Both the position numbers and the translations under genes were made by a program. This document shows, in pieces, positions 1 to 64,000 of a DNA stretch of 64,000 nt. Every line of letters begins with the position of its first letter. Within the stretch, counting starts at the first letter, position 1. This stretch comes from Aurantiacibacter spongiae (GTDB lineage Bacteria > Pseudomonadota > Alphaproteobacteria > Sphingomonadales > Sphingomonadaceae). Under the pieces are notes generated by a model, which saw only the letters and a program-made list of their open reading frames with translations, ran no database searches and was not told where the DNA came from. The stretch lies in the NCBI RefSeq assembly GCF_003815535.1, contig NZ_RPFZ01000001.1, positions 1,054,001 through 1,118,000 on the forward strand, read 5' to 3'.

Positions 1-578
1 AGATTGGCGTAGGCTCCGGCGAAGGAATGAATGCGCGCTATGGCAGTGTCGAGCGCGTTCTCTACTTCCTGCGACCCGGCCCGCCGCTTCTGCATTTCCA
101 GAAGACTGGCCGCGAGCGCGAAATTGTTCTTCGTACGGTGCTCGAGTTCCTGCATCAGAACGATGCGCCGTTCGATTTCTTCATCCCGTTCGGCCATCGC
201 GGTTCGCACCGCGCGGCGGAAGCCTTCGGCAAAGACAACGACCACCAGAGCGGACGCGGCATTGATTGCCACGCGCGATGGATCGGTAGCGACTTCGAAC
301 TGGAAAGACTGCGGAGCAGGCAGAACGAAGTACCATGCGTAGAGGAACGCTATGGTGAACGCGGTCAGGCCTCCGCGCCAGTGCCCGTATAGCGTCGCGA
401 TGAGCACGGCCGGGTAGACCAGCGCGAACGGCCCGGCCAGTGCCGCTACCGTATCGAGCAAGGAACGTAGCGCAATCATGGCCAGTGCGGCGAGCACGCC
501 GAACAGGATTTCGACCAGGTGCCGGCTGCTGCCGCGCGCGAAGCGGCGGCTAACGTCGAAACTGGCAAGCCGCTTCAT
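1..578 (-). CDS. HisKA_2-type sensor histidine kinase, 3' end cut by window edge
   Basis: The reading frame opens at the ATG at 578 and runs off the left edge, giving 192 residues. The first ~125 residues hold several hydrophobic segments resembling a DUF4118-type membrane sensor. A short charged linker leads to a phospho-acceptor block with the sequence ELEHRTKNN around His147, which is the HisKA_2 signature. The ATPase domain lies outside the window. Known role of the family: autophosphorylating sensor kinases, often in alphaproteobacterial general stress or light signalling. The stimulus is not visible. It diverges from folD across a 237-base gap in which I see no other gene. Confidence 0.85.
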   Translation of the reverse strand, partial: MKRLASFDVSRRFARGSSRHLVEILFGVLAALAMIALRSLLDTVAALAGPFALVYPAVLIATLYGHWRGGLTAFTIAFLYAWYFVLPAPQSFQFEVATDPSRVAINAASALVVVVFAEGFRRAVRTAMAERDEEIERRIVLMQELEHRTKNNFALAASLLEMQKRRAGSQEVENALDTAIARIHSFAGAYAN

Positions 579-815
579 TGCCACCCGAACCCCTCAAAGC
601 GCCGCGTATGCCGGCCAACTGGGCCGATGTATTGCGATATCCCTCAAAAGCCTATGAAATATTCCGAGTGAGGCTCGCAAGATAGGCATGCCGGGCATGC
701 AATTGAACACTGTCGGCGAAGCCGCGCCCGAATGGCCGGGAAACCACTGGCAAAGGGGTGCCATTCGCCACGTGCGCCCTTATAGGACGCAGCGAAACCG
801 ATCGGAGGAGCGGCC

Positions 816-1763
816 ATGGCCGACATCATCGATGGTCGCGCTATCGCCGGCCGGCTCGACGAGGAAACCAGGACCAAGGTGGAGGAATTGGTCGCTGCGG
901 GCTGCCAGCGTCCCGGGCTTGCGGTCATTCTGGTGGGAGATGATCCGGCCAGCGAAATCTACGTCCGGCACAAGATCCGCGCATGCGAAAGGGTTGGTAT
1001 CCGTTCGAGCAAATACGCGCTGCCCGCCGATACCGGTCAGGAAGAGCTCCTTGCGCTCATCGAAGCACTGAACGACGACGATACGGTTCACGGCATTCTC
1101 TGCCAGGTTCCCCTGCCCGACCAGATCGATACGAGGTTGGTTCTGGGCGCCATCGCTCCCGAAAAGGATGTCGACGGCTTTCATCCGGTCAATGTCGGAC
1201 GATTGTCGACTGGCACCGGGGGCATCGTGCCGTGTACGCCGCTGGGCGTAATGATGATGCTGGAAACCGTCATCGACCGGTTCGAGGGGCTGGATGCGGT
1301 GGTCATCGGCAAGTCCAACATCGTCGGCAAGCCCATCGCCAACCTGCTGCTCGATGCCGAATGTACCGTTACCGTTACGCATATTCATACCGCAGGCCTT
1401 CCCGAGATCGTGCGACAGGCCGATATCGTCGTCGCGGCCGCTGGCGCGCCCGAACTCGTGCGCGGCTTCTGGATCAAGGAAGGGGCGGTCATCATCGATG
1501 TCGGCATTACCCGCGTTCAGACGCCGGAAGGCAAGACCCGGCTTACGGGCGATGTCGCTTTCGACGAGGTGCAGCATGCGCGCGCCGTCTCGCCGGTGCC
1601 GGGCGGCGTCGGACCGATGACGATCGCCTGTCTCCTGTCGAACACGCAACGTGCCGCAAGGGCCATGATGCTGGGCGAGCGAAGCCGTGACCCGGGCATC
1701 GACTACGCAGATCTGCCGACGCGCAGCGTCCTGGCAGGCGGAGCCACGGCGGGCGAACGATGA
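816..1763 (+). CDS. folD: Methylenetetrahydrofolate dehydrogenase/cyclohydrolase FolD
   Basis: Bifunctional cytosolic enzyme of one-carbon metabolism. It oxidises 5,10-methylene-THF to methenyl-THF with NADP and hydrolyses that to 10-formyl-THF. The 315-residue product shows the family's catalytic Tyr-x3-Lys (Tyr49, Lys53), the GILCQVPLP stretch near residue 95, the cofactor loop GKSNIVGKP near residue 165 and the C-terminal PVPGGVGPMT. It is slightly longer than the usual 285-300 residues because of a C-terminal tail. An AGGAG-like sequence precedes the ATG. Its stop overlaps the next start by 4 bases, so it heads a three-gene coupled operon. Confidence 0.97.
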   Translation: MADIIDGRAIAGRLDEETRTKVEELVAAGCQRPGLAVILVGDDPASEIYVRHKIRACERVGIRSSKYALPADTGQEELLALIEALNDDDTVHGILCQVPLPDQIDTRLVLGAIAPEKDVDGFHPVNVGRLSTGTGGIVPCTPLGVMMMLETVIDRFEGLDAVVIGKSNIVGKPIANLLLDAECTVTVTHIHTAGLPEIVRQADIVVAAAGAPELVRGFWIKEGAVIIDVGITRVQTPEGKTRLTGDVAFDEVQHARAVSPVPGGVGPMTIACLLSNTQRAARAMMLGERSRDPGIDYADLPTRSVLAGGATAGER

Positions 1764-3256
1764 GCGGACCGGTACCTTCGCCCGATGTCGATATCCTGAT
1801 CGTTGGAGCCGGTATTTCCGGCATAGCGATGGCCGGGCATATCGCCCTGGAATGCCCACAGCGTAGCTACGCCATTCTGGAACGGCGCGCCAATATCGGC
1901 GGCACCTGGGATCTGTTCCGATATCCGGGCGTCCGTTCCGATTCCGACATGCATACGTTGGGCTTCGAATTCCAGCCTTGGACGCACGAAGACGCCATTG
2001 CCGATGGTCCGGCGATCCTCGAATATCTCGAACGGACGGCGCGCGAGTGCGGTGCGCTCGACCGAATTCGTTTCGACACGCTGGTCGTTTCGGCAAACTG
2101 GGACAGCGCCGGGGCGATGTGGCAAGTGGTTTCGCGCACTACCGATGGACAGGAGAGCGTTTGCAACTGTCGCTGGCTCTACCTCGCCTCGGGCTACTAC
2201 GATTATGACGAACCCTACGACGCCCGCCTGCCCGGGCTGGAAAAGTTCGGCGGAGAGGTCGTGCATCCGCAGTTCTGGCCCCAGGATCTGGACTATGCCG
2301 GCAAGGCCGTGGTGGTTGTCGGCTCGGGCGCTACAGCGGTGACGATCGTACCTGCGATGGCGCAGACGGCAGGTAGCGTCACGATGCTCCAGCGCACGCC
2401 GACCTGGATGGGAGAAGGACCACGGCGGGACAGGATAGGCGAGCTGTTGCGCCGTTGGCTGCCCGACCGCCTTGCCTATTTCCTCACCCGGCAGAAAAAC
2501 ATCGCGCTCAGATCCTATTTCTTCGACCTGTCGCGCCGCAAACCCGCCAAGGTCGCCGAAATGCTGCGCCGCCGTCTGCGCCATGCGCTGGGACCGAAAT
2601 ACACGGAGGAGCATTTCGAACCTCCCTACAACCCGTGGGAGCAGCGCCTCTGCCTCGTCCCCGATGGCGATCTGTTCGCCGCGCTGAAGGACGAGCGCGC
2701 CCGGATCGTGACCGGTCACATCGAAGGTTTCGACAGTGACGCGGTCCGCCTGACTTCGGGGGATCGTTTGGCGGCCGACATCGTCGTCACCGCGACAGGC
2801 CTGAAGCTGGTGATGGGTGGCAAGATCGACCTGACCATGGATGGCGAGCCGATCGATTTCACCGAGCACTTCTTCTATCGCGGAGCGATGTTTTCCAATG
2901 TCCCGAACCTGGCGATGGTGTTCGGCTACCTCAACGCCAGCTGGACGCTGCGGGCCGACAATGTCGCCCGCTACGTGACCGCCGTGCTCAACCATATGGA
3001 AAACACGGGCAGTACCGTAGCCATGCCGGTTCTGGCGAAGGACGCCGAGCCCCAAGTCGCCGAACCGTTCGATTATACATCGGGCTATCTGCAACGCGCA
3101 CTGTCGCTGATGCCCAAGAACGCGGCGAACCTGCCCTGGAAACTCAATCACGATTATCTCGAGGATCGGCGGGATTTTCGCAACCGACCTGTGGCGGACG
3201 GATTGCTGCGCTTCTCCAATCCGGCTGAGCTTGACCTCAAGGATGCCGCCGAATGA
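1760..3256 (+). CDS. FAD-dependent Baeyer-Villiger-type monooxygenase
   Basis: A 498-residue flavoprotein monooxygenase using FAD and NADPH to insert one oxygen atom into ketones or oxidise soft nucleophiles. An N-terminal FAD Rossmann motif GAGISG lies at residues ~16-21. The Baeyer-Villiger fingerprint FxGxxxHxxxW appears as FGGEVVHPQFW near residue 163, and a second nucleotide motif (VVVGSGATAV) follows near 185. Substrate cannot be deduced. It is coupled to folD upstream and to the CinA-like gene downstream by 4-base overlaps, a pairing whose metabolic logic is not obvious. Confidence 0.9.
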   Translation: MSGPVPSPDVDILIVGAGISGIAMAGHIALECPQRSYAILERRANIGGTWDLFRYPGVRSDSDMHTLGFEFQPWTHEDAIADGPAILEYLERTARECGALDRIRFDTLVVSANWDSAGAMWQVVSRTTDGQESVCNCRWLYLASGYYDYDEPYDARLPGLEKFGGEVVHPQFWPQDLDYAGKAVVVVGSGATAVTIVPAMAQTAGSVTMLQRTPTWMGEGPRRDRIGELLRRWLPDRLAYFLTRQKNIALRSYFFDLSRRKPAKVAEMLRRRLRHALGPKYTEEHFEPPYNPWEQRLCLVPDGDLFAALKDERARIVTGHIEGFDSDAVRLTSGDRLAADIVVTATGLKLVMGGKIDLTMDGEPIDFTEHFFYRGAMFSNVPNLAMVFGYLNASWTLRADNVARYVTAVLNHMENTGSTVAMPVLAKDAEPQVAEPFDYTSGYLQRALSLMPKNAANLPWKLNHDYLEDRRDFRNRPVADGLLRFSNPAELDLKDAAE

Positions 3257-4017
3257 ACGCTTCCGATAAGATCTGGACGGCAGCACTCGTCGTCATCGGG
3301 GACGAGATCCTCTCGGGGCGGACGCATGACAGGAATATCGCCCAGCTGGCCAGCTGGTTGCAGGTTCAGGGTATTCGCCTGGCCGAAGCGCGCGTGGTGT
3401 CCGACGACATGGACGCGATTGCAGAGGCGGTGAACACTCTGAGGGTCCGCAACGACTATCTCTTCACCACCGGCGGCATCGGACCGACGCATGACGATAT
3501 CACCGTCGATGCCGTGGCACGGGCGCTCGGCGTTGGCGTGGTCGTCCATCCGCAGGCGAGAGCGATCCTCGAACGCTATTACGCCGACAAGCCCGGGGGT
3601 CTGACCGAGGCACGGCTACGCATGGCGCGCGTGCCTGACGGGGCGGACCTGATCGAGAACCGCATGTCCGGGGCACCGGGCATCCGTATCGAGAACATCT
3701 TCCTGATGGCGGGGGTTCCGCACATCACCGCCGGCATGCTCGATTGGCTGACCGGCAGGCTGGAAGGCGGCGCACCTCTCATCTCCGAAACGGTTGGCTG
3801 CTGGACGGCAGAAAGCGAAGTCGCCGGCATTCTGCGCGAGGTGGAGAAGGCGCATGCGAACTGCCAGGTCGGTAGCTACCCCTTCTTCCGCGAAGGCCGG
3901 GTCGGAGCCAATTTCGTCATTCGCTCGACTGACCGGGAGGAGCTGGACAGCGCCGTCGACACGCTGTGCGAAGCGCTCGGCGAAGAAGGTTACGACTTCA
4001 CGCCGGGCGGCATCTGA
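3253..4017 (+). CDS. Molybdopterin-binding/CinA N-terminal-like protein
   Basis: A 254-residue protein made of a MoCF-type (MoaB/Mog-like) domain. GDEILSGRTHDRN at the start and TTGGIGPTHDD near residue 77 are the hallmark loops of this fold, here as in the N-terminal half of CinA. The C-terminal amidase domain of full CinA is absent. Family members bind molybdopterin-like or nicotinamide nucleotides, so the exact reaction is unknown. Last gene of the folD operon. Its stop lies 4 bases from the convergent SLC13 gene. Confidence 0.88.
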   Translation: MNASDKIWTAALVVIGDEILSGRTHDRNIAQLASWLQVQGIRLAEARVVSDDMDAIAEAVNTLRVRNDYLFTTGGIGPTHDDITVDAVARALGVGVVVHPQARAILERYYADKPGGLTEARLRMARVPDGADLIENRMSGAPGIRIENIFLMAGVPHITAGMLDWLTGRLEGGAPLISETVGCWTAESEVAGILREVEKAHANCQVGSYPFFREGRVGANFVIRSTDREELDSAVDTLCEALGEEGYDFTPGGI

Positions 4018-4021
4018 CAGA

Positions 4022-5818
4022 TCAGTAGACCAGCATAATCGCAAGACAGGTCGCGATACCGACCGTCAGGTTCATGGGCACGCCGATCTTGACGAAGTCC
4101 ATGAACCGGTAACTGGCCGCGCCGTAGACCAGCGTATTGGTCTGATACCCGATCGGCGTGGCGAAGCTGGCGCTGGCCCCGAACATGACCGCCACCACCA
4201 GTTGCCGAGCGTCTATCGGAGAAGTTTCGGCCAGACCGATCGCGATGGGCGTCATAATGACGGCGACAGCGTTGTTGGTCACGCTCTCGGTCAGCGCACT
4301 GGTAATCGCGTAAACGCAGATCAGGACCAGAACCGGCGACGTGACGGTCAGATAGGGTGCGACGCTTCCTACGATCAGTTCGACCGTTCCCGCATTTTCC
4401 AGACCTTTGCCCAGCGCCAGCATGGCGAAGATCAGCACGAGCGTGTTTCCGTCAAGACTGGCCCAGGCATCCTCCGGATCGATACAACGCACGAGCAGCA
4501 CGATCGCGACACCAAGCAGGGCCGTGACCTGTATCGGCATGTCGAAAACCGCCGCGCCGATGACCACCCCCGCCAGCGTAGCCACCGCCCAACCGACCTT
4601 GTTGCGGCGGAAGGCCCGCGCCGGGGCCTTCGCGACGTTGGTGAGCTGAATATTCGCCTGCAACGCTTCGGCCGCATCTGCGCCTGCTGCAACCAGCAAC
4701 CGGTCGCCGGGCCTGACGCGAACGCTCGCCAGTTCGGGTCCGGCGACGTGTCGTGGACGTGACAGGCCGAGGACACGCACTCTGACTCGCGACAGCAACG
4801 ATATTTCCGACAGCTTCCGTCCCACGATGGGATGCGTGGTCGAGACGATCGCCTCGATGTATTGCAAGTCCACCGGACGGTCCCTTCCAACGGTCGCCAC
4901 GCCCCCGCCAAGGCCCGTCAGACCGGTCCGGAAATCGGCGGCTTCGGCCAGCGAGACGAGCTCGTCGGGCGTGGCACTGACGACGAGATGATCGCCGGGC
5001 GCCAGAATCCAGCTGCCCAGGCCGCGGCGTTCCAGTTTCGCACCACGCCGCGCTGCCAGAACCTTCACCCCGGTGCGCCTGGCAAAACCGGTGCTGTCGA
5101 TACGCTGTCCGGCAAGTCGGCTGGTCGGCAACAGGACGAGATGCGACAGATAGGCGTCGCCCTCGTGTTCCGCGTCGAGCCCGCGCGAACCGCGTTCGGG
5201 AAGCAGCCAGGGGCCGAGGATCAGCAGGGTGACGAGTCCCCCCGCCGCTGCGCACAGGCCGACCACGGAAATCTCGAAAATTCCGAAGGCTGGCAGACCC
5301 TGTTCCTGGGCCACGCCATCGACCAGCAGGTTGGTCGAGGTTCCGATCAGCGTCATCGTTCCGCCAAGGATCGTGAGGTAGGAAAGAGGGATCAGCAAAC
5401 GCGTCGCGGCGATCCCGAGTACGCGGGCAATCCGCCGGACGATGGGGATCATGACGATCACGACTGGCGTATTGTTCATGAAAGCCGACGCGAGAAGGGT
5501 CCCCGCGGCCAGCTCGCCAAGGGCCATGCCCGGCTTGCGCAGGGTACGCCGGATCACCCAGCCCGAAACGGCTTCCAGCGCGCCCGTTCGCAACAGCGCG
5601 CCCGACAGGATGAACATCGCCGCGATCGTGATCGGAGCGGGGTTCGAGAATACGCCGAGAAGCTCATCCCCGTCGAGGAACCCCAGGACGAGCATCACCG
5701 CAGCACCGACCGATGCAATCACGACCGGCGGGCGCCGTTCCATGGCGAAAGCTATCAATGTTGCAAGGAGCACGAGCAGCCCGATGGCGGCGGCGTGACT
5801 GGCGATCAGCTCCCTCAT
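4022..5818 (-). CDS. SLC13/divalent-anion symporter family permease with two TrkA-C domains
   Basis: An inner-membrane transporter of about 598 residues. Hydrophobic segments form two bundles at each end, with a soluble middle (about residues 200-390) containing two TrkA-C (RCK_C) repeats. This is the layout of SLC13-like permeases annotated as sulfate, citrate or dicarboxylate carriers. The substrate is not determinable. I chose the ATG at 5818. The frame continues upstream to a TTG at 5851 without a better ribosome site. The start lies just downstream of the rplA terminator, so it probably has its own promoter. Confidence 0.88.
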   Translation of the reverse strand: MRELIASHAAAIGLLVLLATLIAFAMERRPPVVIASVGAAVMLVLGFLDGDELLGVFSNPAPITIAAMFILSGALLRTGALEAVSGWVIRRTLRKPGMALGELAAGTLLASAFMNNTPVVIVMIPIVRRIARVLGIAATRLLIPLSYLTILGGTMTLIGTSTNLLVDGVAQEQGLPAFGIFEISVVGLCAAAGGLVTLLILGPWLLPERGSRGLDAEHEGDAYLSHLVLLPTSRLAGQRIDSTGFARRTGVKVLAARRGAKLERRGLGSWILAPGDHLVVSATPDELVSLAEAADFRTGLTGLGGGVATVGRDRPVDLQYIEAIVSTTHPIVGRKLSEISLLSRVRVRVLGLSRPRHVAGPELASVRVRPGDRLLVAAGADAAEALQANIQLTNVAKAPARAFRRNKVGWAVATLAGVVIGAAVFDMPIQVTALLGVAIVLLVRCIDPEDAWASLDGNTLVLIFAMLALGKGLENAGTVELIVGSVAPYLTVTSPVLVLICVYAITSALTESVTNNAVAVIMTPIAIGLAETSPIDARQLVVAVMFGASASFATPIGYQTNTLVYGAASYRFMDFVKIGVPMNLTVGIATCLAIMLVY

Positions 5819-5893
5819 CAGCGAATCGCCACCCCCTGCCAGCAGCGCCAATCCCGCGACCTAGGTACACACTTCGATGACGGCGAAAAGCGA

Positions 5894-5928
5894 AAAGGGC
5901 CGGGAAGGCATTACCCTCCCGGCCCTTT
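5894..5928 (-). terminator. Rho-independent terminator of rplKA
   Basis: A perfect 12-base inverted repeat (arms 5894-5905 and 5917-5928, 11-base loop), GC-rich in its core, followed on the minus strand by a TTTT run. It lies 30 bases past the rplA stop. Confidence 0.9.
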
Positions 5929-5958
5929 CAGCCTGCTCTTCTTCGTTCGAAAGGCGCG

Positions 5959-6651
5959 TCAGGCGCCTTCGACCTCGGCGAGATCGACCTTCAGTCCCGG
6001 TCCCATCGTGCTTGTGAGCGACACCTTCTTGACGAACTTGCCCTTCGCGCCGCTCGGCTTGGCCTTCACGACGGCATCTGTCAGCGCCTTGAAGTTGGCC
6101 TTGATGTCCTCGTCCGCAAACGACAGCTTGCCGATGCCGGAGTGGATGATGCCCATCTTCTCGACACGGAACTCGACCTGGCCACCCTTGGCGTCCTTCA
6201 CGGCCTGGGCCACGTTGGGGGTTACTGTGCCCAGCTTGGGGTTCGGCATCAGACCCTTGGGGCCCAGTACCTTGCCCAGCCGCCCGACGACGCCCATCAT
6301 GTCCGGCGAAGCGATGACACGGTCGTAGTCGAGATCGCCGTTCTGCATCTCTTCCATCAGGTCCTCGGCACCAACCTTGTCGGCCCCGGCTTCCCTCGCC
6401 TCGTCCGCCTTGTCACCGCGCGCGAACACGGCAACCTTGATTTCCTTGCCGGTACCCGAAGGCAGCGACACCATTCCGCGCACCATCTGATCGGCGTGAC
6501 GCGGATCCACCCCAAGGTTCATCGCGACCTCTACCGTCTCGTCGAATCCGGCCTTGTGTTCCCTCAGCGTGGCGAGCGCCTCGTCGACGCTGTAGAGCTT
6601 TTCGGAGTCGAGTTCCGCGGTCTTCTTCTGCTTCTTGGTCAGCTGTGCCAT
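5959..6651 (-). CDS. rplA: 50S ribosomal protein L1
   Basis: Ribosomal protein L1 of the 50S stalk base. It binds 23S rRNA and in many bacteria represses its own operon. The 230-residue product starts [10 protein letters not shown], the usual L1 start, although the frame continues upstream for eight more residues inside the end of rplK. It shows the typical [15 protein letters not shown] loop in the middle. It follows rplK with a 4-base gap and ends at a strong terminator, so rplJ/rplL are not in this transcript. Confidence 0.98.
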
Positions 6652-6655
6652 CGGT

Positions 6656-7087
6656 TCAACCCTCCACCACTTCAAGACCCATCGAACGGGCGGACCCCGC
6701 GATGATCTTCATGGCCTGATCGATATCGTTGGCGTTGAGATCGGCCATCTTGGTTTCGGCGATTTCCTTGATCTGGCTCGCCTTGATCTTGCCGACGGTC
6801 TTCTTGTTCGGCTCGCCCGAACCCTTCTGCACCTTGGCCGCTTTCTTCAGCAGGAAGCTGGCGGGAGGGGTCTTGGTCACAAACGTGAAGCTGCGATCCG
6901 CATAGACCGTGATCTTGGTCGGGATCGGCGCGCCCTTCTCGAGATCCTGCGTCGCAGCGTTGAACGCCTTGCAGAATTCCATGATGTTGACGCCGCGCTG
7001 ACCGAGGGCCGGGCCAATGGGCGGAGACGGGTTGGCGGTGCCGGCGGGCACCTGAAGGTTGATGTAACCTTCGATTTTCTTGGCCAT
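6656..7087 (-). CDS. rplK: 50S ribosomal protein L11
   Basis: Ribosomal protein L11, 143 residues, part of the GTPase-associated centre and needed for RelA-type responses. The proline-rich N-terminal loop ([17 protein letters not shown]) and the C-terminal RNA-binding domain ending [12 protein letters not shown] are intact. It is first in a two-gene operon with rplA. The usual upstream partner nusG lies 4 kb away, separated by a plus-strand insertion. Confidence 0.98.
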
Positions 7088-7362
7088 AATGGCTTCCTTT
7101 CACACTGCTGCCGCCCTGCTTCACCAGGCCGGCTCCTGTTAAGCGGTCAGACAGTGCGAATTGCCGCACCTCCCGCGTGGGTTCCCGATCGCTCTCGCCG
7201 GGAAGGGGCGCACATAGCGCGCGCATCCGATTTTGCAAGCGGGTCGGGGTGAACGCAGATGGTGTTGGCGGTATCGCAAGGAATTGGCGATAGCCGTCCC
7301 GCGCGGCCGATATGAACCGTGTGCACGGGATCGGATGCAGAAAGAGCGGGTCGGCGTTGAAC

Positions 7363-8130
7363 ATGGTAGCGAGCCAATATCGCGAAAAGCCGGATGGCCA
7401 GCGTCCGGATCAGCCGGGCGGTAATGGCCGTTCGCTCGGCTGGGGGCGGTTCGCGGCACAGATCGCGACGGTCGCAATCGTCTATGTCGCGGCGTCCGTG
7501 CCGCCCTTGATGATCCTCGGTACGACTTCCACGGGCGTGGCCCTGTCCGCCGTGGTGTCGATGGCGGGAGCCCTGCTGGTCGCTTGGTTCTGGCTGCACA
7601 GGGACGGTGCAACCGGTCCGGCCTTTGCTCTCGGCCGACCGCCAAGCTGGCGTAGCGCGCTGGGCTGGGCGGCGCTCGGCACGATTGGCGCGCTCGCGAT
7701 CTTCGCTGCGGGCGCCCCGCTCGTGCAGGCGTTCGGCCTCGACGCCCCGGATCCCCAGGCGGTGCTCGCGCTCGTGACCGAAAGCCCGGTTGCCTTTGTG
7801 CTGTGGGTCATCGCGGTATCGTGGGCGGCCGCCGGGTTCGGCGAGGAATTGCTGTGGCGCGGCTTCCTGATGGATCGTCTCTCGCGCCTTCCGGGGCTGC
7901 GCCGACGCGCCCCGGCGGTGCTGGTCATCCAGGCGGCACTATTCGGCCTGCCGCATGTCTATCAAGGCTGGGGCGGTGTAATCGTGACCGGAGTGGTCGG
8001 CCTGTTGTTCGGCATCATCCGCTTGCGGCAGCGCGGCAATCTGTGGGCGGCAATCATTGCGCATGCCGCGGTCGACACGGTGGTCATGGCCTCCGCGTAC
8101 GCCGGCGAGCTGGGCTGGTACGCGAATTGA
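7363..8130 (+). CDS. CPBP family intramembrane metalloprotease
   Basis: A polytopic membrane protein of 255 residues with the three CPBP/Abi motifs in order: EExxxR (FGEELLWRGF), FxxxH (LFGLPHVYQ) and HxxxD (AHAAVD). These supply the catalytic glutamates and histidines of CAAX-protease-like enzymes. Substrate unknown. Some relatives are bacteriocin-immunity proteins, others process membrane proteins. The start at 7363 is a choice, since an in-frame ATG at 7312 would add 17 polar residues. It opens the plus-strand block inserted between nusG and rplK. Confidence 0.88.
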   Translation: MVASQYREKPDGQRPDQPGGNGRSLGWGRFAAQIATVAIVYVAASVPPLMILGTTSTGVALSAVVSMAGALLVAWFWLHRDGATGPAFALGRPPSWRSALGWAALGTIGALAIFAAGAPLVQAFGLDAPDPQAVLALVTESPVAFVLWVIAVSWAAAGFGEELLWRGFLMDRLSRLPGLRRRAPAVLVIQAALFGLPHVYQGWGGVIVTGVVGLLFGIIRLRQRGNLWAAIIAHAAVDTVVMASAYAGELGWYAN

Positions 8131-8215
8131 TCCGCAAGTCTCGGCCCCGGACGGCTTTTACCTGCCGTTTACCATGAGCCGTTAACATCCTTCTCGCGAA
8201 AGGGGGAGGTTCCAG

Positions 8216-9538
8216 GTGGCGAATTCGGGAAGCACGATGGAGCGGCTGTTCGTGCTGTTCGCGTCCGTTGCCGCCGGGGGCTTGCTCGGCGGCCTCGGCG
8301 TGTCACCGTTTCCGCAGATCGCCGAGGGCGCACGAACGACTGTCGAGGCAGCGCGCGGGGCGCTGGCCGACAGGCCGGACATTCTGCTTCCCATCCGCTA
8401 TTCAGGATCGGGACTGGTCGCGAACGATCCAGCCCGGAGCCAGTCCGGGCTGACGCTAGTACAAGGCCTCCTGCCTGGCGGACCGCAAGTGCGTCTGCTG
8501 GATCATGACGGTAACGAACTGCACCGCTGGGATGTCGATTTCTTCCGGATCTGGCCCGATGCGGATGGTATTATCCCAACGAGGCGCATTCCCGTCTCGA
8601 AGAACAACTACGTCACGCAAGGCATGTGGCCGATGCGCGACGGATCGCTCATCGTGAACCTGACCGGGCTCGGCTCCGCCCGGATCGATGCGTGCTCGAA
8701 CACGGTCTGGTGATCGACGGAACCGCACCACCATTCGGTGACGCCGGTAAACGACGGGACTTTCTGGATACCGGGGCAATTTACTCCTGATGAAACGCCC
8801 GCCGGCTGGGTTCCGCAGGGAACGACACCGCGTACTCTCAACGACAAGATCGAGACGGACTACTATTACCACGACGCTGTCGTGTTGATGGATGGCAACG
8901 GCAGAACCCTGAAGAAGCTGTCGGTTCTCAAGGCCATAGTGGATGCCGGTCTCGAAGGTGCGCTCTATCAGTCGATGGTGGAGACGACATCCGACGCGAC
9001 GCATCTCAACGACATCGGGATCGTGACCGCGCCGCTCGCCGCGCGGATCGAGGGTGTCAAACCGGGCGACATTCTCGTGTCCTTGCGCGCCATGAACATG
9101 CTCGCCATCCTGGACAAGGACACGGGCGCGCTCGAATGGCACAAGCAAGGACCGTGGCTGCGCCAGCACGACCCGGATATCATGCCGGACGGGACCATAG
9201 AAATCTTCAATAACCGCAATCCGCTCATCGGATGGCAACATCCCGGCAGTCAGATCCTTCGCTACGATCCGGCGACCGAGAACACCGCGGTCGTCTTTCC
9301 CAAGGGCCGTGCCGATGCTTTCGAAACCGACACGATGGGGGTCCATCAGACGATGGCGAACGGCAATCGTCTGATCACCGAAACACGGGCGGGAAGAATT
9401 TTCGAAGTTACGCCGTCGGGCGAGGTCGTGTGGGATTATCGCTTGCCCTACGACGAGGATTACGCCGCCATGTTCACCTTCGGCATGCACGTGCCGGACG
9501 ATTATTTCGACAAGGGAATTCCGCGATGTTCAAGCTAG
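8216..9538 (+). pseudogene. Arylsulfotransferase (ASST) family protein interrupted by an in-frame TGA
   Basis: The frame starts at a GTG preceded by a strong GGGAGG ribosome site and has a hydrophobic N-terminal anchor. Codon 166 (8711-8713) is TGA. The same frame then continues without another stop to 9538, and both halves match one ASST-like beta-propeller protein of about 440 residues. Just after the stop comes a histidine-rich HHHSVTP segment. ASST proteins are periplasmic or membrane-anchored enzymes transferring sulfate between phenolic compounds. A CGA-to-TGA change or a sequence error is the simplest reading. Recoding is possible but unsupported. It sits with a sulfotransferase gene. 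Confidence 0.8.
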
Positions 9539-9786
9539 GTCACCCATCCGCCATCGCACTCGCAGCGGCATTCGCAATAGGGGCGGCTCCTGCGCACGCT
9601 TACATGGGCGCAGGGGTCGGATTGAGCGCCCTCGGTTCGATGCTGAGCTTTCTCGGCGTCATGCTGCTTATGGTGGTGGGCTTCGTCTGGTTTCCGCTGA
9701 AGCGTGCCATCCGCAAATTCACCGGAAAGAACGAGGACGCGCCCGCGGTAGAGGCCGATCGGCGCGATGACGATACGCAAACGTGA
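9526..9786 (+). CDS. Small exported membrane protein, unknown
   Basis: An 86-residue product starting inside the last codons of the ASST gene (13-base overlap). An N-terminal signal-like stretch ends APAHA. One further transmembrane helix (SFLGVMLLMVVGFVWF) and a charged tail follow. Its position, coupled on both sides, suggests it works with the ASST and sulfotransferase products, but I recognise no family. Confidence 0.7.
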   Translation: MFKLGHPSAIALAAAFAIGAAPAHAYMGAGVGLSALGSMLSFLGVMLLMVVGFVWFPLKRAIRKFTGKNEDAPAVEADRRDDDTQT

Positions 9787-10163
9787 TTGCCGCTTACATC
9801 CTGAGTTGCGCGTTTCTGGCCTTCGCCTTCAACGGGTTGCGTATCTGGCCTCGCACTCTCGCTATGACCGAAACCCTGCGCGTCGCGGTTTCGATCCTGC
9901 GCGACCGGACGCTCAGCGATGAAGAAAAAGAGCGCCTGCTGCGCCGTCAGTCTGTCGAAGCTTTCGGCCTCGTGGCGACGGTGACGGCGGCCCTTGCCGC
10001 GACCTTCCTCGCCGCCGCTGCACCGGTCGCGGTCGCCGAGATGGCAGGTTGGCTGGACTGGCGCGGTTTCCTGGCTTTCTCGCTGCGGCCCGCGGTGGTG
10101 GTGGCGACGGTGGCCGTATTCGCCGCAGCCCCGTGGCTCCGCTCGCGGCTCCCGACGAACTGA
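9783..10163 (+). CDS. Small membrane protein, unknown
   Basis: A 126-residue product from a GTG start whose GTGA overlaps the preceding stop. It has three hydrophobic segments (about residues 3-20, 52-75 and 90-115) and a charged loop (SDEEKERLLRRQ) between the first two. No family recognised. It ends 3 bases before the sulfotransferase gene, consistent with a shared transcript. Confidence 0.65.
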   Translation: MIAAYILSCAFLAFAFNGLRIWPRTLAMTETLRVAVSILRDRTLSDEEKERLLRRQSVEAFGLVATVTAALAATFLAAAAPVAVAEMAGWLDWRGFLAFSLRPAVVVATVAVFAAAPWLRSRLPTN

Positions 10164-10166
10164 CCG

Positions 10167-11249
10167 GTGGCGGTAGAAGACTATTCCTGGGCTGACCGGC
10201 TGGTCCATCGCATCGCGTTCGGCACGTCGACCCCTCAACGCCTTCTGACCGATATCGAGCTGAGCCGGTTCTGCGACCTCATGACGGCGCAGCAGATGGG
10301 ACCGCCGATCTTCGTCACGAGCCTGCCGAGAGCGGGGACTACTCTGCTGCTCGAAGTACTGGCATGCCATCCGTCGACTGCGACGCATATCAGTCGCGAC
10401 ATGCCCTTCGTCCTGTCCCCGGCGATCTGGCAGAATTTCTCGCAGCGCTACCGTGGACATTCACCCATGAAGGAGCGCAGTCACGGGGACGGCATGATGG
10501 TCGGACCCGAGAGCCCGGAAGCGTTCGAGGAAGTATTCTGGCTGCGAGAAATACCCGGAGACTTTGCGCGCGGTCAGATAAGCCTACGGGAGACGGTGCC
10601 GGATGACACCGTTCGCCGGCTTGTCCGGCTGATGCATTCGGTGGCGACCGCGCGCGGCCCGGAGGCCACGCGCTATGTCTCGAAGAACAACGCCAATATC
10701 GCCCGTCTGCCGGCCCTCGCCAAGGCCTTTCCTGAGGCACGGATCCTAATTCCCCTGCGGCATCCGATCGACCAGGCGCATTCGTTGTTGCGCCAGCATA
10801 GGAGGGCTCTTGCCAGCCAAGCGTCGGGAGGTTTCACCAGTGCGTGGCCGCGCGATGTCGGACATTTCGAATTCGGTTTGCATCATCGACCCATCGGCTT
10901 CGCCGGAATGGAACGGATCATGGCCGACCATTCGCCCGATAGCCTCGATTACTGGCTGGCCTACTGGATCGCCGCGATGCGGCACATATCCGTAAACGGG
11001 ATAGGCGAGATCATCGACATGGCGACATTCACCCGCTCTGCGCAAGGCGTGGCTGCCCTCTTCCAAGACCTCGCCCTAGCGCCGGCCCCGCAAGCGCAGG
11101 CACACGCGCAAGATATGATCAGGCCCATTGCCAGCTACGATAATGACGGCTGCACTGCGTTCGAGGAAGAGGCACTGGAACTCTACCGCAACCTTCGCCG
11201 CCGGGCCGCACGTTTCGATGCAGCGAACAGGTCCCACCGCGCCGCCTGA
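10167..11249 (+). CDS. PAPS-dependent sulfotransferase family protein
   Basis: A 360-residue soluble protein from a GTG start. The P-loop-like 5'-phosphosulfate motif LPRAGTTLLLEVL lies near residue 52. The 3'-phosphate region RYVSKNNANIARLPAL followed by RILIPLRHPID lies near residues 170-200, both as expected for the Sulfotransfer_3-like fold that moves sulfate from PAPS to an acceptor. Acceptor unknown. Last gene of the block that begins at 7363. Together with the ASST-like protein it suggests sulfation of a phenolic or glycan molecule. Confidence 0.85.
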   Translation: MAVEDYSWADRLVHRIAFGTSTPQRLLTDIELSRFCDLMTAQQMGPPIFVTSLPRAGTTLLLEVLACHPSTATHISRDMPFVLSPAIWQNFSQRYRGHSPMKERSHGDGMMVGPESPEAFEEVFWLREIPGDFARGQISLRETVPDDTVRRLVRLMHSVATARGPEATRYVSKNNANIARLPALAKAFPEARILIPLRHPIDQAHSLLRQHRRALASQASGGFTSAWPRDVGHFEFGLHHRPIGFAGMERIMADHSPDSLDYWLAYWIAAMRHISVNGIGEIIDMATFTRSAQGVAALFQDLALAPAPQAQAHAQDMIRPIASYDNDGCTAFEEEALELYRNLRRRAARFDAANRSHRAA

Positions 11250-11322
11250 ACCGAAGCGAGGGTGTTACTCCACCTGTTTCGTCAGCGGGTAAGGATGAAA
11301 CCCGAAGGTCCGGTCCGGTCCG

Positions 11323-11354
11323 GTTCGCGTCCGTGAAAACGGACTTCCGCGAAC
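11323..11354. repeat. Imperfect hairpin between sulfotransferase and nusG
   Basis: Arms of 12 bases (7 plus 5 pairs) with a 4-base bulge and a GAAA loop. It lies 5 bases past the nusG stop, so it may help end that transcript, but neither strand has a T run. Three tandem CCGGT units lie just to the left (about 11310-11324). Confidence 0.35.
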
Positions 11355-11359
11355 GGAGA

Positions 11360-11899
11360 CTACTTGACCAGTTCAACCTGATCGAAGTCCAGCTCCACGG
11401 GCGTCGCACGGCCGAAGATCGACACGCTCACCTTGACCTTGGCCTTGTCGAAATCGAGTTCCTCGACCTCGCCGTTGAAGCTGGCGAACGGGCCTTCGAG
11501 GACCTTGACCTGGTCGCCGATCTCGTAATCGACGCTGATATCCTTCTTCGGCGCTGACTTCGCTTCCTCGACACCGCCGAAATAGCGTGCAGCCTCCTTT
11601 TCCGAGATGGCCTGCGGCTTGTTGCCCGACCCGAGGAAACCGGTGACCTTGGGCGTGTTCTTGACGAGGTGATACACATCGTCCGTCAGGTTCAGCTTGG
11701 CCAGCACGTAACCGGGCATGAACTTGCGCTCGACCTGGACCTTCTTGCCCCGCTTGATCTCGGTTACCGTCTCGGTCGGCACCTCGACCTCCTCGACCCC
11801 TTCCGACAGGTTCAACCGCTCCGCCTCCGCGAGAATCGAATCGCGGACCTTGTTCTCGAAGCCGGAATAGGCGTGGATGATGTACCAGCGGGCAGCCAT
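11360..11899 (-). CDS. nusG: Transcription termination/antitermination factor NusG
   Basis: A 179-residue NusG that binds RNA polymerase and links it to Rho or to ribosomes. The N-terminal NGN domain begins MAARWYIIHAYSGFE. The C-terminal KOW domain carries GPFASFNGEVEELD. Normal length, ATG start. It follows secE by 48 bases in the standard order. The expected next gene, rplK, is absent here and found at 7087. Confidence 0.97.
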   Translation of the reverse strand: MAARWYIIHAYSGFENKVRDSILAEAERLNLSEGVEEVEVPTETVTEIKRGKKVQVERKFMPGYVLAKLNLTDDVYHLVKNTPKVTGFLGSGNKPQAISEKEAARYFGGVEEAKSAPKKDISVDYEIGDQVKVLEGPFASFNGEVEELDFDKAKVKVSVSIFGRATPVELDFDQVELVK

Positions 11900-11947
11900 G
11901 TCAGTCTCTTTCGGAAAGCTTCAGATCGGTAGGGAGGGGTGGCGCGC

Positions 11948-12157
11948 TCAGAGCAGCGCGAGCAGCTGGCCGACGACCCAGCCGAACAGCGAATCGACGC
12001 CCAGGAAGAACAGCGAGAGGAACAGCACCATGATGCCCACGAAGATGGCAGTGCGCGCTGTTTCCGGCCAGGTGGGCCAGACAACCTTGGAGGTTTCGGA
12101 ACGCACCTGACGGATGAATTCGCCCGGGCTGGTCCTGGTCTTGCGCTCTTCTGCCAT
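11948..12157 (-). CDS. secE: Preprotein translocase subunit SecE
   Basis: A 69-residue single-helix SecE typical of alphaproteobacteria. An amphipathic N-terminus contains VRSETSKVVWPTWPET, followed by one transmembrane helix. It forms the SecYEG channel in the inner membrane. Cotranscribed with nusG. The 260 bases upstream (12158-12417) hold no gene I can support and must carry the divergent promoters for secE and the AGCS gene. Confidence 0.95.
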   Translation of the reverse strand: MAEERKTRTSPGEFIRQVRSETSKVVWPTWPETARTAIFVGIMVLFLSLFFLGVDSLFGWVVGQLLALL

Positions 12158-12417
12158 CTGCTCAAACTCGTGTGTCCAAAAATCTCTTGCCTTCCGGGTA
12201 GGGTTCTTCGCCGCCCCGGTCGAGATGTCCGGGAGGGGCTGGCAAAGCTACCGATGTCGGAAAGCGGTGGCTTATCTAGTCGCGGTTCCCGGGCATGGCA
12301 AGGCTTGCCTGACTCGTAAAGGGGGCGGCCTTGTTCCGGACATTGGGGGTAGCGTTGTCCGCTAAGCGCCGATAGGCAACACGAAGAACCAAGGGACGCA
12401 AAGGGGGAAATCGACGC

Positions 12418-13941
12418 ATGGCAGCCGATGCAGCGACAATCGACCAGCAGCTGCTGGGGCCCGTCACGAACGTGGCGGACTTCATCTGGGGCGGTACGTG
12501 GAACGGGGCAGAAGTGCTTCCCTTTCCGCCGCTCGCCATCGTCCTTCTGGGCGCTGGCCTGTGGTTCATGATCGGCTTGCGCGCCTATCCTGTAACCAAT
12601 TTCGTGCCCGCGCTGAAAAATCTGTTCGCGGGCCGCAAGGGTGAAGGAAAGGGCGAGATCTCGCCATTCGCGGCGCTGTCGACGGCCCTGTCGGGGCAGG
12701 TCGGCACGGGCAATCTCGCCGGCGTCGCCACCGCGATAGCGCTCGGCGGTCCGGGTGCGATCTTCTGGATGTGGATCACCGCCCTGTTCGGCATGGCACT
12801 CGCCTTTGCGGAAGGCTCTCTCGCCATTCGCTATCGCGAGACGACCAGCGAAGGCGTCTACCGCGGCGGTCCGATGAGCTATATCATGATGGGGCTGGGA
12901 AAGAAGTGGACCTGGCTAGCCGTCTTCTTCTGCGTCGGTACGCTCATCAGCGGACTCGTGACGGGTAACGCCATCCAGGCCAATGCGGTAGCCGACGGTC
13001 TGAACGAATTGTTCGGCATAGAGGAATGGCTTGGCGGCCTGATCGTCGCCATCCTCGTCTTCATCGTCATCATCGGCGGCATCAAGTCGATCGGGCGTGT
13101 CGCGGAAAGTGTCGTCCCTTTCATGGCGGCCGCCTACATCGTCATGGCGATCATCGCCATAATCCTGAACATTCAGGATATCCCCGAAACATTCCAGCGC
13201 ATCTTCCACGGGGCCTTCAACCAGCAGGCGGCCAGTGGCGGCTTCGTCGGTGCAGCGGTTATCCTGGCAATCCGCGCAGGCGTCGCGCGCGGCCTGTTCT
13301 CGAACGAGGCGGGACAGGGCTCCACCCCCATCGCCCACGCCGTGGCGCAGACCGACGATCCCCAGTTCCAGGGCCGTATGGCGATGCTGGGCACCTTCAT
13401 CGACACGATCGTCATCTGCACGATGACCGCGCTCGTTATCCTGACCGTCGAGGGGGATTTCCTGGCCAACGGGCAGCCGGTCCTTCATGCCTGGCAATCG
13501 ACCGATCTCGATGGCTTCGCAGTCACCAGCGGCGCGTTCGCCGCGGCGTTCCCCTTCGCCATCGGCTCGATTCCGATCGGAACGCTCATTGCGTCGATCG
13601 CGCTGCTCCTGTTCGTCTTCACCACCCTGCTTACGTGGAGCTATTACGGCGAACGGGCGATCACCTTCATCTACGACCGCATCCCCGGCTCGACATTGCG
13701 CGGAGAGAAGGTGCTGCACATGATCTGGCGCGTCCTGTGGTGCGTTGGCATCTTCATCGGCGCCAGCAGGGAGTCCGACCTCATCTGGCGGCTGGGCGAT
13801 ATCGCGAACGCCGTCATGGTTCTGCCGAACCTCCTGGCGCTGCTCCTGCTTTCGGGCGTGGTATTCGCGCTTGCCCGGGGAAACCGGACCGCCGGACCCG
13901 ACCATTACGAAAATACGCCGGAAGAACCCGAAGAATACTGA
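12418..13941 (+). CDS. Alanine/glycine:cation symporter (AGCS family)
   Basis: A 507-residue polytopic inner-membrane carrier for sodium- or proton-driven uptake of small neutral amino acids. Family signatures include GPMSYIMMGLG near residue 155 and NEAGQGSTPIAHAVA near residue 299. ATG start with an AAGGGGGAAA ribosome site. Single-gene unit closed by a strong terminator. Confidence 0.94.
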   Translation: MAADAATIDQQLLGPVTNVADFIWGGTWNGAEVLPFPPLAIVLLGAGLWFMIGLRAYPVTNFVPALKNLFAGRKGEGKGEISPFAALSTALSGQVGTGNLAGVATAIALGGPGAIFWMWITALFGMALAFAEGSLAIRYRETTSEGVYRGGPMSYIMMGLGKKWTWLAVFFCVGTLISGLVTGNAIQANAVADGLNELFGIEEWLGGLIVAILVFIVIIGGIKSIGRVAESVVPFMAAAYIVMAIIAIILNIQDIPETFQRIFHGAFNQQAASGGFVGAAVILAIRAGVARGLFSNEAGQGSTPIAHAVAQTDDPQFQGRMAMLGTFIDTIVICTMTALVILTVEGDFLANGQPVLHAWQSTDLDGFAVTSGAFAAAFPFAIGSIPIGTLIASIALLLFVFTTLLTWSYYGERAITFIYDRIPGSTLRGEKVLHMIWRVLWCVGIFIGASRESDLIWRLGDIANAVMVLPNLLALLLLSGVVFALARGNRTAGPDHYENTPEEPEEY

Positions 13942-13949
13942 GGGTAAAC

Positions 13950-13987
13950 AAAGACCCCGCGTCGGAGCGATCCGGCGCGGGGTCTTT
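13950..13987 (+). terminator. Rho-independent terminator after the AGCS symporter
   Basis: A perfect 12-base inverted repeat (13950-13961 with 13976-13987) followed by CTTTTTT. The minus-strand side has only a weak T run, but the hairpin could also serve the convergent small gene at 14008-14154. Confidence 0.9.
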
Positions 13988-14007
13988 CTTTTTACCGTCG
14001 GCCGGCT

Positions 14008-14154
14008 TCAGCGGCGGCCGAACAACCTTTCCAGAAATCCCGGCTCTTCCATCGGCAGGATCTTGCCGTGCGACATCGTGCGGTAGCTGGGATCGCTCCA
14101 CGGCCGGGGGCTGCTCCAGCTATCGGGCCGGCTGCTGCGAAACATCTTGGCCAT
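14008..14154 (-). CDS. 48-residue protein, unknown
   Basis: A short frame from the ATG at 14154 with an AGGAG ribosome site 6 bases upstream. The product is basic at both ends, begins MAKMFRSSRPDSW and ends FLERLFGRR. It has no membrane segment and is rich in Ser, Arg and Pro. It begins 14 bases after the DUF2029 gene, so it should be the second gene of that transcript, and it stops 21 bases from the AGCS terminator. Ribosome site and placement are the evidence. I recognise no family. Confidence 0.65.
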   Translation of the reverse strand: MAKMFRSSRPDSWSSPRPWSDPSYRTMSHGKILPMEEPGFLERLFGRR

Positions 14155-14167
14155 GACAAACTCCTGA

Positions 14168-15403
14168 TCAACCCATCGACGCCATTAACTCGCCACATTT
14201 GTGCGCGGTTCCCCGGTTCGTCGCATCGGCCCCTTCCGTCTTACCGCGTGCGGTCCGTCCTGCGCGCGTCCAGACCAGCCAGCACAGGATTGCCGATGCC
14301 AACGGCATGAGGTTGACTCCGAGCGGCAGGGCCGCGGCGCGGGTTGCGTAAGGAGCGAGGAACAGACCGATCAGAGCGAGCTTTTCGAAGGACCGGAAAC
14401 CGCGGGTTCGCCCTTCATTGGCCAACCAGAGTATCGGGACGATCAGGAACGGCAGATCGTAATTGAAGAGATAGGGGGAAGCGAGCGCGGTGCCGGTCAG
14501 CATGGCTGTCCCACTCGCCATCGCATCTCCGCCCGCCTGCCGCCAAGAAAACATTGCGAGGCCAACCAATCCCAGCATGACCACGGCGTTGGTCGCCAGC
14601 GCGAGGGAAGGCGTAGCGAACAGGCGAAGCTGGCTGTATACACTCGCCATGCGCAGGTAGAATTGCGGGTCGTCGCTCGCCATGATGGCGGCGCTCGCGT
14701 CCCAACTGGTCGTGTAGGCGAGCATGGTCTGCGTCCCGAAGACAACCCAGGACACGGTGAGCAAGGCCAGCGCGCTTGTTCCCGCTGCGGTGAAGCTGCG
14801 CCACCGTCCCCCGGCCGCCAGCCAGAACGGGACGAGCAGCGCGAGGTGCGGCTTGATGACGAGCGCGCCAAGCAGGGCTCCCGAAAGGAGGGGACGCCGA
14901 TCGAGCAGCGTGACGCCGCTTACGAGCAGCGCTCCTGTGAGCAGACCCGTCTGTGCATGTCCCGCGGCGAGCAACGCGCCGGGGAAGGCCAGGACCGGCA
15001 GCCAATAACGAGGGAACGCGCGAATCGTGGCCCAGGTCCAGAGCATGAACCAACTGCCCACCCACGCGACCCAGGCGAGGGGAAAAGACAGCCAGCCGAA
15101 CGGTGCCGCGACAAACAGGAAGGGAGGCGGATTGACGAAGGCAAACCAGCCTTTGCTGCCCGTCGCTGTCTGTACGCGCTCCTGTACCGAAAGATCGTAG
15201 GCGGCGCTCGGATCGCCTCCCGCGGTGACGTGACCCGCTCCCCAGAAGGCGAGAAAATCGGTTCCGTCCGTCCCCATCGCCTTGACGTATGAATTCGCCA
15301 AGAGCCCTATACTGGCGAGGATCAGGATGACCGCATAGCCGCGTACGCGCCGGGCCGTCAGCCATTCGGCGGTGCGACAAAGATCGAGAACCGAAGCGCG
15401 CAT
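14168..15403 (-). CDS. DUF2029/GT87-type membrane glycosyltransferase-like protein
   Basis: A 411-residue multi-pass protein with about ten hydrophobic segments. Features of the DUF2029 (glycosyltransferase family 87) group are present: DFLAFWGAG with acidic Asp early in the first periplasmic loop, FVNPPPFLF, and the VIKPHLALLVPFWL helix. Members transfer sugars or mannose from polyprenyl phosphates outside the inner membrane. Donor and acceptor unknown. Upstream lies tRNA-Trp on the same strand. Confidence 0.85.
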   Translation of the reverse strand: MRASVLDLCRTAEWLTARRVRGYAVILILASIGLLANSYVKAMGTDGTDFLAFWGAGHVTAGGDPSAAYDLSVQERVQTATGSKGWFAFVNPPPFLFVAAPFGWLSFPLAWVAWVGSWFMLWTWATIRAFPRYWLPVLAFPGALLAAGHAQTGLLTGALLVSGVTLLDRRPLLSGALLGALVIKPHLALLVPFWLAAGGRWRSFTAAGTSALALLTVSWVVFGTQTMLAYTTSWDASAAIMASDDPQFYLRMASVYSQLRLFATPSLALATNAVVMLGLVGLAMFSWRQAGGDAMASGTAMLTGTALASPYLFNYDLPFLIVPILWLANEGRTRGFRSFEKLALIGLFLAPYATRAAALPLGVNLMPLASAILCWLVWTRAGRTARGKTEGADATNRGTAHKCGELMASMG

Positions 15404-15458
15404 GAAAGCGCGTTACGCGGTCATGGTTAATTTTCAGGATCGGTCTGGAACGAACAAG

Positions 15459-15534
15459 TGGCAGGGGTGACAGGATTCGAACCCGTGGCCCTCGGTTTTG
15501 GAGACCGATGCTCTACCAACTGAGCTACACCCCT
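15459..15534 (-). tRNA. trnW: tRNA-Trp (anticodon CCA), 3' CCA encoded
   Basis: A 76-base cloverleaf. The acceptor stem AGGGGTG pairs with CACCCCT, the discriminator is G, and the genomic CCA follows. D loop AGCTCAGTTGGTAGAGC, anticodon loop CTCCAAA, T arm GGGTTCGAATCCTGTC. It lies alone between the DUF2029 gene and aat rather than upstream of secE. Confidence 0.97.
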
Positions 15535-15601
15535 GCAGCCAGACGCGCCCTCTATCGCCGCCGCTCGTCCTTGGCAAGCGACGCGCGGCGCGAGATGTTG
15601 T

Positions 15602-16333
15602 ATGCGGCGCGACATGCACGCGCCAACTTCCGAAGTCATTCCGCCCGAAGTCCTGCTTCTGGCTTATCGCAGCGGCGTGTTCCCGATGGCCGATTCGCGC
15701 GAAGACGACGAGGTGTTCTGGGTCGAGCCGCGACATCGCGCAATCCTCCCGCTCGATGGCTTTCACTGTTCCCGTTCGCTGGCAAAGATCGTCCGTCGTG
15801 ACCGCTACCGGGTGACCGTTGATGCCGACTTCGGCGGCGTCGTGGAAGCCTGTGCCGGTCCGCGCGCCGACGGGGCGGGAACCTGGATCAGCCACAAGAT
15901 CGCCGCCAGCTACCGCAACCTGCATCATCACGGCGGCGCGCATTCGATCGAATGCTGGGAGGGGGAGCGGCTGGTTGGCGGGCTGTACGGGGTGTCGCTA
16001 CATCGCGCGTTCTGCGGCGAAAGCATGTTCAGCCGGGCCGACAACGCCAGCAAGGTCGCACTCGCCTGGCTTGTCGCGCTGTTGCGGCGAGCCGGTTACA
16101 CGCTGCTCGACTGCCAGTTCATGACCGAACATCTCGCTTCGCTGGGGGCCGTGGAAATCCCCCGGGAAGAATATCTCGCCCGGTTGTCCCACGCATGCGA
16201 CGCGGCACCGGCGGAGGGCCTGCCCGCCGCCCATGCGCGATTGCTTCAGGCGGCCGCGTCGGCGTCGTCAGCGGGCGGGCCACCCTCTTCACCCGGAAAG
16301 CTCATCGCGCAATCCTTCACCCAGACATCGTAG
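15602..16333 (+). CDS. aat: Leucyl/phenylalanyl-tRNA--protein transferase
   Basis: Cytosolic N-end-rule enzyme that adds Leu or Phe from tRNA to N-terminal Lys or Arg, marking proteins for ClpAP. The family core is clear: LLAYRSGVFPMAD near the start, a central GGLYGVSLHRAFCGESMFSR segment, and LDCQFMTEHLASLGAVEIPR. ATG at 15602; a second ATG at 15614 is also possible. Its 3' end overlaps the convergent DUF2155 gene by 88 bases, so the last ~29 codons are read on both strands. Confidence 0.96.
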   Translation: MRRDMHAPTSEVIPPEVLLLAYRSGVFPMADSREDDEVFWVEPRHRAILPLDGFHCSRSLAKIVRRDRYRVTVDADFGGVVEACAGPRADGAGTWISHKIAASYRNLHHHGGAHSIECWEGERLVGGLYGVSLHRAFCGESMFSRADNASKVALAWLVALLRRAGYTLLDCQFMTEHLASLGAVEIPREEYLARLSHACDAAPAEGLPAAHARLLQAAASASSAGGPPSSPGKLIAQSFTQTS

Positions 16334-16776
16334 ATCGGATGTTCGACGACGTTCAGGCTGGGCGAATTCTTGAACAGCCAGCCGGAGAAGACACGGTTCC
16401 ACTGCGCGTCAGTATCCGCATCCGCCCGTTCGTTGACGAACACCTGAACGAACGCGCCGGTTTCCTCCGGATCCTCCCATGGCGCGGTTCGCTCGCAAGC
16501 CGAAAGGCGGACGATGACATCATCCACCCGGCGCGATTCACCCGGCGACATCTCGATGTCGCGCGAGATGTTGTTCCGCTTGTTCAGAAGGCCGAGTGTC
16601 GCCACTCGCTCTTCCATCGGCGTTCCTACGCCGGCGGTGTCGGCGGGGGGCGGCAACGGACCGCCGCCGAGGCCCTCGGGGATCTCGGTTTGCTGCGCCT
16701 CGGGTTCGGGTGCCTCGTTATCACAAGCCGCCAGCAACACAGCCGGCAGGACGATCGCCGTCGCCAGTGCCCTCAC
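16246..16776 (-). CDS. DUF2155 lipoprotein
   Basis: A 176-residue secreted protein. It begins at a GTG overlapping the NDUFA12 stop (GTGA), has a signal peptide and a lipobox-like LLAAC at about residue 18, then a low-complexity linker. A DUF2155 domain follows with RVDDVIVRLSAC and FSGWLFKNSPSLN. Family function is unknown. The NDUFA12-DUF2155-aat neighbourhood is common in alphaproteobacteria. Confidence 0.88.
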   Translation of the reverse strand: MRALATAIVLPAVLLAACDNEAPEPEAQQTEIPEGLGGGPLPPPADTAGVGTPMEERVATLGLLNKRNNISRDIEMSPGESRRVDDVIVRLSACERTAPWEDPEETGAFVQVFVNERADADTDAQWNRVFSGWLFKNSPSLNVVEHPIYDVWVKDCAMSFPGEEGGPPADDADAAA

Positions 16777-17171
16777 GCGTCCGGAGTCCACGCTTCGTAG
16801 TCGCCGCGCGCGGGGGCACGGCTGCCGCCGCGCTCCAGGGCTCCGGCCGGAAGATACTTGCCCGGTGTCCCCGTTGCGTTCGGAGTATAATCGGCTTCCC
16901 AGATCTTTGGCGGAGGAAGGTGACTTTCGGGCAGGTCGTCGTACGACCCGTGGAGCCAGCCGTGCCATTCGCTCGGGACGCGGCTCGCATCGTTGGCGCC
17001 CTTGTAGATGACCCAGCGCCGCTCTCGACCGTCGCCGTGCTTCCGCCTGGAGCGATAGTACCTGTTGCCCTGCGCATCGGTGCCGACATGTTCCCCGTTG
17101 CGAGAGGACCAAAGCTGCGTGCCGAGCGTAGCACCGTCCCACCAGGTGAAGATCTTGGAGAAGAAGCCCAT
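16773..17171 (-). CDS. NADH:ubiquinone oxidoreductase accessory subunit NDUFA12-like
   Basis: A 132-residue homologue of the supernumerary complex I subunit NDUFA12 (B17.2). MGFFSKIFTWWDGATLGTQLWS and WVIYKG followed by VPSEWHGWLH are the family's conserved stretches. Soluble, attached to the complex I arm at the membrane. I chose the ATG at 17171. A TTG four codons upstream is possible. Confidence 0.92.
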   Translation of the reverse strand: MGFFSKIFTWWDGATLGTQLWSSRNGEHVGTDAQGNRYYRSRRKHGDGRERRWVIYKGANDASRVPSEWHGWLHGSYDDLPESHLPPPKIWEADYTPNATGTPGKYLPAGALERGGSRAPARGDYEAWTPDA

Positions 17172-17219
17172 AGGCCGCGCCAATAGCCGGGGCCGCGTCC
17201 GGGTGGCAAGGATTTGCTG

Positions 17220-17729
17220 TTACCAGTCTATCGTGTCGCCAGGTTCCAGACCCAGTTCCGCGGCGCGACCGGCGTTGAGTTCGAGTACGGCGATCCCGGG
17301 CCTGTTCGACGTGATGGACGTCTCGTTGTAAGGCTCGCCATGCCCGATATTGATGACGCGCCTGGTCGCGTCGATGAAGATCAGGTCGAGCGGAAGTACG
17401 GTGTTGCGCATCCAGAAGCTCAAGATCCGTGGCTGATCGTAGAGAAACAGCATGCCTTCGTCCGGTCCGAGTTCGGTGCGAAACATGAGGCCGCGCGACT
17501 GCGCTTCGCGTGTCGCCGCCACTTCGGCGGCTATGGTGTGGTCCTCATCATTGGCCGTAATGGTAACGGGAACGATCTCGAGCCCGGACCGGGGGTGGAC
17601 GGGTGGAGAGGACGTGCTTCCAGGTTCGGCGACCTGCCGGGTGGATTGCGGAGAACACGCGGCCAGCGTTCCGGCTGCCAGTGCGAGGATCACGCCATGA
17701 AAGACCGATGTCTCAACTGTCCTGCGCAT
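17220..17729 (-). CDS. DUF192 family lipoprotein
   Basis: A 169-residue exported protein with a signal peptide ending LAACS (lipobox) and a DUF192 domain: SRGLMFRTELGPDEGMLFLY followed by SFWMRNTVLPLDLIFID. Family function is not established. Its start lies 17 bases inside the end of recX, so the two are translationally linked. Confidence 0.9.
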   Translation of the reverse strand: MRRTVETSVFHGVILALAAGTLAACSPQSTRQVAEPGSTSSPPVHPRSGLEIVPVTITANDEDHTIAAEVAATREAQSRGLMFRTELGPDEGMLFLYDQPRILSFWMRNTVLPLDLIFIDATRRVINIGHGEPYNETSITSNRPGIAVLELNAGRAAELGLEPGDTIDW

Positions 17730-18297
17730 CGCCTGCCTCCCGCACCCACTCCCGCGCGGCCTGTTCGCTAGGTGCCTCGACTAGCTCGCGGGCGCTTTCG
17801 AAGCTGTGACCTGCCCGCAGCATTGCCGCAATCTGTTTTTCGCGGACGTCGCGCTCCGGTGTCTCGGCTCCGAAAGGGCCGAACCGGCGCCGCCTGGCGA
17901 GGTGCAGCGCGGCTTCGCGCGCTGCCCTTTCGCCCGGGGCGAATTTTTCTCCGATTTCTTCGGCTATGCCCGCCTGGCCCAGTGCCTGCCTCACCCGCCT
18001 TCCGCCGTACCCACGCCGCAACAGGTCGCCAGCCTTGGCCCGGGCGTAAACCTCGTCATCGACATAGCCGCGCTCAACGTAGCGAGCGACGAGTGCGCCC
18101 ACATCCGGTTCCGGCTCACCCTCTTCCCGACCCTCCCACCCGCGCTCGCGCAGCTTGCGGACGAGATACTGTTCGAGCTTGCGGGCGCTGGTCGCAAAAC
18201 GCGCGACGTAGGCGAGTGCGAGTTCGTCCAGCTTCGCAGCGTCGAGCGGCTTTCGCTGGCGTCGCTTCGTCTCGCGTGGTCTGCTATCGAACGGCAT
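17713..18297 (-). CDS. recX: Recombination regulator RecX
   Basis: A 194-residue helical-repeat protein that modulates RecA filaments. The three-helix repeats show as LEQYLVRKLRERGW, YVERGYVDDEVYARAKAGDLLRRGYG and IAAMLRAGHSFESAREL. ATG at 18297. The same frame stays open far upstream through unrelated sequence, which I do not count. It overlaps the DUF192 gene by 17 bases. Confidence 0.9.
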   Translation of the reverse strand: MPFDSRPRETKRRQRKPLDAAKLDELALAYVARFATSARKLEQYLVRKLRERGWEGREEGEPEPDVGALVARYVERGYVDDEVYARAKAGDLLRRGYGGRRVRQALGQAGIAEEIGEKFAPGERAAREAALHLARRRRFGPFGAETPERDVREKQIAAMLRAGHSFESARELVEAPSEQAAREWVREAGDAQDS

Positions 18298-18450
18298 CGG
18301 CCATAATCGTGCCACACTTCCCTTCAAATGGGAAAGTTTGATGTGGAACCTGCTGGCGGCACCGGATGCGTTCGGCGCCGTTTTTGATACAGGGGTCATA
18401 CAGGGACAGCGCCGGATAGAGCGCGTGATGAAGGATAAGCCATAATTTCC

Positions 18451-20199
18451 ATGACTGAGACTTCCGCGCCAGAGGGCGGCCTCACGCCCACGCCCAACAA
18501 TTGCCCCCTGCCCCGCATCCGGTCGGACTTTCCGACCTTCAATGCCGCGATCGACTACGCCGCGCGCAGCGAGAAGGGCATGAATTTCCATGACATGCGC
18601 GGTGAACTCGAGCGGGTCTACACCTTCACCCGAATGCGCGAGGACGCACTCGATCATGCCGCGCGCCTTCTCGACATGGGGCTGGAGAAGGGCGACCGGG
18701 TCGCGCTGATCGCGGAAACGAGTCCCGAATTCGCCGCTTTGTTCTGCGCCTGTGTCTATGCCGGTATCTGGCCCGTTCCCCTGCCGCTCCCCACCACGTT
18801 CGGCGGACGGGACAACTATATCGATCAGCTCGCCGTGCAGCTTGAAAGCGCCGACCCCAGGCTTTTGCTCTACCCGGCGGAGATCGCCGAGATGACGAAA
18901 GAGGCGGCCACACGAAAGGGCTGCATGGGGGAGGATTGGGACAGCTTCGCCAGTCGCCCCGCCCCGCCGTGCGACCTGCCGGAAGCCGAGCCCGACGACA
19001 TCTGCTACCTGCAATATTCGAGCGGTTCGACCCGCTTCCCCACCGGCGTCGCGGTGACACACAAGGCGCTGCTCCACAATCTGTACGGACATGCCGCCAG
19101 CATGGAACTGGGCGGAGACGACCGCGTCGCGAGCTGGCTGCCCTGGTATCACGACATGGGACTGGTCGGCTGCTTCCTGTCTCTTATCTCGAACCAGGTC
19201 AGCGTCGACTATCTCAAGACCGAGCACTTCGCCCGGCGTCCGCTGGCCTGGCTCGACCTCATCAGCCGGAACGAGGGCACCACGCTCAGTTACTCGCCCA
19301 CCTTCGGCTATGACATCTGCGCGCGGCGCATCTCCAGCCAGAGCAACGTCGGTGATCGTTTCGACCTGTCGCGCTGGCGCGTCGCGGGAAACGGCGCGGA
19401 CATGATACGCCCCGACGTTATGCAGGGCTTCGTCAATGCCTTCGCCCCCGCCGGATTCAAGGCCAGCGCCTTCACCCCGTCATACGGTCTTGCGGAGGCG
19501 ACCCTTGCCGTCACCGTCATGCCCCCTGGCGAAGGCATCAAGATCGAGCTGGTCGAGGAAGAGCGGCTTTCAGGTTCGGAACGCAACCTGTCGCGGCCGG
19601 CCCGTTACCGCGCCATCGTCAATTGCGGCAAGCCGTTGCCCGACATGGATGTGGAGATACGCGGCGAGAACGGCGAGGCGAAAGGCGATCACCAGATCGG
19701 CAAGGTATGGTGCCGCGGCCCGTCCGTCATGCATTCCTATTTCCGCAACGAGGATGCGACGCGCGACTGCCTGGTCGACGGATGGCTGGATACGGGCGAC
19801 ATGGGCTACATGGCAGACGGGTATCTGTTCATCGTCGGGCGGGCGAAGGACATGATCATCATCAACGGCAAGAACCACTGGCCTCAGGATATCGAATGGG
19901 CAGTGGAGCAACTCCCCGGTTTCAACCATGGCGACATCGCTGCGTTTTCCATCGAAACCGATAGCGGAGAGGAAGCGCCGGCGGTGCTGGTGCATTGCCG
20001 CGTGTCCGACCCGGCCGAGCGCATTTCGTTGCGCAACCAGATCGCGGACAAGGTGCGGTCCGTCACCGGCATGAACTGCGTCGTCGAGCTGGTTCCGCCA
20101 CGAACCCTGCCACGGACCTCGTCGGGCAAGCTCAGCCGCGCAAAGGCCAAGAAGCTGTATCTGTCGGGCGAGATCGAGCCGCTCGACGTCGCGGCCTAG
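18451..20199 (+). CDS. Fatty acyl-AMP ligase (FAAL)
   Basis: A 582-residue ANL-superfamily enzyme that activates a fatty acid as acyl-adenylate for transfer to an acyl carrier protein. Core motifs: P-loop YSSGSTRFPTGV near residue 190, SYGLAEATL near 345, DTGDMGYM near 450, and a lysine-bearing C-terminal LPRTSSGKLSR. The extended stretch before GKPLPDMDVEI and the overall layout point to FAAL rather than acyl-CoA synthetase. No acyl carrier protein, PKS or NRPS gene lies nearby, so its partner is elsewhere. It overlaps the next convergent gene by 4 bases. Confidence 0.88.
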   Translation: MTETSAPEGGLTPTPNNCPLPRIRSDFPTFNAAIDYAARSEKGMNFHDMRGELERVYTFTRMREDALDHAARLLDMGLEKGDRVALIAETSPEFAALFCACVYAGIWPVPLPLPTTFGGRDNYIDQLAVQLESADPRLLLYPAEIAEMTKEAATRKGCMGEDWDSFASRPAPPCDLPEAEPDDICYLQYSSGSTRFPTGVAVTHKALLHNLYGHAASMELGGDDRVASWLPWYHDMGLVGCFLSLISNQVSVDYLKTEHFARRPLAWLDLISRNEGTTLSYSPTFGYDICARRISSQSNVGDRFDLSRWRVAGNGADMIRPDVMQGFVNAFAPAGFKASAFTPSYGLAEATLAVTVMPPGEGIKIELVEEERLSGSERNLSRPARYRAIVNCGKPLPDMDVEIRGENGEAKGDHQIGKVWCRGPSVMHSYFRNEDATRDCLVDGWLDTGDMGYMADGYLFIVGRAKDMIIINGKNHWPQDIEWAVEQLPGFNHGDIAAFSIETDSGEEAPAVLVHCRVSDPAERISLRNQIADKVRSVTGMNCVVELVPPRTLPRTSSGKLSRAKAKKLYLSGEIEPLDVAA

Positions 20200-21170
20200 C
20201 GCGCGGTCGGCGCGATCCGGTTGGCCAGTCCGCTCGCCTGGACAATCGCCATCGGATCGTCGAGCGTCAGCAGTTCGCGGATGGCAGCGTGCCGGTCACC
20301 TGAATTGGCGACGTAGCCCTCTGCGATACGCATCCCAACCCAATATCCGAGTTCGGACGGCCAGCCTTCCGGCGGATGACCGGCATTGCCCGTCCACCGC
20401 CGCGCGATAGCCCGGCGCCCCGCATCATTCAGCGACGGATCGTGATAGGCCGCGACATCCTTCGCGAACTCGCCCCAGACGAAGTCTTCGTGCTGGCGTG
20501 CCCACGCGTCTCGAGCAGGGTCTGGAACGCGACCCGTCACCAGCCATGCGAGGTAGTCGGCCGTCCCTTCGGCAAGGATATTGGCAATGCCGGATGCGAC
20601 CGGACCTAGGCTGTCGTAATCGATGTCCTGCCAGGTATGGACGGTCTCGTGCGCGTAGAACCTTCGCATGATGTCGCGGAACTGCTGTTCATCGGATGAA
20701 AGCCGGCAAATCACTTCCAGACCGAGAACCTGCATGCCCGGCGCGGCGGTACCGCCGCTGTTGTTGGCCCCTACCACCAGACTGACGCGCGGAAGTTCCG
20801 TCTCTGGCAGCAGACCGTGAAAACCGAGATAGGTCGCGCGCAGTTCATCGCTCGTCTGCGCCGCCCACGGCAGGCAGCGTTCCACCGCGTCGCGATAGAT
20901 TTCCGGTTCGGCCGCGATGGCGGCAGCGAGGTTCGCGGCGCTTTCGATCCTGTGGGGCGTGAACACCGCCACGCCATCCGAGGCACCATCGAGATAATTC
21001 CTCTGAAGTGCCGGCGCATCGGGCGCGCCGTCACTATCGTGCCATAGCTGGGCAAACCGCTCTGCATCCCGCGTTTCGAGTCGGGCGTCGAGAGGATCGA
21101 CCCCTTGCGCTCGTGCGACCCCCGTTGCGCCTGACAAGGCCGCAGCAACCGCCAGTAACCACCACCGCAT
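20196..21170 (-). CDS. Exported HExxH-type metallopeptidase-like protein
   Basis: A 324-residue secreted protein with an N-terminal signal peptide ending ARA. A zinc-binding HETVH motif (FYAHETVHTWQD) lies near residue 178, and a downstream glutamate in LAEGTADYLAW matches the gluzincin pattern seen in DUF2268-like peptidases. I infer zinc peptidase activity. Substrate unknown. It is followed on the same strand by none of its kind, while MAPEG and DUF389 lie upstream. Confidence 0.65.
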   Translation of the reverse strand: MRWWLLAVAAALSGATGVARAQGVDPLDARLETRDAERFAQLWHDSDGAPDAPALQRNYLDGASDGVAVFTPHRIESAANLAAAIAAEPEIYRDAVERCLPWAAQTSDELRATYLGFHGLLPETELPRVSLVVGANNSGGTAAPGMQVLGLEVICRLSSDEQQFRDIMRRFYAHETVHTWQDIDYDSLGPVASGIANILAEGTADYLAWLVTGRVPDPARDAWARQHEDFVWGEFAKDVAAYHDPSLNDAGRRAIARRWTGNAGHPPEGWPSELGYWVGMRIAEGYVANSGDRHAAIRELLTLDDPMAIVQASGLANRIAPTAR

Positions 21171-21183
21171 TCGCGCAATCCTT

Positions 21184-21582
21184 TCAGCCGAACATCAGGA
21201 CGCCCAGTATAACGAGAAGCGCAACGAGCGATACGCCCCAGACGAGCGTTCGCACGACCGGAATTCCTTTCCAGTACAGCGGCAGGTAGATCAGCCGGGA
21301 AGCCAGCCAAGTCCACGCGGCGATGGCGGTAACGTCATTGGCCTTTCCGGTAATGACCACGCTTAGCAGGGCTATCACCGCGACAGGCAATGTTTCCTTG
21401 AAATTCTCCTGCGCCCGTTGCAGCCGGGCGGCGAGATCGTTCAACGCAGGCACGTTTTCGTCCCGCGCGCCGACGTTCCACTCGACGCCGTACTGCTTCG
21501 TCTTGAAATGCGCTGCCAGCAGGATGTGAACGAGCAGCAAAAGCGCGCCAAGCGCCAGGACGAGGAGTTCGGTCGGCATCAT
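21184..21582 (-). CDS. MAPEG family membrane protein
   Basis: A 132-residue four-helix membrane protein of the MAPEG group (microsomal glutathione S-transferase-like). The ARLQRAQENFKETLPVAVIALL segment is the conserved part of bacterial members. A role in glutathione-dependent detoxification is typical but not shown here. Its ATG shares a base with the stop of the DUF389 gene. Confidence 0.9.
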   Translation of the reverse strand: MMPTELLVLALGALLLLVHILLAAHFKTKQYGVEWNVGARDENVPALNDLAARLQRAQENFKETLPVAVIALLSVVITGKANDVTAIAAWTWLASRLIYLPLYWKGIPVVRTLVWGVSLVALLVILGVLMFG

Positions 21583-23183
21583 TATTCTCCTTCCAGATCG
21601 GTCCGCCAGTTTGCCTGCATCAGCGGGCCGCCGACCGAAAGCGTGATGTCGATGCCCTCCTGACGCAGGATCGCGGCGGCGAGTTCGCGAGTTGCTGGCG
21701 TTCCGCCCTGCAGCATCACCGGCATATCCCGCCGCTGCGCCGCCCAGGAGATCAAGGCGAGGGCCGCGCGTCCTTCATCGGTCGGTTCCCCTTGGGCGAA
21801 CGCGATCGATGGTAACGGTGCGAGCGGAGGCTGGATCGCGACACGCCATCCGTCAAAGGCGCCGGCTATGCGCGCCTCGAGCGTTCTGTAAGTGGCCAGC
21901 GTCGCTCCGGGGAGCGGACGGGCGCGCACGAGCGCGCGCCGCTCGGAGCGATCCACCAGCACGTCCGAAGGATCGACCCCCGCGACGAGCGCGAGGTCGC
22001 GGGCGAGAGTACGAGCCCGGTCTGCCATCGCGGCCTCGGCCTGCTGTTCCTGCCGCGCGCTCGCCGCGGCAAGTTCAGCGGCCTCGGCCTGTGCTGCGGT
22101 GCCGACGCGGAACTGCGTGAGACGAAGATCGACCTGCTCTTCCAGCAGGTCGGCAAGCGCGTCCTGAGTGGCCCGCTGCGCGCCGGCGTGAATGGTCGGC
22201 GTCAGGACGGTCGTGTCAACGCTGACGGGATCGGCCTCGAGATCGAAATCCAGCTGCGATATCCGCGCATCGCCATCGAACTGCGACAGTACCGTATCGC
22301 GGATCTGGCGTTGCGCTATGGATTCCCACGCGATCTGCTTGAGCGCCAGGTACAACGGAATGGCGAGCGCGACGAACACGCCAACGATTATCATGGTCTG
22401 CAACCGTGTCTGTGTTTCCGAAAGGGCAGCGCTGAAACCATAAATGCGCGCCATGACGGTCGCCACCAGCGCGATGGTCATCAGGTTGGTCACGAACAGC
22501 AGCAAGGCACCGGAAAAAACCGTCCAGTTCGTCGTAGCCAGGCCGAAACCGACCGCAGCGAGCGGCGGCATCAGTGCGGTGGCAATGGCTACGCCGACAA
22601 TCGTCCCCTCCCGGCCCCGGATCATCGAATAGGCGCCCGCCAGCGCGGAAAAGATGGCGACTGCGAGGTCGAACAGGTTGGGGCGGGTTCGTGCCGCAAT
22701 CTCCGGCGTCACCGTCTGGATGGGCGAGACGAACACGATCAGGGCGCAAATTGCCACGGCCAGGATCATCCCCGCCGCCAATGCCCGCACCGATCCGCGC
22801 AGCCACTTGTAATCACCAATGGCGAGCGCGAAACCGGCACCGATGATCGGTCCCATCAGCGGCGCGATCAGCATCGCTCCGATCACCACGGCGGGGCTCG
22901 ACAGCAGCATGCCGAGCATCGCGATGCCGGCGGACATGGCCAGCATGAACAGGTAGCGCGGACTAGTATAGGCTTCTTCCCGCCGCGCCTCGATGACCGC
23001 GGCGCGATCGACACTTTCGACGACCGCCAGGCGCCACCAACGACGGAACTTCGTCAGCGTCCGGTCCAGCGGCAGGGTCGGCCCGTCGTCAGGTTCGCGT
23101 CCTCCCGACTTGCTCCTGTCAGGAGTGCCGCTGACCGCTTCGCTCGCCAATGCCGTCCCCCGCCCGATGCGCCCGAAGTCCAT
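21582..23183 (-). CDS. DUF389 family membrane protein
   Basis: A 533-residue inner-membrane protein. DUF389 core at residues ~60-250 with the motif SPAVVIGAMLIAPLMGPI, six predicted helices, then a long soluble C-terminal half containing an Ala/Glu-rich coiled-coil-like stretch (EAAELAAASARQEQQAEAA). Start at the ATG at 23183; the frame upstream of it lies in the divergent promoter region. Function of the family unknown. Coupled to the MAPEG gene. Confidence 0.85.
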   Translation of the reverse strand: MDFGRIGRGTALASEAVSGTPDRSKSGGREPDDGPTLPLDRTLTKFRRWWRLAVVESVDRAAVIEARREEAYTSPRYLFMLAMSAGIAMLGMLLSSPAVVIGAMLIAPLMGPIIGAGFALAIGDYKWLRGSVRALAAGMILAVAICALIVFVSPIQTVTPEIAARTRPNLFDLAVAIFSALAGAYSMIRGREGTIVGVAIATALMPPLAAVGFGLATTNWTVFSGALLLFVTNLMTIALVATVMARIYGFSAALSETQTRLQTMIIVGVFVALAIPLYLALKQIAWESIAQRQIRDTVLSQFDGDARISQLDFDLEADPVSVDTTVLTPTIHAGAQRATQDALADLLEEQVDLRLTQFRVGTAAQAEAAELAAASARQEQQAEAAMADRARTLARDLALVAGVDPSDVLVDRSERRALVRARPLPGATLATYRTLEARIAGAFDGWRVAIQPPLAPLPSIAFAQGEPTDEGRAALALISWAAQRRDMPVMLQGGTPATRELAAAILRQEGIDITLSVGGPLMQANWRTDLEGE

Positions 23184-23329
23184 CCTTACGTCCGTGAACG
23201 GGGCCGCGTAAAGCGGTGAACGCGCGATGCCTCTTGCGCCGGGCGTTGGGCATTGCCATCCTCTTGCTGTTGTATTTGCATAATACACTTGCCGCTGCCA
23301 TATGACCCGGACGGAAGGACGAAAAGAGA

Positions 23330-24580
23330 ATGAGCGATCAGCTTGACCCGCAAACGGCTCCGCCCGCATCCGCGCCCGCACCGGCAACGACGGCTACGGC
23401 GGTAAAATCCGATTTCGATCTGACCCCTCCCGATCCGGTTCCTGCCGTGGCGCCGGAAAAGGCTGCGGGCCTTGTTCCGGTCAGCGAGGAGAAACGATCG
23501 GCTCTCGACGAGAAAGTGGACGGCTTCGTCTCCGAACTGGTTGCGCTCGATGCCAATTCTCCCGACTTCGGCAAAAAGGTCGACCAGATCACCAATATGG
23601 GGCGCAAGGAGATCCAGGCGGCGGCTCAGATGTCCAACCGCTTCCTCGATCGGCCGGTACGCGCGATGGATCAGGATTCAGGGGTTGGCGCCGACCTTAC
23701 CGAATTGCGCCGTACGGTCGAGGAACTCGATCCCGGCCGCAAGGGCAAGCTGACAGGACGCAAGTTCCTGGGAATCATTCCCTTCGGCAACAAGCTGAAG
23801 AACTATTTCGACAGCTACACCTCCGCTCAGGGCCACATCCAGTCGATCCTCGCGCGTCTTTCCAGCGGCAAGGACGAACTGCTGATGGACAATGCCGCCA
23901 TCGATGTGGAGCGCCAGAAGCTGTGGGAGGCGATGGGCAACCTCGAACAGATGATTCACATCGGCAAGACGCTGGATTCCCGGCTCGAGGAAGAGGCGAA
24001 CGAGCTCGATTTGACCGATCCGGAAAAGGCCAAGGCGATCCGGGAGACAGCTCTGTTCTACGTCCGGCAGCGCACGCAGGACCTTCTCACGCAGATGGCG
24101 GTCAGTGTGCAGGGTTATCTTTCGCTCGACCTGGTGAAGAAGAACAACGTCGAGCTGGTGAAGGGCGTCGATCGCGCCTCGACCACCACGGTGGGCGCGC
24201 TGCGCACAGCGGTGACGGTGGCGCAAGCGATGACCAACCAGAAGCTGGTTCTGGGGCAGATCACCGCGCTGAACGAGACTACCGCCGGTATAATCGATTC
24301 CACGAGCCAGATGCTGCGCGACAACACCGGCAAGATCCACGAGCAGGCAGCGGCGAGCACGATCCCGCTCGAAACGCTGCAACGCGCGTTCCAGAACATC
24401 TACGACACTATGGACGAGGTCGATCAGTTCAAGCTTCGCGCGCTCGATTCGATGAAGCAGACGGTCAACGTGCTGTCGGACGAGGTAGAGCGCTCCAAGG
24501 GCTATATCGCCCGGGCGGAGGGGCAATCGCAGGCGGCGAAGCAGGTCAACGACAGCGGCCTGCTGAGCCTGGAAGGCTGA
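23330..24580 (+). CDS. Toxic anion resistance protein TelA-like
   Basis: A 416-residue soluble, mostly helical protein of the TelA family (PF05816), with a Pro/Ala-rich N-terminus and the conserved central part GRKFLGIIPFGNKLKNYFDSY. Linked historically to tellurite resistance and cell-envelope stress; mechanism unknown. First of three genes read together with an XpaC-like protein and a PHA-system protein. Confidence 0.9.
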   Translation: MSDQLDPQTAPPASAPAPATTATAVKSDFDLTPPDPVPAVAPEKAAGLVPVSEEKRSALDEKVDGFVSELVALDANSPDFGKKVDQITNMGRKEIQAAAQMSNRFLDRPVRAMDQDSGVGADLTELRRTVEELDPGRKGKLTGRKFLGIIPFGNKLKNYFDSYTSAQGHIQSILARLSSGKDELLMDNAAIDVERQKLWEAMGNLEQMIHIGKTLDSRLEEEANELDLTDPEKAKAIRETALFYVRQRTQDLLTQMAVSVQGYLSLDLVKKNNVELVKGVDRASTTTVGALRTAVTVAQAMTNQKLVLGQITALNETTAGIIDSTSQMLRDNTGKIHEQAAASTIPLETLQRAFQNIYDTMDEVDQFKLRALDSMKQTVNVLSDEVERSKGYIARAEGQSQAAKQVNDSGLLSLEG

Positions 24581-24593
24581 AAAGGGAATTCCG

Positions 24594-25412
24594 ATGGTCC
24601 AAGACCTGACGCGCAATTCCGACCGGATCCTGGCCGAGAGCCGGGCACTGGTGCGCGACAACCGCTCCGGCGGGCGGCACCGCCGGGTATCCATCGGACA
24701 AGGTTCGCGCAAGGCGAAGGCTCGCAACCTGCTGAAGCGGGCGGGCTATTTCGGGATCGCCGTGTTCGCCATTCTGGCGGCGATGACCGCGGCGGGAATC
24801 ATCCTCAACGGGATCGGGTTCGTCGGCGTCATGATCGCGGCCTTCGCGATGATTGCGGCGGCGATCCTGTTTTCCCAGTTCCCCCGTGTCAGGGAGCCAA
24901 AGCGCGCCGACCTCGCACGCACCAATGACGCCGGAAAACTGGTCGCGCAGACGGAATTGTGGCTGGAAAGCCAGCGCCCCGCCCTCCCGCCCCCGGCGGT
25001 GAAACTGGTCGATGACCTGGGCGTACAGCTTGATGAACTCGGGCGACAACTGGCCAATGTCGATCCTGCCCATCCCGCTGCTCGCGAAACGCGCAAGCTG
25101 GTCGGCGAACACCTGCCCGAGACGATTGACAGCTATCGGCGCATACCCGGCAACTTGCGGGGCGAGGAACGTGCCGGCTCGACACCCGACGCGCAGCTTG
25201 TCGATTCGCTGGACAAGATAAGCCGCGAGATCGATCACGTTACGCGGCAGCTTGCCGAAGGTTCGCTCGACGATCTGGCTATCAAGAGTCGTTACCTCGA
25301 TTACCGCTATGGTGACGCGGAGACTGCCCTGCCCTCCCCCTCCGCGCCGCCCGTTCCGGCCGAACCCCCGCAGCCAGCGGCACCGTCTTCCGTACCTCTG
25401 GACGATCGCTGA
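24594..25412 (+). CDS. XpaC-like protein (5-bromo-4-chloroindolyl phosphate hydrolysis family)
   Basis: A 272-residue protein with a basic N-terminus, two transmembrane helices (about residues 50-95), a helical cytosolic domain and a proline-rich tail. XpaC and TelA genes are neighbours in many bacteria, and I rest the call mainly on that pairing plus the architecture. It starts 13 bases after telA, and its stop shares a base with the next ATG. Confidence 0.7.
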   Translation: MVQDLTRNSDRILAESRALVRDNRSGGRHRRVSIGQGSRKAKARNLLKRAGYFGIAVFAILAAMTAAGIILNGIGFVGVMIAAFAMIAAAILFSQFPRVREPKRADLARTNDAGKLVAQTELWLESQRPALPPPAVKLVDDLGVQLDELGRQLANVDPAHPAARETRKLVGEHLPETIDSYRRIPGNLRGEERAGSTPDAQLVDSLDKISREIDHVTRQLAEGSLDDLAIKSRYLDYRYGDAETALPSPSAPPVPAEPPQPAAPSSVPLDDR

Positions 25413-25720
25413 TGGACGTAGAGATACCCCACAGCCTGGGTCGCGACGAGGTTCGCCGCCGGTTCAGGGACAATTCCCATCGCATCGCTGCCGGCATCCC
25501 CGGCGGCATGGCCGAGGTGAAGACCAGCTGGCCGAGCGAGGACCGTATGGCGTTGTCCGTCACGGCGCTCGGACAGGCGATAACCGGACATGTCGACATT
25601 CACGATCACAAGGTCGTGTTCCACATGATTCTGCCGCCAGCGCTCGGGTTCGTGCAACCGATCGTCGAGGGAGCGATCCGGGACCAGGGTCAGCGCCTTC
25701 TCGCTGCGCCGAAAGACTGA
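25412..25720 (+). CDS. Polyhydroxyalkanoic acid system family protein
   Basis: A 102-residue protein matching the PHA_gran_rgn type: MDVEIPHSLGRDEVRRRF at the start, a central beta stretch, and GFVQPIVEGAIRDQGQRLLA at the end. Its family is associated with polyhydroxyalkanoate granule regulation, though biochemistry is thin. The link to telA/xpaC by overlapping stop and start is worth noting. Confidence 0.82.
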   Translation: MDVEIPHSLGRDEVRRRFRDNSHRIAAGIPGGMAEVKTSWPSEDRMALSVTALGQAITGHVDIHDHKVVFHMILPPALGFVQPIVEGAIRDQGQRLLAAPKD

Positions 25721-25732
25721 ACGCACTTCTCG

Positions 25733-26191
25733 CTAAAGCTGTCGGTCGTATTCTAGCAGGCTGGCCGGAATGCGAAGCGCTCCGGTCGCAAGCCGCGTTT
25801 CCCGCAGAAACAGGACCAGCGCCCACATCAGCAAGGCTATGGCGAGGATGAACGTGCCCGCTGCCACCGGATTGAGCCCGATATGCGCGAACTCTTCCAG
25901 GAACAGGAGGACCACGGTTACGCCGATCATGAGTGACGCCGTCACCAACCGCAGCAAGGCATCACCGATCAGCTGTATGCGCGCGTCTATGGTGCGCATT
26001 TCGCGAACTATGTTATCATGCTCGGCTCCCTCGGTCGCTCCATGTCGCTCTACGAGGGCTCGGGAGCGATCGACGACACGGCCAAGGCGGGTGGACAGGA
26101 TATTCATGATAGCGCCGATGGCCACCAGAACGAAAACCGGCGCCAGGGACAGCTGGATGGTCTGCGCGATGAACCCGTCCACCATGTTCAT
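25733..26191 (-). CDS. DUF2721 membrane protein
   Basis: A 152-residue protein with three transmembrane helices and a charged loop (RLGRVVDRSRALVERH) after the first, as in DUF2721. Function unknown. It converges on the telA operon with a 12-base gap and diverges from the phytochrome operon. Confidence 0.85.
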   Translation of the reverse strand: MNMVDGFIAQTIQLSLAPVFVLVAIGAIMNILSTRLGRVVDRSRALVERHGATEGAEHDNIVREMRTIDARIQLIGDALLRLVTASLMIGVTVVLLFLEEFAHIGLNPVAAGTFILAIALLMWALVLFLRETRLATGALRIPASLLEYDRQL

Positions 26192-26309
26192 TGCGCTTAC
26201 CCTGCCCTTTCAATCCGTGGAACGTTTTGCCAAATGAGAGGCTTGTAGTGCTTTAAGGGCTGACGAGTCCGGTCTATCGGGGCCTGACTGCCGCCTTTCA
26301 TGTAGGGAT

Positions 26310-26885
26310 ATGTCGCCATTGGCCGATAACGGCAATCAGGTTCATCTACGGACTTTCCTCAGGGGCGAAACCGCTGCGCTGCACGACGCCCTGGATAGTC
26401 GAACGGTGCCCGCATCGCTTCGCGACCGGGACGAGTATGTCCGCTTCCTGGAACGGCAATTCGTCGCCCGACGTCCGATCGAAGCCTGGGCCGCGCGGAC
26501 GATGGCCTCGCATAGCGCGCCTCCCGCAGCCTGCCCGCTGATTGCCAACGACCTTGCCCTACTCGGTCGGTCGACGCCGAAGTTTGATGAGGGCTTCACA
26601 CTACCCGACGGGGCCGACCCGATCGGTCTTGCCTGGGCACTGGCAGGGTCGCATCTGGGTAATCGGGCGATGTTGAAGTCTCTTGCCGATGCACAATCAG
26701 ACCTGCCGGTGTCGTTCTTCGGCGATCAAGCCATGATGGCGTTCTGGAAAAGCTTGCGCCCCGCGATCGAGCGGGATGTCTCGCGCGCTCTGGGCAAGGC
26801 CGCCGTTCTGGGTGCCAGGGCGGTGTTTGCGCGGTTTCTCCGGGCGTTCGCTGTAGACGGCGCATCCTCCAGGCTCGCGGCATGA
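26310..26885 (+). CDS. bphO: Biliverdin-producing heme oxygenase
   Basis: A 191-residue helical heme oxygenase-like protein. LRGETAALHDALD near residue 14 supplies the proximal histidine, and the distal helix contains AWALAGSHLGNRAML. Known role: opens heme to biliverdin, the chromophore of bacteriophytochromes. Its TGA overlaps the ATG of the phytochrome gene by 4 bases, which fixes the role well. Confidence 0.9.
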   Translation: MSPLADNGNQVHLRTFLRGETAALHDALDSRTVPASLRDRDEYVRFLERQFVARRPIEAWAARTMASHSAPPAACPLIANDLALLGRSTPKFDEGFTLPDGADPIGLAWALAGSHLGNRAMLKSLADAQSDLPVSFFGDQAMMAFWKSLRPAIERDVSRALGKAAVLGARAVFARFLRAFAVDGASSRLAA

Positions 26886-29467
26886 ATGTCGAGACCAGCT
26901 ACGAGGTTGATCTGACGAGTTGCGATCGAGAGCCGATCCATCAGCTCGGCCTGATCCAGGACTTCGGCGCGCTGATTGCGGTGACGTCGGACTGGAACGT
27001 CGCTTTCAAATCCCGGAATTGCCACGAAGTCCTGGGGTTGCGCAAACCCGTCGAGATCGGTGACAGGCTAGCCGATCATTTCAGCGCGGCTGCACTCGAG
27101 AGTCTGCGCAGGCACGCTGGGGATGCCGGCAAGCTCGGCGTCGTCGAACGCCTGTTCGGTATCGATCTGGATGAAAGCGGGCGCCCGTTCGACATCGCAG
27201 TCCATTCGACCGGTCCTTACAATATCATCGAGATCGAACCGAGCGATACCGGCGCCGGAATCGAATACACCGCCGCCCTGCGACCTATGGTCGAACGCCT
27301 TCAGCATACGACATCCGCAAAAGACCTGTGCGAGGAAGCCGCGACGCAGCTCAAGCGCTTTCTCGGTTTTGACCGGGTCATGGTCTACAAGTTTCATCCG
27401 GACGAAAGCGGCGAGGTGATTGCAGAAGCGAGAGAATCGCATCTCGATACGTTTCTCTCGCTTCGCTACCCCAAGACGGACATCCCGCAGCAGGCGAGGC
27501 GACTCTACCGTACCAACCTGTTTCGCATCATCAGTGACGTGAACGCCGAACCGGTGCCGCTCGAGCCGCGCACTGCGCTAGGAGGCGATCCGCTCGACCT
27601 GTCGAAGAGCACGCTGCGGGCGGTTTCCCCGATCCACATCGAATATCTCCAGAACATGGGCGTCGGCGCCTCGCTGTCCATTTCCATCATCGTGGAGGGG
27701 AAACTCTGGGGGCTGTTTGCCTGTCATCACTATTCCGCACGCCGCCTGCCGTTCAAACAGCGCACCGCCGCCGAACTATTCTCGCAGCTATTTTCGCTTC
27801 AGCTAGAAATCGCGATCATGGCGGCGGGCAACGCGGCGAAGGAACGGGCGCGCGACCTGCACGACCGGTTGATGAGCCAGCTGATCGGCGGCAGTTCGCT
27901 GGCGGACAATTTGGAAGTGATCGAAAATGCGCTGGCGAAGTTAATTCCGCATGACGGGCTGAGCGCGTATATCAACGGGGAATACCGTTCGCGCGGGGCT
28001 GCACCCAACGAGGAAGAATTCCGGGCTCTGGTGCCTGCTCTCAACACCTCGTCTACAAGTTCGATCGTGCACTCGGATGCGCTGGCGGACCTCATCCCCA
28101 AGGCCCAGGCCTTTGCCGGTCGCGTGGTGGGCGCGCTGATCATCCCGGTATCGCGCCGCCCGCGCGATTACGTCACCCTCTGGCGCCGGGAATTGCAGCA
28201 GACCGTCACCTGGGCGGGAAATCCGGAGAAGGTCGCGACCATCGGCCCTAACGGCGATCGGCTTACGCCGCGCAAGAGCTTCGCCGCCTGGCAGGAATCG
28301 GTCAGCGGCCGCTCTGCCGACTGGTCGCAAGAAGAGCTCGGCATAGCGGAACGCCTGCGCGTGACCCTGCTCGAGGTCATCCTGCGCGTGACGGACGAAC
28401 AGGTTCAGGAACGTGCCCGCGCTCAGGAACGACAGGAATTGCTGATCGCGGAACTCAACCATCGCGTGCGGAACATCCTGACGCTCATCCGCAGTCTGAT
28501 CGGCCAATCGAAGGGCGAGGCGAAGTCTATTGATCAGTTCGCCGACCTTATCGGCGGCCGTATCCGCGCGCTCGCCATGGCGCACGATCACATCACGCGC
28601 GAGAATTGGGCGTCGGCATCGCTGGTGGAGCTGTTGAAGTCGGAAGCGGAGGCCTATCTGGTCGGTAAGGCGAACCGGGTAAACATCACCGGAGAGGATG
28701 CCCTGGTCAATCCGGAGGCCTATACCGTCCTCGCTCTGGTCGTGCATGAGATGATGACCAATTCGGCCAAGTACGGCTCCCTTTGCGACAGCAGCGGTTC
28801 GCTCGATATCGAGATCTCCTTCACCGAGCATCGCGACCTTGCAATTGCCTGGCGCGAACACGGAGGCCCCCCGGTCAAGGCCCCCACGCGTCGCGGCTTC
28901 GGCTCCACGATTATCGAAAAGTCGATACCATTCGAACTCAAGGGCAATGCAGACGTTCGGTACAAGCTGAGCGGTCTGGAAGCCGACTTCGTCATTCCTT
29001 CGCGCTTCGCCGAGGCCGCGCCGGACGAACAGCCCGCCACGCAAGGGCAGGCTGAAGCGGAAGCGGAACGCGTCGCGGCGGAGGATTTTGCGGAAGACGA
29101 AACCGATCGCCCCGTCCTGGTCGTAGAGGACAGCATGATCATCGCGATGGACGCCGAGGAAATGTTGCGTCAGATCGGCTTTTCGAATGTCGTTGTCGCG
29201 AGCAGCACCGAAACGGCCTTGGCCGAGATCGCCAAGAAGGAGCCGATCCTGGCTCTGCTCGATTTCAACCTCGGTGATGGAACCAGCGAGGCGATTGCCC
29301 GCAAGCTGACCGAAAGGTCAGTGCCGTTCTGGTTCGTGACCGGCTATGGCGACGCGGTGCAGCAACTGTCGAAAAGCGAGGCCCGCGGCGTGTTGCAGAA
29401 GCCTTATACCAGGGACGACCTGCAAAGGCTGGTCAGTCAGTTGTCGCAAAAGCGGGACGGCGACTAA
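26882..29467 (+). CDS. bphP: Bacteriophytochrome PAS-GAF-PHY-HWE histidine kinase fused to a receiver domain
   Basis: An 861-residue red/far-red photoreceptor. Cys14 in DLTSCDREPIH is the expected biliverdin attachment site. The GAF domain has PKTDIPQQARRLY (the DIP motif). PHY tongue motifs LWRRELQQTVTWAGNP and PRKSF follow. The HWE-type kinase box ELNHRVRN has its phospho-acceptor near His526, with the N-box HEMMTNSAKYG. A C-terminal receiver has its phospho-acceptor Asp in LLDFNLGDG near residue 794. It is coupled to bphO. The fused receiver suggests a phosphorelay or a phosphate sink. Output partner not in view. Confidence 0.95.
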   Translation: MNVETSYEVDLTSCDREPIHQLGLIQDFGALIAVTSDWNVAFKSRNCHEVLGLRKPVEIGDRLADHFSAAALESLRRHAGDAGKLGVVERLFGIDLDESGRPFDIAVHSTGPYNIIEIEPSDTGAGIEYTAALRPMVERLQHTTSAKDLCEEAATQLKRFLGFDRVMVYKFHPDESGEVIAEARESHLDTFLSLRYPKTDIPQQARRLYRTNLFRIISDVNAEPVPLEPRTALGGDPLDLSKSTLRAVSPIHIEYLQNMGVGASLSISIIVEGKLWGLFACHHYSARRLPFKQRTAAELFSQLFSLQLEIAIMAAGNAAKERARDLHDRLMSQLIGGSSLADNLEVIENALAKLIPHDGLSAYINGEYRSRGAAPNEEEFRALVPALNTSSTSSIVHSDALADLIPKAQAFAGRVVGALIIPVSRRPRDYVTLWRRELQQTVTWAGNPEKVATIGPNGDRLTPRKSFAAWQESVSGRSADWSQEELGIAERLRVTLLEVILRVTDEQVQERARAQERQELLIAELNHRVRNILTLIRSLIGQSKGEAKSIDQFADLIGGRIRALAMAHDHITRENWASASLVELLKSEAEAYLVGKANRVNITGEDALVNPEAYTVLALVVHEMMTNSAKYGSLCDSSGSLDIEISFTEHRDLAIAWREHGGPPVKAPTRRGFGSTIIEKSIPFELKGNADVRYKLSGLEADFVIPSRFAEAAPDEQPATQGQAEAEAERVAAEDFAEDETDRPVLVVEDSMIIAMDAEEMLRQIGFSNVVVASSTETALAEIAKKEPILALLDFNLGDGTSEAIARKLTERSVPFWFVTGYGDAVQQLSKSEARGVLQKPYTRDDLQRLVSQLSQKRDGD

Positions 29468-29477
29468 ACGCTGTTCC

Positions 29478-30515
29478 TCACTGATTGGCTGCCCCTTCGA
29501 GCTTGCCGACTTCCTGAGCACCGCTCATCGAAGTCACGAGCACTTCGTCCCCATCGACCACGACGGCGATGTCGTCCATACCGATGATGGAGATGCGTGG
29601 TCCGTCCGTGTCGGCAAGCACGTTGCGGCAATCTCGCAGTTCCACCTTCCCCCTCGTGCGATTTCCACGCTCGTCGCCTTCGAGCGTGTCGCGAAGGGCG
29701 GGCCAGCCGCCGATGTCGGACCAACCCATCGCGGCCGGAACCATCGCGGCGCGGCGCGTCTCTTCCATCACCGCATAATCGACCGATTCCGGCTCGATCT
29801 TCGCGAAGTGCCCGGCGTCTGGATGAAATGCAGACCCGGTTTCGCACCCCTCCTCCACCGAACGGCGCACTGCTTCGGCAAGCGCCGGCCGGTATGTCGC
29901 CAGTTCTTCCAGGAAATCGCCCGCGCGGAACGCGAAAATTCCCCCGTTCCAGCTGTATCCCCCCTCGGCCAGGAACTGCGTCGCCCGCGCCAGATCGGGC
30001 TTTTCGACGAATTGCGCGATGCGGCGCCCGCCGCCCTCGATCGGTTCGCCATGACGAATGTAGCCGTATCCGGTTTCGGGGTGCGTGGGCTCTATCGCCA
30101 TAGCAACCATCATCCCATCGCGCGCAAGCCGCGCCGCCGCGTGGGCGGCCTGTCGGAAAGCTTTCGGATTTCCGATATGGTGATCGCTCGGACATACGAG
30201 CATGACGGCATCGGTGGGTAGGCGCTGCGCGGCGAGTGCGATCGCCGCCGCAGTGTTCTTCGGGGCGGGCTCGACGACGATGCGCGCGTCCGTGGCCTCG
30301 CCGATTTGCGTCTCGACATGCGGGACATGTACGGCACCGGTGACGATGACGGGGTAGGCGAACCCCTCCGCCGGCGGACACCGGGCGAGCGTCGCCTCGA
30401 ACAAGGTCCGGTCGCCGACGAGGGGCAGGAAAGGCTTGGGCTTTGCCTTGCGGCTGCGCGGCCAGAGCCGAGTTCCGCTACCGCCGCACAGGATTACCGG
30501 GTGGATACTCGTCAT
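29478..30515 (-). CDS. manC: Mannose-1-phosphate guanylyltransferase
   Basis: A 345-residue GDP-mannose-forming nucleotidyltransferase. The N-terminal signature GGSGTRLWPRSRKAKPKPF and FVEKPD near residue 155 identify the fold. The C-terminal phosphomannose isomerase domain of bifunctional enzymes is absent. It supplies GDP-mannose for surface polysaccharides. It converges on bphP with 10 bases between stops. tonB lies upstream on the same strand. Confidence 0.93.
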   Translation of the reverse strand: MTSIHPVILCGGSGTRLWPRSRKAKPKPFLPLVGDRTLFEATLARCPPAEGFAYPVIVTGAVHVPHVETQIGEATDARIVVEPAPKNTAAAIALAAQRLPTDAVMLVCPSDHHIGNPKAFRQAAHAAARLARDGMMVAMAIEPTHPETGYGYIRHGEPIEGGGRRIAQFVEKPDLARATQFLAEGGYSWNGGIFAFRAGDFLEELATYRPALAEAVRRSVEEGCETGSAFHPDAGHFAKIEPESVDYAVMEETRRAAMVPAAMGWSDIGGWPALRDTLEGDERGNRTRGKVELRDCRNVLADTDGPRISIIGMDDIAVVVDGDEVLVTSMSGAQEVGKLEGAANQ

Positions 30516-30565
30516 ATGTCTTGTCCTTTGCCCGCCTGGTTGCCGCGAGAGCGATATAGGCCCTT

Positions 30566-31336
30566 CTAGCGACGGAAGAAGTCCTGCCGCCAGCCGTAGC
30601 GTGCAGGAACTGGATTTCCGTCGCGGTCGCGCGCCGGATTGAAGCGAATGCGCTCGATGACGAGCGGGCATACGAGGGCATTCGTTGCCGGATCCGGTCC
30701 TGGCTGGGTCACGTTGCAATCGTGGGCGCGTCCGTCCACGCCAACGGTGAATTCGACGACGACCGAGGTTCCGGCACGCGAAGCCCGTCCGCCCTCCGGA
30801 ATGGGGAAGTCCCGCACGGCGTCGATCCGTCCGGATTTTACCGACGGGCCGACGGCCACGCCGCCGCCGGAGCCCGACCCGCGACCCGCTCCTCGGTTTC
30901 CGCTTCCGGTACCCTCGCCCTCGCCGCCGGCGCCGGTGCCGCTCCCCTGATCCGCTCCGCCGGAATTGTTCGCGGTGCCGGTGGACGATGCCCGGGGCGC
31001 GGGGTTCGGGTTGGGCAGCACGACGGCCGGATCGGGCGCGGTTTCGGCCCGTGCGACGGCCTGCTTGCCCGCCTCGGCAGCGGCTCCCTCGTCCCGGACG
31101 GACGGTTGGCGAGCGGGCTGCTCGCTGGGTTCGGGCTCTGGCGGAGGGGGCGGTGGCTCCTCGTAAGTCGCCACCGTCACGCTGGTGAAGCTCGTCGCTG
31201 TCTCCACTATGCGATCGGTGAGATCGGGGGCGAAGGTGCGGACCAGGCCGATCGCGACCAGCACATGCAGGAGGGCGACGAGCGCCAGCGTTTTCCAGTT
31301 CAGCTTCCTGCGGGGCGCGTATCGTGGTTTCGCCAT
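30566..31336 (-). CDS. TonB-type energy transducer
   Basis: A 256-residue periplasm-spanning protein: short cytosolic start, one N-terminal transmembrane helix (LALVALLHVLVAIGLV), a proline- and glycine-rich periplasmic spacer of ~110 residues, and a TonB C-terminal domain (FPIPEGGRASRAGTSVVVEF to the end). Energises outer-membrane receptors through ExbBD. No exbBD or receptor gene lies next to it. Confidence 0.88.
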   Translation of the reverse strand: MAKPRYAPRRKLNWKTLALVALLHVLVAIGLVRTFAPDLTDRIVETATSFTSVTVATYEEPPPPPPEPEPSEQPARQPSVRDEGAAAEAGKQAVARAETAPDPAVVLPNPNPAPRASSTGTANNSGGADQGSGTGAGGEGEGTGSGNRGAGRGSGSGGGVAVGPSVKSGRIDAVRDFPIPEGGRASRAGTSVVVEFTVGVDGRAHDCNVTQPGPDPATNALVCPLVIERIRFNPARDRDGNPVPARYGWRQDFFRR

Positions 31337-31389
31337 GCCCGGCGCCTAGCGGACTTTTCCCGCTTTCGCACGAGTGGTTGCCCCGCCTC

Positions 31390-32181
31390 TCATTCACCGT
31401 TCTTCATGGTCAGTTCGCCCTGCATCCCGAGCACGCCCTCGCCATAGAGGTAGGTCGGATCGAAATGGGAATAGCGTTCCAGCAGTCTGCGGTCCGGGAC
31501 CTTTACCGATCCGCGCTGGAAATGGGCGAGGTCATCCTTGCGCAACTGCGCTAGCGCGCGGTTCATATGAATGGCGGTCGTCCCGCACATGTCGGCGAGG
31601 TCGGATTGCGTGAGCGGCGTCTCGATGCGGCCCAGGCGGCCCAGTTCCACGAAATCGAGCCGTTGCCAGATCTCACACAGGATGTGCGCGGCACGGCGCG
31701 ACGCGCGCAATTGCTCCAGCTTCATGATCCATTCGCGGTGAATGGCCGCGTCGAGCAGGGTCGAGAACCACAGCAGGCGAGCAAGATGGGCGTTGGTTTC
31801 CATCACCCGCTCGATCCGCTTATGCGAACAGAAGCCGACGCGCGCGGGTCCGAGCGTTACGATGTTGTGGTCCAGCCGCTTGAGAGCGAAGGCATGCAGG
31901 TCGATGAAGTCGCCCGGCACCTGAATGCCGACGACAAACCGCTTGTTCCCTTCCTCGATGGTGCGAAGCGCGAACCCTTCGATAAGAACGGTGGACTTGT
32001 CGCACAATTGTCCCCGGGCGAGTATCTGCTGGCTGGCATCGAAGTCTTCGACCCGTTCGATAAGCGATTCGATCGTCGCCTTTTCATCCTCGCTCATGGC
32101 ATCGCGAAGGCGTCCGAGAAGGAACCGCCCGGTAAGCGGGTAGCGATCCAGTTCCAGTCGCGCGGACAAGGCGCCCCCCAT
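31390..32181 (-). CDS. Crp/Fnr family transcriptional regulator
   Basis: About 263 residues with an N-terminal cyclic-nucleotide-binding-type barrel (GQLCDKSTVLIEGFALR, VPGDFIDLHAF) and a Crp-type winged helix (LTQSDLADMCGTTAIHMNRALAQLR). No cysteine cluster for iron-sulfur binding at the N-terminus, so not an oxygen-sensing FNR. Start placed at the ATG at 32181; the frame is open for 28 more residues. Divergent from the 5-oxoprolinase gene. Confidence 0.88.
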   Translation of the reverse strand: MGGALSARLELDRYPLTGRFLLGRLRDAMSEDEKATIESLIERVEDFDASQQILARGQLCDKSTVLIEGFALRTIEEGNKRFVVGIQVPGDFIDLHAFALKRLDHNIVTLGPARVGFCSHKRIERVMETNAHLARLLWFSTLLDAAIHREWIMKLEQLRASRRAAHILCEIWQRLDFVELGRLGRIETPLTQSDLADMCGTTAIHMNRALAQLRKDDLAHFQRGSVKVPDRRLLERYSHFDPTYLYGEGVLGMQGELTMKNGE

Positions 32182-32360
32182 AATGCTTTTTCCGTGGTCA
32201 GGTCGCGAATGCCTGCCGTTCGTCGCGTCGCTTTCGATAACTTCTTCAAGGGGTTTCGCAAGCACGCGGCGATCGAAATAAATCTTTGTCAGTTTGGTGC
32301 GTCTGTGGTGCCGGCAGGGGCTGGTCGACGCGGCGCGCCGAAGCCGATAGGACTTTCGCC

Positions 32361-35300
32361 ATGACGAGTTCCTATCGCTTCGCCATCGATCGCGGCGGCA
32401 CCTTTACCGACGTTGTCGCGCAAACGCCCGGCGGCGGGCTGGTGACGATGAAGCTGCTGTCCAGCAATCCGGAACAGTACGATGATGCCGCCAGCGAAGC
32501 CGTTCGGCGCATCCTTCGCACGCATGGCGAAGCCCCGGTGGACGAGCTGCGCATAGGCACGACGATCGCAACCAACGCATTGCTCGAGCGTCAGGGAGAG
32601 CCGACGGCCCTTGCCATCACCGCGGGGCATCGCGATGCGCTGCGGATAGGCAATCAGGCGCGTCCGGAAATCTTCGCTCGTCACATCGTCCTGCCCAAGC
32701 GGCTCGAGACGGCGACGATCGAGATCGACGAGCGTGTCGGCGCGGACGGAACCGTGCTTCGTCCGCTTGACGAGGAGGACGCGCGCAGGAACCTTGCCGA
32801 TCTGCGCCGACAGGGGTTCGAAGCGATCGCCGTCGTGCTCATGCACGGATGGCGCTTCCCGGAACACGAAAGACGACTGGCCGAACTGGCATACGAGGCC
32901 GGCTTCCGTCAGGTAAGCGCGAGCCATGAAGTCTCTCCGCTGATAAAGCTGGTGCCGCGTGGAGATACCAGCGTGGTCGACGCTTACCTGTCACCCGTCA
33001 TCCGCGATTATGTCGAGCAGCTGGCGGAGCGGTTGCCCGATCACGGAAGTCTGCGCTTCATGCAATCGAACGGCGGCCTCGCCGATGCGCGCGCCTTTCG
33101 CGGCAAGGACGCGGTGTTGTCCGGCCCGGCCGGCGGCGTGGTCGGCATGGTCGAGACCGCAAGGCGTCTGGGGCACACGAAGCTCATCGGCTTCGACATG
33201 GGTGGGACCAGCACCGACGTGTGTCACTATGCCGGCGAGTTCGAGCGTACGGGGGCGAGCGTGGTCGCCGGCGTTCGCATCGCCGCGCCGATGATGCAGG
33301 TGCATACGGTGGCGGCCGGAGGTGGTTCGATCTGCCGATACGACGGATCGCGCCTGCGGGTGGGCCCGGAAAGCGCCGGCGCCGATCCAGGCCCCGCATG
33401 CTATCGCAAGGGCGGGCCGCTGACCGTGACCGACTGCAATCTCGTCCTGGGCCGGATCGATCCCGAACACTTCCCCAAGGTCTTCGGACCCGATGGCGAC
33501 CAGCCGCTGGCCCGGGATGCCGCACGGGCACGGCTCGACGCGGTCGCCACGGCGCTTCCGGAACCCATGGCCTCCGAAGATCTGGCCGAAGCCTTCCTGG
33601 CCCTGGCGGTGGACGAGATGGCCAATGCCATCCGCAAGATCAGTACGGCGCGCGGTCACGACGTAACCGCGCATGCTCTCGCCTGTTTCGGCGGAGCGGG
33701 CGGCCAGTTCGCCTGCCGCGTGGCGGACGAACTGGGCATCGAGACCGTCCTCGTCCACCCGCTCGCAGGGATGCTGTCAGCCTATGGCATTGGCCTCGCC
33801 CCGGTTACCGTCATCCGGGAGAGCGGAATCGTCCGGCCGATAACGGAAGATTTCACGCAGGCCCGGACCGATCTCGAACGCTCCGCCACCGACGACCTGA
33901 TCGCGCAGGGAATCGTGCGTGAGGGCATTTCTACCATTACAAATCTTCGCTTGCGCTTCGCTGGCAGCGACACGACCATCGACCTGCCGGTCGGCGGCGA
34001 CCTCGATGCCCGTTTCCGCGAGGCGCACCGACAACGCTTCGGCTGGTCGGACGCGGATGCGGAGATCGTGCTCGAAGCGATCAGCGTCGAGGCGCGGAGC
34101 ACGAGCGGCGGATTATCCGACGCGGCCGCGCTGGATCAGACAGAGGAACCGGCGGGCGATATCCGCACACGTGCCAGCATGGCGATCGGGGAAGCGATCG
34201 ATGGTCCCGCCATGATCGCCGACCCCGGCTCCACCACCATTCTGGAGGACGGATGGCGAGCCACGCTTGCCGAGGATCGCAGTCTCGTCCTTACCCGCAG
34301 GGTGCCTCACGAACGCGACAGCACGGCCGAGACACGCGTCGATCCGCTACGCCTCGCCATCTTCAACAACCTGTTCATGGCCATCGCGGAGGAGATGGGC
34401 CTGGTGCTCGAAGCCACCGCGAGCAGCGTGAACATCAAAGAACGCCTCGATTTCAGCTGCGCCGTGTTCGACGCGGAAGGTTCGCTCATTGCGAATGCAC
34501 CCCATATTCCGGTGCATCTGGGATCCATGTCGCAGAGCGTGCGGCGGATAATAAGCAACCGTGCGAACAGCGAGCGCGGCCTCCGCCGGGGTGATGCCTT
34601 CTGCCTCAACGATCCCTTTCACGGCGGCACGCATCTGCCCGATGTAACGGTGATCGTCCCGGTCTTTTTCGCGGAAGGCAAGGTACCTGACGCCTTCGTC
34701 GCGGCCCGTGGGCACCATGCCGATATCGGCGGCATCGCGCCCGGTTCCATGCCGCCCGACAGCCGCACGATCGAGGACGAAGGTATCCGCCTCGACGACG
34801 TGTTGCTGGTGGACGAAGGCGTGTTTCGCGAAACCGGTTTGCGAGAACTGCTTTCGTCCGGTCCGTACCCGGCGCGCAATCCGGATCGCAACATCTCCGA
34901 CCTCAAGGCGCAGCTCGCAGCATGCGCGCGGGGGGCCGATCTTCTTGCCGATGCGGCACAGACCCACGGTGCGGACGTTGTTGCCGCCTATCTCGGGCAC
35001 GTCCTCGACCACGGCGAGGCGGCAGTCCGCCAGCTGTTCGAAAGCCTGATCGAAGGCAGCTTCACCTATGCGATGGATAACGGGGCCGAAGTCTCCCTCA
35101 GGCTGACGATCGACCGGGATGTCCGCACCGCCCGGTTCGACTTCACCGGGACGAGCGGGCAATTGCCGAACAATTTCAACGCACCCGCCGCGATTGCCCG
35201 CGCCGCCGTGCTCTACGCGCTGCGAACGCTGGTCGATGACGAGATCCCCCTGAACGACGGATGCCTGCGCCCGGTCGAGATCGTCGTGCCCCCCGGATCC

Positions 35301-35876
35301 ATGCTCGCGCCCGAACCGCCGGCGGCGGTGGTGGCCGGCAATGTGGAGACCAGCCAGGTCGTCACCGATACGATCCTGGCTGCCTGCGGGTCACTGGCCT
35401 GCGCGCAGGGCACCATGAACAATTTCACCTTCGGCGACGAGGAGCGTCAGTACTACGAAACCATCGCAGGGGGGTCCGGGGCAGGAAATGGGCATTGCGG
35501 GACCGATGCGGTGCAAACCCATATGACCAACAGTCGCCTGACCGATCCCGAAGTGCTGGAAAGCCGGTTCCCCGTTCGCGTCGAGCGGTTCGCCATTCGC
35601 TCCGGCTCGGGCGGGGAAGGGCAATGGTCCGGTGGGGAGGGCGTGGAGCGGCGCATCGTGTTTCTCACTCCGATGCGCGCGCAAATTCTCGCCAACCGCC
35701 GCACGGTCGCACCGCGCGGGATCGCCGGTGGCGGCGACGGGGCGGTGGGGGAGAGCTTCGTCGAGCGGGCGGATGGGAGCCTGCTTGATCTCGGTGCGAC
35801 GGGCGGTGCGGACATGCAGCCAGGCGATGTGTTCGTGATCCGCACGCCGGGCGGCGGGGGCTACGGCGAAGCGTGA
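32361..35876 (+). CDS. 5-oxoprolinase / hydantoinase A-B fusion
   Basis: An 1171-residue enzyme joining both hydantoinase subunits. The A part has [10 protein letters not shown] at the start and [11 protein letters not shown] near residue 278. The B part begins near residue 665 with [15 protein letters not shown] and [10 protein letters not shown]. Full-length fusions of this type hydrolyse 5-oxoproline to glutamate using ATP. The ATG at 32361 gives the canonical start. Its stop overlaps the DUF2891 ATG by 4 bases. Confidence 0.93.
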
Positions 35877-36859
35877 TGCTGGATGAAGCCTTCGCCGGCA
35901 GGCTGGCACGCACCGCACTGTCGCACGTCGCGCGCGAATATCCCAACTCGATCGCGCATGTCATGCAGGGCGATGCCGACGCCCTGACCCCGCGGCAGAT
36001 GCATCCGGCCTTCTTCGGCAGTTTCGACTGGCACAGCTGCGTGCATTCGTGGTGGACGCTGCTGACCCTGCGCCGCCTGTTTCCGGACAGTCCGGAAGCC
36101 GCGTCGATCGCCGCCCTGGCGGACAGAACCTTCACCGCAGGCAATCTCGAGGGCGAACTCGCCTATTTTACGAGACCGGAGGGCGGCGGGTTCGAACGCC
36201 CCTACGGATGGGCTTGGTTTCTCGCCCTTCACGCGGAGGCGGCGCGGCACGCAGACCGGGACTGGGCGGACAGGCTTGCGCCGATGGCTCGCCACCTTGC
36301 AGCCGGTTTTCGGCCCTATCTCACAAAGCTGGCCTTCCCGATCTACACCGGTACGCACTTCAATACCGCCTTCGCGCTGGTGCTGGCCCATGATTGGGGC
36401 CGCGAACACGATGGCCCCTTGGCGGACGCGATCGCTGCCTACGCCGAAGACGCCTTCGGACCAGTGACCGACTATCGCGGGTGGGAACCGGGCGGGGACG
36501 AGTTTCTCTCGCCCATTCTCACCGCCACGCTGCTGATGTCCCGCGTTCGTGACCAGGGCGGGTTCGCGCGGTGGTTCGATGGCGCGCTTGGCAATGGCTG
36601 GCTCGTAGAGACCTGCCAGCCGGTCAGCGTCACGGATCCGGCCGACGGGAAGATGGCCCATCTCGACGGCCTCAACCTGTCCCGCGCCTGGTGTCTGCGC
36701 GCTATCGCGGCCGGGCTGCCCGACCACGGCGAAGCCGTCCAGCGCATCGCCGATCGACATTTCGCCGCCTCGATCGGGGCGGTCGACGGTCACTACATGG
36801 GGTCGCACTGGCTGGCGAGCTTCGCGCTGCTGGCGCTGCTCGCATCGCCCGAAGCCTAG
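35873..36859 (+). CDS. DUF2891 family protein
   Basis: A 328-residue soluble protein with the family's conserved HPAFFGSFDWHSCVHSWW and EGGGFERPYGWAWFLALHAE stretches, suggesting an alpha/alpha-barrel like sugar-processing enzymes. Biochemical function unknown. Coupling to 5-oxoprolinase suggests a shared pathway. Its stop overlaps the convergent 42-residue oxidase subunit gene. Confidence 0.85.
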   Translation: MMLDEAFAGRLARTALSHVAREYPNSIAHVMQGDADALTPRQMHPAFFGSFDWHSCVHSWWTLLTLRRLFPDSPEAASIAALADRTFTAGNLEGELAYFTRPEGGGFERPYGWAWFLALHAEAARHADRDWADRLAPMARHLAAGFRPYLTKLAFPIYTGTHFNTAFALVLAHDWGREHDGPLADAIAAYAEDAFGPVTDYRGWEPGGDEFLSPILTATLLMSRVRDQGGFARWFDGALGNGWLVETCQPVSVTDPADGKMAHLDGLNLSRAWCLRAIAAGLPDHGEAVQRIADRHFAASIGAVDGHYMGSHWLASFALLALLASPEA

Positions 36860-36984
36860 GGCGCGAGCCAGGCGCGAAGCACCCAGGCGACTGCGCCCAC
36901 CACCGCGACGCTCGCCGCCCAGATGGTCGCCATCCAGGCTATCCTGCGCCAGAGCGGGCGGCTCTCTGCCTGGTCCCCGATCAA
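36856..36984 (-). CDS. DUF2474-type small bd oxidase-associated membrane protein
   Basis: A 42-residue product from a TTG start that overlaps the cydB stop (TTGA). A charged N-terminus (GDQAESRPLWRR) leads into one transmembrane helix ending AWVLRAWLAP. Genes like this follow cydB or cioB in many proteobacteria, in a position like that of CydX. The placement decides the start. Confidence 0.75.
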   Translation of the reverse strand: MIGDQAESRPLWRRIAWMATIWAASVAVVGAVAWVLRAWLAP

Positions 36985-37988
36985 TGGTAGCCCTCGTCGC
37001 TCGTCTTGCCGCGAAAGACCCAGTACGCCCAGCCCGTATAGATCAGGATGAGCGGCATGGTGATTGCCACGCCGACCAGCATGAAGATCTGGCTGCGCTC
37101 GGGAGCGGCGGCGTCCCAGATGGTGATCCCGGGCGGCACCACGTAAGGCCACATGGTGAATCCCAATCCCGCCATCCCCATGAGGAATAGCGAGATGGAT
37201 AGCCAGAAGGGCTTGGAATGGCGCTCTCGAGAAAGGGCGCGCAGCAGCGCGATGACGAGAACCGCAGTGACGATCGGCACCGGTGCGGCCAGATAGATTT
37301 CCGGAGCCGTGAGCCACCGATCAGCGTACTCCGCGTTCAGGAGAAGGTTGTAGAGGCTGACCACCCCCATGAGCAGCACGGTCGCCCAGGCCGCGACCTT
37401 CGCCAGCCGGCGGGCGTGCTCCTGCTCGGGACCTTCCATCTTCCAGACAAGCCAGGTCGCGCCGAGCAGCGCGTATCCGGCGACGGTTCCGAACCCGGTA
37501 AGCAGGGTATACGGCGTCAGCCAGTCGAACCAGCTGCCGGAATAGGCTCGGCCGGTCACATCCACGCCCTGCAGCAACGCGCCCAGCGTCATTCCCTGCG
37601 CGAGAGCAGCGACCAGGGATCCGCCGGTGAAGGCGGCGTCCCAGAAGCGCCGATGCGACGGGTCGCGCCAGCGATACTCGAACGCCACACCGCGAAAAAC
37701 CAGTCCGAGCAGCATGGCGATGACGAGCGGATAGGTTGCTGGCAGGATAACGGCGTAGGCCAGGGGAAAGGCTGCGAAAAGCCCGCCGCCGCCCAGTACC
37801 AGCCAGGTTTCGTTGCCATCCCAGACCGGCGCTATCGAATTCATCGCGCGGTCGCGCTCCGGACCCGCCTCGAAGGCCGGGAAGAGTATTCCGATGCCCA
37901 GATCGAACCCGTCCATGACCACATAGGCGAAGACGGCGAAGGCGATGATGAACGCCCACACGGTAGTCAGATCGACGTTAACGTTCAC
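36981..37988 (-). CDS. cydB: Cytochrome bd-type quinol oxidase subunit II
   Basis: A 335-residue subunit with nine predicted helices and the family start LTTVWAFIIAFAVFAYVVMDGFD (positions 4-26), plus GNETWLVLGGGGLFAAFPLAYA. The GTG at 37988 begins 11 bases inside the end of cydA. Partner of CydA in the inner-membrane, non-proton-pumping quinol oxidase. Confidence 0.95.
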   Translation of the reverse strand: MNVNVDLTTVWAFIIAFAVFAYVVMDGFDLGIGILFPAFEAGPERDRAMNSIAPVWDGNETWLVLGGGGLFAAFPLAYAVILPATYPLVIAMLLGLVFRGVAFEYRWRDPSHRRFWDAAFTGGSLVAALAQGMTLGALLQGVDVTGRAYSGSWFDWLTPYTLLTGFGTVAGYALLGATWLVWKMEGPEQEHARRLAKVAAWATVLLMGVVSLYNLLLNAEYADRWLTAPEIYLAAPVPIVTAVLVIALLRALSRERHSKPFWLSISLFLMGMAGLGFTMWPYVVPPGITIWDAAAPERSQIFMLVGVAITMPLILIYTGWAYWVFRGKTSDEGYH

Positions 37989-39432
37989 GGCTCGCCTCGT
38001 GCGGACCGCGCGGCAGTTTCTCTCCGTCACCGGGGTTCTGCGTCGGACCGGGTGTGAAGCCGGCCGTGCGGATCGGCCCCTTGTCGCCGCGCTTGACGCC
38101 GACCTCGCCAGGCTGGGGAGACTTGCTCATCAAGCGCATGATGTACCATACGCCCACCCCGAACACGGCGAAATAGACGACAATGAATGCCAGCAGTGAC
38201 GACCCGACGGCGGGCGCGTCGAGAGGGCTGGCCGCGTCGGCGGTTCGCATCAGGCCATAGATCACGTAAGGCTGGCGGCCGACCTCCGTGGTGATCCAGC
38301 CGGCGATGACAGCGGCAAAGCCGGACGGTGCCATGACGACGGCGAAGCGGTGCAGCAAGGGCCAGTCGTAAAGTCGGCCACGCCAGCGGGCCAGCAGGCT
38401 CCACACCCCGATACCGAGCATCGCGAAGCCGATGCCGACCATGACACGGAAAGACCAGAACACGATGCTGACGGGCGGCTGCTCGTCGTCCGGTATGGTG
38501 TCGAGCCCGGCCAGCGGCGCGTCGAGCGAGTGCTCGAGAATAAGGCTCGACACCTTGGGTATCCCGACCGCATAGTCCAGCCGCTGTTCCTTCTCGTTCG
38601 GGATTCCGAACAGATACAGCGGGGCGCCGTCGGGATGGCTTTCGTAATGCCCCTCCATCGCCATGACCTTTTGCGGCTGATGCTCGAGAGTGTTGAGACC
38701 CTGCGCATCGCCGAGAAAAATCTGCACCGGGGCCACCAGGGCCGCCATCCACATCGCCATCGAGAACATCTTGCGGGCATGCGGATTGGCCCTGTCCCTC
38801 AGCAGATGCCACGCCCCCACCCCGCCGACCACGAAGGCCGTCGTAAGATAGGCGGCGGTGACGGTGTGAACGAGGCGGTAGGGAAAGCTGGGATTGAAGA
38901 TGATCGCCAGCCAGCTGTCTCCGGGCAGAAATTGCCCGTTGGCACCCATTTCGAACCCTGCGGGCGTATGCATCCAACTGTTGACCGACAATATCCAGAA
39001 AGCGGAGATGAACGTTCCGACCGCCACCATCAGGGTCGCCGCGAAATGCAGCCTGCGCCCGACCTTTTCCATCCCGAACAGCATGACGCCAAGAAAACCC
39101 GCTTCGAGGAAAAAGGCCGTCAGCACCTCGTACGCCATCAATGGACCGACCACCGGGCCCGCCCTGTCGGAAAAGACCGACCAGTTGGTGCCGAACTGGT
39201 AGCTCATCACGATGCCAGAGACGACGCCCATGGCAAAGGCGATGGCGAAAATCTTCAGCCAGTACTTGAACAGATCGTGGTAGAGTTGCCTGCCGGTCTT
39301 CAGCCACAGACCTTCCAGAACGGCGAGGTAGCTCGCCAGTCCGATGGAGAAGGCGGGAAAGATGAAGTGGAAGCTGACCGTAAAGGCGAATTGAATACGG
39401 GCCAGCACCAGTGCGTCGGCTGTATCGAACAT
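37978..39432 (-). CDS. cydA: Cytochrome bd-type quinol oxidase subunit I, cyanide-insensitive type
   Basis: A 484-residue heme-bearing subunit. The ATG at 39432 gives the conserved start LVLARIQFAFTVSFHFIFP, with the heme-ligand histidine in it. GRQPYVIYGLMRT is typical of the CioA branch, and the Q loop is short. Oxidises quinol and reduces oxygen with high affinity. I see no FNR box in its 155-base upstream region. That upstream side faces the Tn7-like element. Confidence 0.95.
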   Translation of the reverse strand: MFDTADALVLARIQFAFTVSFHFIFPAFSIGLASYLAVLEGLWLKTGRQLYHDLFKYWLKIFAIAFAMGVVSGIVMSYQFGTNWSVFSDRAGPVVGPLMAYEVLTAFFLEAGFLGVMLFGMEKVGRRLHFAATLMVAVGTFISAFWILSVNSWMHTPAGFEMGANGQFLPGDSWLAIIFNPSFPYRLVHTVTAAYLTTAFVVGGVGAWHLLRDRANPHARKMFSMAMWMAALVAPVQIFLGDAQGLNTLEHQPQKVMAMEGHYESHPDGAPLYLFGIPNEKEQRLDYAVGIPKVSSLILEHSLDAPLAGLDTIPDDEQPPVSIVFWSFRVMVGIGFAMLGIGVWSLLARWRGRLYDWPLLHRFAVVMAPSGFAAVIAGWITTEVGRQPYVIYGLMRTADAASPLDAPAVGSSLLAFIVVYFAVFGVGVWYIMRLMSKSPQPGEVGVKRGDKGPIRTAGFTPGPTQNPGDGEKLPRGPHEASRER

Positions 39433-39587
39433 TGCGGGAGGGGACTTAACAGCCCCCGAGACGTTGCGCCATGTCGAACATCGCACGTTCCGTTGCACCA
39501 CACGCAACAGCCGACCGGATGCAGCTTACGCTAGCACAACCTTACCCTGTCACAAAACCAACGATGTGGCGCGAACTCCGTCCTTCT

Positions 39588-41519
39588 TCATGACTGACCC
39601 TTAGGCCGCATATGGTCCGGGACAAGACCGGCTGCTACCATCTGGGCACGATCCCATCCGTAGGCAATGCGGCGCACTCCCGACGTTCTCGCGTCATGTC
39701 GGACGCTTTTCGGCGACAGGTTCCAGTGTTCGCCGATCTCCGCGTTCGAGATGATCCGTCGCGCGATCGACCTGACCTGGTCCTTTTCCACCTGCATGCG
39801 TCGACCGCTTTTCTCGAAGGCCAGATCCATTGCCTCGCAAGACGCGGCGAGTTGGGGGGTGTCGATCGTCAGGACTTCGGCCACCTCCTCCTTCGTCAGC
39901 ACTGCGCTGAACGGGAAGTCGTGCTCGCATTCGTCGAACCGAACGCCGAGGAAGGCCTTCAGATCGTCGGGCATGACGAAGCATGTCCTGGTGTCAAACC
40001 GCTCGCCTTCGGACCAGTATTCGATCTGTCCTCGGAGCAGTGCACCGATGATGGAACTCCATGGCTTGAGGTCTCCGCCCAGCAGCCTGACGCAGTCGGA
40101 CAGCCTGCGAGCGTCCCCCGGGATCGCGGTGTCGAGAGCATTTGCGGAAAGACCGGAGACGAGTTCCTCAAAGGATGCTCGGCTCGCCATCGCGCGTGGG
40201 TAGGCCGTCAGCATCGCCTGGTCGCCCCTGAACTCCAGCTGCTTCGACGCCGCCAACTGTTCGACCCCGTACAGCGGGATCCGCAGATCGTATCCGACCG
40301 TGGCCAGATTGACCGATCGGTCCTTGCGCTCACGGAGGTCGTCGATACTGTCGGCGATGAACTGCCTGTTGCCGCGATACCTGCTCGGCTTGCTGACGAG
40401 GACGACCTCGGGGATCTCCGCAAGCCGCTTGGTGCGTCGGTTGTCGATGCCGAGGACCTCCATCGCCTCCGAAGTGTTGTAGGTACGCATCCCGGCCGCG
40501 AACGAGTTCCAGATGTTGTCGGCGAGGTCCGGGATCCCGGCCAGCACCATCTCCGCCCTCTCCGGACCGCTCAGCTTCTCGCTCGCCATCCTCTTCAACC
40601 TCCTCCAGGACTTGAAGAACGCACCGTGGTCCGAACCGTGGGACTCCATGCTCTCGTGCAGCATCTCCCGTACCGTGCGCGGCCATCCGAGCAGCATCCT
40701 TCCGGCATCGCAGACGATGGGGACCTGCCGGTCCGGATCCAGCATCCGGATTGCCTTCATGTCCGCGGTGGCATCCGGCGTGCTCTGCAGGGATGCGGCC
40801 AGCTGGATCGCGGTCAGTGCGATGGTCCCGGGCGCGAGCGACGAGAGCGCGGATGGCAGCGGGGCGAGCGCTCGAATCCGATCTCCTCTTATCGGTGACA
40901 TGAGATCGGCCACGAGGCGATAGCCTTCGAGGTCCGCGCCCTCGAGCAGCGGAACGGGCGCGGGTTCGATCATGTTCAGGCAGTGCTCGCACGTGTCGAT
41001 GCCCCATGCCAGGTACCAGCCCAGTTCGGCTCCGCACGTCTCGCAGCGGTCGACGAGACGCTCGCCGGTGACCGGGCAGCACGCGAGCAGGCGGTTCATC
41101 CAGTGCGCCCTATGGTGCGGTGACAACTCGAGGGACCGTGGAGCGATGCGCCGGATCCGAAGGTCGATGGTGCCCATCGGCAGAACGAGGTCACCGAACG
41201 TCGTGCTCATTCCGCCCTTGACGGCATGTCTCGCTCCCAGCGTCGCGGGTTCCTGCCGGAGGACCTCGGCCAGTCTTGCGATCAGACGGGGATCGGCGAC
41301 TGTGACGGCGCCCGGTGTGTACGTGTCGATGCCTGCCGCATGGAGTATCGGCCACACACGCCCCAGGACGTGCTCCCGCGCCGAACGTGACACTATCCCG
41401 ATCAGGCTCTCGTCCTCCGCGACTTCGATCGGGAAGCGGACCCGCTTCGGTGAGCGCGCGGGTCGGCCCCTCGTGTCCGGGTGCGGAGCCGGCTCGTCGT
41501 GCCTTCGCTGTCCGGTCAC
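39588..41519 (-). CDS. tniQ: TniQ/TnsD-like target-selection protein
   Basis: A 643-residue protein from a GTG start that overlaps the tnsC stop (GTGA). The TniQ signature lies near residues 27-60 (FPIEVAEDESLIGIVSRSA), followed by a zinc-ribbon pattern with Cys147/148, 159, 162, 177 and 180. The long C-terminal part is helical with a final HTH-like segment (NAEIGEHWNLSPKSVRHDA). Length suits a TnsD-type DNA-binding targeting protein rather than a short TniQ. It would recruit TnsC to the attachment site. Last gene of the operon, next to the cydA upstream region. Confidence 0.88.
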   Translation of the reverse strand: MTGQRRHDEPAPHPDTRGRPARSPKRVRFPIEVAEDESLIGIVSRSAREHVLGRVWPILHAAGIDTYTPGAVTVADPRLIARLAEVLRQEPATLGARHAVKGGMSTTFGDLVLPMGTIDLRIRRIAPRSLELSPHHRAHWMNRLLACCPVTGERLVDRCETCGAELGWYLAWGIDTCEHCLNMIEPAPVPLLEGADLEGYRLVADLMSPIRGDRIRALAPLPSALSSLAPGTIALTAIQLAASLQSTPDATADMKAIRMLDPDRQVPIVCDAGRMLLGWPRTVREMLHESMESHGSDHGAFFKSWRRLKRMASEKLSGPERAEMVLAGIPDLADNIWNSFAAGMRTYNTSEAMEVLGIDNRRTKRLAEIPEVVLVSKPSRYRGNRQFIADSIDDLRERKDRSVNLATVGYDLRIPLYGVEQLAASKQLEFRGDQAMLTAYPRAMASRASFEELVSGLSANALDTAIPGDARRLSDCVRLLGGDLKPWSSIIGALLRGQIEYWSEGERFDTRTCFVMPDDLKAFLGVRFDECEHDFPFSAVLTKEEVAEVLTIDTPQLAASCEAMDLAFEKSGRRMQVEKDQVRSIARRIISNAEIGEHWNLSPKSVRHDARTSGVRRIAYGWDRAQMVAAGLVPDHMRPKGQS

Positions 41520-42520
41520 GACGAGAACGGATCCTCGTCGATCCAGCCGTTCGCCATCGCATAGCCTTGCGTGACGCAGCTGAGGTCGAACGGCTCGATC
41601 TTGAGCGCACCGCGTCTGACCGCCAGCGGCACGGCTTCCTGGATGACCCGGGCCGCCCTTCCGACATGACCGCCCGATACGAGCGCGAGGCCGTCGATGA
41701 TCGGTCTCTCGCCGAGGTCGCTGGGGATCCCGAAGACCCCTCGGTTCCTGAGCATCAGGTCGTACTCGCGGCAGAACTTCTGGAACAGCCTGGCCGGCTC
41801 CCTCCTCTCGGGATCCAGAGGGGCGAGTTCCAGCGGCATTCCCAGACGCGCGCACAGGTCGGGATTGCTGCTGAAGAAGTCCACCGACTCGCCGTTGCCG
41901 ATGAGGAGGAGCGGCGCGATGCCGCGATCGAGCATCGTCTGGAAGCGCTCGGTCACCCTGTTGGACTCGCCGAGCGCCCCCTTGAGTCGCTGGACCTCGT
42001 CGGCGACGACCAGTTCGACGCCGAGCTTCGGGACCCATTCCGCTATCCGCTTCTCGAGCACCGGGATCGTGCGCCGATCATCGACCGTCTTGCGACCGTC
42101 GTCATGACTGTCCAGGAAATCATCCCCCATCTGCTTGAGAAGGGCCTGCATGAAGCCCTTGAGCGTCATTCCCTTCTCGATCGTCACTATGATCAGCTGG
42201 TAAGGATTGACGGCGAGACCCTGTGCCTTGCCCTCGGTTTCGAGCTGATGCTTCAAATGCCATGCCAGGGCCGACTTGCCGGCCTGCGACTTCTGACTGA
42301 GCCGGCGTCCGGAGATCGGTCGTCCGAGCTTGCCGCAAGTTTCGGCGATGTATTCGCGCAGTTGAGCGATGATCGCCAGCTGCGGCTCGTGATCGATCCA
42401 GATGCCCTCCATGGCGGTTCTGGCCTTGTCCACGTTCGCGGAGAGCGTCGGATCCGACCAGTCAGGGGTCCGGCGTCCCGTCAGGGGGTCCGGCTGCTTC
42501 TTTTCCGTCTTCCTGGCCAT
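41516..42520 (-). CDS. tnsC: TnsC/TniB-like AAA+ transposition ATPase
   Basis: A 334-residue AAA+ ATPase that would bridge target DNA or TniQ and the transposase. The Walker A region reads SQKSQAGKS at residues ~75-83, keeping GKS but lacking the usual first glycine. Walker B is LVVADE near 170, and sensor-1-like LLLIGNGES follows. The ATG at 42520 has an AGAGAGG ribosome site. The gene starts 59 bases inside the end of tnsB and overlaps tniQ by 4 bases. Confidence 0.88.
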   Translation of the reverse strand: MARKTEKKQPDPLTGRRTPDWSDPTLSANVDKARTAMEGIWIDHEPQLAIIAQLREYIAETCGKLGRPISGRRLSQKSQAGKSALAWHLKHQLETEGKAQGLAVNPYQLIIVTIEKGMTLKGFMQALLKQMGDDFLDSHDDGRKTVDDRRTIPVLEKRIAEWVPKLGVELVVADEVQRLKGALGESNRVTERFQTMLDRGIAPLLLIGNGESVDFFSSNPDLCARLGMPLELAPLDPERREPARLFQKFCREYDLMLRNRGVFGIPSDLGERPIIDGLALVSGGHVGRAARVIQEAVPLAVRRGALKIEPFDLSCVTQGYAMANGWIDEDPFSS

Positions 42521-44783
42521 CTCGTGTATCCTCTCTTTCGTCGAACATGAAACCTTCCCTTCGCGTGTTCCCACCGGGGACACGGATTCCGGGTCGCGTC
42601 CCCGGGCGCGTATGCGTCGCCGTGCTCGCGGTCCCGTAGTCCTCCGCTCGCTTGAGAGGCTTGGATCTGGGTCTGCCCTTGCGATCGGTGGACCTGCTCT
42701 GTGGCGGGGGGGTCGGGACGTCCTCCCTTCCTTCGTCGGGAACCCTCGCCTCGCGATGGTGGGGGGAGACCGGGCCCGCCCCCGCTGTCCCGGCTGCGAG
42801 CTGCGCTTCTCGCATCTCCTCGCTCTCGATCAGCCCCATCGGGACGGCACGGTCCCGGATCGCGAGTTCGTCGAGGAGGGAGTCGAACTTCTTCAGTACC
42901 TCCTGCTTGGACTTCGCGCGTATGCGGGACCGGTCGGTCGCCGGTCCTCGCCCCGCCATCTTGAGCATGTCGCGATAGTGGTGGTGTTCCCAGCGACTCA
43001 GACCGCCGGTGTACTCGGGGTCGGTAGACCACATCGGATGGTACTTGCCGGTGGTCTCGTCCAGCACCTCGATCATGTCGATGTCGCCGTTCCAGACTCG
43101 GATCGGAACCATGCATTTGGCCGTGTCCTGCAGGCGCTGTCGGAAGGGGTGCGCATGGTGGTTGTTGTCGAGCGTCTCGGCCGTGCCGTCGGGGTTCCAC
43201 CGGTAATGGACGTTGTCGTAGACGAGTCCGTCGGTCGTCAGTGCGAACCTGCCACCGGGATGGTCGGCGAGGTGGCGGTGCAGCTCGCGCGGCGACAGCG
43301 CGGGCAGACCGAAGCTGCCGATGTGGGCGAGCATGACCTCCTCCGGCGTCCAGCCGTTGAGGCAAGTCTTCGGCGTCGTGTTCCAGGCGTGCCTGCCCTG
43401 CTCCAGCATCGCCTTGTACTCCGCCCGGGTCACGTTCGCCTCCACCGCCGGGTCGATCCGCGGGTCGCGCTTCTGTCGGGGAGCCATCACGAGCCCCTTC
43501 AGGCCCCGCACCTTGGCCTTGGGGAACTTGAAGAAGTTCTCGAGGATCGACTTGGCGTCGCTGTGGTAGGCGGCCGCCAGTTCGGTGGTCGCGATCGTCG
43601 ACATCCCCGGTACGGAACTCGGCGGGAGGATCGCCTTGTCGTTGTCGTACATCAGCAGTTCGCCGATGCCGTAGATCAGGGCGGACCGGTCCTTCGACCG
43701 TATGTCCTCCTTGTCGACATGGCGCGGACCCAACACGTTCATGAGGGCGATGCGGGCCATCTGGGGCCGCAGGTTTCCGCAGAATATGGAAGGTTCGAAG
43801 ACGTACTGCGAGAAGACGTCCATGGCATAGATGCCCTTCATCTTCCCCGCGATCTCGCCCCACTCGTCCGAGAACGTCGTGTAGTGGCGGAATTCGGTCG
43901 CATCGAAGTAGATGCGTTCGAAGGGTCTCGTGACCTCGATCGGTTCGCCGCTCGGGGCGAACTTCTTCTCCGCGGCCACGACGCCGTAGCGCCTGGCCCA
44001 GTTGGCGCGCGTTTCTGCCCGGTTGATGCGGTTGCGCACGGCCTCGAACGAGGGCGGACTGGCACCGATGTCGCCGTGTCCCGCCTGATCGAGAAGGTCC
44101 CAGAACCGGACCGCCAGCGCCCCGGCCATCTCCTTGTCGCTCAGTTCGTGATCCCGCCAGTAGATTTCGACGACCGCATTCACGAGCCGGTCGACCCGGT
44201 CGGGCAGCTGTGACTCCCCTGGCAGCCGGCCGGACTGATTGACGAAGGCCCCGATCGCTCCGTTGTAGCGGCGGTACTTCTTGGCCGCCCTCATCACGGA
44301 TCGACCACTCGGTCGGACCTGCAGGAGCCTTAGGAGCTTCGTGGTGAGCGAACGGTTCCCGTGCAACCATGAGAGCTTCGGCAGCGGAAGCGGGTGGTTC
44401 GCCGCGACGAAGGCGTCGGCCTTCGGTTCACTCTGCGGCAGGGCCGCCTCGGCGGCCGCCCGGCCCCACTTCCACCTGACGAAACTGGCCGGGTCGCGCG
44501 TGGCGCAGGCGATCATGTCGAGATGGAGGAAACGCTGCAGACGCTGCTGGCACTCGGTCTTGCTGGTGGGTATGCGGATCCGGTCGGATATCAGCTCGTG
44601 GAGGAACCAGGCGGGGTCGGGATATGCCTCCAGTCCCGTCGCCTCGTCCGTGACCAGCAGGGGTCTGCCCACCTCGTCGTCGATATGGAGCAGATCGTCG
44701 AGGATCCGACCGACGTAGACGAACTTCTTCTCCTGCCAGAAGAATGTTCGGCCTGGTGTCACGGGAAGAGGCGTCGTGTCCAT
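42462..44783 (-). CDS. tnsB: TnsB-like DDE transposase
   Basis: A 773-residue Mu/Tn7-type transposase. The rve catalytic core shows Asp294 (IYFDATEF), Asp380 (MYDNDKA) and Glu415 (SILENFF), an exact D-x34-E spacing for the last pair, so it should be active. An N-terminal half with DNA-binding helices precedes, and a Pro/Arg-rich tail follows. In Tn7, TnsB cuts and joins the 3' ends. Its ATG shares a base with the tnsA stop. Confidence 0.93.
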   Translation of the reverse strand: MDTTPLPVTPGRTFFWQEKKFVYVGRILDDLLHIDDEVGRPLLVTDEATGLEAYPDPAWFLHELISDRIRIPTSKTECQQRLQRFLHLDMIACATRDPASFVRWKWGRAAAEAALPQSEPKADAFVAANHPLPLPKLSWLHGNRSLTTKLLRLLQVRPSGRSVMRAAKKYRRYNGAIGAFVNQSGRLPGESQLPDRVDRLVNAVVEIYWRDHELSDKEMAGALAVRFWDLLDQAGHGDIGASPPSFEAVRNRINRAETRANWARRYGVVAAEKKFAPSGEPIEVTRPFERIYFDATEFRHYTTFSDEWGEIAGKMKGIYAMDVFSQYVFEPSIFCGNLRPQMARIALMNVLGPRHVDKEDIRSKDRSALIYGIGELLMYDNDKAILPPSSVPGMSTIATTELAAAYHSDAKSILENFFKFPKAKVRGLKGLVMAPRQKRDPRIDPAVEANVTRAEYKAMLEQGRHAWNTTPKTCLNGWTPEEVMLAHIGSFGLPALSPRELHRHLADHPGGRFALTTDGLVYDNVHYRWNPDGTAETLDNNHHAHPFRQRLQDTAKCMVPIRVWNGDIDMIEVLDETTGKYHPMWSTDPEYTGGLSRWEHHHYRDMLKMAGRGPATDRSRIRAKSKQEVLKKFDSLLDELAIRDRAVPMGLIESEEMREAQLAAGTAGAGPVSPHHREARVPDEGREDVPTPPPQSRSTDRKGRPRSKPLKRAEDYGTASTATHTRPGTRPGIRVPGGNTRREGFMFDEREDTRDGQEDGKEAAGPPDGTPDP

Positions 44784-45733
44784 CAGTCTTCCTGCCGGAC
44801 GAAGCGCTCCAGGAAATCGCGCAATGCCCTGGGCCTGCGGGCCGGGGGAGCCAGACGGACGGGTGTCTCGGCTGTAGGTGGCAGCGACACGTCGATGGCG
44901 ATCAGCCGGGCGGCCATCATCGCATCGAGCTTCGCGCGGGCATCGGAGGGTCGTCCGCCGAGGACGGCCTTCGCGGTGCGCAGGTCGACGACGCCACCGC
45001 CGCTTTCGATCGCGGTCTCGATCGTCCCGTAGTCGTTTTCGATGTCGAACGCTTCGAGCCTGTGGGCGTAGACGTCGGCGATGGTGCCTGCGGTCACTTC
45101 GTCGAAGAGGTCGCCGCGCAAGCGCTCGAATGCCGCGCCTTCTCGCGCGAGCGCGTCTTCGGCGGCGGCGGTCGCGAAGACGACCTCCGGCAGATGGAAG
45201 TAGCTCGCGACCGGTTTTATCTCGGCGAATACGAGGCCCCCCGAGACGAGCTCCACGGCGACGTCGAGGGTGTAGACCGTCACGTTCCCGAACTCGTCGC
45301 AGATCTCCAGCTCGATCGGCTGGAACTGGAAGTCACTGATCAGGGGATTGATCGAGAACCAACGGAGGAAGTTGAGTTCGTGGGGACCTTCGGTGTATTG
45401 CGCGCGACGCGCCTTCTGCGAGTAGTGCGCCGCCGTCGAGAACCAGTTCCTGTATCTGAAGTTCACGCGCACGTGACCGAGGTCCTCGCTCGATCTGTAT
45501 CGGACGGCGGCGGGAGCATGGGTCCTCACGTGGGCCTCGTCGCGCAGAAGATGCGACCGGCCGGGGACCCAGCGCGGTCGGCGCTTGGGACGACGGGGCA
45601 GCAGCTCGCGAGGCGTGGGAAGCCGGTCGCCGACACGGGCGGCATGGCGGTCGTAGGCGGGCGGGCAGAGCGGTGAATTCGAGGAGAGGTAGGCCGACGC
45701 CATCGCTTCCCTTCCGGTGAGCGGGCGGGTCAT
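44783..45733 (-). CDS. tnsA: TnsA-like transposon endonuclease
   Basis: A 316-residue TnsA homologue. The restriction-enzyme-like fold is marked by Glu119 (GPHEL), Asp157 (TLDVAVEL) and the E-x-K pair Glu171/Lys173 (FAEIKP), matching the catalytic set that cuts the 5' ends in Tn7. A C-terminal helical domain would contact TnsC. I chose the ATG at 45733, preceded by GGAG at 8 bases and overlapping the upstream ORF as ATGA. An ATG at 45793 would add 20 residues. TnsA implies cut-and-paste rather than cointegrate transposition. Confidence 0.88.
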   Translation of the reverse strand: MTRPLTGREAMASAYLSSNSPLCPPAYDRHAARVGDRLPTPRELLPRRPKRRPRWVPGRSHLLRDEAHVRTHAPAAVRYRSSEDLGHVRVNFRYRNWFSTAAHYSQKARRAQYTEGPHELNFLRWFSINPLISDFQFQPIELEICDEFGNVTVYTLDVAVELVSGGLVFAEIKPVASYFHLPEVVFATAAAEDALAREGAAFERLRGDLFDEVTAGTIADVYAHRLEAFDIENDYGTIETAIESGGGVVDLRTAKAVLGGRPSDARAKLDAMMAARLIAIDVSLPPTAETPVRLAPPARRPRALRDFLERFVRQED

Positions 45734-46059
45734 CTCGGCGGCTCCGGCCTGTCCCGCGGGTTCACTGGCGGCTTCCGATGGCTTCCGTGACATCGGGACC
45801 AGACGTCGCGGTGCCTGTCGCGTGATTGCAGCCGAAGCCTCCTCTCGACGGTCGCATGACGGCGGGCGACGGGTCTCGTGGCACCGATCCTAACCACACC
45901 GTCGAGGACGCGGTACCGGGGCGGGCATGCGATATTAGTCGCCGCCCGGCAGGTAGGACCTGTCCGGCTGGGTCCGGGCTCGCGAACGGGGTCAGCCAGC
46001 GTCTCGGTCGGGTCCGACCGCTCCGTCGATCCAAGATCGTGGTCGGGATCTTCGTCCAT
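45730..46059 (-). CDS. Possible 109-residue protein upstream of tnsA
   Basis: The frame runs from an ATG at 46059, one base after the stop of the preceding ORF, to a TGA that overlaps the tnsA ATG. The product begins MDEDPDHDLGSTERSD and becomes very rich in Arg and Pro towards its end, with no recognised domain. Tight coupling on both sides argues for translation; the composition argues against. The tnsA frame is also open through part of this stretch but without a start codon. Confidence 0.35.
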   Translation of the reverse strand: MDEDPDHDLGSTERSDPTETLADPVREPGPSRTGPTCRAATNIACPPRYRVLDGVVRIGATRPVARRHATVERRLRLQSRDRHRDVWSRCHGSHRKPPVNPRDRPEPPR

Positions 46060-46060
46060 G

Positions 46061-46366
46061 TCAGAGGCTCCGTCGAAGCAGATCGCAGGCCAGGGCGTGG
46101 ATCGTGGCCTTGTCCAGCCGGGGATCGGAGTTCCACGCTTCCGCGAGGAACGCGAGCTCCTCCCTTACGATCTGCAGGTGCATTGCGCGCTGGCGCTCGT
46201 GATCGCCCGGTCCGGTATCCGATCGATGCGCAGCTTCGTGCTTCTCCTGGCTTCCAGCGACCGGTCGCGTTGCCGGACGGAGCGGGGCCGCGCCGTTCAC
46301 CTCCGGTTGGCTCGCGCCGTCCGGCTGGTCGCACCTTGCGCTTAGTAACCACCTTCCGATCAGCAT
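46061..46366 (-). CDS. Possible 101-residue protein heading the tns operon
   Basis: Starts at an ATG at 46366 with GGAG 8 bases upstream (another ATG lies at 46372). The N-terminal half is low complexity. The C-terminal ~40 residues (MHLQIVREELAFLAEAWNS, then LDKATIHALACDLLRRSL) look like two amphipathic helices of a real folded domain. No family recognised. It would be the first gene of the operon leading to tnsA, and its promoter faces the HTH-rve gene. Confidence 0.5.
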   Translation of the reverse strand: MLIGRWLLSARCDQPDGASQPEVNGAAPLRPATRPVAGSQEKHEAAHRSDTGPGDHERQRAMHLQIVREELAFLAEAWNSDPRLDKATIHALACDLLRRSL

Positions 46367-46392
46367 CGCCATTTCTCCAATACACGTATAAA

Positions 46393-46470
46393 GCAGTGGA
46401 CGACTTGCGAGTTGGATGCGAAATCGCGGCATGTCAAGCATATTGCAGTGGACGGCGTGCGAGCCGATGG
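46393..46470. repeat. Two direct repeats in the divergent tns/HTH-rve promoter region
   Basis: Copies at 46393-46418 and 46445-46470 share GCAGTGGACG, then one mismatch each side of a C, then TGCGAG. Start-to-start distance is 52 bases, about five helical turns. They lie between the divergent genes at 46366 (minus) and 46467 (plus), as operators would. They could instead be transposase binding sites. The second copy covers the chosen ATG. Confidence 0.6.
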
Positions 46471-47660
46471 TTAACGTACGGCACATGGACCCCGATGCTG
46501 ATGACGTGGAACGCCTTTTCGGACTGGTGTGGGAGGACGGCGTTCCGGAGAGGGAACGCGTCATCTTCGAGGGCCTCTCGACCGATGACCGTGCCGAGGT
46601 CCTCGCCCGACTCGAGGCGGTCTGGAGGGCGGAGAACGGAGAGGCTTGGAAGCCTCTCGCCCGTACACTCGGTCTCGGGCGCTCGGCGTTCTTCAATCTC
46701 CGGCGCCACTGGCGTGAGCGATCGCTCGAGGGCGTCATCCCTTTCGCGAGGCAGGCACCGCGGCGTATCGAGACCGCGCCCGACGCGCCCATCCGGCGAC
46801 GTGCCAGGCGCCTTCTGATCGAGGACGGCCTCTCCTGCGGAAACGCCGAACTGGCCCGCCGGCTGGTCGAGCAGGCCGGCCCGGACGACGAGATCGGCGG
46901 CGGCTCGGCGCAGACCCGGCTGCAGTGGGCGGAGAGGCTGGTCAGGCATGAACGGCGTGCGTTGGCGAGGGACGGGGCATATCTGCGCGTCAATTACGGC
47001 CGTCGGATATTGGTGGACGTCAGCGCCGTTTCGATCGTCCTGGAGGGCGAGAGGGAACTCGCGGTCGCCGCTTTCTGTGTCGACGTCGCGAGCGGGCTCG
47101 TCCTGGGCACCGCGATCGGTCGGCTCAGGACGACGCTCGAACTCCAGCGGAGTGCCGTCGACGACGCCTGGCGTTACGTTCGTGACCATGCGGCCGATCG
47201 CGCTTCCGGCGTGTGGCCACCGTGCGGACTGCACCTCATGCTCCCCCCTGCGACCGATGGTCCAGTCCGCGACGACGAGCTGCGCGCGGTCACCAGCGAA
47301 TTGGTGGTGCGTGGCCCCGGCAGGTATGCGTTCGGCCGGGAACTGGTGCAGTTGCTCGGACCCAGGATCGGTCGGATCCCCTTGGCCCCCCGTCGGACCC
47401 TGGCGGTCGATAGCGTACCGTTCTCCGACAATCGCAGGATCGTCGAGCTGCCGGGGCCGGAGGCGGACGCCCTTTGGCGCCGTGAGGTCCTGCGACACAA
47501 CGATCCGGTCTTCCGCGCGATGCAGACGGGAAGCGTGTTCGCGGCGGACGCTCGATGGAAGGACAGGCCAGGGGTCTTCGCTGCGAGTTCGCCGATAGGG
47601 CGGATGTCCGACGTCTTCCATGCGGTCGACGGCTTCCTCCGCGAGATTCAGGACGCCTGA
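46467..47660 (+). CDS. HTH protein with DDE-integrase-like (rve) fold, type 1
   Basis: A 397-residue protein. Residues ~60-85 form an HTH (WKPLARTLGLGRSAFFNLRRHW). A second helical DNA-binding region follows near 110-160. An rve-like core then begins at ILVDVSAVSIVLE (Asp184) and continues with LAVAAFCVDVASGLVLGTAIG, ATDGPVRDDELRAV (Asp264) and FGRELVQLL (Glu292). The last spacing is 28 rather than about 35, so catalysis is uncertain. It resembles a shortened TnsB without the C-terminal part. Start uncertain: ATGs at 46416, 46467 and 46485. Convergent with a related protein, overlapping by 13 bases. Confidence 0.6.
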   Translation: MVNVRHMDPDADDVERLFGLVWEDGVPERERVIFEGLSTDDRAEVLARLEAVWRAENGEAWKPLARTLGLGRSAFFNLRRHWRERSLEGVIPFARQAPRRIETAPDAPIRRRARRLLIEDGLSCGNAELARRLVEQAGPDDEIGGGSAQTRLQWAERLVRHERRALARDGAYLRVNYGRRILVDVSAVSIVLEGERELAVAAFCVDVASGLVLGTAIGRLRTTLELQRSAVDDAWRYVRDHAADRASGVWPPCGLHLMLPPATDGPVRDDELRAVTSELVVRGPGRYAFGRELVQLLGPRIGRIPLAPRRTLAVDSVPFSDNRRIVELPGPEADALWRREVLRHNDPVFRAMQTGSVFAADARWKDRPGVFAASSPIGRMSDVFHAVDGFLREIQDA

Positions 47661-48451
47661 TCCCCGGACAACGAGCCGAGGCGATCGAGCAGTTCCCGAA
47701 AGCAAGGCCCGGTCAGATCGCAGGAAAGCCCTGTATCATCGTCGACTTTCAATCTCGCCTTGACCAGATCGCGCGTCCGCTCCGCGTCCAGCGGGACGTG
47801 GGAACTGCGCGGGAGGATGGATCGCCTGTCGGGGCTCGCCTCCACCAGGCGTGGGCGAAAGCGCATGCCTTCCTGCCTCTGGCCGAGAAGAGCCTCGATG
47901 CACCGGCCGTGCCCGTAGGGGCCGACCTCCAGGACGTTGAGCGAGAGACCGGCTCGATCGATCGCGTCGCACAGCAATGGCCAGTCCTTATCCGATACGC
48001 GGGGGACGGCTATGCGCTCGATCACATGCTCGCCTTCGGGCTTCCGGGCGGGTCCGAGTGCGGCCCGCAGACTGGATGCGATAATCTTGGTCGATGGCGG
48101 CCCCCTGCTGATCTCGAGAGCCACGATCCGGTGGATCGTCGCGTCGATGACCACGGTGGCCAGTGGGCGCTCGATCATCCCGGTGCCGAAGTCCACCGGC
48201 AGTTCGAGTACCGTATGATCGACGATCAGGTTTGCCAGGGATGCGAGTTCGTCCGTCAGGCGGGGTTCTCGACGGGCGAGGACGAACCGGCGGACCTTCT
48301 CCCTCGTCGGCATGGGGACGTTCTGGGCTTCGCCTTCCCTGATCGCCGTCCGGACGATCTCGTCCGGACCGTCCGTGGGAGCACTTTCGATGGCCTGTTC
48401 GATGACACGCTGCTGCTCTTCATCCAGGCCGACCGGCTTGTTGCGTGACAT
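47648..48451 (-). CDS. DDE-integrase-like (rve) fold protein, type 2, N-terminus unclear
   Basis: A 267-residue product from the first ATG. Residues 70-120 match the opening of the Mu/TnsB-type rve core closely: LIVDHTVLELPV (Asp78), then ERPLATVVIDATIHRIVALE and SRGPPS. The segment where the second Asp should lie reads LNVLEVGPYGHGRCIEALLG, so that Asp seems missing, which suggests a non-catalytic relative. The frame stays open upstream and encodes an HTH resembling that of the facing gene, so the real protein may be longer or the 5' end broken. Confidence 0.6.
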   Translation of the reverse strand: MSRNKPVGLDEEQQRVIEQAIESAPTDGPDEIVRTAIREGEAQNVPMPTREKVRRFVLARREPRLTDELASLANLIVDHTVLELPVDFGTGMIERPLATVVIDATIHRIVALEISRGPPSTKIIASSLRAALGPARKPEGEHVIERIAVPRVSDKDWPLLCDAIDRAGLSLNVLEVGPYGHGRCIEALLGQRQEGMRFRPRLVEASPDRRSILPRSSHVPLDAERTRDLVKARLKVDDDTGLSCDLTGPCFRELLDRLGSLSGDQAS

Positions 48452-48817
48452 TTCCGGTCCTGCCAGCTTCCGCGGATCGCGGAGCGTTCTCCAAGCCTTG
48501 ACGAGGTTGTAGAACTGCGCGGTTCCGAGGCCGATCTCCTTGGCCAGCCGCTCGGCGTTCAGTCGCCCCGGTGATGCTTCGAACCGCCCGATCGCTTCGA
48601 TACGTCGACGGACGATGTTGCGGAGTCTGGGTTCAAGAGCGCTGAGGTCAGGAGAAACCCGAGTTTTGTTGGGGTCGTGGCGCCAATGAAGGCGATTTCT
48701 CCGGCGTGGCCACGGTCGTGGACCGTCCTTCCCTGTTGTGGCGGTGGCGGTTCCGTGCGCCCTTGAAAGATTAACGCTGCGCTCGATGGGGACGGCGGAT
48801 TGGAACGCCGGCGTGGT
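48452..48817 (-). other. In-frame HTH-coding extension without a standard start codon
   Basis: Upstream of 48451 the frame is open to a TAG at 48818-48820. Its nearest ~65 codons encode RLRNIVRRRIEAIGRFEAS and LNAERLAKEIGLGTAQFYNLVKAW, an HTH clearly like that of the facing protein. I find no ATG, GTG or TTG in the frame. Either the start is rare, a frameshift joins it to another frame, or the gene lost its 5' end. Confidence 0.6.
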
Positions 48818-48820
48818 CTA

Positions 48821-49259
48821 GGCTCGAACCGGAAGGCGGGAGCATGAGGACGTGGAAGCCGCTTCCTCTGGTCGCGCTCGGTCGCGCTTGGGAAGGTTGG
48901 GCGGAGCGCCGTTGCGTTCGATCGCAACGGCGGTCGCGGGTCGGCGCGGGTATCGCTTGGGCATCAGGGACGCCTTGGGCGCGATGACGACCCAACGCGG
49001 GGGACGGGTGGAAGACCGTTCTCCATTTTTCCTCTCACACTCTGAATGACAGGCTTATCTGCCAAGTATCGTGAATGGCGGATCGAGAGGTGAACGAGGC
49101 GATCTGTCATACATCCACGATCGGAGACCCCGAGCGCAATGGGCTTGGAAACCATAGCGAGCGCGGTCTCGCCATGTGGTTTCGTTTGACCTCGGGTGTT
49201 GTTCGAGGTTCTAGGAGACGGGGCCGGCTCTAGTTGTAAGCGCGCCCGAGGAGGACTTC
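48821..49259. other. Stretch without a supported gene
   Basis: No frame here looks coding. It contains a TGACAG...CTGTCA pair (49048-49053 and 49115-49120 region) of unknown meaning, and at its right end the AGGAGG ribosome site of the next gene. It must carry the promoter of the restriction endonuclease gene. Confidence 0.5.
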
Positions 49260-50339
49260 TTGGACGATCCGGCTATCGAGAGGTGGAGCGAGCGGGCATG
49301 GAAGTTGCTCGCTCGCACCCTGAACGAGTTCATGACCCAATCGTCTTCTGGTACTCCGCCGCAGAAGGCAGCGCTATCCGATCCGGATCTGGCAAGGATG
49401 TTGACGGGCGTTCTCTCCGCTCGCGATTCCTACCGGGACGGGATTCTCATTCAGCTCGCCTATGCGTTGAGTGCGGAGAAGGACGTCGAAAAGAAGGCGG
49501 ACTTTCGGGAACGGCAGGAGGGGGGCGGGAACGTTTCGAAGAGCTTGGGCGCTCTATGCAGCGATCTGCACATCCCGGGTGTGAAGGACGCGTTTCAGAA
49601 CATCGGGAAGAACAGCACGAACCTCGTCCGCGGAAATGTGGAGGCCTACGACGACCTTCTCGCTTGGATAAATACCGCTACGCCGTCACGGCGCAGGGAA
49701 GCCTTCGAATTCCTGGCTGCGACCACGGCGTCCATGGCTCGTCCGGTGCTCGCGTTTCCCGAACTCCACGTGGCGAACCTGACGTTCGCAAGGATGGTCC
49801 GCCTGATCAACGGAATGCTGGAGACCCAGTCGGGAGGAGCGTTCGAACAGTTCCTTCTTGCCGCGTTCGTCCATGGCCTGTTGGACGAGTATTCCCTGAC
49901 CGGTCGAGGCGGCGTGCATGTGGAAACGAAGAACATCAACGCCAGCGATGCGAGTTCGAGGTCTGCCTCGGATGTCCAGATCAAACGGGGCAACCGATTC
50001 GAGGAAGCGTTCGAGGTGACGGCCAACGACTGGTCGGGCAAGCCGGCTGATGCGGTGGCTTCCATGAAGGCTCACGATCTCGCGAGGATCCATATTGCTG
50101 GCAAGGTGGGTGGCGGCTCACTCGGTGACGTCTCCGCTCTGCTCGCTCTGCCATCGGATGTGGATGTGTCCGTATTGGACCTGCGAGCGTTGTTGCATGG
50201 TCTTGCCGCCTTCATGCGCAAGCCCGCGCGAGCGAGCGCGCTGCGAAGACTCTATGAACTCCTCGATCGCCATCAGCCTGAAATCGAGAGAACTAACGCC
50301 TATGTGCGGCTACTGTCGACGGCGGGTGTCACGGCCTAG
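49260..50339 (+). CDS. Probable type II restriction endonuclease
   Basis: A 359-residue protein from a TTG start behind a strong AGGAGG. A PD-(D/E)xK-like core is suggested by Glu196 (GGAFEQFLL), Asp238 (ASDVQI) and Glu252 (EAFEVTAN), although the usual Lys is replaced by Thr. The helical N-terminal ~170 residues may recognise DNA. The adjacent convergent C5 methyltransferase makes a restriction-modification pair likely. It might belong to the SacI-type family, which I could not verify. Stops of the two genes overlap at a CTAG. Confidence 0.6.
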   Translation: MDDPAIERWSERAWKLLARTLNEFMTQSSSGTPPQKAALSDPDLARMLTGVLSARDSYRDGILIQLAYALSAEKDVEKKADFRERQEGGGNVSKSLGALCSDLHIPGVKDAFQNIGKNSTNLVRGNVEAYDDLLAWINTATPSRRREAFEFLAATTASMARPVLAFPELHVANLTFARMVRLINGMLETQSGGAFEQFLLAAFVHGLLDEYSLTGRGGVHVETKNINASDASSRSASDVQIKRGNRFEEAFEVTANDWSGKPADAVASMKAHDLARIHIAGKVGGGSLGDVSALLALPSDVDVSVLDLRALLHGLAAFMRKPARASALRRLYELLDRHQPEIERTNAYVRLLSTAGVTA

Positions 50340-51316
50340 ACGACGCACATTCCCTGGAGCAGGGCGCGGGCTGCTACCTCGGCCAGGACCGGCAGAACGG
50401 CATTCCCGACCTGACGGTATTGCGATGATCGCCTTCCGTGGAACACCATATCGTCGGGAAACGTCTGAAGCCTTGCGCATTCGCGCACGGAGATTCTGCG
50501 AGCGTTCGGGAGTGTGCCGCTGCGCGGCCTTCCACCGGCGAGAAGATGAGCATGGTACGCCGGGACGAGATCGGCCACGTCGATGAAGGGCGTCTTGTTG
50601 CCGCCGGCGCTTGCCAGGATCGTGGGCGAAGGTCTGGCCAGATCGATCCCACGGCCGCCGCCGTTGAACAGCTGACCATCGAAGGGGTTGGGGCGTATGT
50701 CGGGATTCTTCGCGTAGGTGACTTTCGAAGGATTGTGTTCGCCGACGACCTTCTTTCCGATCGCGGCTGACGCCGGCACGATCGCTTGGCTCGGGGGCAC
50801 CTTGAAAGATCCGCCCACGTCCCTGCGATATCCGGTCAATAGCATGCGACGACGCTTCTGCGGGACACCGTGGTCGGCCGCATTGACCATAGCCGGCTCG
50901 CCGATGTCGTAATGGTCGCGCAATGGCCGCACCGTTTCCATGAGATATTCTAGATGGGTTCCGGCAAGACCGGGTACGTTCTCCATCAGGAACGCCTTGG
51001 GCCGGGATTCGAGCACCGCCCGGACGAATTCGGGGAGCATGTCGCGGGAATCCCGTTCACCCATCCTCTTGCCCCCTGTCGACCAGGGCTGACAGGGCGG
51101 CCCGCCAACCACGAGGTCGATGTTGGCGTAAGATCGGAAATCCACGTTGCGGATGTCGTCGTCGACCAGTGTCACGTCCGGAAAGGATGCCCCGAACGTC
51201 CGGCACGCATCGCGATCGTATTCGACCGCAGCGACGGTGCGGACACCGGCGCGCTTCATTCCGAGCGTAAGGCCACCCGCTCCGCAGAACAGATCTATGG
51301 CCGTGATATCGCTCAC
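50336..51316 (-). CDS. DNA (cytosine-5) methyltransferase
   Basis: A 326-residue C5 methyltransferase with all main motifs in order: DLFCGAGGL (I), GGPPCQPWS with the catalytic Cys (IV), ENVPGL (VI), QKRRR (VIII), ECARLQTFPDD (IX) and QVGNAVLP (X). The target-recognition region between VIII and IX is ~110 residues. GTG start at 51316 with GGAG 8 bases upstream; the frame further upstream is not coding-like. It would protect sites cut by the neighbouring endonuclease. Confidence 0.93.
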   Translation of the reverse strand: MSDITAIDLFCGAGGLTLGMKRAGVRTVAAVEYDRDACRTFGASFPDVTLVDDDIRNVDFRSYANIDLVVGGPPCQPWSTGGKRMGERDSRDMLPEFVRAVLESRPKAFLMENVPGLAGTHLEYLMETVRPLRDHYDIGEPAMVNAADHGVPQKRRRMLLTGYRRDVGGSFKVPPSQAIVPASAAIGKKVVGEHNPSKVTYAKNPDIRPNPFDGQLFNGGGRGIDLARPSPTILASAGGNKTPFIDVADLVPAYHAHLLAGGRPRSGTLPNARRISVRECARLQTFPDDMVFHGRRSSQYRQVGNAVLPVLAEVAARALLQGMCVV

Positions 51317-51477
51317 CTTTTCGTCTCCACTTCCCGCTTTCCTCGGTAGATAAGAGAATCGTAGACGTTCCCGTGCTGTTCCCGCAAGTCCGATAGTTGC
51401 GCAGAAGTCGGTTTCCGTTAATTGGATCCGCTGAGATCCATGATGGGAACTGCGTCGAAGTCCGGACGAGGGCATCA

Positions 51478-51597
51478 TCATCGCGGACACGCCAGCGTTT
51501 CGATATGCTCGAACTTCTCGGTTCCCTTGTTCATCGCGATGATGGTCACGTCGCCATCTCTGCAACGGCTGAACTGCGAGGTGCGCACCTTGCCCAT
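51478..51597 (-). CDS. Possible 39-residue protein
   Basis: A short frame upstream of the methyltransferase gene. The product begins MGKVRTSQFSRCRDGD and continues VTIIAMNKGTEKFEHIETL, which looks like ordinary folded-protein sequence. The frame is open for another ~25 codons upstream, with a TTG near a GAAGGA. It could be a remnant of a larger gene or a small regulator of the restriction system. No family recognised. Confidence 0.3.
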   Translation of the reverse strand: MGKVRTSQFSRCRDGDVTIIAMNKGTEKFEHIETLACPR

Positions 51598-51691
51598 CAC
51601 CGGGTGGCCCTGAAGCAATCCTTCGGAAACACTGGAGCTGGTCGAGCTGTCGATCGAACCGATCGAGTGCGGTCAGCGAGGTCGCGCCGCG

Positions 51692-52156
51692 ATGCTCGAT
51701 CACGCTATCGGATCTGATCGTTCGCCTGGAGGTCGCTGGTTGCCTGATCCCGATCCGACGTTGTGGTCCGCCGAAGTCGAGACTCTCATCATGCGGTGCC
51801 ATCCCGCGCGCGACCGTACTGAGGACGATGTCCGGTCGATCGTGCGGCAGCTGCTCCGCTTGCTCGCCCGAGCACCCTTGACCTTGCGGCGACGCTTCGG
51901 GAACACGCTCGGTTCGGCTCAGGTCGAACGATTGTTCGATGCGCATGCATCCGAGCTCATACTGCTCGATCTTTGCTCGGACGTCGGGGTGATGATGTCC
52001 CGGTCCCCCCACAAGTCTGTCATCGCCTCGGTCTCCATCGCTGATCTGGACATCGAATGCAGCTTCCAGTCCCGCGACTCTCTGTCCGTGGCAATGGTGA
52101 GTGTCATCGCCACCGCGTGGCTGGATGTGATGGATGTGACCTGCCTACCGGACTGA
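51692..52156 (+). CDS. Hypothetical protein, 154 residues
   Basis: A plausible frame with alternating hydrophobic and charged residues: EDDVRSIVRQLLRLLARAPL, then ASELILLDLCSDVGVMM and SVAMVSVIATAWLDVMDV. The frame is open upstream to about 51615 without a start codon, which may mean 5' loss. No family recognised. The next 225 bases, to 52381, hold no gene I can support and may contain the right edge of the island. Confidence 0.4.
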   Translation: MLDHAIGSDRSPGGRWLPDPDPTLWSAEVETLIMRCHPARDRTEDDVRSIVRQLLRLLARAPLTLRRRFGNTLGSAQVERLFDAHASELILLDLCSDVGVMMSRSPHKSVIASVSIADLDIECSFQSRDSLSVAMVSVIATAWLDVMDVTCLPD

Positions 52157-52381
52157 AGCGGCTCGCGCTTGGCCTCCAGTCGGGCGGAAGGCGCCCCCAT
52201 CCCCGATTGCGACCCGGTGGCCCGTCGAACGACGTTCCAGCCACTGCGGATGGAGGCTCCCCGAGGATGTGCTGACATGCGCCGAGCGTGTCAAGATCAA
52301 CCGAATGGAAGCTTGGTTCCGCACGTCCTCACCGACCACGAGAATCCTTGCGGTCACAGGAGCGAATTAGAGCAGGGAAAT

Positions 52382-52657
52382 CTAGGCGGCAGCGTCCACC
52401 ACCGTGTTGGCCTCGCCCCCGAGCACGAAGATCCAGATCACGATGCAGGCGATCCAGCCGGCGTTGAAGATGACGATGGCCGTCCATACCGCTGCAAAGG
52501 TCGCCCGTCGTCGCCCCGGCCCGCGCACCATCTCGCCGGGTCGGTCGCCGCGGAAGACGCGCGCGACATCGCGCAGGTGCAGCAGGAGCCATATCCCCGC
52601 AGCCAGGCTGACGATGGCGAAGAACGCGATGAGGGCGGGAAGGAACCACAGGGGCAT
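52382..52657 (-). CDS. Small membrane protein at the end of the cco/hemN run
   Basis: A 91-residue protein starting MPLWFLPALIAFFAIVSLAAG with GGAG 8 bases upstream. Two transmembrane helices flank a basic loop (RGDRPGEMVRGPGRRR), and the second helix contains NAGWIACIVIWIFVLGG. No family recognised. It begins 26 bases after hemN and is probably cotranscribed. Confidence 0.7.
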   Translation of the reverse strand: MPLWFLPALIAFFAIVSLAAGIWLLLHLRDVARVFRGDRPGEMVRGPGRRRATFAAVWTAIVIFNAGWIACIVIWIFVLGGEANTVVDAAA

Positions 52658-52683
52658 GGGCAGATCTCCGTGTTGAGCCGTGA

Positions 52684-54030
52684 TCAGACGGCCGAACTGA
52701 AACGGCGCGCGGACTGCGGACGGTGTCCGTCCAGCAGCGCGCATACGAGGCGGGCGTAGGGCAGCCCGTCCGGCACGACGGTGAGCAGGTCGTCGTTGAG
52801 AGCGACAAGTCCCCGGTCGAGGAAAGGAACGAGGGCGTCGCTGAGCATGTCGTCGGCTATCGGACCGATATCAGTCGCGCCGCGGCAGAGTAGCTGTTCG
52901 ATCATGCGTCCTCGTATCTGGTCTTCTACCGAACGGACGACGCCCGTCATCGTCGCCAGCCGACCTTGGCCGACCAGCATCCGGTACCGCCCGCTGTTCT
53001 TTTCGTTCTGTACGAGGAGGTCGGAAAAACTGCTCACCGCCGAGCCTCCGAACCCGATGACGATCCCGGCTGAATCATCGGTGAAGCCCTGGAAATTGCG
53101 TCGCAGTGCGTCCTTCGCGCATGCATCGGCGACCGGGTCGCCAGGCTTGGCGAAGTGGTCGAAACCTATGGCGTCGTAGCCCTGCCCGGTCAGCATCTCA
53201 TGACCCAGCCAGGCCATGCCGAAGCGTTCGGCCTGTCCCGGCAGCGCTGAGGCGTCGATCACGCGCTGTCGCGGGACGAGGTGCGGAACGTGCGCATAGC
53301 CGAACAGCGCGATGCGGTCGGGTCCGAGATCGACCGATCTGGTCAGACTGTCGCGAAGGTCATCGTGAGACTGTCCGGGCAGCCCGTACATGAGGTCGAA
53401 GTTCAATGATGACACGCCGTGCCGCCGGAGGAGATCGACGGTCCGTTCGATGAGCGCTCCGGACTGGACCCGTCCGATGGCCGCCTGGCAGCGGGGTGCG
53501 AAGGTCTGGACGCCGAGGCTCGCGCGCTCGATCCCGACGCTCCCGATCGCCTCCGCCCATTCTGGCGAAAAGGTCCTGGGGTCGAGTTCGATGGAGAAGA
53601 CGGTCCGTTCTATGGCGAAGCTCGAGACGAGGCGATCGACGAGGCGGAGGAACTGGCCGGGCTCCAGGGCATTGGGGCTTCCGCCCCCGAATGCCACACG
53701 GCGCACCTTGGCATCGACGGGGAGCATATCTGACACGCGTTCGATCTCGTCCTCGAGCGCCTCTAGATAGGCGTCGAGCCGCTGGCGCTTTCCCGCCTTT
53801 CCGGTGTTGCAGGCGCAGTAGAAGCAAATCTGCTCGCAGAACGGGATGTGGACATAGAGCGACACGTCCCCCTGCGCGCCCTCCAGCGCCTGTGCGTATC
53901 GCGCGGCCGGCATGGGTCCGAATTCGGCAGCCGTCGGATAGCTCGTGTAGCGGGGGACCGGAGTCTCCAGCAGGTCAGGGTGATAGGGCCACATGGCCGA
54001 CCCGGTACGTCTGATCGGAGCCTCGATCAT
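52684..54030 (-). CDS. hemN: Oxygen-independent coproporphyrinogen III dehydrogenase
   Basis: A 448-residue radical-SAM enzyme for heme synthesis under low oxygen. The cluster motif CxxxCxxC appears as CEQICFYC near residue 69, after the family start VPRYTSYPTAAEF. GGGSPN and MYGLPGQ follow. The ATG at 54030 overlaps the preceding stop as ATGA; an ATG at 53994 (MWPYHPDLL) fits family starts equally well. It supplies heme for the oxidases encoded beside it. Confidence 0.94.
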   Translation of the reverse strand: MIEAPIRRTGSAMWPYHPDLLETPVPRYTSYPTAAEFGPMPAARYAQALEGAQGDVSLYVHIPFCEQICFYCACNTGKAGKRQRLDAYLEALEDEIERVSDMLPVDAKVRRVAFGGGSPNALEPGQFLRLVDRLVSSFAIERTVFSIELDPRTFSPEWAEAIGSVGIERASLGVQTFAPRCQAAIGRVQSGALIERTVDLLRRHGVSSLNFDLMYGLPGQSHDDLRDSLTRSVDLGPDRIALFGYAHVPHLVPRQRVIDASALPGQAERFGMAWLGHEMLTGQGYDAIGFDHFAKPGDPVADACAKDALRRNFQGFTDDSAGIVIGFGGSAVSSFSDLLVQNEKNSGRYRMLVGQGRLATMTGVVRSVEDQIRGRMIEQLLCRGATDIGPIADDMLSDALVPFLDRGLVALNDDLLTVVPDGLPYARLVCALLDGHRPQSARRFSSAV

Positions 54031-54233
54031 TGCGCTCGATCAAACAGCTTGCGCGTACGGGCAGCGTGGCAACCCTTGGCATGACAGGGCGACTCGAGGG
54101 GTACCCGCCCAGGGAATCGGATGGCTACCATGCTCCCGCCGCATACCTCCGCCTTGATGGTGATGGTTGGCGTCGGAAGTGGTCCGACCGAGGCCGGGAC
54201 GATCGCCGCCAGTGCGAACAGGCCGGTCTTCAT
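54027..54233 (-). CDS. Small exported cysteine-containing protein
   Basis: A 68-residue product with a signal-peptide-like start (MKTGLFALAAIVPASVG) and three cysteines, including the pair in SPCHAKGCHA. Coupled to ccoS (ATGA) upstream and hemN downstream. The CxxxxC pair with histidines suggests metal or redox chemistry in the periplasm, perhaps during oxidase assembly, but this is inference. No named family recognised. Confidence 0.65.
   Translation of the reverse strand: MKTGLFALAAIVPASVGPLPTPTITIKAEVCGGSMVAIRFPGRVPLESPCHAKGCHAARTRKLFDRAQ
54030..54043 (-). promoter_or_regulatory. FNR-box-like sequence before hemN
   Basis: TTGCGCTCGATCAA on the plus strand keeps the spacing of TTGATNNNNATCAA with mismatches in one half. 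It lies at the end of the preceding coding sequence and overlaps the possible hemN ATG, so it may be chance. If real, it favours the later hemN start. Confidence 0.35.
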
Positions 54234-54415
54234 CTGCCAGTCTCCTTTTCCACGCCATCACTTCCTTCCCGCTCCACCTCCTCGTCTATCAGGATGCGGT
54301 TCGCCGCGCCTTCGAGATCCTCGAACTGCCCGTCCCGCATGGCCCAGAAGAACAGGGCGAGCCCGGCGCCGCCCAGCAGCAGTGCCACCGGGATGAGGAA
54401 GGCGAGGATGTTCAC
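54230..54415 (-). CDS. ccoS: cbb3-type oxidase assembly protein CcoS
   Basis: A 61-residue protein with one N-terminal helix, then FFWAMRDGQFEDLEGAANRIL, the conserved CcoS stretch. Needed for cofactor insertion in cbb3 oxidase. The GTG start overlaps the ccoI stop. Confidence 0.95.
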   Translation of the reverse strand: MNILAFLIPVALLLGGAGLALFFWAMRDGQFEDLEGAANRILIDEEVEREGSDGVEKETGR

Positions 54416-56541
54416 GGCTCGCTTCCGGTCTTCGCCAGCCGGAGCGAGTTGCCGACGACGACCAGGGAGCTGACCGACATGGCTATCGCCGCGATCAGGG
54501 GGGTGACGAGGCCGGAGATTGCCAGGGGCACGGCGAGCACGTTGTAACCGATCGCGAAGCCGAAGTTCTGGCGAACGATGCGCATGGTCCGGCGCGCGAT
54601 TGCGATCGCCGCCGCGACGGGCATCAGCGAACTGCCGAGGAAGACCGCATCCGCCGCCTGCTGGCTCACGTCGCTGGCCGTGCCGGGCGCGATGGAGGCG
54701 TGCGCTGCCGCCATGGCGGGTCCGTCGTTGATCCCGTCCCCAACCATGAGGAGTCGATGCCCGTCCGCCTTCAGCGCCTCGAGCAGCGCCAGCTTGCTCT
54801 CTGGACGCTTTTCGCCTTCGCCGACGAGCCCTAGTTGCGCGGCGAGCGCTTCGACCGCCGCGTCCCGGTCGCCCGACACGATCCTGCTGCGCACGCCCAT
54901 GGCGCGAAGCGCGTCGAGGGTCGGGGTCGCGTCCTCGCGCACCGGATCGGTGAATGTGATCTCGACGCTTTCCGAACCGATGCGCAGGATCGAGGCGAGG
55001 CCTGCTCGATCCTCTCGTCCGCGTGTCAGCGATACGGGAACCTCACCGAGCATTCCGCTGACGCCCAGTCCAGGCACCTCGGCGACCGCCTTGAGCGAGG
55101 CGGGCCGGATGCCGGTCGCCTCGACGGCGGTTGCGATACCCCTGCTGAGGGGATGCCGGCTGGACTGCGCCAGTGCGAGACCGATCGCCTTCTGTTCCGG
55201 CGTCAGGTGATCGATGGCGGCGACGGGTTCGCCCAGCGTCAGCGTACCGGTCTTGTCGAACAGCGCCGTATCGACTTCGGCCAGCCTTTCCAGCGCGCTG
55301 CCGTCCTTCACCAGGAGCCCACGCCGGACGAGCGCGCCCGATGCGACCACCTGCGCGGCCGGGACGGCCAGTCCCAGAGCGCAGGGGCAGGTGATGATGA
55401 GCACCGCGATCGCGATCACCAGAGACTGGTGCCAGCCCGCCCCCGCGATCATCCAGCCGGCGAACGCGAGCAGCGCTAGCGTATGCACCGCAGGGGCGTA
55501 GAGACGGGAAGCGCGATCCGCGACGCGGACGTAACGACTGCGCGACTGTCCCGCTTCGTCCATCATCCGCGCTATCCCTGCGATCGCCGTGTCGGACGAG
55601 GCGGCGACCACCCGCACGTGAATGGGATCGCCCAGGTTGATGGACCCGGCATGGACCGTATCGCCCTCGCGGACGGACTGGGGTGCGCTCTCGCCCGTGA
55701 GCATCGAGTTGTCGACCGCGCTCCGCCCGTCCTGGACGACGCCGTCAGCTGCCAGCGCTTCGCCGGCCGCCACGAGCATGACCATCCCCTTTTCGAGATC
55801 TTCCGCAGCGAGGGTTCGGGTGGAGCCGTCCTCCGCCAGCACGCGGGCTGACTTCCCCATCCGCGAAAGCAGCGCACCGATGCCGGCCCGCGTCCGGTCG
55901 CGCATCGTAGCGTCGAGCGCACGTCCCGCGAGGAGGAAGAAAAGCAGCATGACCGCGCTGTCGAAGTAGGCGTGTTCGCCTCCGATCACCGTCTCGTGGA
56001 CACTGAGCGCGGTGGCCAGCAGGACGCCGATCGAGATCGGCACGTCCATGTTCGTCCGGCGATGGCGCATTGCCGCGACCGCGCTCGCGAAGAAAGGTCG
56101 TCCGGCATAGGCCACCACCGGCAGGGCGATGAGTGCGGACACCCAGTGGAACAGTTCCCTGGTGACGCCTCCTGCGCCCGACCACACGCTAACCGACAGC
56201 AGCATGATGTTCATCATGCCGAAGCCGGCCACGGCCAGAGCACGAAGGAGCATGCGGCTTTCGCCATCGTCTTTCGAAACACTTCCGAGGTCGACGACCT
56301 GCGCCTCGAAACCGATCCTGCCGAGTGCACCCAGCAGAAATTCGGAGTCCACTTCGGGGTTGTGCCTGATCGCGACCCTCTTGGCGGACAGGTTGACGCG
56401 CGCGGCTTCGACGCCATCCAGATCGAGCAGGCCGCGTTCTATCCTGGCGATGCATGCCGCACACCGCATTCCCGGAACGACGAAGCGACTGTCGAGGGAT
56501 TGGGCAGGTCGGGGCGAACCCGGGTTTGCCGGAGCATTCAC
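54412..56541 (-). CDS. ccoI: CcoI/FixI copper-transporting P-type ATPase
   Basis: A 709-residue P1B-ATPase that supplies copper for cbb3 oxidase. N-terminal metal-binding motif GMRCAACIAR, membrane site CPCALGLA, phosphorylation site DKTGTLT and hinge GDGINDGPA are all present. The GTG at 56541 overlaps the ccoH stop (GTGA), which decides the start. The frame upstream belongs to ccoH in another register. Confidence 0.96.
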   Translation of the reverse strand: MNAPANPGSPRPAQSLDSRFVVPGMRCAACIARIERGLLDLDGVEAARVNLSAKRVAIRHNPEVDSEFLLGALGRIGFEAQVVDLGSVSKDDGESRMLLRALAVAGFGMMNIMLLSVSVWSGAGGVTRELFHWVSALIALPVVAYAGRPFFASAVAAMRHRRTNMDVPISIGVLLATALSVHETVIGGEHAYFDSAVMLLFFLLAGRALDATMRDRTRAGIGALLSRMGKSARVLAEDGSTRTLAAEDLEKGMVMLVAAGEALAADGVVQDGRSAVDNSMLTGESAPQSVREGDTVHAGSINLGDPIHVRVVAASSDTAIAGIARMMDEAGQSRSRYVRVADRASRLYAPAVHTLALLAFAGWMIAGAGWHQSLVIAIAVLIITCPCALGLAVPAAQVVASGALVRRGLLVKDGSALERLAEVDTALFDKTGTLTLGEPVAAIDHLTPEQKAIGLALAQSSRHPLSRGIATAVEATGIRPASLKAVAEVPGLGVSGMLGEVPVSLTRGREDRAGLASILRIGSESVEITFTDPVREDATPTLDALRAMGVRSRIVSGDRDAAVEALAAQLGLVGEGEKRPESKLALLEALKADGHRLLMVGDGINDGPAMAAAHASIAPGTASDVSQQAADAVFLGSSLMPVAAAIAIARRTMRIVRQNFGFAIGYNVLAVPLAISGLVTPLIAAIAMSVSSLVVVGNSLRLAKTGSEP

Positions 56542-56987
56542 TGCAGATGCTCCTCGGTCGACCAGGTCCGCCGATCCGGGGAGACGATCGTCAGCCGGAC
56601 GATCCAACGTCCCTCGTCCAGGGGCTGACGCGCGATGTATCGTCCGGGGGTCGTCTCGATGAAGGCCAGCTTGGTGGTCTCCGGTCGCCCCAGGGGACGA
56701 CGCGCCGTGGCGGTGACGGTGGCACCGGCGGGTACTGCTGAGGTCGCCACCTCGAGACGAGCGTCATCGTTGCGGGTGATCCGCGCGGACCATCCGAAGG
56801 CCTTCTGTCGCCTCGCGGTATCGAGCCACCCGTTGAATTCCTGGCTGGCGGCATAGGAGTTCTCGACGATGACGCCCCCGAAGCCGCGTACCGCGAGCGT
56901 CGCCATGAAGAGGTTGACCGCTATGATGACGCCGAACCCCGACACGATGATCATGGCCATGTGCCTGCCTGTGAATTCGCGCTTCAT
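56538..56987 (-). CDS. ccoH: CcoH/FixH oxidase assembly protein
   Basis: A 149-residue protein starting MKREFTGRHMAMIIVSGFG with one transmembrane helix, then FixH-type periplasmic sequence (SYAASQEFNGWLDTARRQ). Takes part in cbb3 assembly with CcoG, CcoI and CcoS. It starts 50 bases after the ccoG stop and overlaps ccoI. Confidence 0.92.
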   Translation of the reverse strand: MKREFTGRHMAMIIVSGFGVIIAVNLFMATLAVRGFGGVIVENSYAASQEFNGWLDTARRQKAFGWSARITRNDDARLEVATSAVPAGATVTATARRPLGRPETTKLAFIETTPGRYIARQPLDEGRWIVRLTIVSPDRRTWSTEEHLQ

Positions 56988-57037
56988 TGCCCGCCCCCCG
57001 GGGCGTCGAACCGCGCCTCCGCCGTAGCGGTCTCCCG

Positions 57038-58594
57038 CTACTCGTCGCGCGACGTCACGGTGAAGTCGAAGTCCTGCGTTGACGCTCCTTCGGGTACGAC
57101 GACATACGCCCGCACCGTCAGCACCTCGTCGGCGGGAACGGTCTTCACCTGGGTCCGCGCGGCCGCGTCGCGCCCGCCCATGTCGGTCCACATCACTGCG
57201 CCGGGAAGGCCGTCGATCGCGATCTCCATCTCGCGTGGACGGCTCTCCATGTTGCGCAACCTGAGCGTGTAGGAGTTGCGCACCGATCCGTCGCTCATCA
57301 GGATGTAGGGCGGGTTGCGATCCGGGGAGACCGATAGTCCCACGTGGTTGCGGACACCGAGCGCGAACAGCATGGCGAGGCCGATGCTTCCCCAGATCAG
57401 GAAGTACGCGATCGTACGGGGTCGCAGGAGGGTCCTGTACGGGGAGGGAGTGGGCTCGCCGTTCGCCTCCTTCTCGCAGTCCTCCAGTGTGGCGTAGTCG
57501 ATCAGTCCGCGGGGGCGGCCGATGTCCGCCATCACCCTGTCGCAGGCGTCGATGCACAGCGCGCAGGTGATGCAGCCGACCTGAGGACCTTCGCGGATGT
57601 CGATCCCTGTGGGGCAGACGGCGACGCATTGCAGGCAGTCGATGCAGTCGCCGAACTCGCCCGGGTTCCTCCGGGCCTTCTTGACGCTGCCGCGCGGTTC
57701 GCCGCGCCAGTCCTTGTAGGTGACCAGCAGCGACTTCTCGTCCATCATCGCGGTCTGGATGCGGGGCCAGGGGCACATGTAGATGCACACCTGTTCGCGC
57801 ATGAACCCGCCGAGCGTGAAGGTGGTGAGCGTCAGGATGGCGACGGTGATGTAGGCCGCCGGCGCCGCCTCGCCCGCCCAGAAGTCGCGCACCAGTGTCG
57901 GCGCATCGGCGAAGTACATGATCCATGCGCCACCGGTCCAGAAGCTGATGACGAGGTAGATCGCATACTTGAACGTCCGCTTGGCGAGCTTTCCGGGACC
58001 TAGGGGTGCCGCGTCCAGCCTGATCCGGGCGTTGCGATCGCCGTCGACGAGACGGTCGACGTGCTGGAACAGGTCGGTCCACACGGTCTGCGGGCAGGCG
58101 TATCCGCACCATGCGCGGCCCACCGCGCTGGTGACGAGGAAGAGGCCGAGCGCCGCCATGATGAGGAGGCCGGCGACGTAGTAGAACTCGTGCGGCCAGA
58201 TCTCGATGCCGAACATGTAGAAACGGCGGTTGGCGAGATCGACGAGCACCGCCTGGTCGGGTGCGTAGGGGCCGCGGTCCCATCGTATCCAGGGCGTGCC
58301 GTAGTAGATCGCCAGGGTGACGGCCATGACGAACCACTTGAAGCGGCGGAAGGGTCCGTCGATCCGCTTGTTGTGGACCTTCGTGCGCTTTTCGAACAGT
58401 TTCGTCGGCAGCTGTTGGCGCGGTGGTTCGTGCGGTTCGTGGCGCAGCGTCGTCGCTTCGGGTTCGGCCACCGCGCTCGAGACCGGCTCGTTCGTCTTCG
58501 CCCGTCCGTCCTCGACGACGACCGACCAGTCGCGGTCCCCGCCCTCCCGGCGCGGCGGAGCGCTCGACGCGCGACCGGGATCACGGTTCCGCAT
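57038..58594 (-). CDS. ccoG: CcoG/RdxA membrane ferredoxin-type protein
   Basis: A 518-residue membrane iron-sulfur protein with several helices (WCGYACPQTVW after the third). Two 4Fe-4S motifs follow: CIDCLQCVAVCP and CITCALCIDACD. A C-terminal Ig-like periplasmic domain completes the FixG layout. It reduces copper for oxidase maturation. The ATG at 58594 lies 14 bases inside ccoP. Confidence 0.95.
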   Translation of the reverse strand: MRNRDPGRASSAPPRREGGDRDWSVVVEDGRAKTNEPVSSAVAEPEATTLRHEPHEPPRQQLPTKLFEKRTKVHNKRIDGPFRRFKWFVMAVTLAIYYGTPWIRWDRGPYAPDQAVLVDLANRRFYMFGIEIWPHEFYYVAGLLIMAALGLFLVTSAVGRAWCGYACPQTVWTDLFQHVDRLVDGDRNARIRLDAAPLGPGKLAKRTFKYAIYLVISFWTGGAWIMYFADAPTLVRDFWAGEAAPAAYITVAILTLTTFTLGGFMREQVCIYMCPWPRIQTAMMDEKSLLVTYKDWRGEPRGSVKKARRNPGEFGDCIDCLQCVAVCPTGIDIREGPQVGCITCALCIDACDRVMADIGRPRGLIDYATLEDCEKEANGEPTPSPYRTLLRPRTIAYFLIWGSIGLAMLFALGVRNHVGLSVSPDRNPPYILMSDGSVRNSYTLRLRNMESRPREMEIAIDGLPGAVMWTDMGGRDAAARTQVKTVPADEVLTVRAYVVVPEGASTQDFDFTVTSRDE

Positions 58595-59492
58595 CGACCT
58601 CCACCGTGGGGTTCTCGGCGACCTCGACGAGCTCCTCGCCTCCGCCCAGGGACCAGACGTAGGCCGAGAGCATCTTGATCGTGACCGGATCGAGACGGCC
58701 GCTCCAGTGGGGCATCCTTCCCATCCTCGGATCCAGTATCTGGGCACGTATGTCGGCAGGAGAATTGCCGTAGAGCCAGATCGCGTCGTTCAGACGTGGC
58801 GCGCCGAGTTCGCGGTTCCCTTCCCCGGCGACGCCGTGGCAGGCGCTGCAGTTGTCCCGGTAGGTCTGCGCACCCGCGCTTGATGACGTCCCCCGCCCAT
58901 CGAGCGAGAGTACGTGGTTCACGAGCGCGTCCAGCTGGGACCGTTCGAACGCCCCGGCGAACGGTGGCATGATGCTGGTTCGGGTGTCGTCCACGCCTGG
59001 AGCTCGGATGCCGTTCACGAGGGTGTATTCGATCGCCTTGAGATCGCCGCCCCAGAGCCAGTCGTCGTCGTTCAGATTGGGGTAGCCGAGCGTCTGGCTT
59101 CCGGCCGCTCCCGACCCGTGGCATTGCGAGCAGTGGACTTGGAAGGCGGAGCGGCCCCCGGCTACCGCTTGTGCGAACAGTTCGCTGTTCTCCGGCAGGC
59201 GCTCCACCGGTATGCGGGCGAGCTCCTCGCGTATCGTGGTGCGAGCCTGATCGACGACGCTCATCTCCTCGGCCAGTTCGCCGCGGCTGGACCAGCCCAG
59301 TACGCCTTCCGTAGCCCTGTCGACGAGCGGCCATGCCGGGTAGAGGACGACATAAACCACGCCCCAGACGATGGTGAGGTAGAGTGTCCACAGCCACCAG
59401 CGCGGCATCGGCGTGTCGAGTTCCTCGATGCCGTCCCATTCGTGCCCGACGGTCGGCGTCCCGGTCGGCTCGTCTATGCGCTTATCGGCCAT
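58581..59492 (-). CDS. ccoP: cbb3 oxidase diheme subunit CcoP
   Basis: A 303-residue protein with one N-terminal membrane anchor (WWLWTLYLTIVWGVVYVV) and two c-type heme motifs, CSQCH and CSACH, each with a later Met ligand region. Passes electrons to CcoO/CcoN. It overlaps ccoQ by 11 bases. Confidence 0.96.
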   Translation of the reverse strand: MADKRIDEPTGTPTVGHEWDGIEELDTPMPRWWLWTLYLTIVWGVVYVVLYPAWPLVDRATEGVLGWSSRGELAEEMSVVDQARTTIREELARIPVERLPENSELFAQAVAGGRSAFQVHCSQCHGSGAAGSQTLGYPNLNDDDWLWGGDLKAIEYTLVNGIRAPGVDDTRTSIMPPFAGAFERSQLDALVNHVLSLDGRGTSSSAGAQTYRDNCSACHGVAGEGNRELGAPRLNDAIWLYGNSPADIRAQILDPRMGRMPHWSGRLDPVTIKMLSAYVWSLGGGEELVEVAENPTVEVDAEP

Positions 59493-59661
59493 CGTCTCGC
59501 CCTTCGATCTCGTCGTCGCGGAATATCAGGTGTGCCGCCTCCCGGTTCTGCTGCTTCGCGCCCGGCCGGAACACCCAAAGGCACAGCCCGAGGAACAGGA
59601 CGAGGAGTCCGATCAGCCCGTAGCCGTCGGCGAGGTGGCGCAGCTGGTCGTAGAGGCTCAT
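59482..59661 (-). CDS. ccoQ: cbb3 oxidase subunit CcoQ
   Basis: A 59-residue single-helix protein ([20 protein letters not shown], then a FRPG motif and a charged tail). The start overlaps the ccoO stop as ATGA. Stabilises the oxidase. Confidence 0.92.
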
Positions 59662-60410
59662 CGCCCCTTCTCCTCTGCCAGCCGTTCCTGCGCCGCCGCG
59701 CTGTCCACGTCGACCAGGGTGCCGAGCATCTGCAGGTAGGCGACGAGCGCGTCCATTTCGGTCACGCGGCCGGGATCGCCATCGAAGTCGCGGACCTGCG
59801 CCTTGGGATAGCGTCGCTGGAAATCCTCGACGTCGCCATCGGCGTCCGAGTCGGCCTGGAGGATGATGTCCGCCATCGCTTGGCCTATGTCGCGGTCGGA
59901 ATAGGGGACACCCACCCGCCGCAGCGCCAGCAGCATGTCGGCGGCGTTGTCCGTGTCTAGCCTGGTCCGGCCGAGGAACGAGTACTGCGGCATGATGCTC
60001 TCCGGCACGACGCTCTGCGGATCCTCGAGATGCTGCACGTGCCATTCGTCCGAATACCTGCCGCCAACGCGCGCGAGGTCGGGGCCGGTGCGCTTCGATC
60101 CCCATTGGAAGGGATGGTCGTACATGCTCTCGGCAGCGAGACTGTAGTGCCCGTATCGTTCCACCTCGTCCCGGAAGGGCCGGATCATCTGGCTGTGGCA
60201 GGAGTAGCACCCCTCCCGCACGTAGATGTTGCGTCCCGCCTGCTCGAGCGGCGTGTAGGGTCGCATGCCCTCGACTTCCTCGATCGTGTTGTCGATCCAG
60301 AACAGGGGCGCGATCTCGACGATCCCCCCTATCGCCACGGCGATGAAGGAGAAGATCGCGAGGAGGTTGATGTTTTTCTCCAGCTTTTTGTGCTGGGATG
60401 CGAGACCCAT
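59658..60410 (-). CDS. ccoO: cbb3 oxidase monoheme subunit CcoO
   Basis: A 250-residue subunit with an N-terminal membrane helix, the heme motif CYSCH in [17 protein letters not shown], and the conserved [18 protein letters not shown] at 60410, 11 bases after ccoN. Confidence 0.96.
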
Positions 60411-60421
60411 GACGTTCTGTC

Positions 60422-62098
60422 CTATTCCGCGGGCTCGGGGAGGGCCGACCCGGCGAGGGGGCGGTCCTTGTCCGGGTCGTAGGCCGGCATTGCGCCCATA
60501 GGCGCCTCCTCGCGGAGCCGGCCTGCTATCGTCATACAGACGTTGAACCCCATGATGATGGCACCGGCGAGGTACATCGCCCCGCCGACGGCTCGGATGA
60601 TGTAGAGTTCGTGCAAGGCCGCGACGGTCTCTGCGAAGCTGTTCACCAGGTATCCGTCCGCCCCGTATTCGCGCCACATCAGGCCCTGGGTGATGCCGGC
60701 CACCCACATGCTCGCCGCGTAGAAGACGATGCCGAGCGTCGCGAGCCAGAAGTGCCAGTTGATCATGCGCAGCGAATACATCCGCTCGCGCTTCCACAGG
60801 CGCGGGACGAGGAAGTAGACCGCGGCGAAGCTGATCAGCCCGTTCCACCCGAGCGCGCCCGAATGCACGTGGCCCACTGTCCAGTCGGTGTAATGCGAGA
60901 GCGAATTGACCGCCTTGATGCTGAGCATGGGTCCTTCGAAGGTGGCCATGCCGTAGAAGGCCATTGCCATGACCATCATGCGGATGATCGGATCGGTGCG
61001 GACCTTGTCCCATGCCCCGTTGAGCGTCATGAGCCCGTTGATCATCCCGCCCCAGCTGGGCATCCACAGGATCACCGAGAACACCATTCCGAGCGTCTGC
61101 GCCCAGTCGGGGAGCGCCGTGTAGTGGAGATGGTGCGGCCCGGCCCAGATGTAGAGGAAGATCAGCGACCAGAAGTGTATGATCGAGAGCCGGTAGCTGT
61201 AGACCGGACGTTCGGCCTGCTTGGGCACGAAGTAGTACATCATGGCGAGGAACGGTACTGTCAGGAAGAACGCGACGGCATTGTGGCCGTACCACCACTG
61301 CGTCAGCGCGTCCTGCACCCCGGCGAAGGCGGAGAACGACAGCGAGCCGTTAAGCGAGACGGGCACCGCCAGGTTGTTGACGATGTGCAGCATCGCGATG
61401 GTGATGATGAAGGAGAGATAGAACCAGTTGGCGACGTAGATGTGCGGCTCCGTCCGGCGCGCCAGCGTGCCGACGAAGACGATCAGGTAGGCGACCCATA
61501 CGACGGTCAGCCACAGATCCACGTACCATTCGGGTTCCGCATATTCCCGGCTCTGCGTGACGCCGAACAGGTAGCCCGAGGCGGCGAGGACGATGAACAG
61601 CTGGTAGCCCCAGAAGACGAACCGCGCGAGCGCGGGGAAGGCGAGCTGCGCGCGGCAGGTCCGCTGGACCACGTAGAAGCTGCTCGCGATCAGGATGTTG
61701 CCGCCGAAGGCGAAGATCACCGCAGACGTGTGCAGCGGTCGGACCCGTCCGAAGTTGAAGTATGGCTCGATGTTGAGCTGCGGAAAGGCCAGTTGCGAGG
61801 CGATGAAAACTCCCGCCAGCATGCCCACGATCGCCCAGAACATGGTGGCGAGGACACCCCAGCGGACGGGATCGTCGTCGTATCGCGAGAACCCTTCGGG
61901 CATCCGGAAGAACCCGCGCGCTCGGCCCATGGGGTCGAACCGCGCCGCCGACATCCACATGAGCACGAAGGCCACGACGCCGATGATCGTCGCGTGGGCA
62001 GAGAAGCCCGGATCGCGCGCCGTGGCGGCCATGACTATCGAAAGAATGAGGACACCGAACCATAGTCCCGCCCGCCCCAGGGCCGCTTCTGCCTGCAT
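60422..62098 (-). CDS. ccoN: cbb3 oxidase catalytic subunit CcoN
   Basis: A 558-residue heme-copper oxidase subunit with 12 or more helices. Typical CcoN stretches: [24 protein letters not shown] and [19 protein letters not shown] with the Cu-B and heme histidines. Terminal oxidase with very high oxygen affinity. An FNR box lies 60 bases upstream of the ATG, so transcription of ccoNOQP should rise when oxygen falls. Confidence 0.97.
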
Positions 62099-62151
62099 CT
62101 ATCGCTCCGATCGCTTCGATCCATGCCTATGGGGCCACCGCGCGCACTGCA

Positions 62152-62165
62152 TTGATCGAGGTCAA
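62152..62165 (-). promoter_or_regulatory. FNR box upstream of ccoN
   Basis: TTGATCGAGGTCAA matches TTGATNNNNATCAA with one mismatch. Centre about 60 bases from the ccoN ATG, fitting an activator site at -41.5 of a short leader. Confidence 0.8.
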
Positions 62166-62187
62166 ATTCGGGAAAAGATTGGTCGCC

Positions 62188-62871
62188 TCAATCAACCGAG
62201 CCGGCGAGCGCACGCAGGCCTTGCGGATCGAGGATGTCGATGCGTGACCTTCCGCACGTCGCGATGGCCCTTCGTTCCCGGAGATCGGTCAGCTGCCGGC
62301 TGACGGTCTCGATTGTGAGCCCGAGATGGTCGCCGATCTCCCTGCGCGACATCGGCAGATCGAGTGTGACGGCTCCGTTCTCCCGTCTTCCGATGCGTTC
62401 TTCCATCTCGACGAGGAAACCGCAGATTCGTTCTCGTGCCGATTTCCTGCCGAGGAGGGCGGACAGTTCGCGGGAGCGCCCGAGATCGGCGAGGATGCGG
62501 TCGAGCAGCTGTCCCGCGCCCGTGGCCGGTCTTCCCTTCAGAAGCAGATCGTCCGATCGCAGGAAGTACACGACGCTGTCCTTCAGGGCGTGGAGCGTAT
62601 GCGGAGTGGACACATGGGCCGGGACGACGAGGACGTCCCCCTCGAACGCGAACGCGGCGATCTGTTCCCGGTCCGCTCCGAGGTGTCCGACGAGCTTGAC
62701 CACCCCTTCCTCGATGTAGACGATGGTCCTTCCGTCCGTCCCTATCTCGTCGTCGAAGTCTCCCTGCGGAACGCGGAGCTGCCGTGTCGGCAGGAACGCG
62801 GACAACGGATGCGAGGCGTGCATCCTCAAGTGACCGGTGTTGCGGGTCCGGCTGGAAGCTTCTTGCGACAA
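62188..62871 (-). CDS. Crp/Fnr family regulator, FixK-like (no iron-sulfur cysteines)
   Basis: A 227-residue regulator with a cyclic-nucleotide-type barrel and an FNR-type recognition helix (LTIETVSRQLTDLRE) that should read TTGAT half-sites. It has no N-terminal cysteine cluster, so it is not itself an oxygen sensor of the FNR type. An FNR box lies 60 bases upstream of its start, so it is probably a target of the cluster-bearing FNR encoded next door. It sits directly upstream of ccoN. Confidence 0.88.
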   Translation of the reverse strand: MSQEASSRTRNTGHLRMHASHPLSAFLPTRQLRVPQGDFDDEIGTDGRTIVYIEEGVVKLVGHLGADREQIAAFAFEGDVLVVPAHVSTPHTLHALKDSVVYFLRSDDLLLKGRPATGAGQLLDRILADLGRSRELSALLGRKSARERICGFLVEMEERIGRRENGAVTLDLPMSRREIGDHLGLTIETVSRQLTDLRERRAIATCGRSRIDILDPQGLRALAGSVD

Positions 62872-62930
62872 GGTGGCGGACCTCCGGTTTCCCTTCGGGT
62901 CGCCGTTCGCATGCCGATGCGGTCGGGTCC

Positions 62931-62944
62931 TTGATTCAGGTCAA
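62931..62944 (-). promoter_or_regulatory. FNR box upstream of the FixK-like gene
   Basis: TTGATTCAGGTCAA matches TTGATNNNNATCAA with one mismatch, in the same phase and distance (about 66 bases to the ATG) as the ccoN box. Confidence 0.78.
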
Positions 62945-62993
62945 ACGCGGAAGCCTGCACGCGCCGGAATTTCCGCGAGCGTTCGCAGGTGCT

Positions 62994-63716
62994 CTAGCCC
63001 ACGATGGCTTCGAGAAGATCGCGTCGCAGGACCTCGACGTCCCTTCTTCCATTCATCCCTATGATCTCCTCTTCCCGCAGACGGGTGAACTGCCGGCTCA
63101 CCGTTTCGATCGTCAATCCCAGGATGTCCGCGATCTGCTGGCGCGACACGGGGAGTTCGAAGACGTCGAGCGGCGATGCGTCGCCTCCGCACGTGCTCGC
63201 CGCCAGTCGTTCGGATATCTCCAGCAGGAGGGTGGCGAGCCTCTCTTCGGCCGACATGCGCCCGAGGAGCAGCATCCAGCGTCTCGATCTGTCCAGTTCC
63301 CCCAGGGTCCGCTCGAGCAGCTTGCGTTCGAGCCGGGGATGTTCGTGCGCGAAGCGTTCGAAGTCCACGCGACGGAACACGCATACCGTCGTCTCCGTCA
63401 GGGCCTGCGCATCGTACGGGGTCCTTTCGCCATAGGGCCTGCCGAGGAAGTCGGACGGATAGGAGAGGCCGAGGATCTGCTCGCGCCCGTCGCCGGTCGT
63501 CGTGGACAGCTTGAGCATGCCGGTGACGACGTTCGCCACGAAGACGGCTTGGTCGCCTTCCCACAGCAGAGATTCCCCTGCCGAGAGATTCTTCCTGCGT
63601 CCGATGCGGTTGAGCAGCGCGATCTCCGTGTCGTCGAGGTCGGCGCAGATGGCGCGGTTGCGGATCGAGCACGCCTGGCAGAAGTTCAGCTCGTCGCTAG
63701 TTCCGGTATCGTCCAT
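62994..63716 (-). CDS. fnrL: FNR-type oxygen-sensing regulator (FnrL-like)
   Basis: A 240-residue regulator with the 4Fe-4S ligand set Cys13-x2-Cys16-x7-Cys24 plus Cys112, and the recognition helix LTIETVSRQFTRLRE. Without oxygen the cluster allows dimerisation and activation of genes with TTGAT-type boxes. ATG at 63716. Likely controls ccoN, the FixK-like gene and perhaps hemN. I see no box in front of it within the window. Confidence 0.92.
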   Translation of the reverse strand: MDDTGTSDELNFCQACSIRNRAICADLDDTEIALLNRIGRRKNLSAGESLLWEGDQAVFVANVVTGMLKLSTTTGDGREQILGLSYPSDFLGRPYGERTPYDAQALTETTVCVFRRVDFERFAHEHPRLERKLLERTLGELDRSRRWMLLLGRMSAEERLATLLLEISERLAASTCGGDASPLDVFELPVSRQQIADILGLTIETVSRQFTRLREEEIIGMNGRRDVEVLRRDLLEAIVG

Positions 63717-63721
63717 CGGTC

Positions 63722-64000
63722 TCAGATAGCGGTCGGCGATCCCCTTTCCAAGTCGTTCGCCGCGGGCGGCGTTTTGCCGACCCGCATCATGGCCCGGGCG
63801 ATCGCGGCTCTGGCGATCGCGGCGTACAGGACGATGCGCAGGACATCCAGTGCGATCCACCAGCCGTGGAGTCCGGAGGACGGCATGACCCTTCCCGACA
63901 TGCGGGCGAGCGTACGCGCGTCGAGTTCGGGCATGAGGACGAGCCACTGGAACGCCAGCAGGGCGGCGACCGAACATGCGACGATGCGGGACCTGCCCGG
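63722..64000 (-). CDS. Membrane protein, 5' end beyond the window
   Basis: The frame is open to the right edge (93 codons including the stop). Two transmembrane helices are visible, VACSVAALLAFQWLVLMPEL and ALDVLRIVLYAAIARAA, with a polar C-terminus. An ATG at 63934 exists but would cut the first helix, so the true start is outside. No family recognised. It ends 5 bases before fnrL. Confidence 0.6.
   Translation of the reverse strand, partial: PGRSRIVACSVAALLAFQWLVLMPELDARTLARMSGRVMPSSGLHGWWIALDVLRIVLYAAIARAAIARAMMRVGKTPPAANDLERGSPTAI

Follow-up and report, generated by a model that had tools for sequence, protein, structure and literature searches.

A convergent pair of transposase relatives, predicted to be non-catalytic, as an exchangeable accessory module of a Tn7-like element family

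Two facing genes for helix-turn-helix (HTH) proteins, placed directly beside a complete set of Tn7-like transposition genes, raise the question of what such proteins do in an element which already has an intact transposase. The locus was studied in a window of 64,000 nucleotides, which is the whole stretch of DNA analysed, and the two genes are called P1 and P2 here. The features of the locus are as follows.

39588..41561, minus strand: TniQ/TnsD-like protein, about 650 aa, Cys/His positions conserved, provisional start
41516..42583, minus strand: TnsC/TniB-like AAA+ ATPase (TniB E=9.9e-6)
42462..44783, minus strand: TnsB-like DDE transposase, intact, DD35E (D294, D380, E415, from alignment)
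44783..45793, minus strand: TnsA-like endonuclease (29/29 proteins have D86, E100 and K102, numbered on the trimmed protein)
46383..46463, plus strand: 29-nt direct repeat in the tnsA-P1 spacer, two copies, 79% alike, spacing 52 (p=0.016, 60 shuffles), candidate operator
46467..47660, plus strand: P1, with HTH, second helical region and RNase H-like core (ORF, profile matches)
47648..48817, minus strand, stop to stop: P2, a homologue of P1 with the parts in the same order (ORF, profile matches)
49260..50339, plus strand: cargo, SacI-type restriction endonuclease (PF09566, 20.7 bits, cut-off 19.3)
50336..51310, minus strand: cargo, C-5 cytosine DNA methyltransferase, provisional start (PF00145 E=2.6e-60)

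The two convergent open reading frames described in the initial annotation were borne out and share 13 nt (47648-47660), and the HTH strings named in it are present in both proteins, that of P2 lying at 48491-48544 on the minus strand. The start of P1 is provisional, since in-frame ATG codons are also found at 46416, 46431 and 46485. In the window copy of P2, no ATG, GTG or TTG was found in frame 5' of the HTH, the first such codon being at 48451, past the HTH; a programmed frameshift, a rare start or damage may be responsible. A GTG at 48713 (region 48640-48720, minus strand) opens a different frame with a TGA just before DLSALEP, the register being off by one base. In the closest relative, L012, the P2 frame (L012:11453-12433, minus strand) carries an in-frame TAG near its C-terminal end. 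The restriction-modification cargo (49260-51310) adjoins the pair on the right.

The tniQ-tnsC-tnsB-tnsA operon lies on the minus strand to the left of the pair with all frames open, and tnsA adjoins P1. Matches to TnsA, TnsB, TnsC and TniQ were found together in 28 of the 29 loci carrying both P1 and P2, the window included; L080, at a contig edge, is without TnsC and TniQ. TniQ is partial in L013, TnsA is in two frames in L082 and TnsB is in two frames in L016, L017 and L078. The catalytic D, D and E of TnsB are kept in all 31 single-frame proteins with DD35E spacing, and the invariant D, E and K columns of TnsA are those which we take to be its catalytic residues. The complete TnsABC-TniQ set claimed for the neighbourhood of the pair is thus present, and judged by these residues it looks active. 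In L016 and L078 (L016:5964-8392, minus strand; L078:10504-12980, plus strand) the TGA that ends the front part of TnsB overlaps a codon at which the rear part might begin (ATGA, GTGA), hence TnsB seems to be naturally split there.

The order of parts common to P1 and P2 reflects true homology, as the profile-profile comparison (hhalign) of the two gave E=2.3e-25 over 301 columns. By the same method, P1 matched TnsB of the same elements at E=1.9e-7 and P2 at E=1e-6. Against PDB sequences, the P1 profile, which was built from 29 proteins and held no TnsB, gave three matches at E<=1, all of them TnsB chains (2.6e-7), spanning the HTH to the middle of the core. The P2 profile of 27 proteins found TnsB chains at the top (2.4e-7), followed by an integrase and TnsAB chains (3e-6 to 1e-5), another TnsB (8e-4) and lastly three unrelated matches (0.08 to 0.81). 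Moreover, all nine TniA-like frames compared (543-602 aa) were matched by strict profiles from the pair loci, with 33-72 bits for P1 and 44-72 bits for P2, and these frames have the D, D and E. Earlier, widened profiles had held a stray row in P1 (L096) and two rows in P2 (L097 and L095, a transposase fragment); they were also used for trimming the proteins for the trees and for placing the upstream regions in the repeat scan. The transposase matches persisted with lower scores when the profiles were rebuilt from pair loci alone. Profile A10 excludes the P2 proteins of L012, L019, L082 and L092. Still earlier iterative profiles had drawn in TnsB as well and do not count towards the homology. 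Single P1 and P2 proteins gave weak HTH matches in Pfam and scattered weak others.

These matches back the proposed relationship to DDE transposases, and the rve-like (RNase H-like) core which had been suggested for both proteins is predicted on the same grounds. Aligned to TnsB, P1 reaches as far as profile column 472 and P2 as far as column 481, near the point at which TnsB of L016 and L078 is split (about 470, in slightly different numbering). The C-terminal half of TnsB forms a barrel and binds TnsC, and P1 and P2 lack it. As far as profile comparison can tell, they would be two diverged copies of the front part of a TniA/TnsB-type protein, with HTH, helical linker and RNase H-like core. 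The order of HTH, linker helices and predicted core is like that of the TniA/TnsB-type DDE transposases (TniA of Tn5053, TnsB of Tn7 and CAST), with profile matches that cover most of both proteins, whereas P1 and P2 lack the catalytic Glu and the C-terminal half and occur as a pair beside an intact TnsB.

The catalytic residues were compared column by column. Besides TnsB, 13 of 13 other transposase-like frames in the alignment have D, D and E. The initial annotation had read three acidic residues of P1 as a triad at altered spacing, and one of the three stood the comparison: D184 is Asp in 29/29 P1 proteins and, of 11 transposases, 8 place their first catalytic Asp on its column (that of the remaining three falls on a P1 column with D in 8/29). 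Asp264 and Glu292 did not, as D is found at the former position in 8/29 and E at the latter in 2/29. The P1 column aligned with the second Asp holds D in 1/29 for all 10 transposases aligning there, and that aligned with the catalytic Glu holds E in 0/29 (V294 in the window), so the idea of a displaced triad was given up. In case of P2, the first Asp is D in 12/29, the second is D in 1/29 in seven of eight alignments (5/29 in the remaining one) and the Glu is E in a single protein of 29, the window's own copy. The Asp-Asp-Glu triad which marks a DDE transposase was hence absent from P1 and from P2 (29 proteins each), and by sequence comparison the catalytic residues are lost. Another placing of the second Asp, with D in 18/29, came from one of seven alignments and disappeared with the profiles made from pair loci alone.

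With up to four candidates scored per genome, 27 of the 396 genomes of the order gave a match to the P1 model; in G413 and G028 the match is the TnsB-type transposase itself. In the class sample it matched 3 of 385 genomes, namely the window's own, one of its family and, weakly, G744, which belongs to another family of the class and has a 190-aa frame (L096:9251-9820, plus strand; 28-30 bits) with no tns genes within the 19 kb read. Of 398 genomes in the phylum sample, 13 gave matches, four within the family; the other nine come from outside it, with frame lengths of 462-800 aa, and the six that were aligned are all DDE transposases. Homologues scattered with no link to Tn7-like elements or to the partner gene were looked for and not found, barring the weak frame of G744, and the scans of viral contigs gave no relative. 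The matches in named records are from Novosphingobium, Sphingomonas and Sphingobium. The Tn7-like family to which the pair belongs as an accessory module was met here in genomes of the Sphingomonadaceae type.

Elements were also counted by their transposase, with at least 300 bits to the TnsB model and up to two candidates scored per genome in the 396 genomes, which gave 29 elements. In two of them (G144 and G271 contig 8) the place of the pair is off the contig, leaving 27 assessable elements, and 24 of these have both P1 and P2, a share biased towards the pair, since the nine loci behind the TnsB model all carry it. A single rearranged relative is present on contig 7 of G289, and G172 and G345 have neither gene. 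Hence, the pair usually travels with tnsABC-tniQ, but not always, since L129 and L130 are complete elements of the family with the same core and no pair. In five more distant complete TnsABC-TniQ elements with weaker TnsB matches (L132-L136) the pair was found in 0/5, and in four TniA-type loci (L137-L140) in 0/4. Both genes are also present below the TnsB threshold in G222 and G191, and further loci with both came from the P1/P2 query (L010, L011) and the TnsB query (L032). P1 is the gene nearer to tnsA in all 29 loci with both genes and is directed away from it; P1 and P2 are convergent in 26, and codirectional in L015, L088 and L090. Copies of P2 seem to pile up in L088, with one P1 and three P2, and in L090, with one P1 and two P2, all on one strand (L088:4226-9738, L090:9840-17652).

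The history of the pair differs from that of the core. Protein distances were correlated over 22 of the 29 loci; L013, L019 and L082 (long branch or partial proteins) were left out by choice, and L016, L017, L078 and L080 because TnsB is in two frames or TniQ missing. Distances of TnsA, TnsB, TnsC and TniQ correlate with one another at r=0.90-0.96, and those of P1 and P2 at r=0.81, whereas the values between P1 and the core are 0.09-0.14 and between P2 and the core 0.21-0.26, the latter link being weak but real (p 0.001-0.006). As the distances of P1 and P2 agree with each other and fit the core poorly, the pair is exchanged as a module. In well-supported trees, the window locus with L012, L083 with L086, L032 with L085, L087 with L080 and L084, and L077 with L078 cluster in both P1 and P2 while their core clades differ (the core of L078 was placed by the TniQ and TnsC trees, its TnsB being split). 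Exchange is not constant, since L015/L088/L090 and L091/L092/L093 stay together in both pair and core.

The exchange is also seen at the DNA level. L077 and L078 have a common block of 3.2 kb, which runs from about 45 bp 5' of the P1 frame past P2 over two small frames. In L088 and L090, 7.8 kb of core DNA is 91% identical and two P2 genes are 93-95% identical, against 32% for P1. P1 and P2 are thus swapped as a block between element backbones. Both are under purifying selection in the pairs tested, with dN/dS of 0.08 for P1 (one comparison) and 0.12-0.28 for P2 (three comparisons), the synonymous distances of L077/L078 being saturated. For the P2 genes common to L088 and L090, the values are 0.18 and 0.28, and the adjoining P1 has been replaced. 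Faster evolution of P1 and P2 than of TnsB was considered and dropped, as the proteins have similar median identities (0.20-0.23; TnsC 0.28), which are close to saturation.

The spacer between tnsA and P1 holds the direct repeat listed above. Its 19-nt core occurs at this site alone at up to three mismatches in the window; the pattern was derived from the repeats themselves, and its shuffles are no independent control. At p<=0.05 (60 shuffles, uncorrected), seven of the 29 loci have direct repeats 5' of P1 (16-29 nt in six and 9 nt in one; that of L077 and L078 is common by descent), five others have inverted repeats there and 17/29 have no repeat at this level. The corresponding counts 5' of P2 are 2/28 for direct and 3/28 for inverted repeats. 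In the seven loci searched with their own motif, including L016 (p=0.066), the exact motif occurs in two copies and upstream of P1 alone, and the remaining matches have four mismatches. The repeats look like the operator of divergent tnsA and P1 promoters, and P1 and P2 would be candidates for the binding protein. They could also belong to TnsB or a host factor, since the window locus and L012, which are sisters in P1, have no repeat sequence in common.

Taken with the distribution, these data lead to a tentative reading of function. As the pair is usually present yet swapped as a unit, it probably controls or directs transposition, and regulator, target-site and end-binding roles, all raised by the initial annotation, are possible. 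We favour, with a probability of roughly 45%, non-catalytic DNA-binding proteins which serve as element-specific regulators of transposition. P1 and P2 would act jointly, would bind DNA around the divergent promoters of tnsA and P1, with the paired repeats as the site in some elements, and would gate either the amount of TnsABC-TniQ or the assembly of TnsB, the place of gating probably being the tnsA-P1 spacer. The repressor of phage Mu and MuA have a common operator-binding domain, and this kinship between a regulator and a transposase in the parts that bind DNA may serve as an analogy for the pair. The elements which manage without a pair (L129 and L130, and the distant L132-L136), the 17 loci with no significant repeat upstream of P1, and the Asp of P1 kept without exception, which has no clear role in a pure regulator, count against the regulator reading. 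A role in defence, also raised at first, was not sustained, as PADLOC gave one weak match (E=0.002) among the 29 P1 proteins scanned.

The pair could instead be an accessory target selector, which would bind the target or a host factor bound to it and bring TniQ-TnsC, in the manner of TnsE or TnsF, so that a swap would change targeting. We regard this as somewhat unlikely. It would suit the HTH in both proteins and the swapping between backbones, and modular target selectors are described in other Tn7-like elements in the part of the survey consulted, including TnsF, an inactivated tyrosine recombinase (PMC10293859). Against such a role, the same part of that survey takes a TniQ of more than 400 aa in dual loci as a sign of direct target selection, size alone being an uncertain guide, and the TniQ here has about 650 aa (PMC10293859). 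L012 and L016, moreover, belong to one TniQ clade and lie beside the same tRNA-Thr with different pairs; this comparison is weak, as L084, with another TniQ, is also at tRNA-Thr and no tRNA was found in the locus of L078, the TniQ of which is near that of L016. The tRNA-Thr(CGT) genes lie on the TniQ side at L012:3056-3131, L016:2678-2753 and L084:17026-17101, and a tRNA-Gly and a tRNA-Pro are found on this side in L089 and L081, respectively.

Both known accessory factors differ from the pair in their make-up. TnsF of Tn6022-like elements likewise derives from a dead recombination enzyme and is accessory to a Tn7-like element (PMC10293859), but it has another fold and shares its operon with a short TniQ. 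The present elements have two genes instead of one, with P1 divergent from tnsA and a long TniQ. TnsE of Tn7 is, like the pair, an accessory gene additional to TniQ/TnsD, but is given SSB/PriB-like domains in the same text (PMC10293859); the TnsE family was not among the Pfam matches of P1 or P2.

It is unlikely that P1 and P2 are non-catalytic subunits of the transpososome which sit beside TnsB on outer end sites. MuA and TnsB complexes do contain subunits that do not catalyse, and the similarity of P1 and P2 to the front module of TnsB, ending near the natural split, would fit such a part. On the other hand, L129 and L130 keep the same core without the pair, and an exact search of seven loci, the TniQ side included, gave no further copy of the motifs that lie upstream of P1. 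We consider it equally doubtful that the pair is an exchangeable module which reads an element-specific DNA address and sets whether, where or against whom TnsABC-TniQ acts, additional P2 genes conferring immunity to rivals. Still less probable is P2 as a repressor directed at P1 or TnsB of other elements, for immunity or kin discrimination, its range being widened by additional copies. The supernumerary P2 genes of L088 and L090, the purifying selection on those common to both though P1 changed, and a P2 fragment in L087 favour such a role; intact extra copies are found in these two loci alone, the cores of which are closely related. That the pair is a functionless passenger or a decaying transposase remnant, as the missing start of the window P2 and the TAG of the L012 P2 might suggest, is scarcely credible, given that 24 of the 27 assessable elements have it and that dN/dS is 0.08-0.28.

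Tn7-like elements are models for controlled, programmable DNA insertion, and this lineage carries a pair of transposase relatives, non-catalytic by their residues, as a usual yet block-replaced part. If the pair sets regulation or targeting, its exchange is a natural experiment on what it specifies; if true, it would be, after TnsF, another dead recombination enzyme reused as an accessory factor. No pair like P1 and P2 was seen in the consulted parts of the survey of target selectors, which covers TnsD, TnsE, Cas effectors and TnsF (PMC10293859), or likewise in those of the cargo survey (PMC8649781). Nor was one found described in the literature searched by title and start of abstract, which lies mostly outside subscription journals. 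The pair thus appears to be unreported, which is not a proven first. Neither TnsB nor TniQ of the window gives a significant match to its own Pfam family, and such matches were obtained for only 3/9 TnsB relatives and 3/10 TniQ relatives (PF06527, the window's own copy not among them). The Tn7-like family bearing P1 and P2 is therefore poorly recognised, and its elements may be easy to miss.

The window was searched for element ends through inverted k-mers, TGT/ACA pairs and duplications of 5 bp, none of which pointed to a convincing pair; one candidate had matching 5-bp flanks but was rejected because only 8/20 end bases are alike. As regards an empty site, loci of 11 same-genus relatives were searched for cydA over about 1.5 kb from the hemN side, and it was not found. 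For an end candidate in L088 and L090, a search of 58-59 kb in either genome gave no matching partner. This candidate is TAATCCCGCAC(A/G)CTAA, at which the core homology stops (L090:1782, L088:18156), and it is likely to be an element end. L015 and L088 also encode a protein of about 225 aa which is weakly similar to TnsB (L015:7057-7722, L088:3210-3896), the two being 42% identical to each other.
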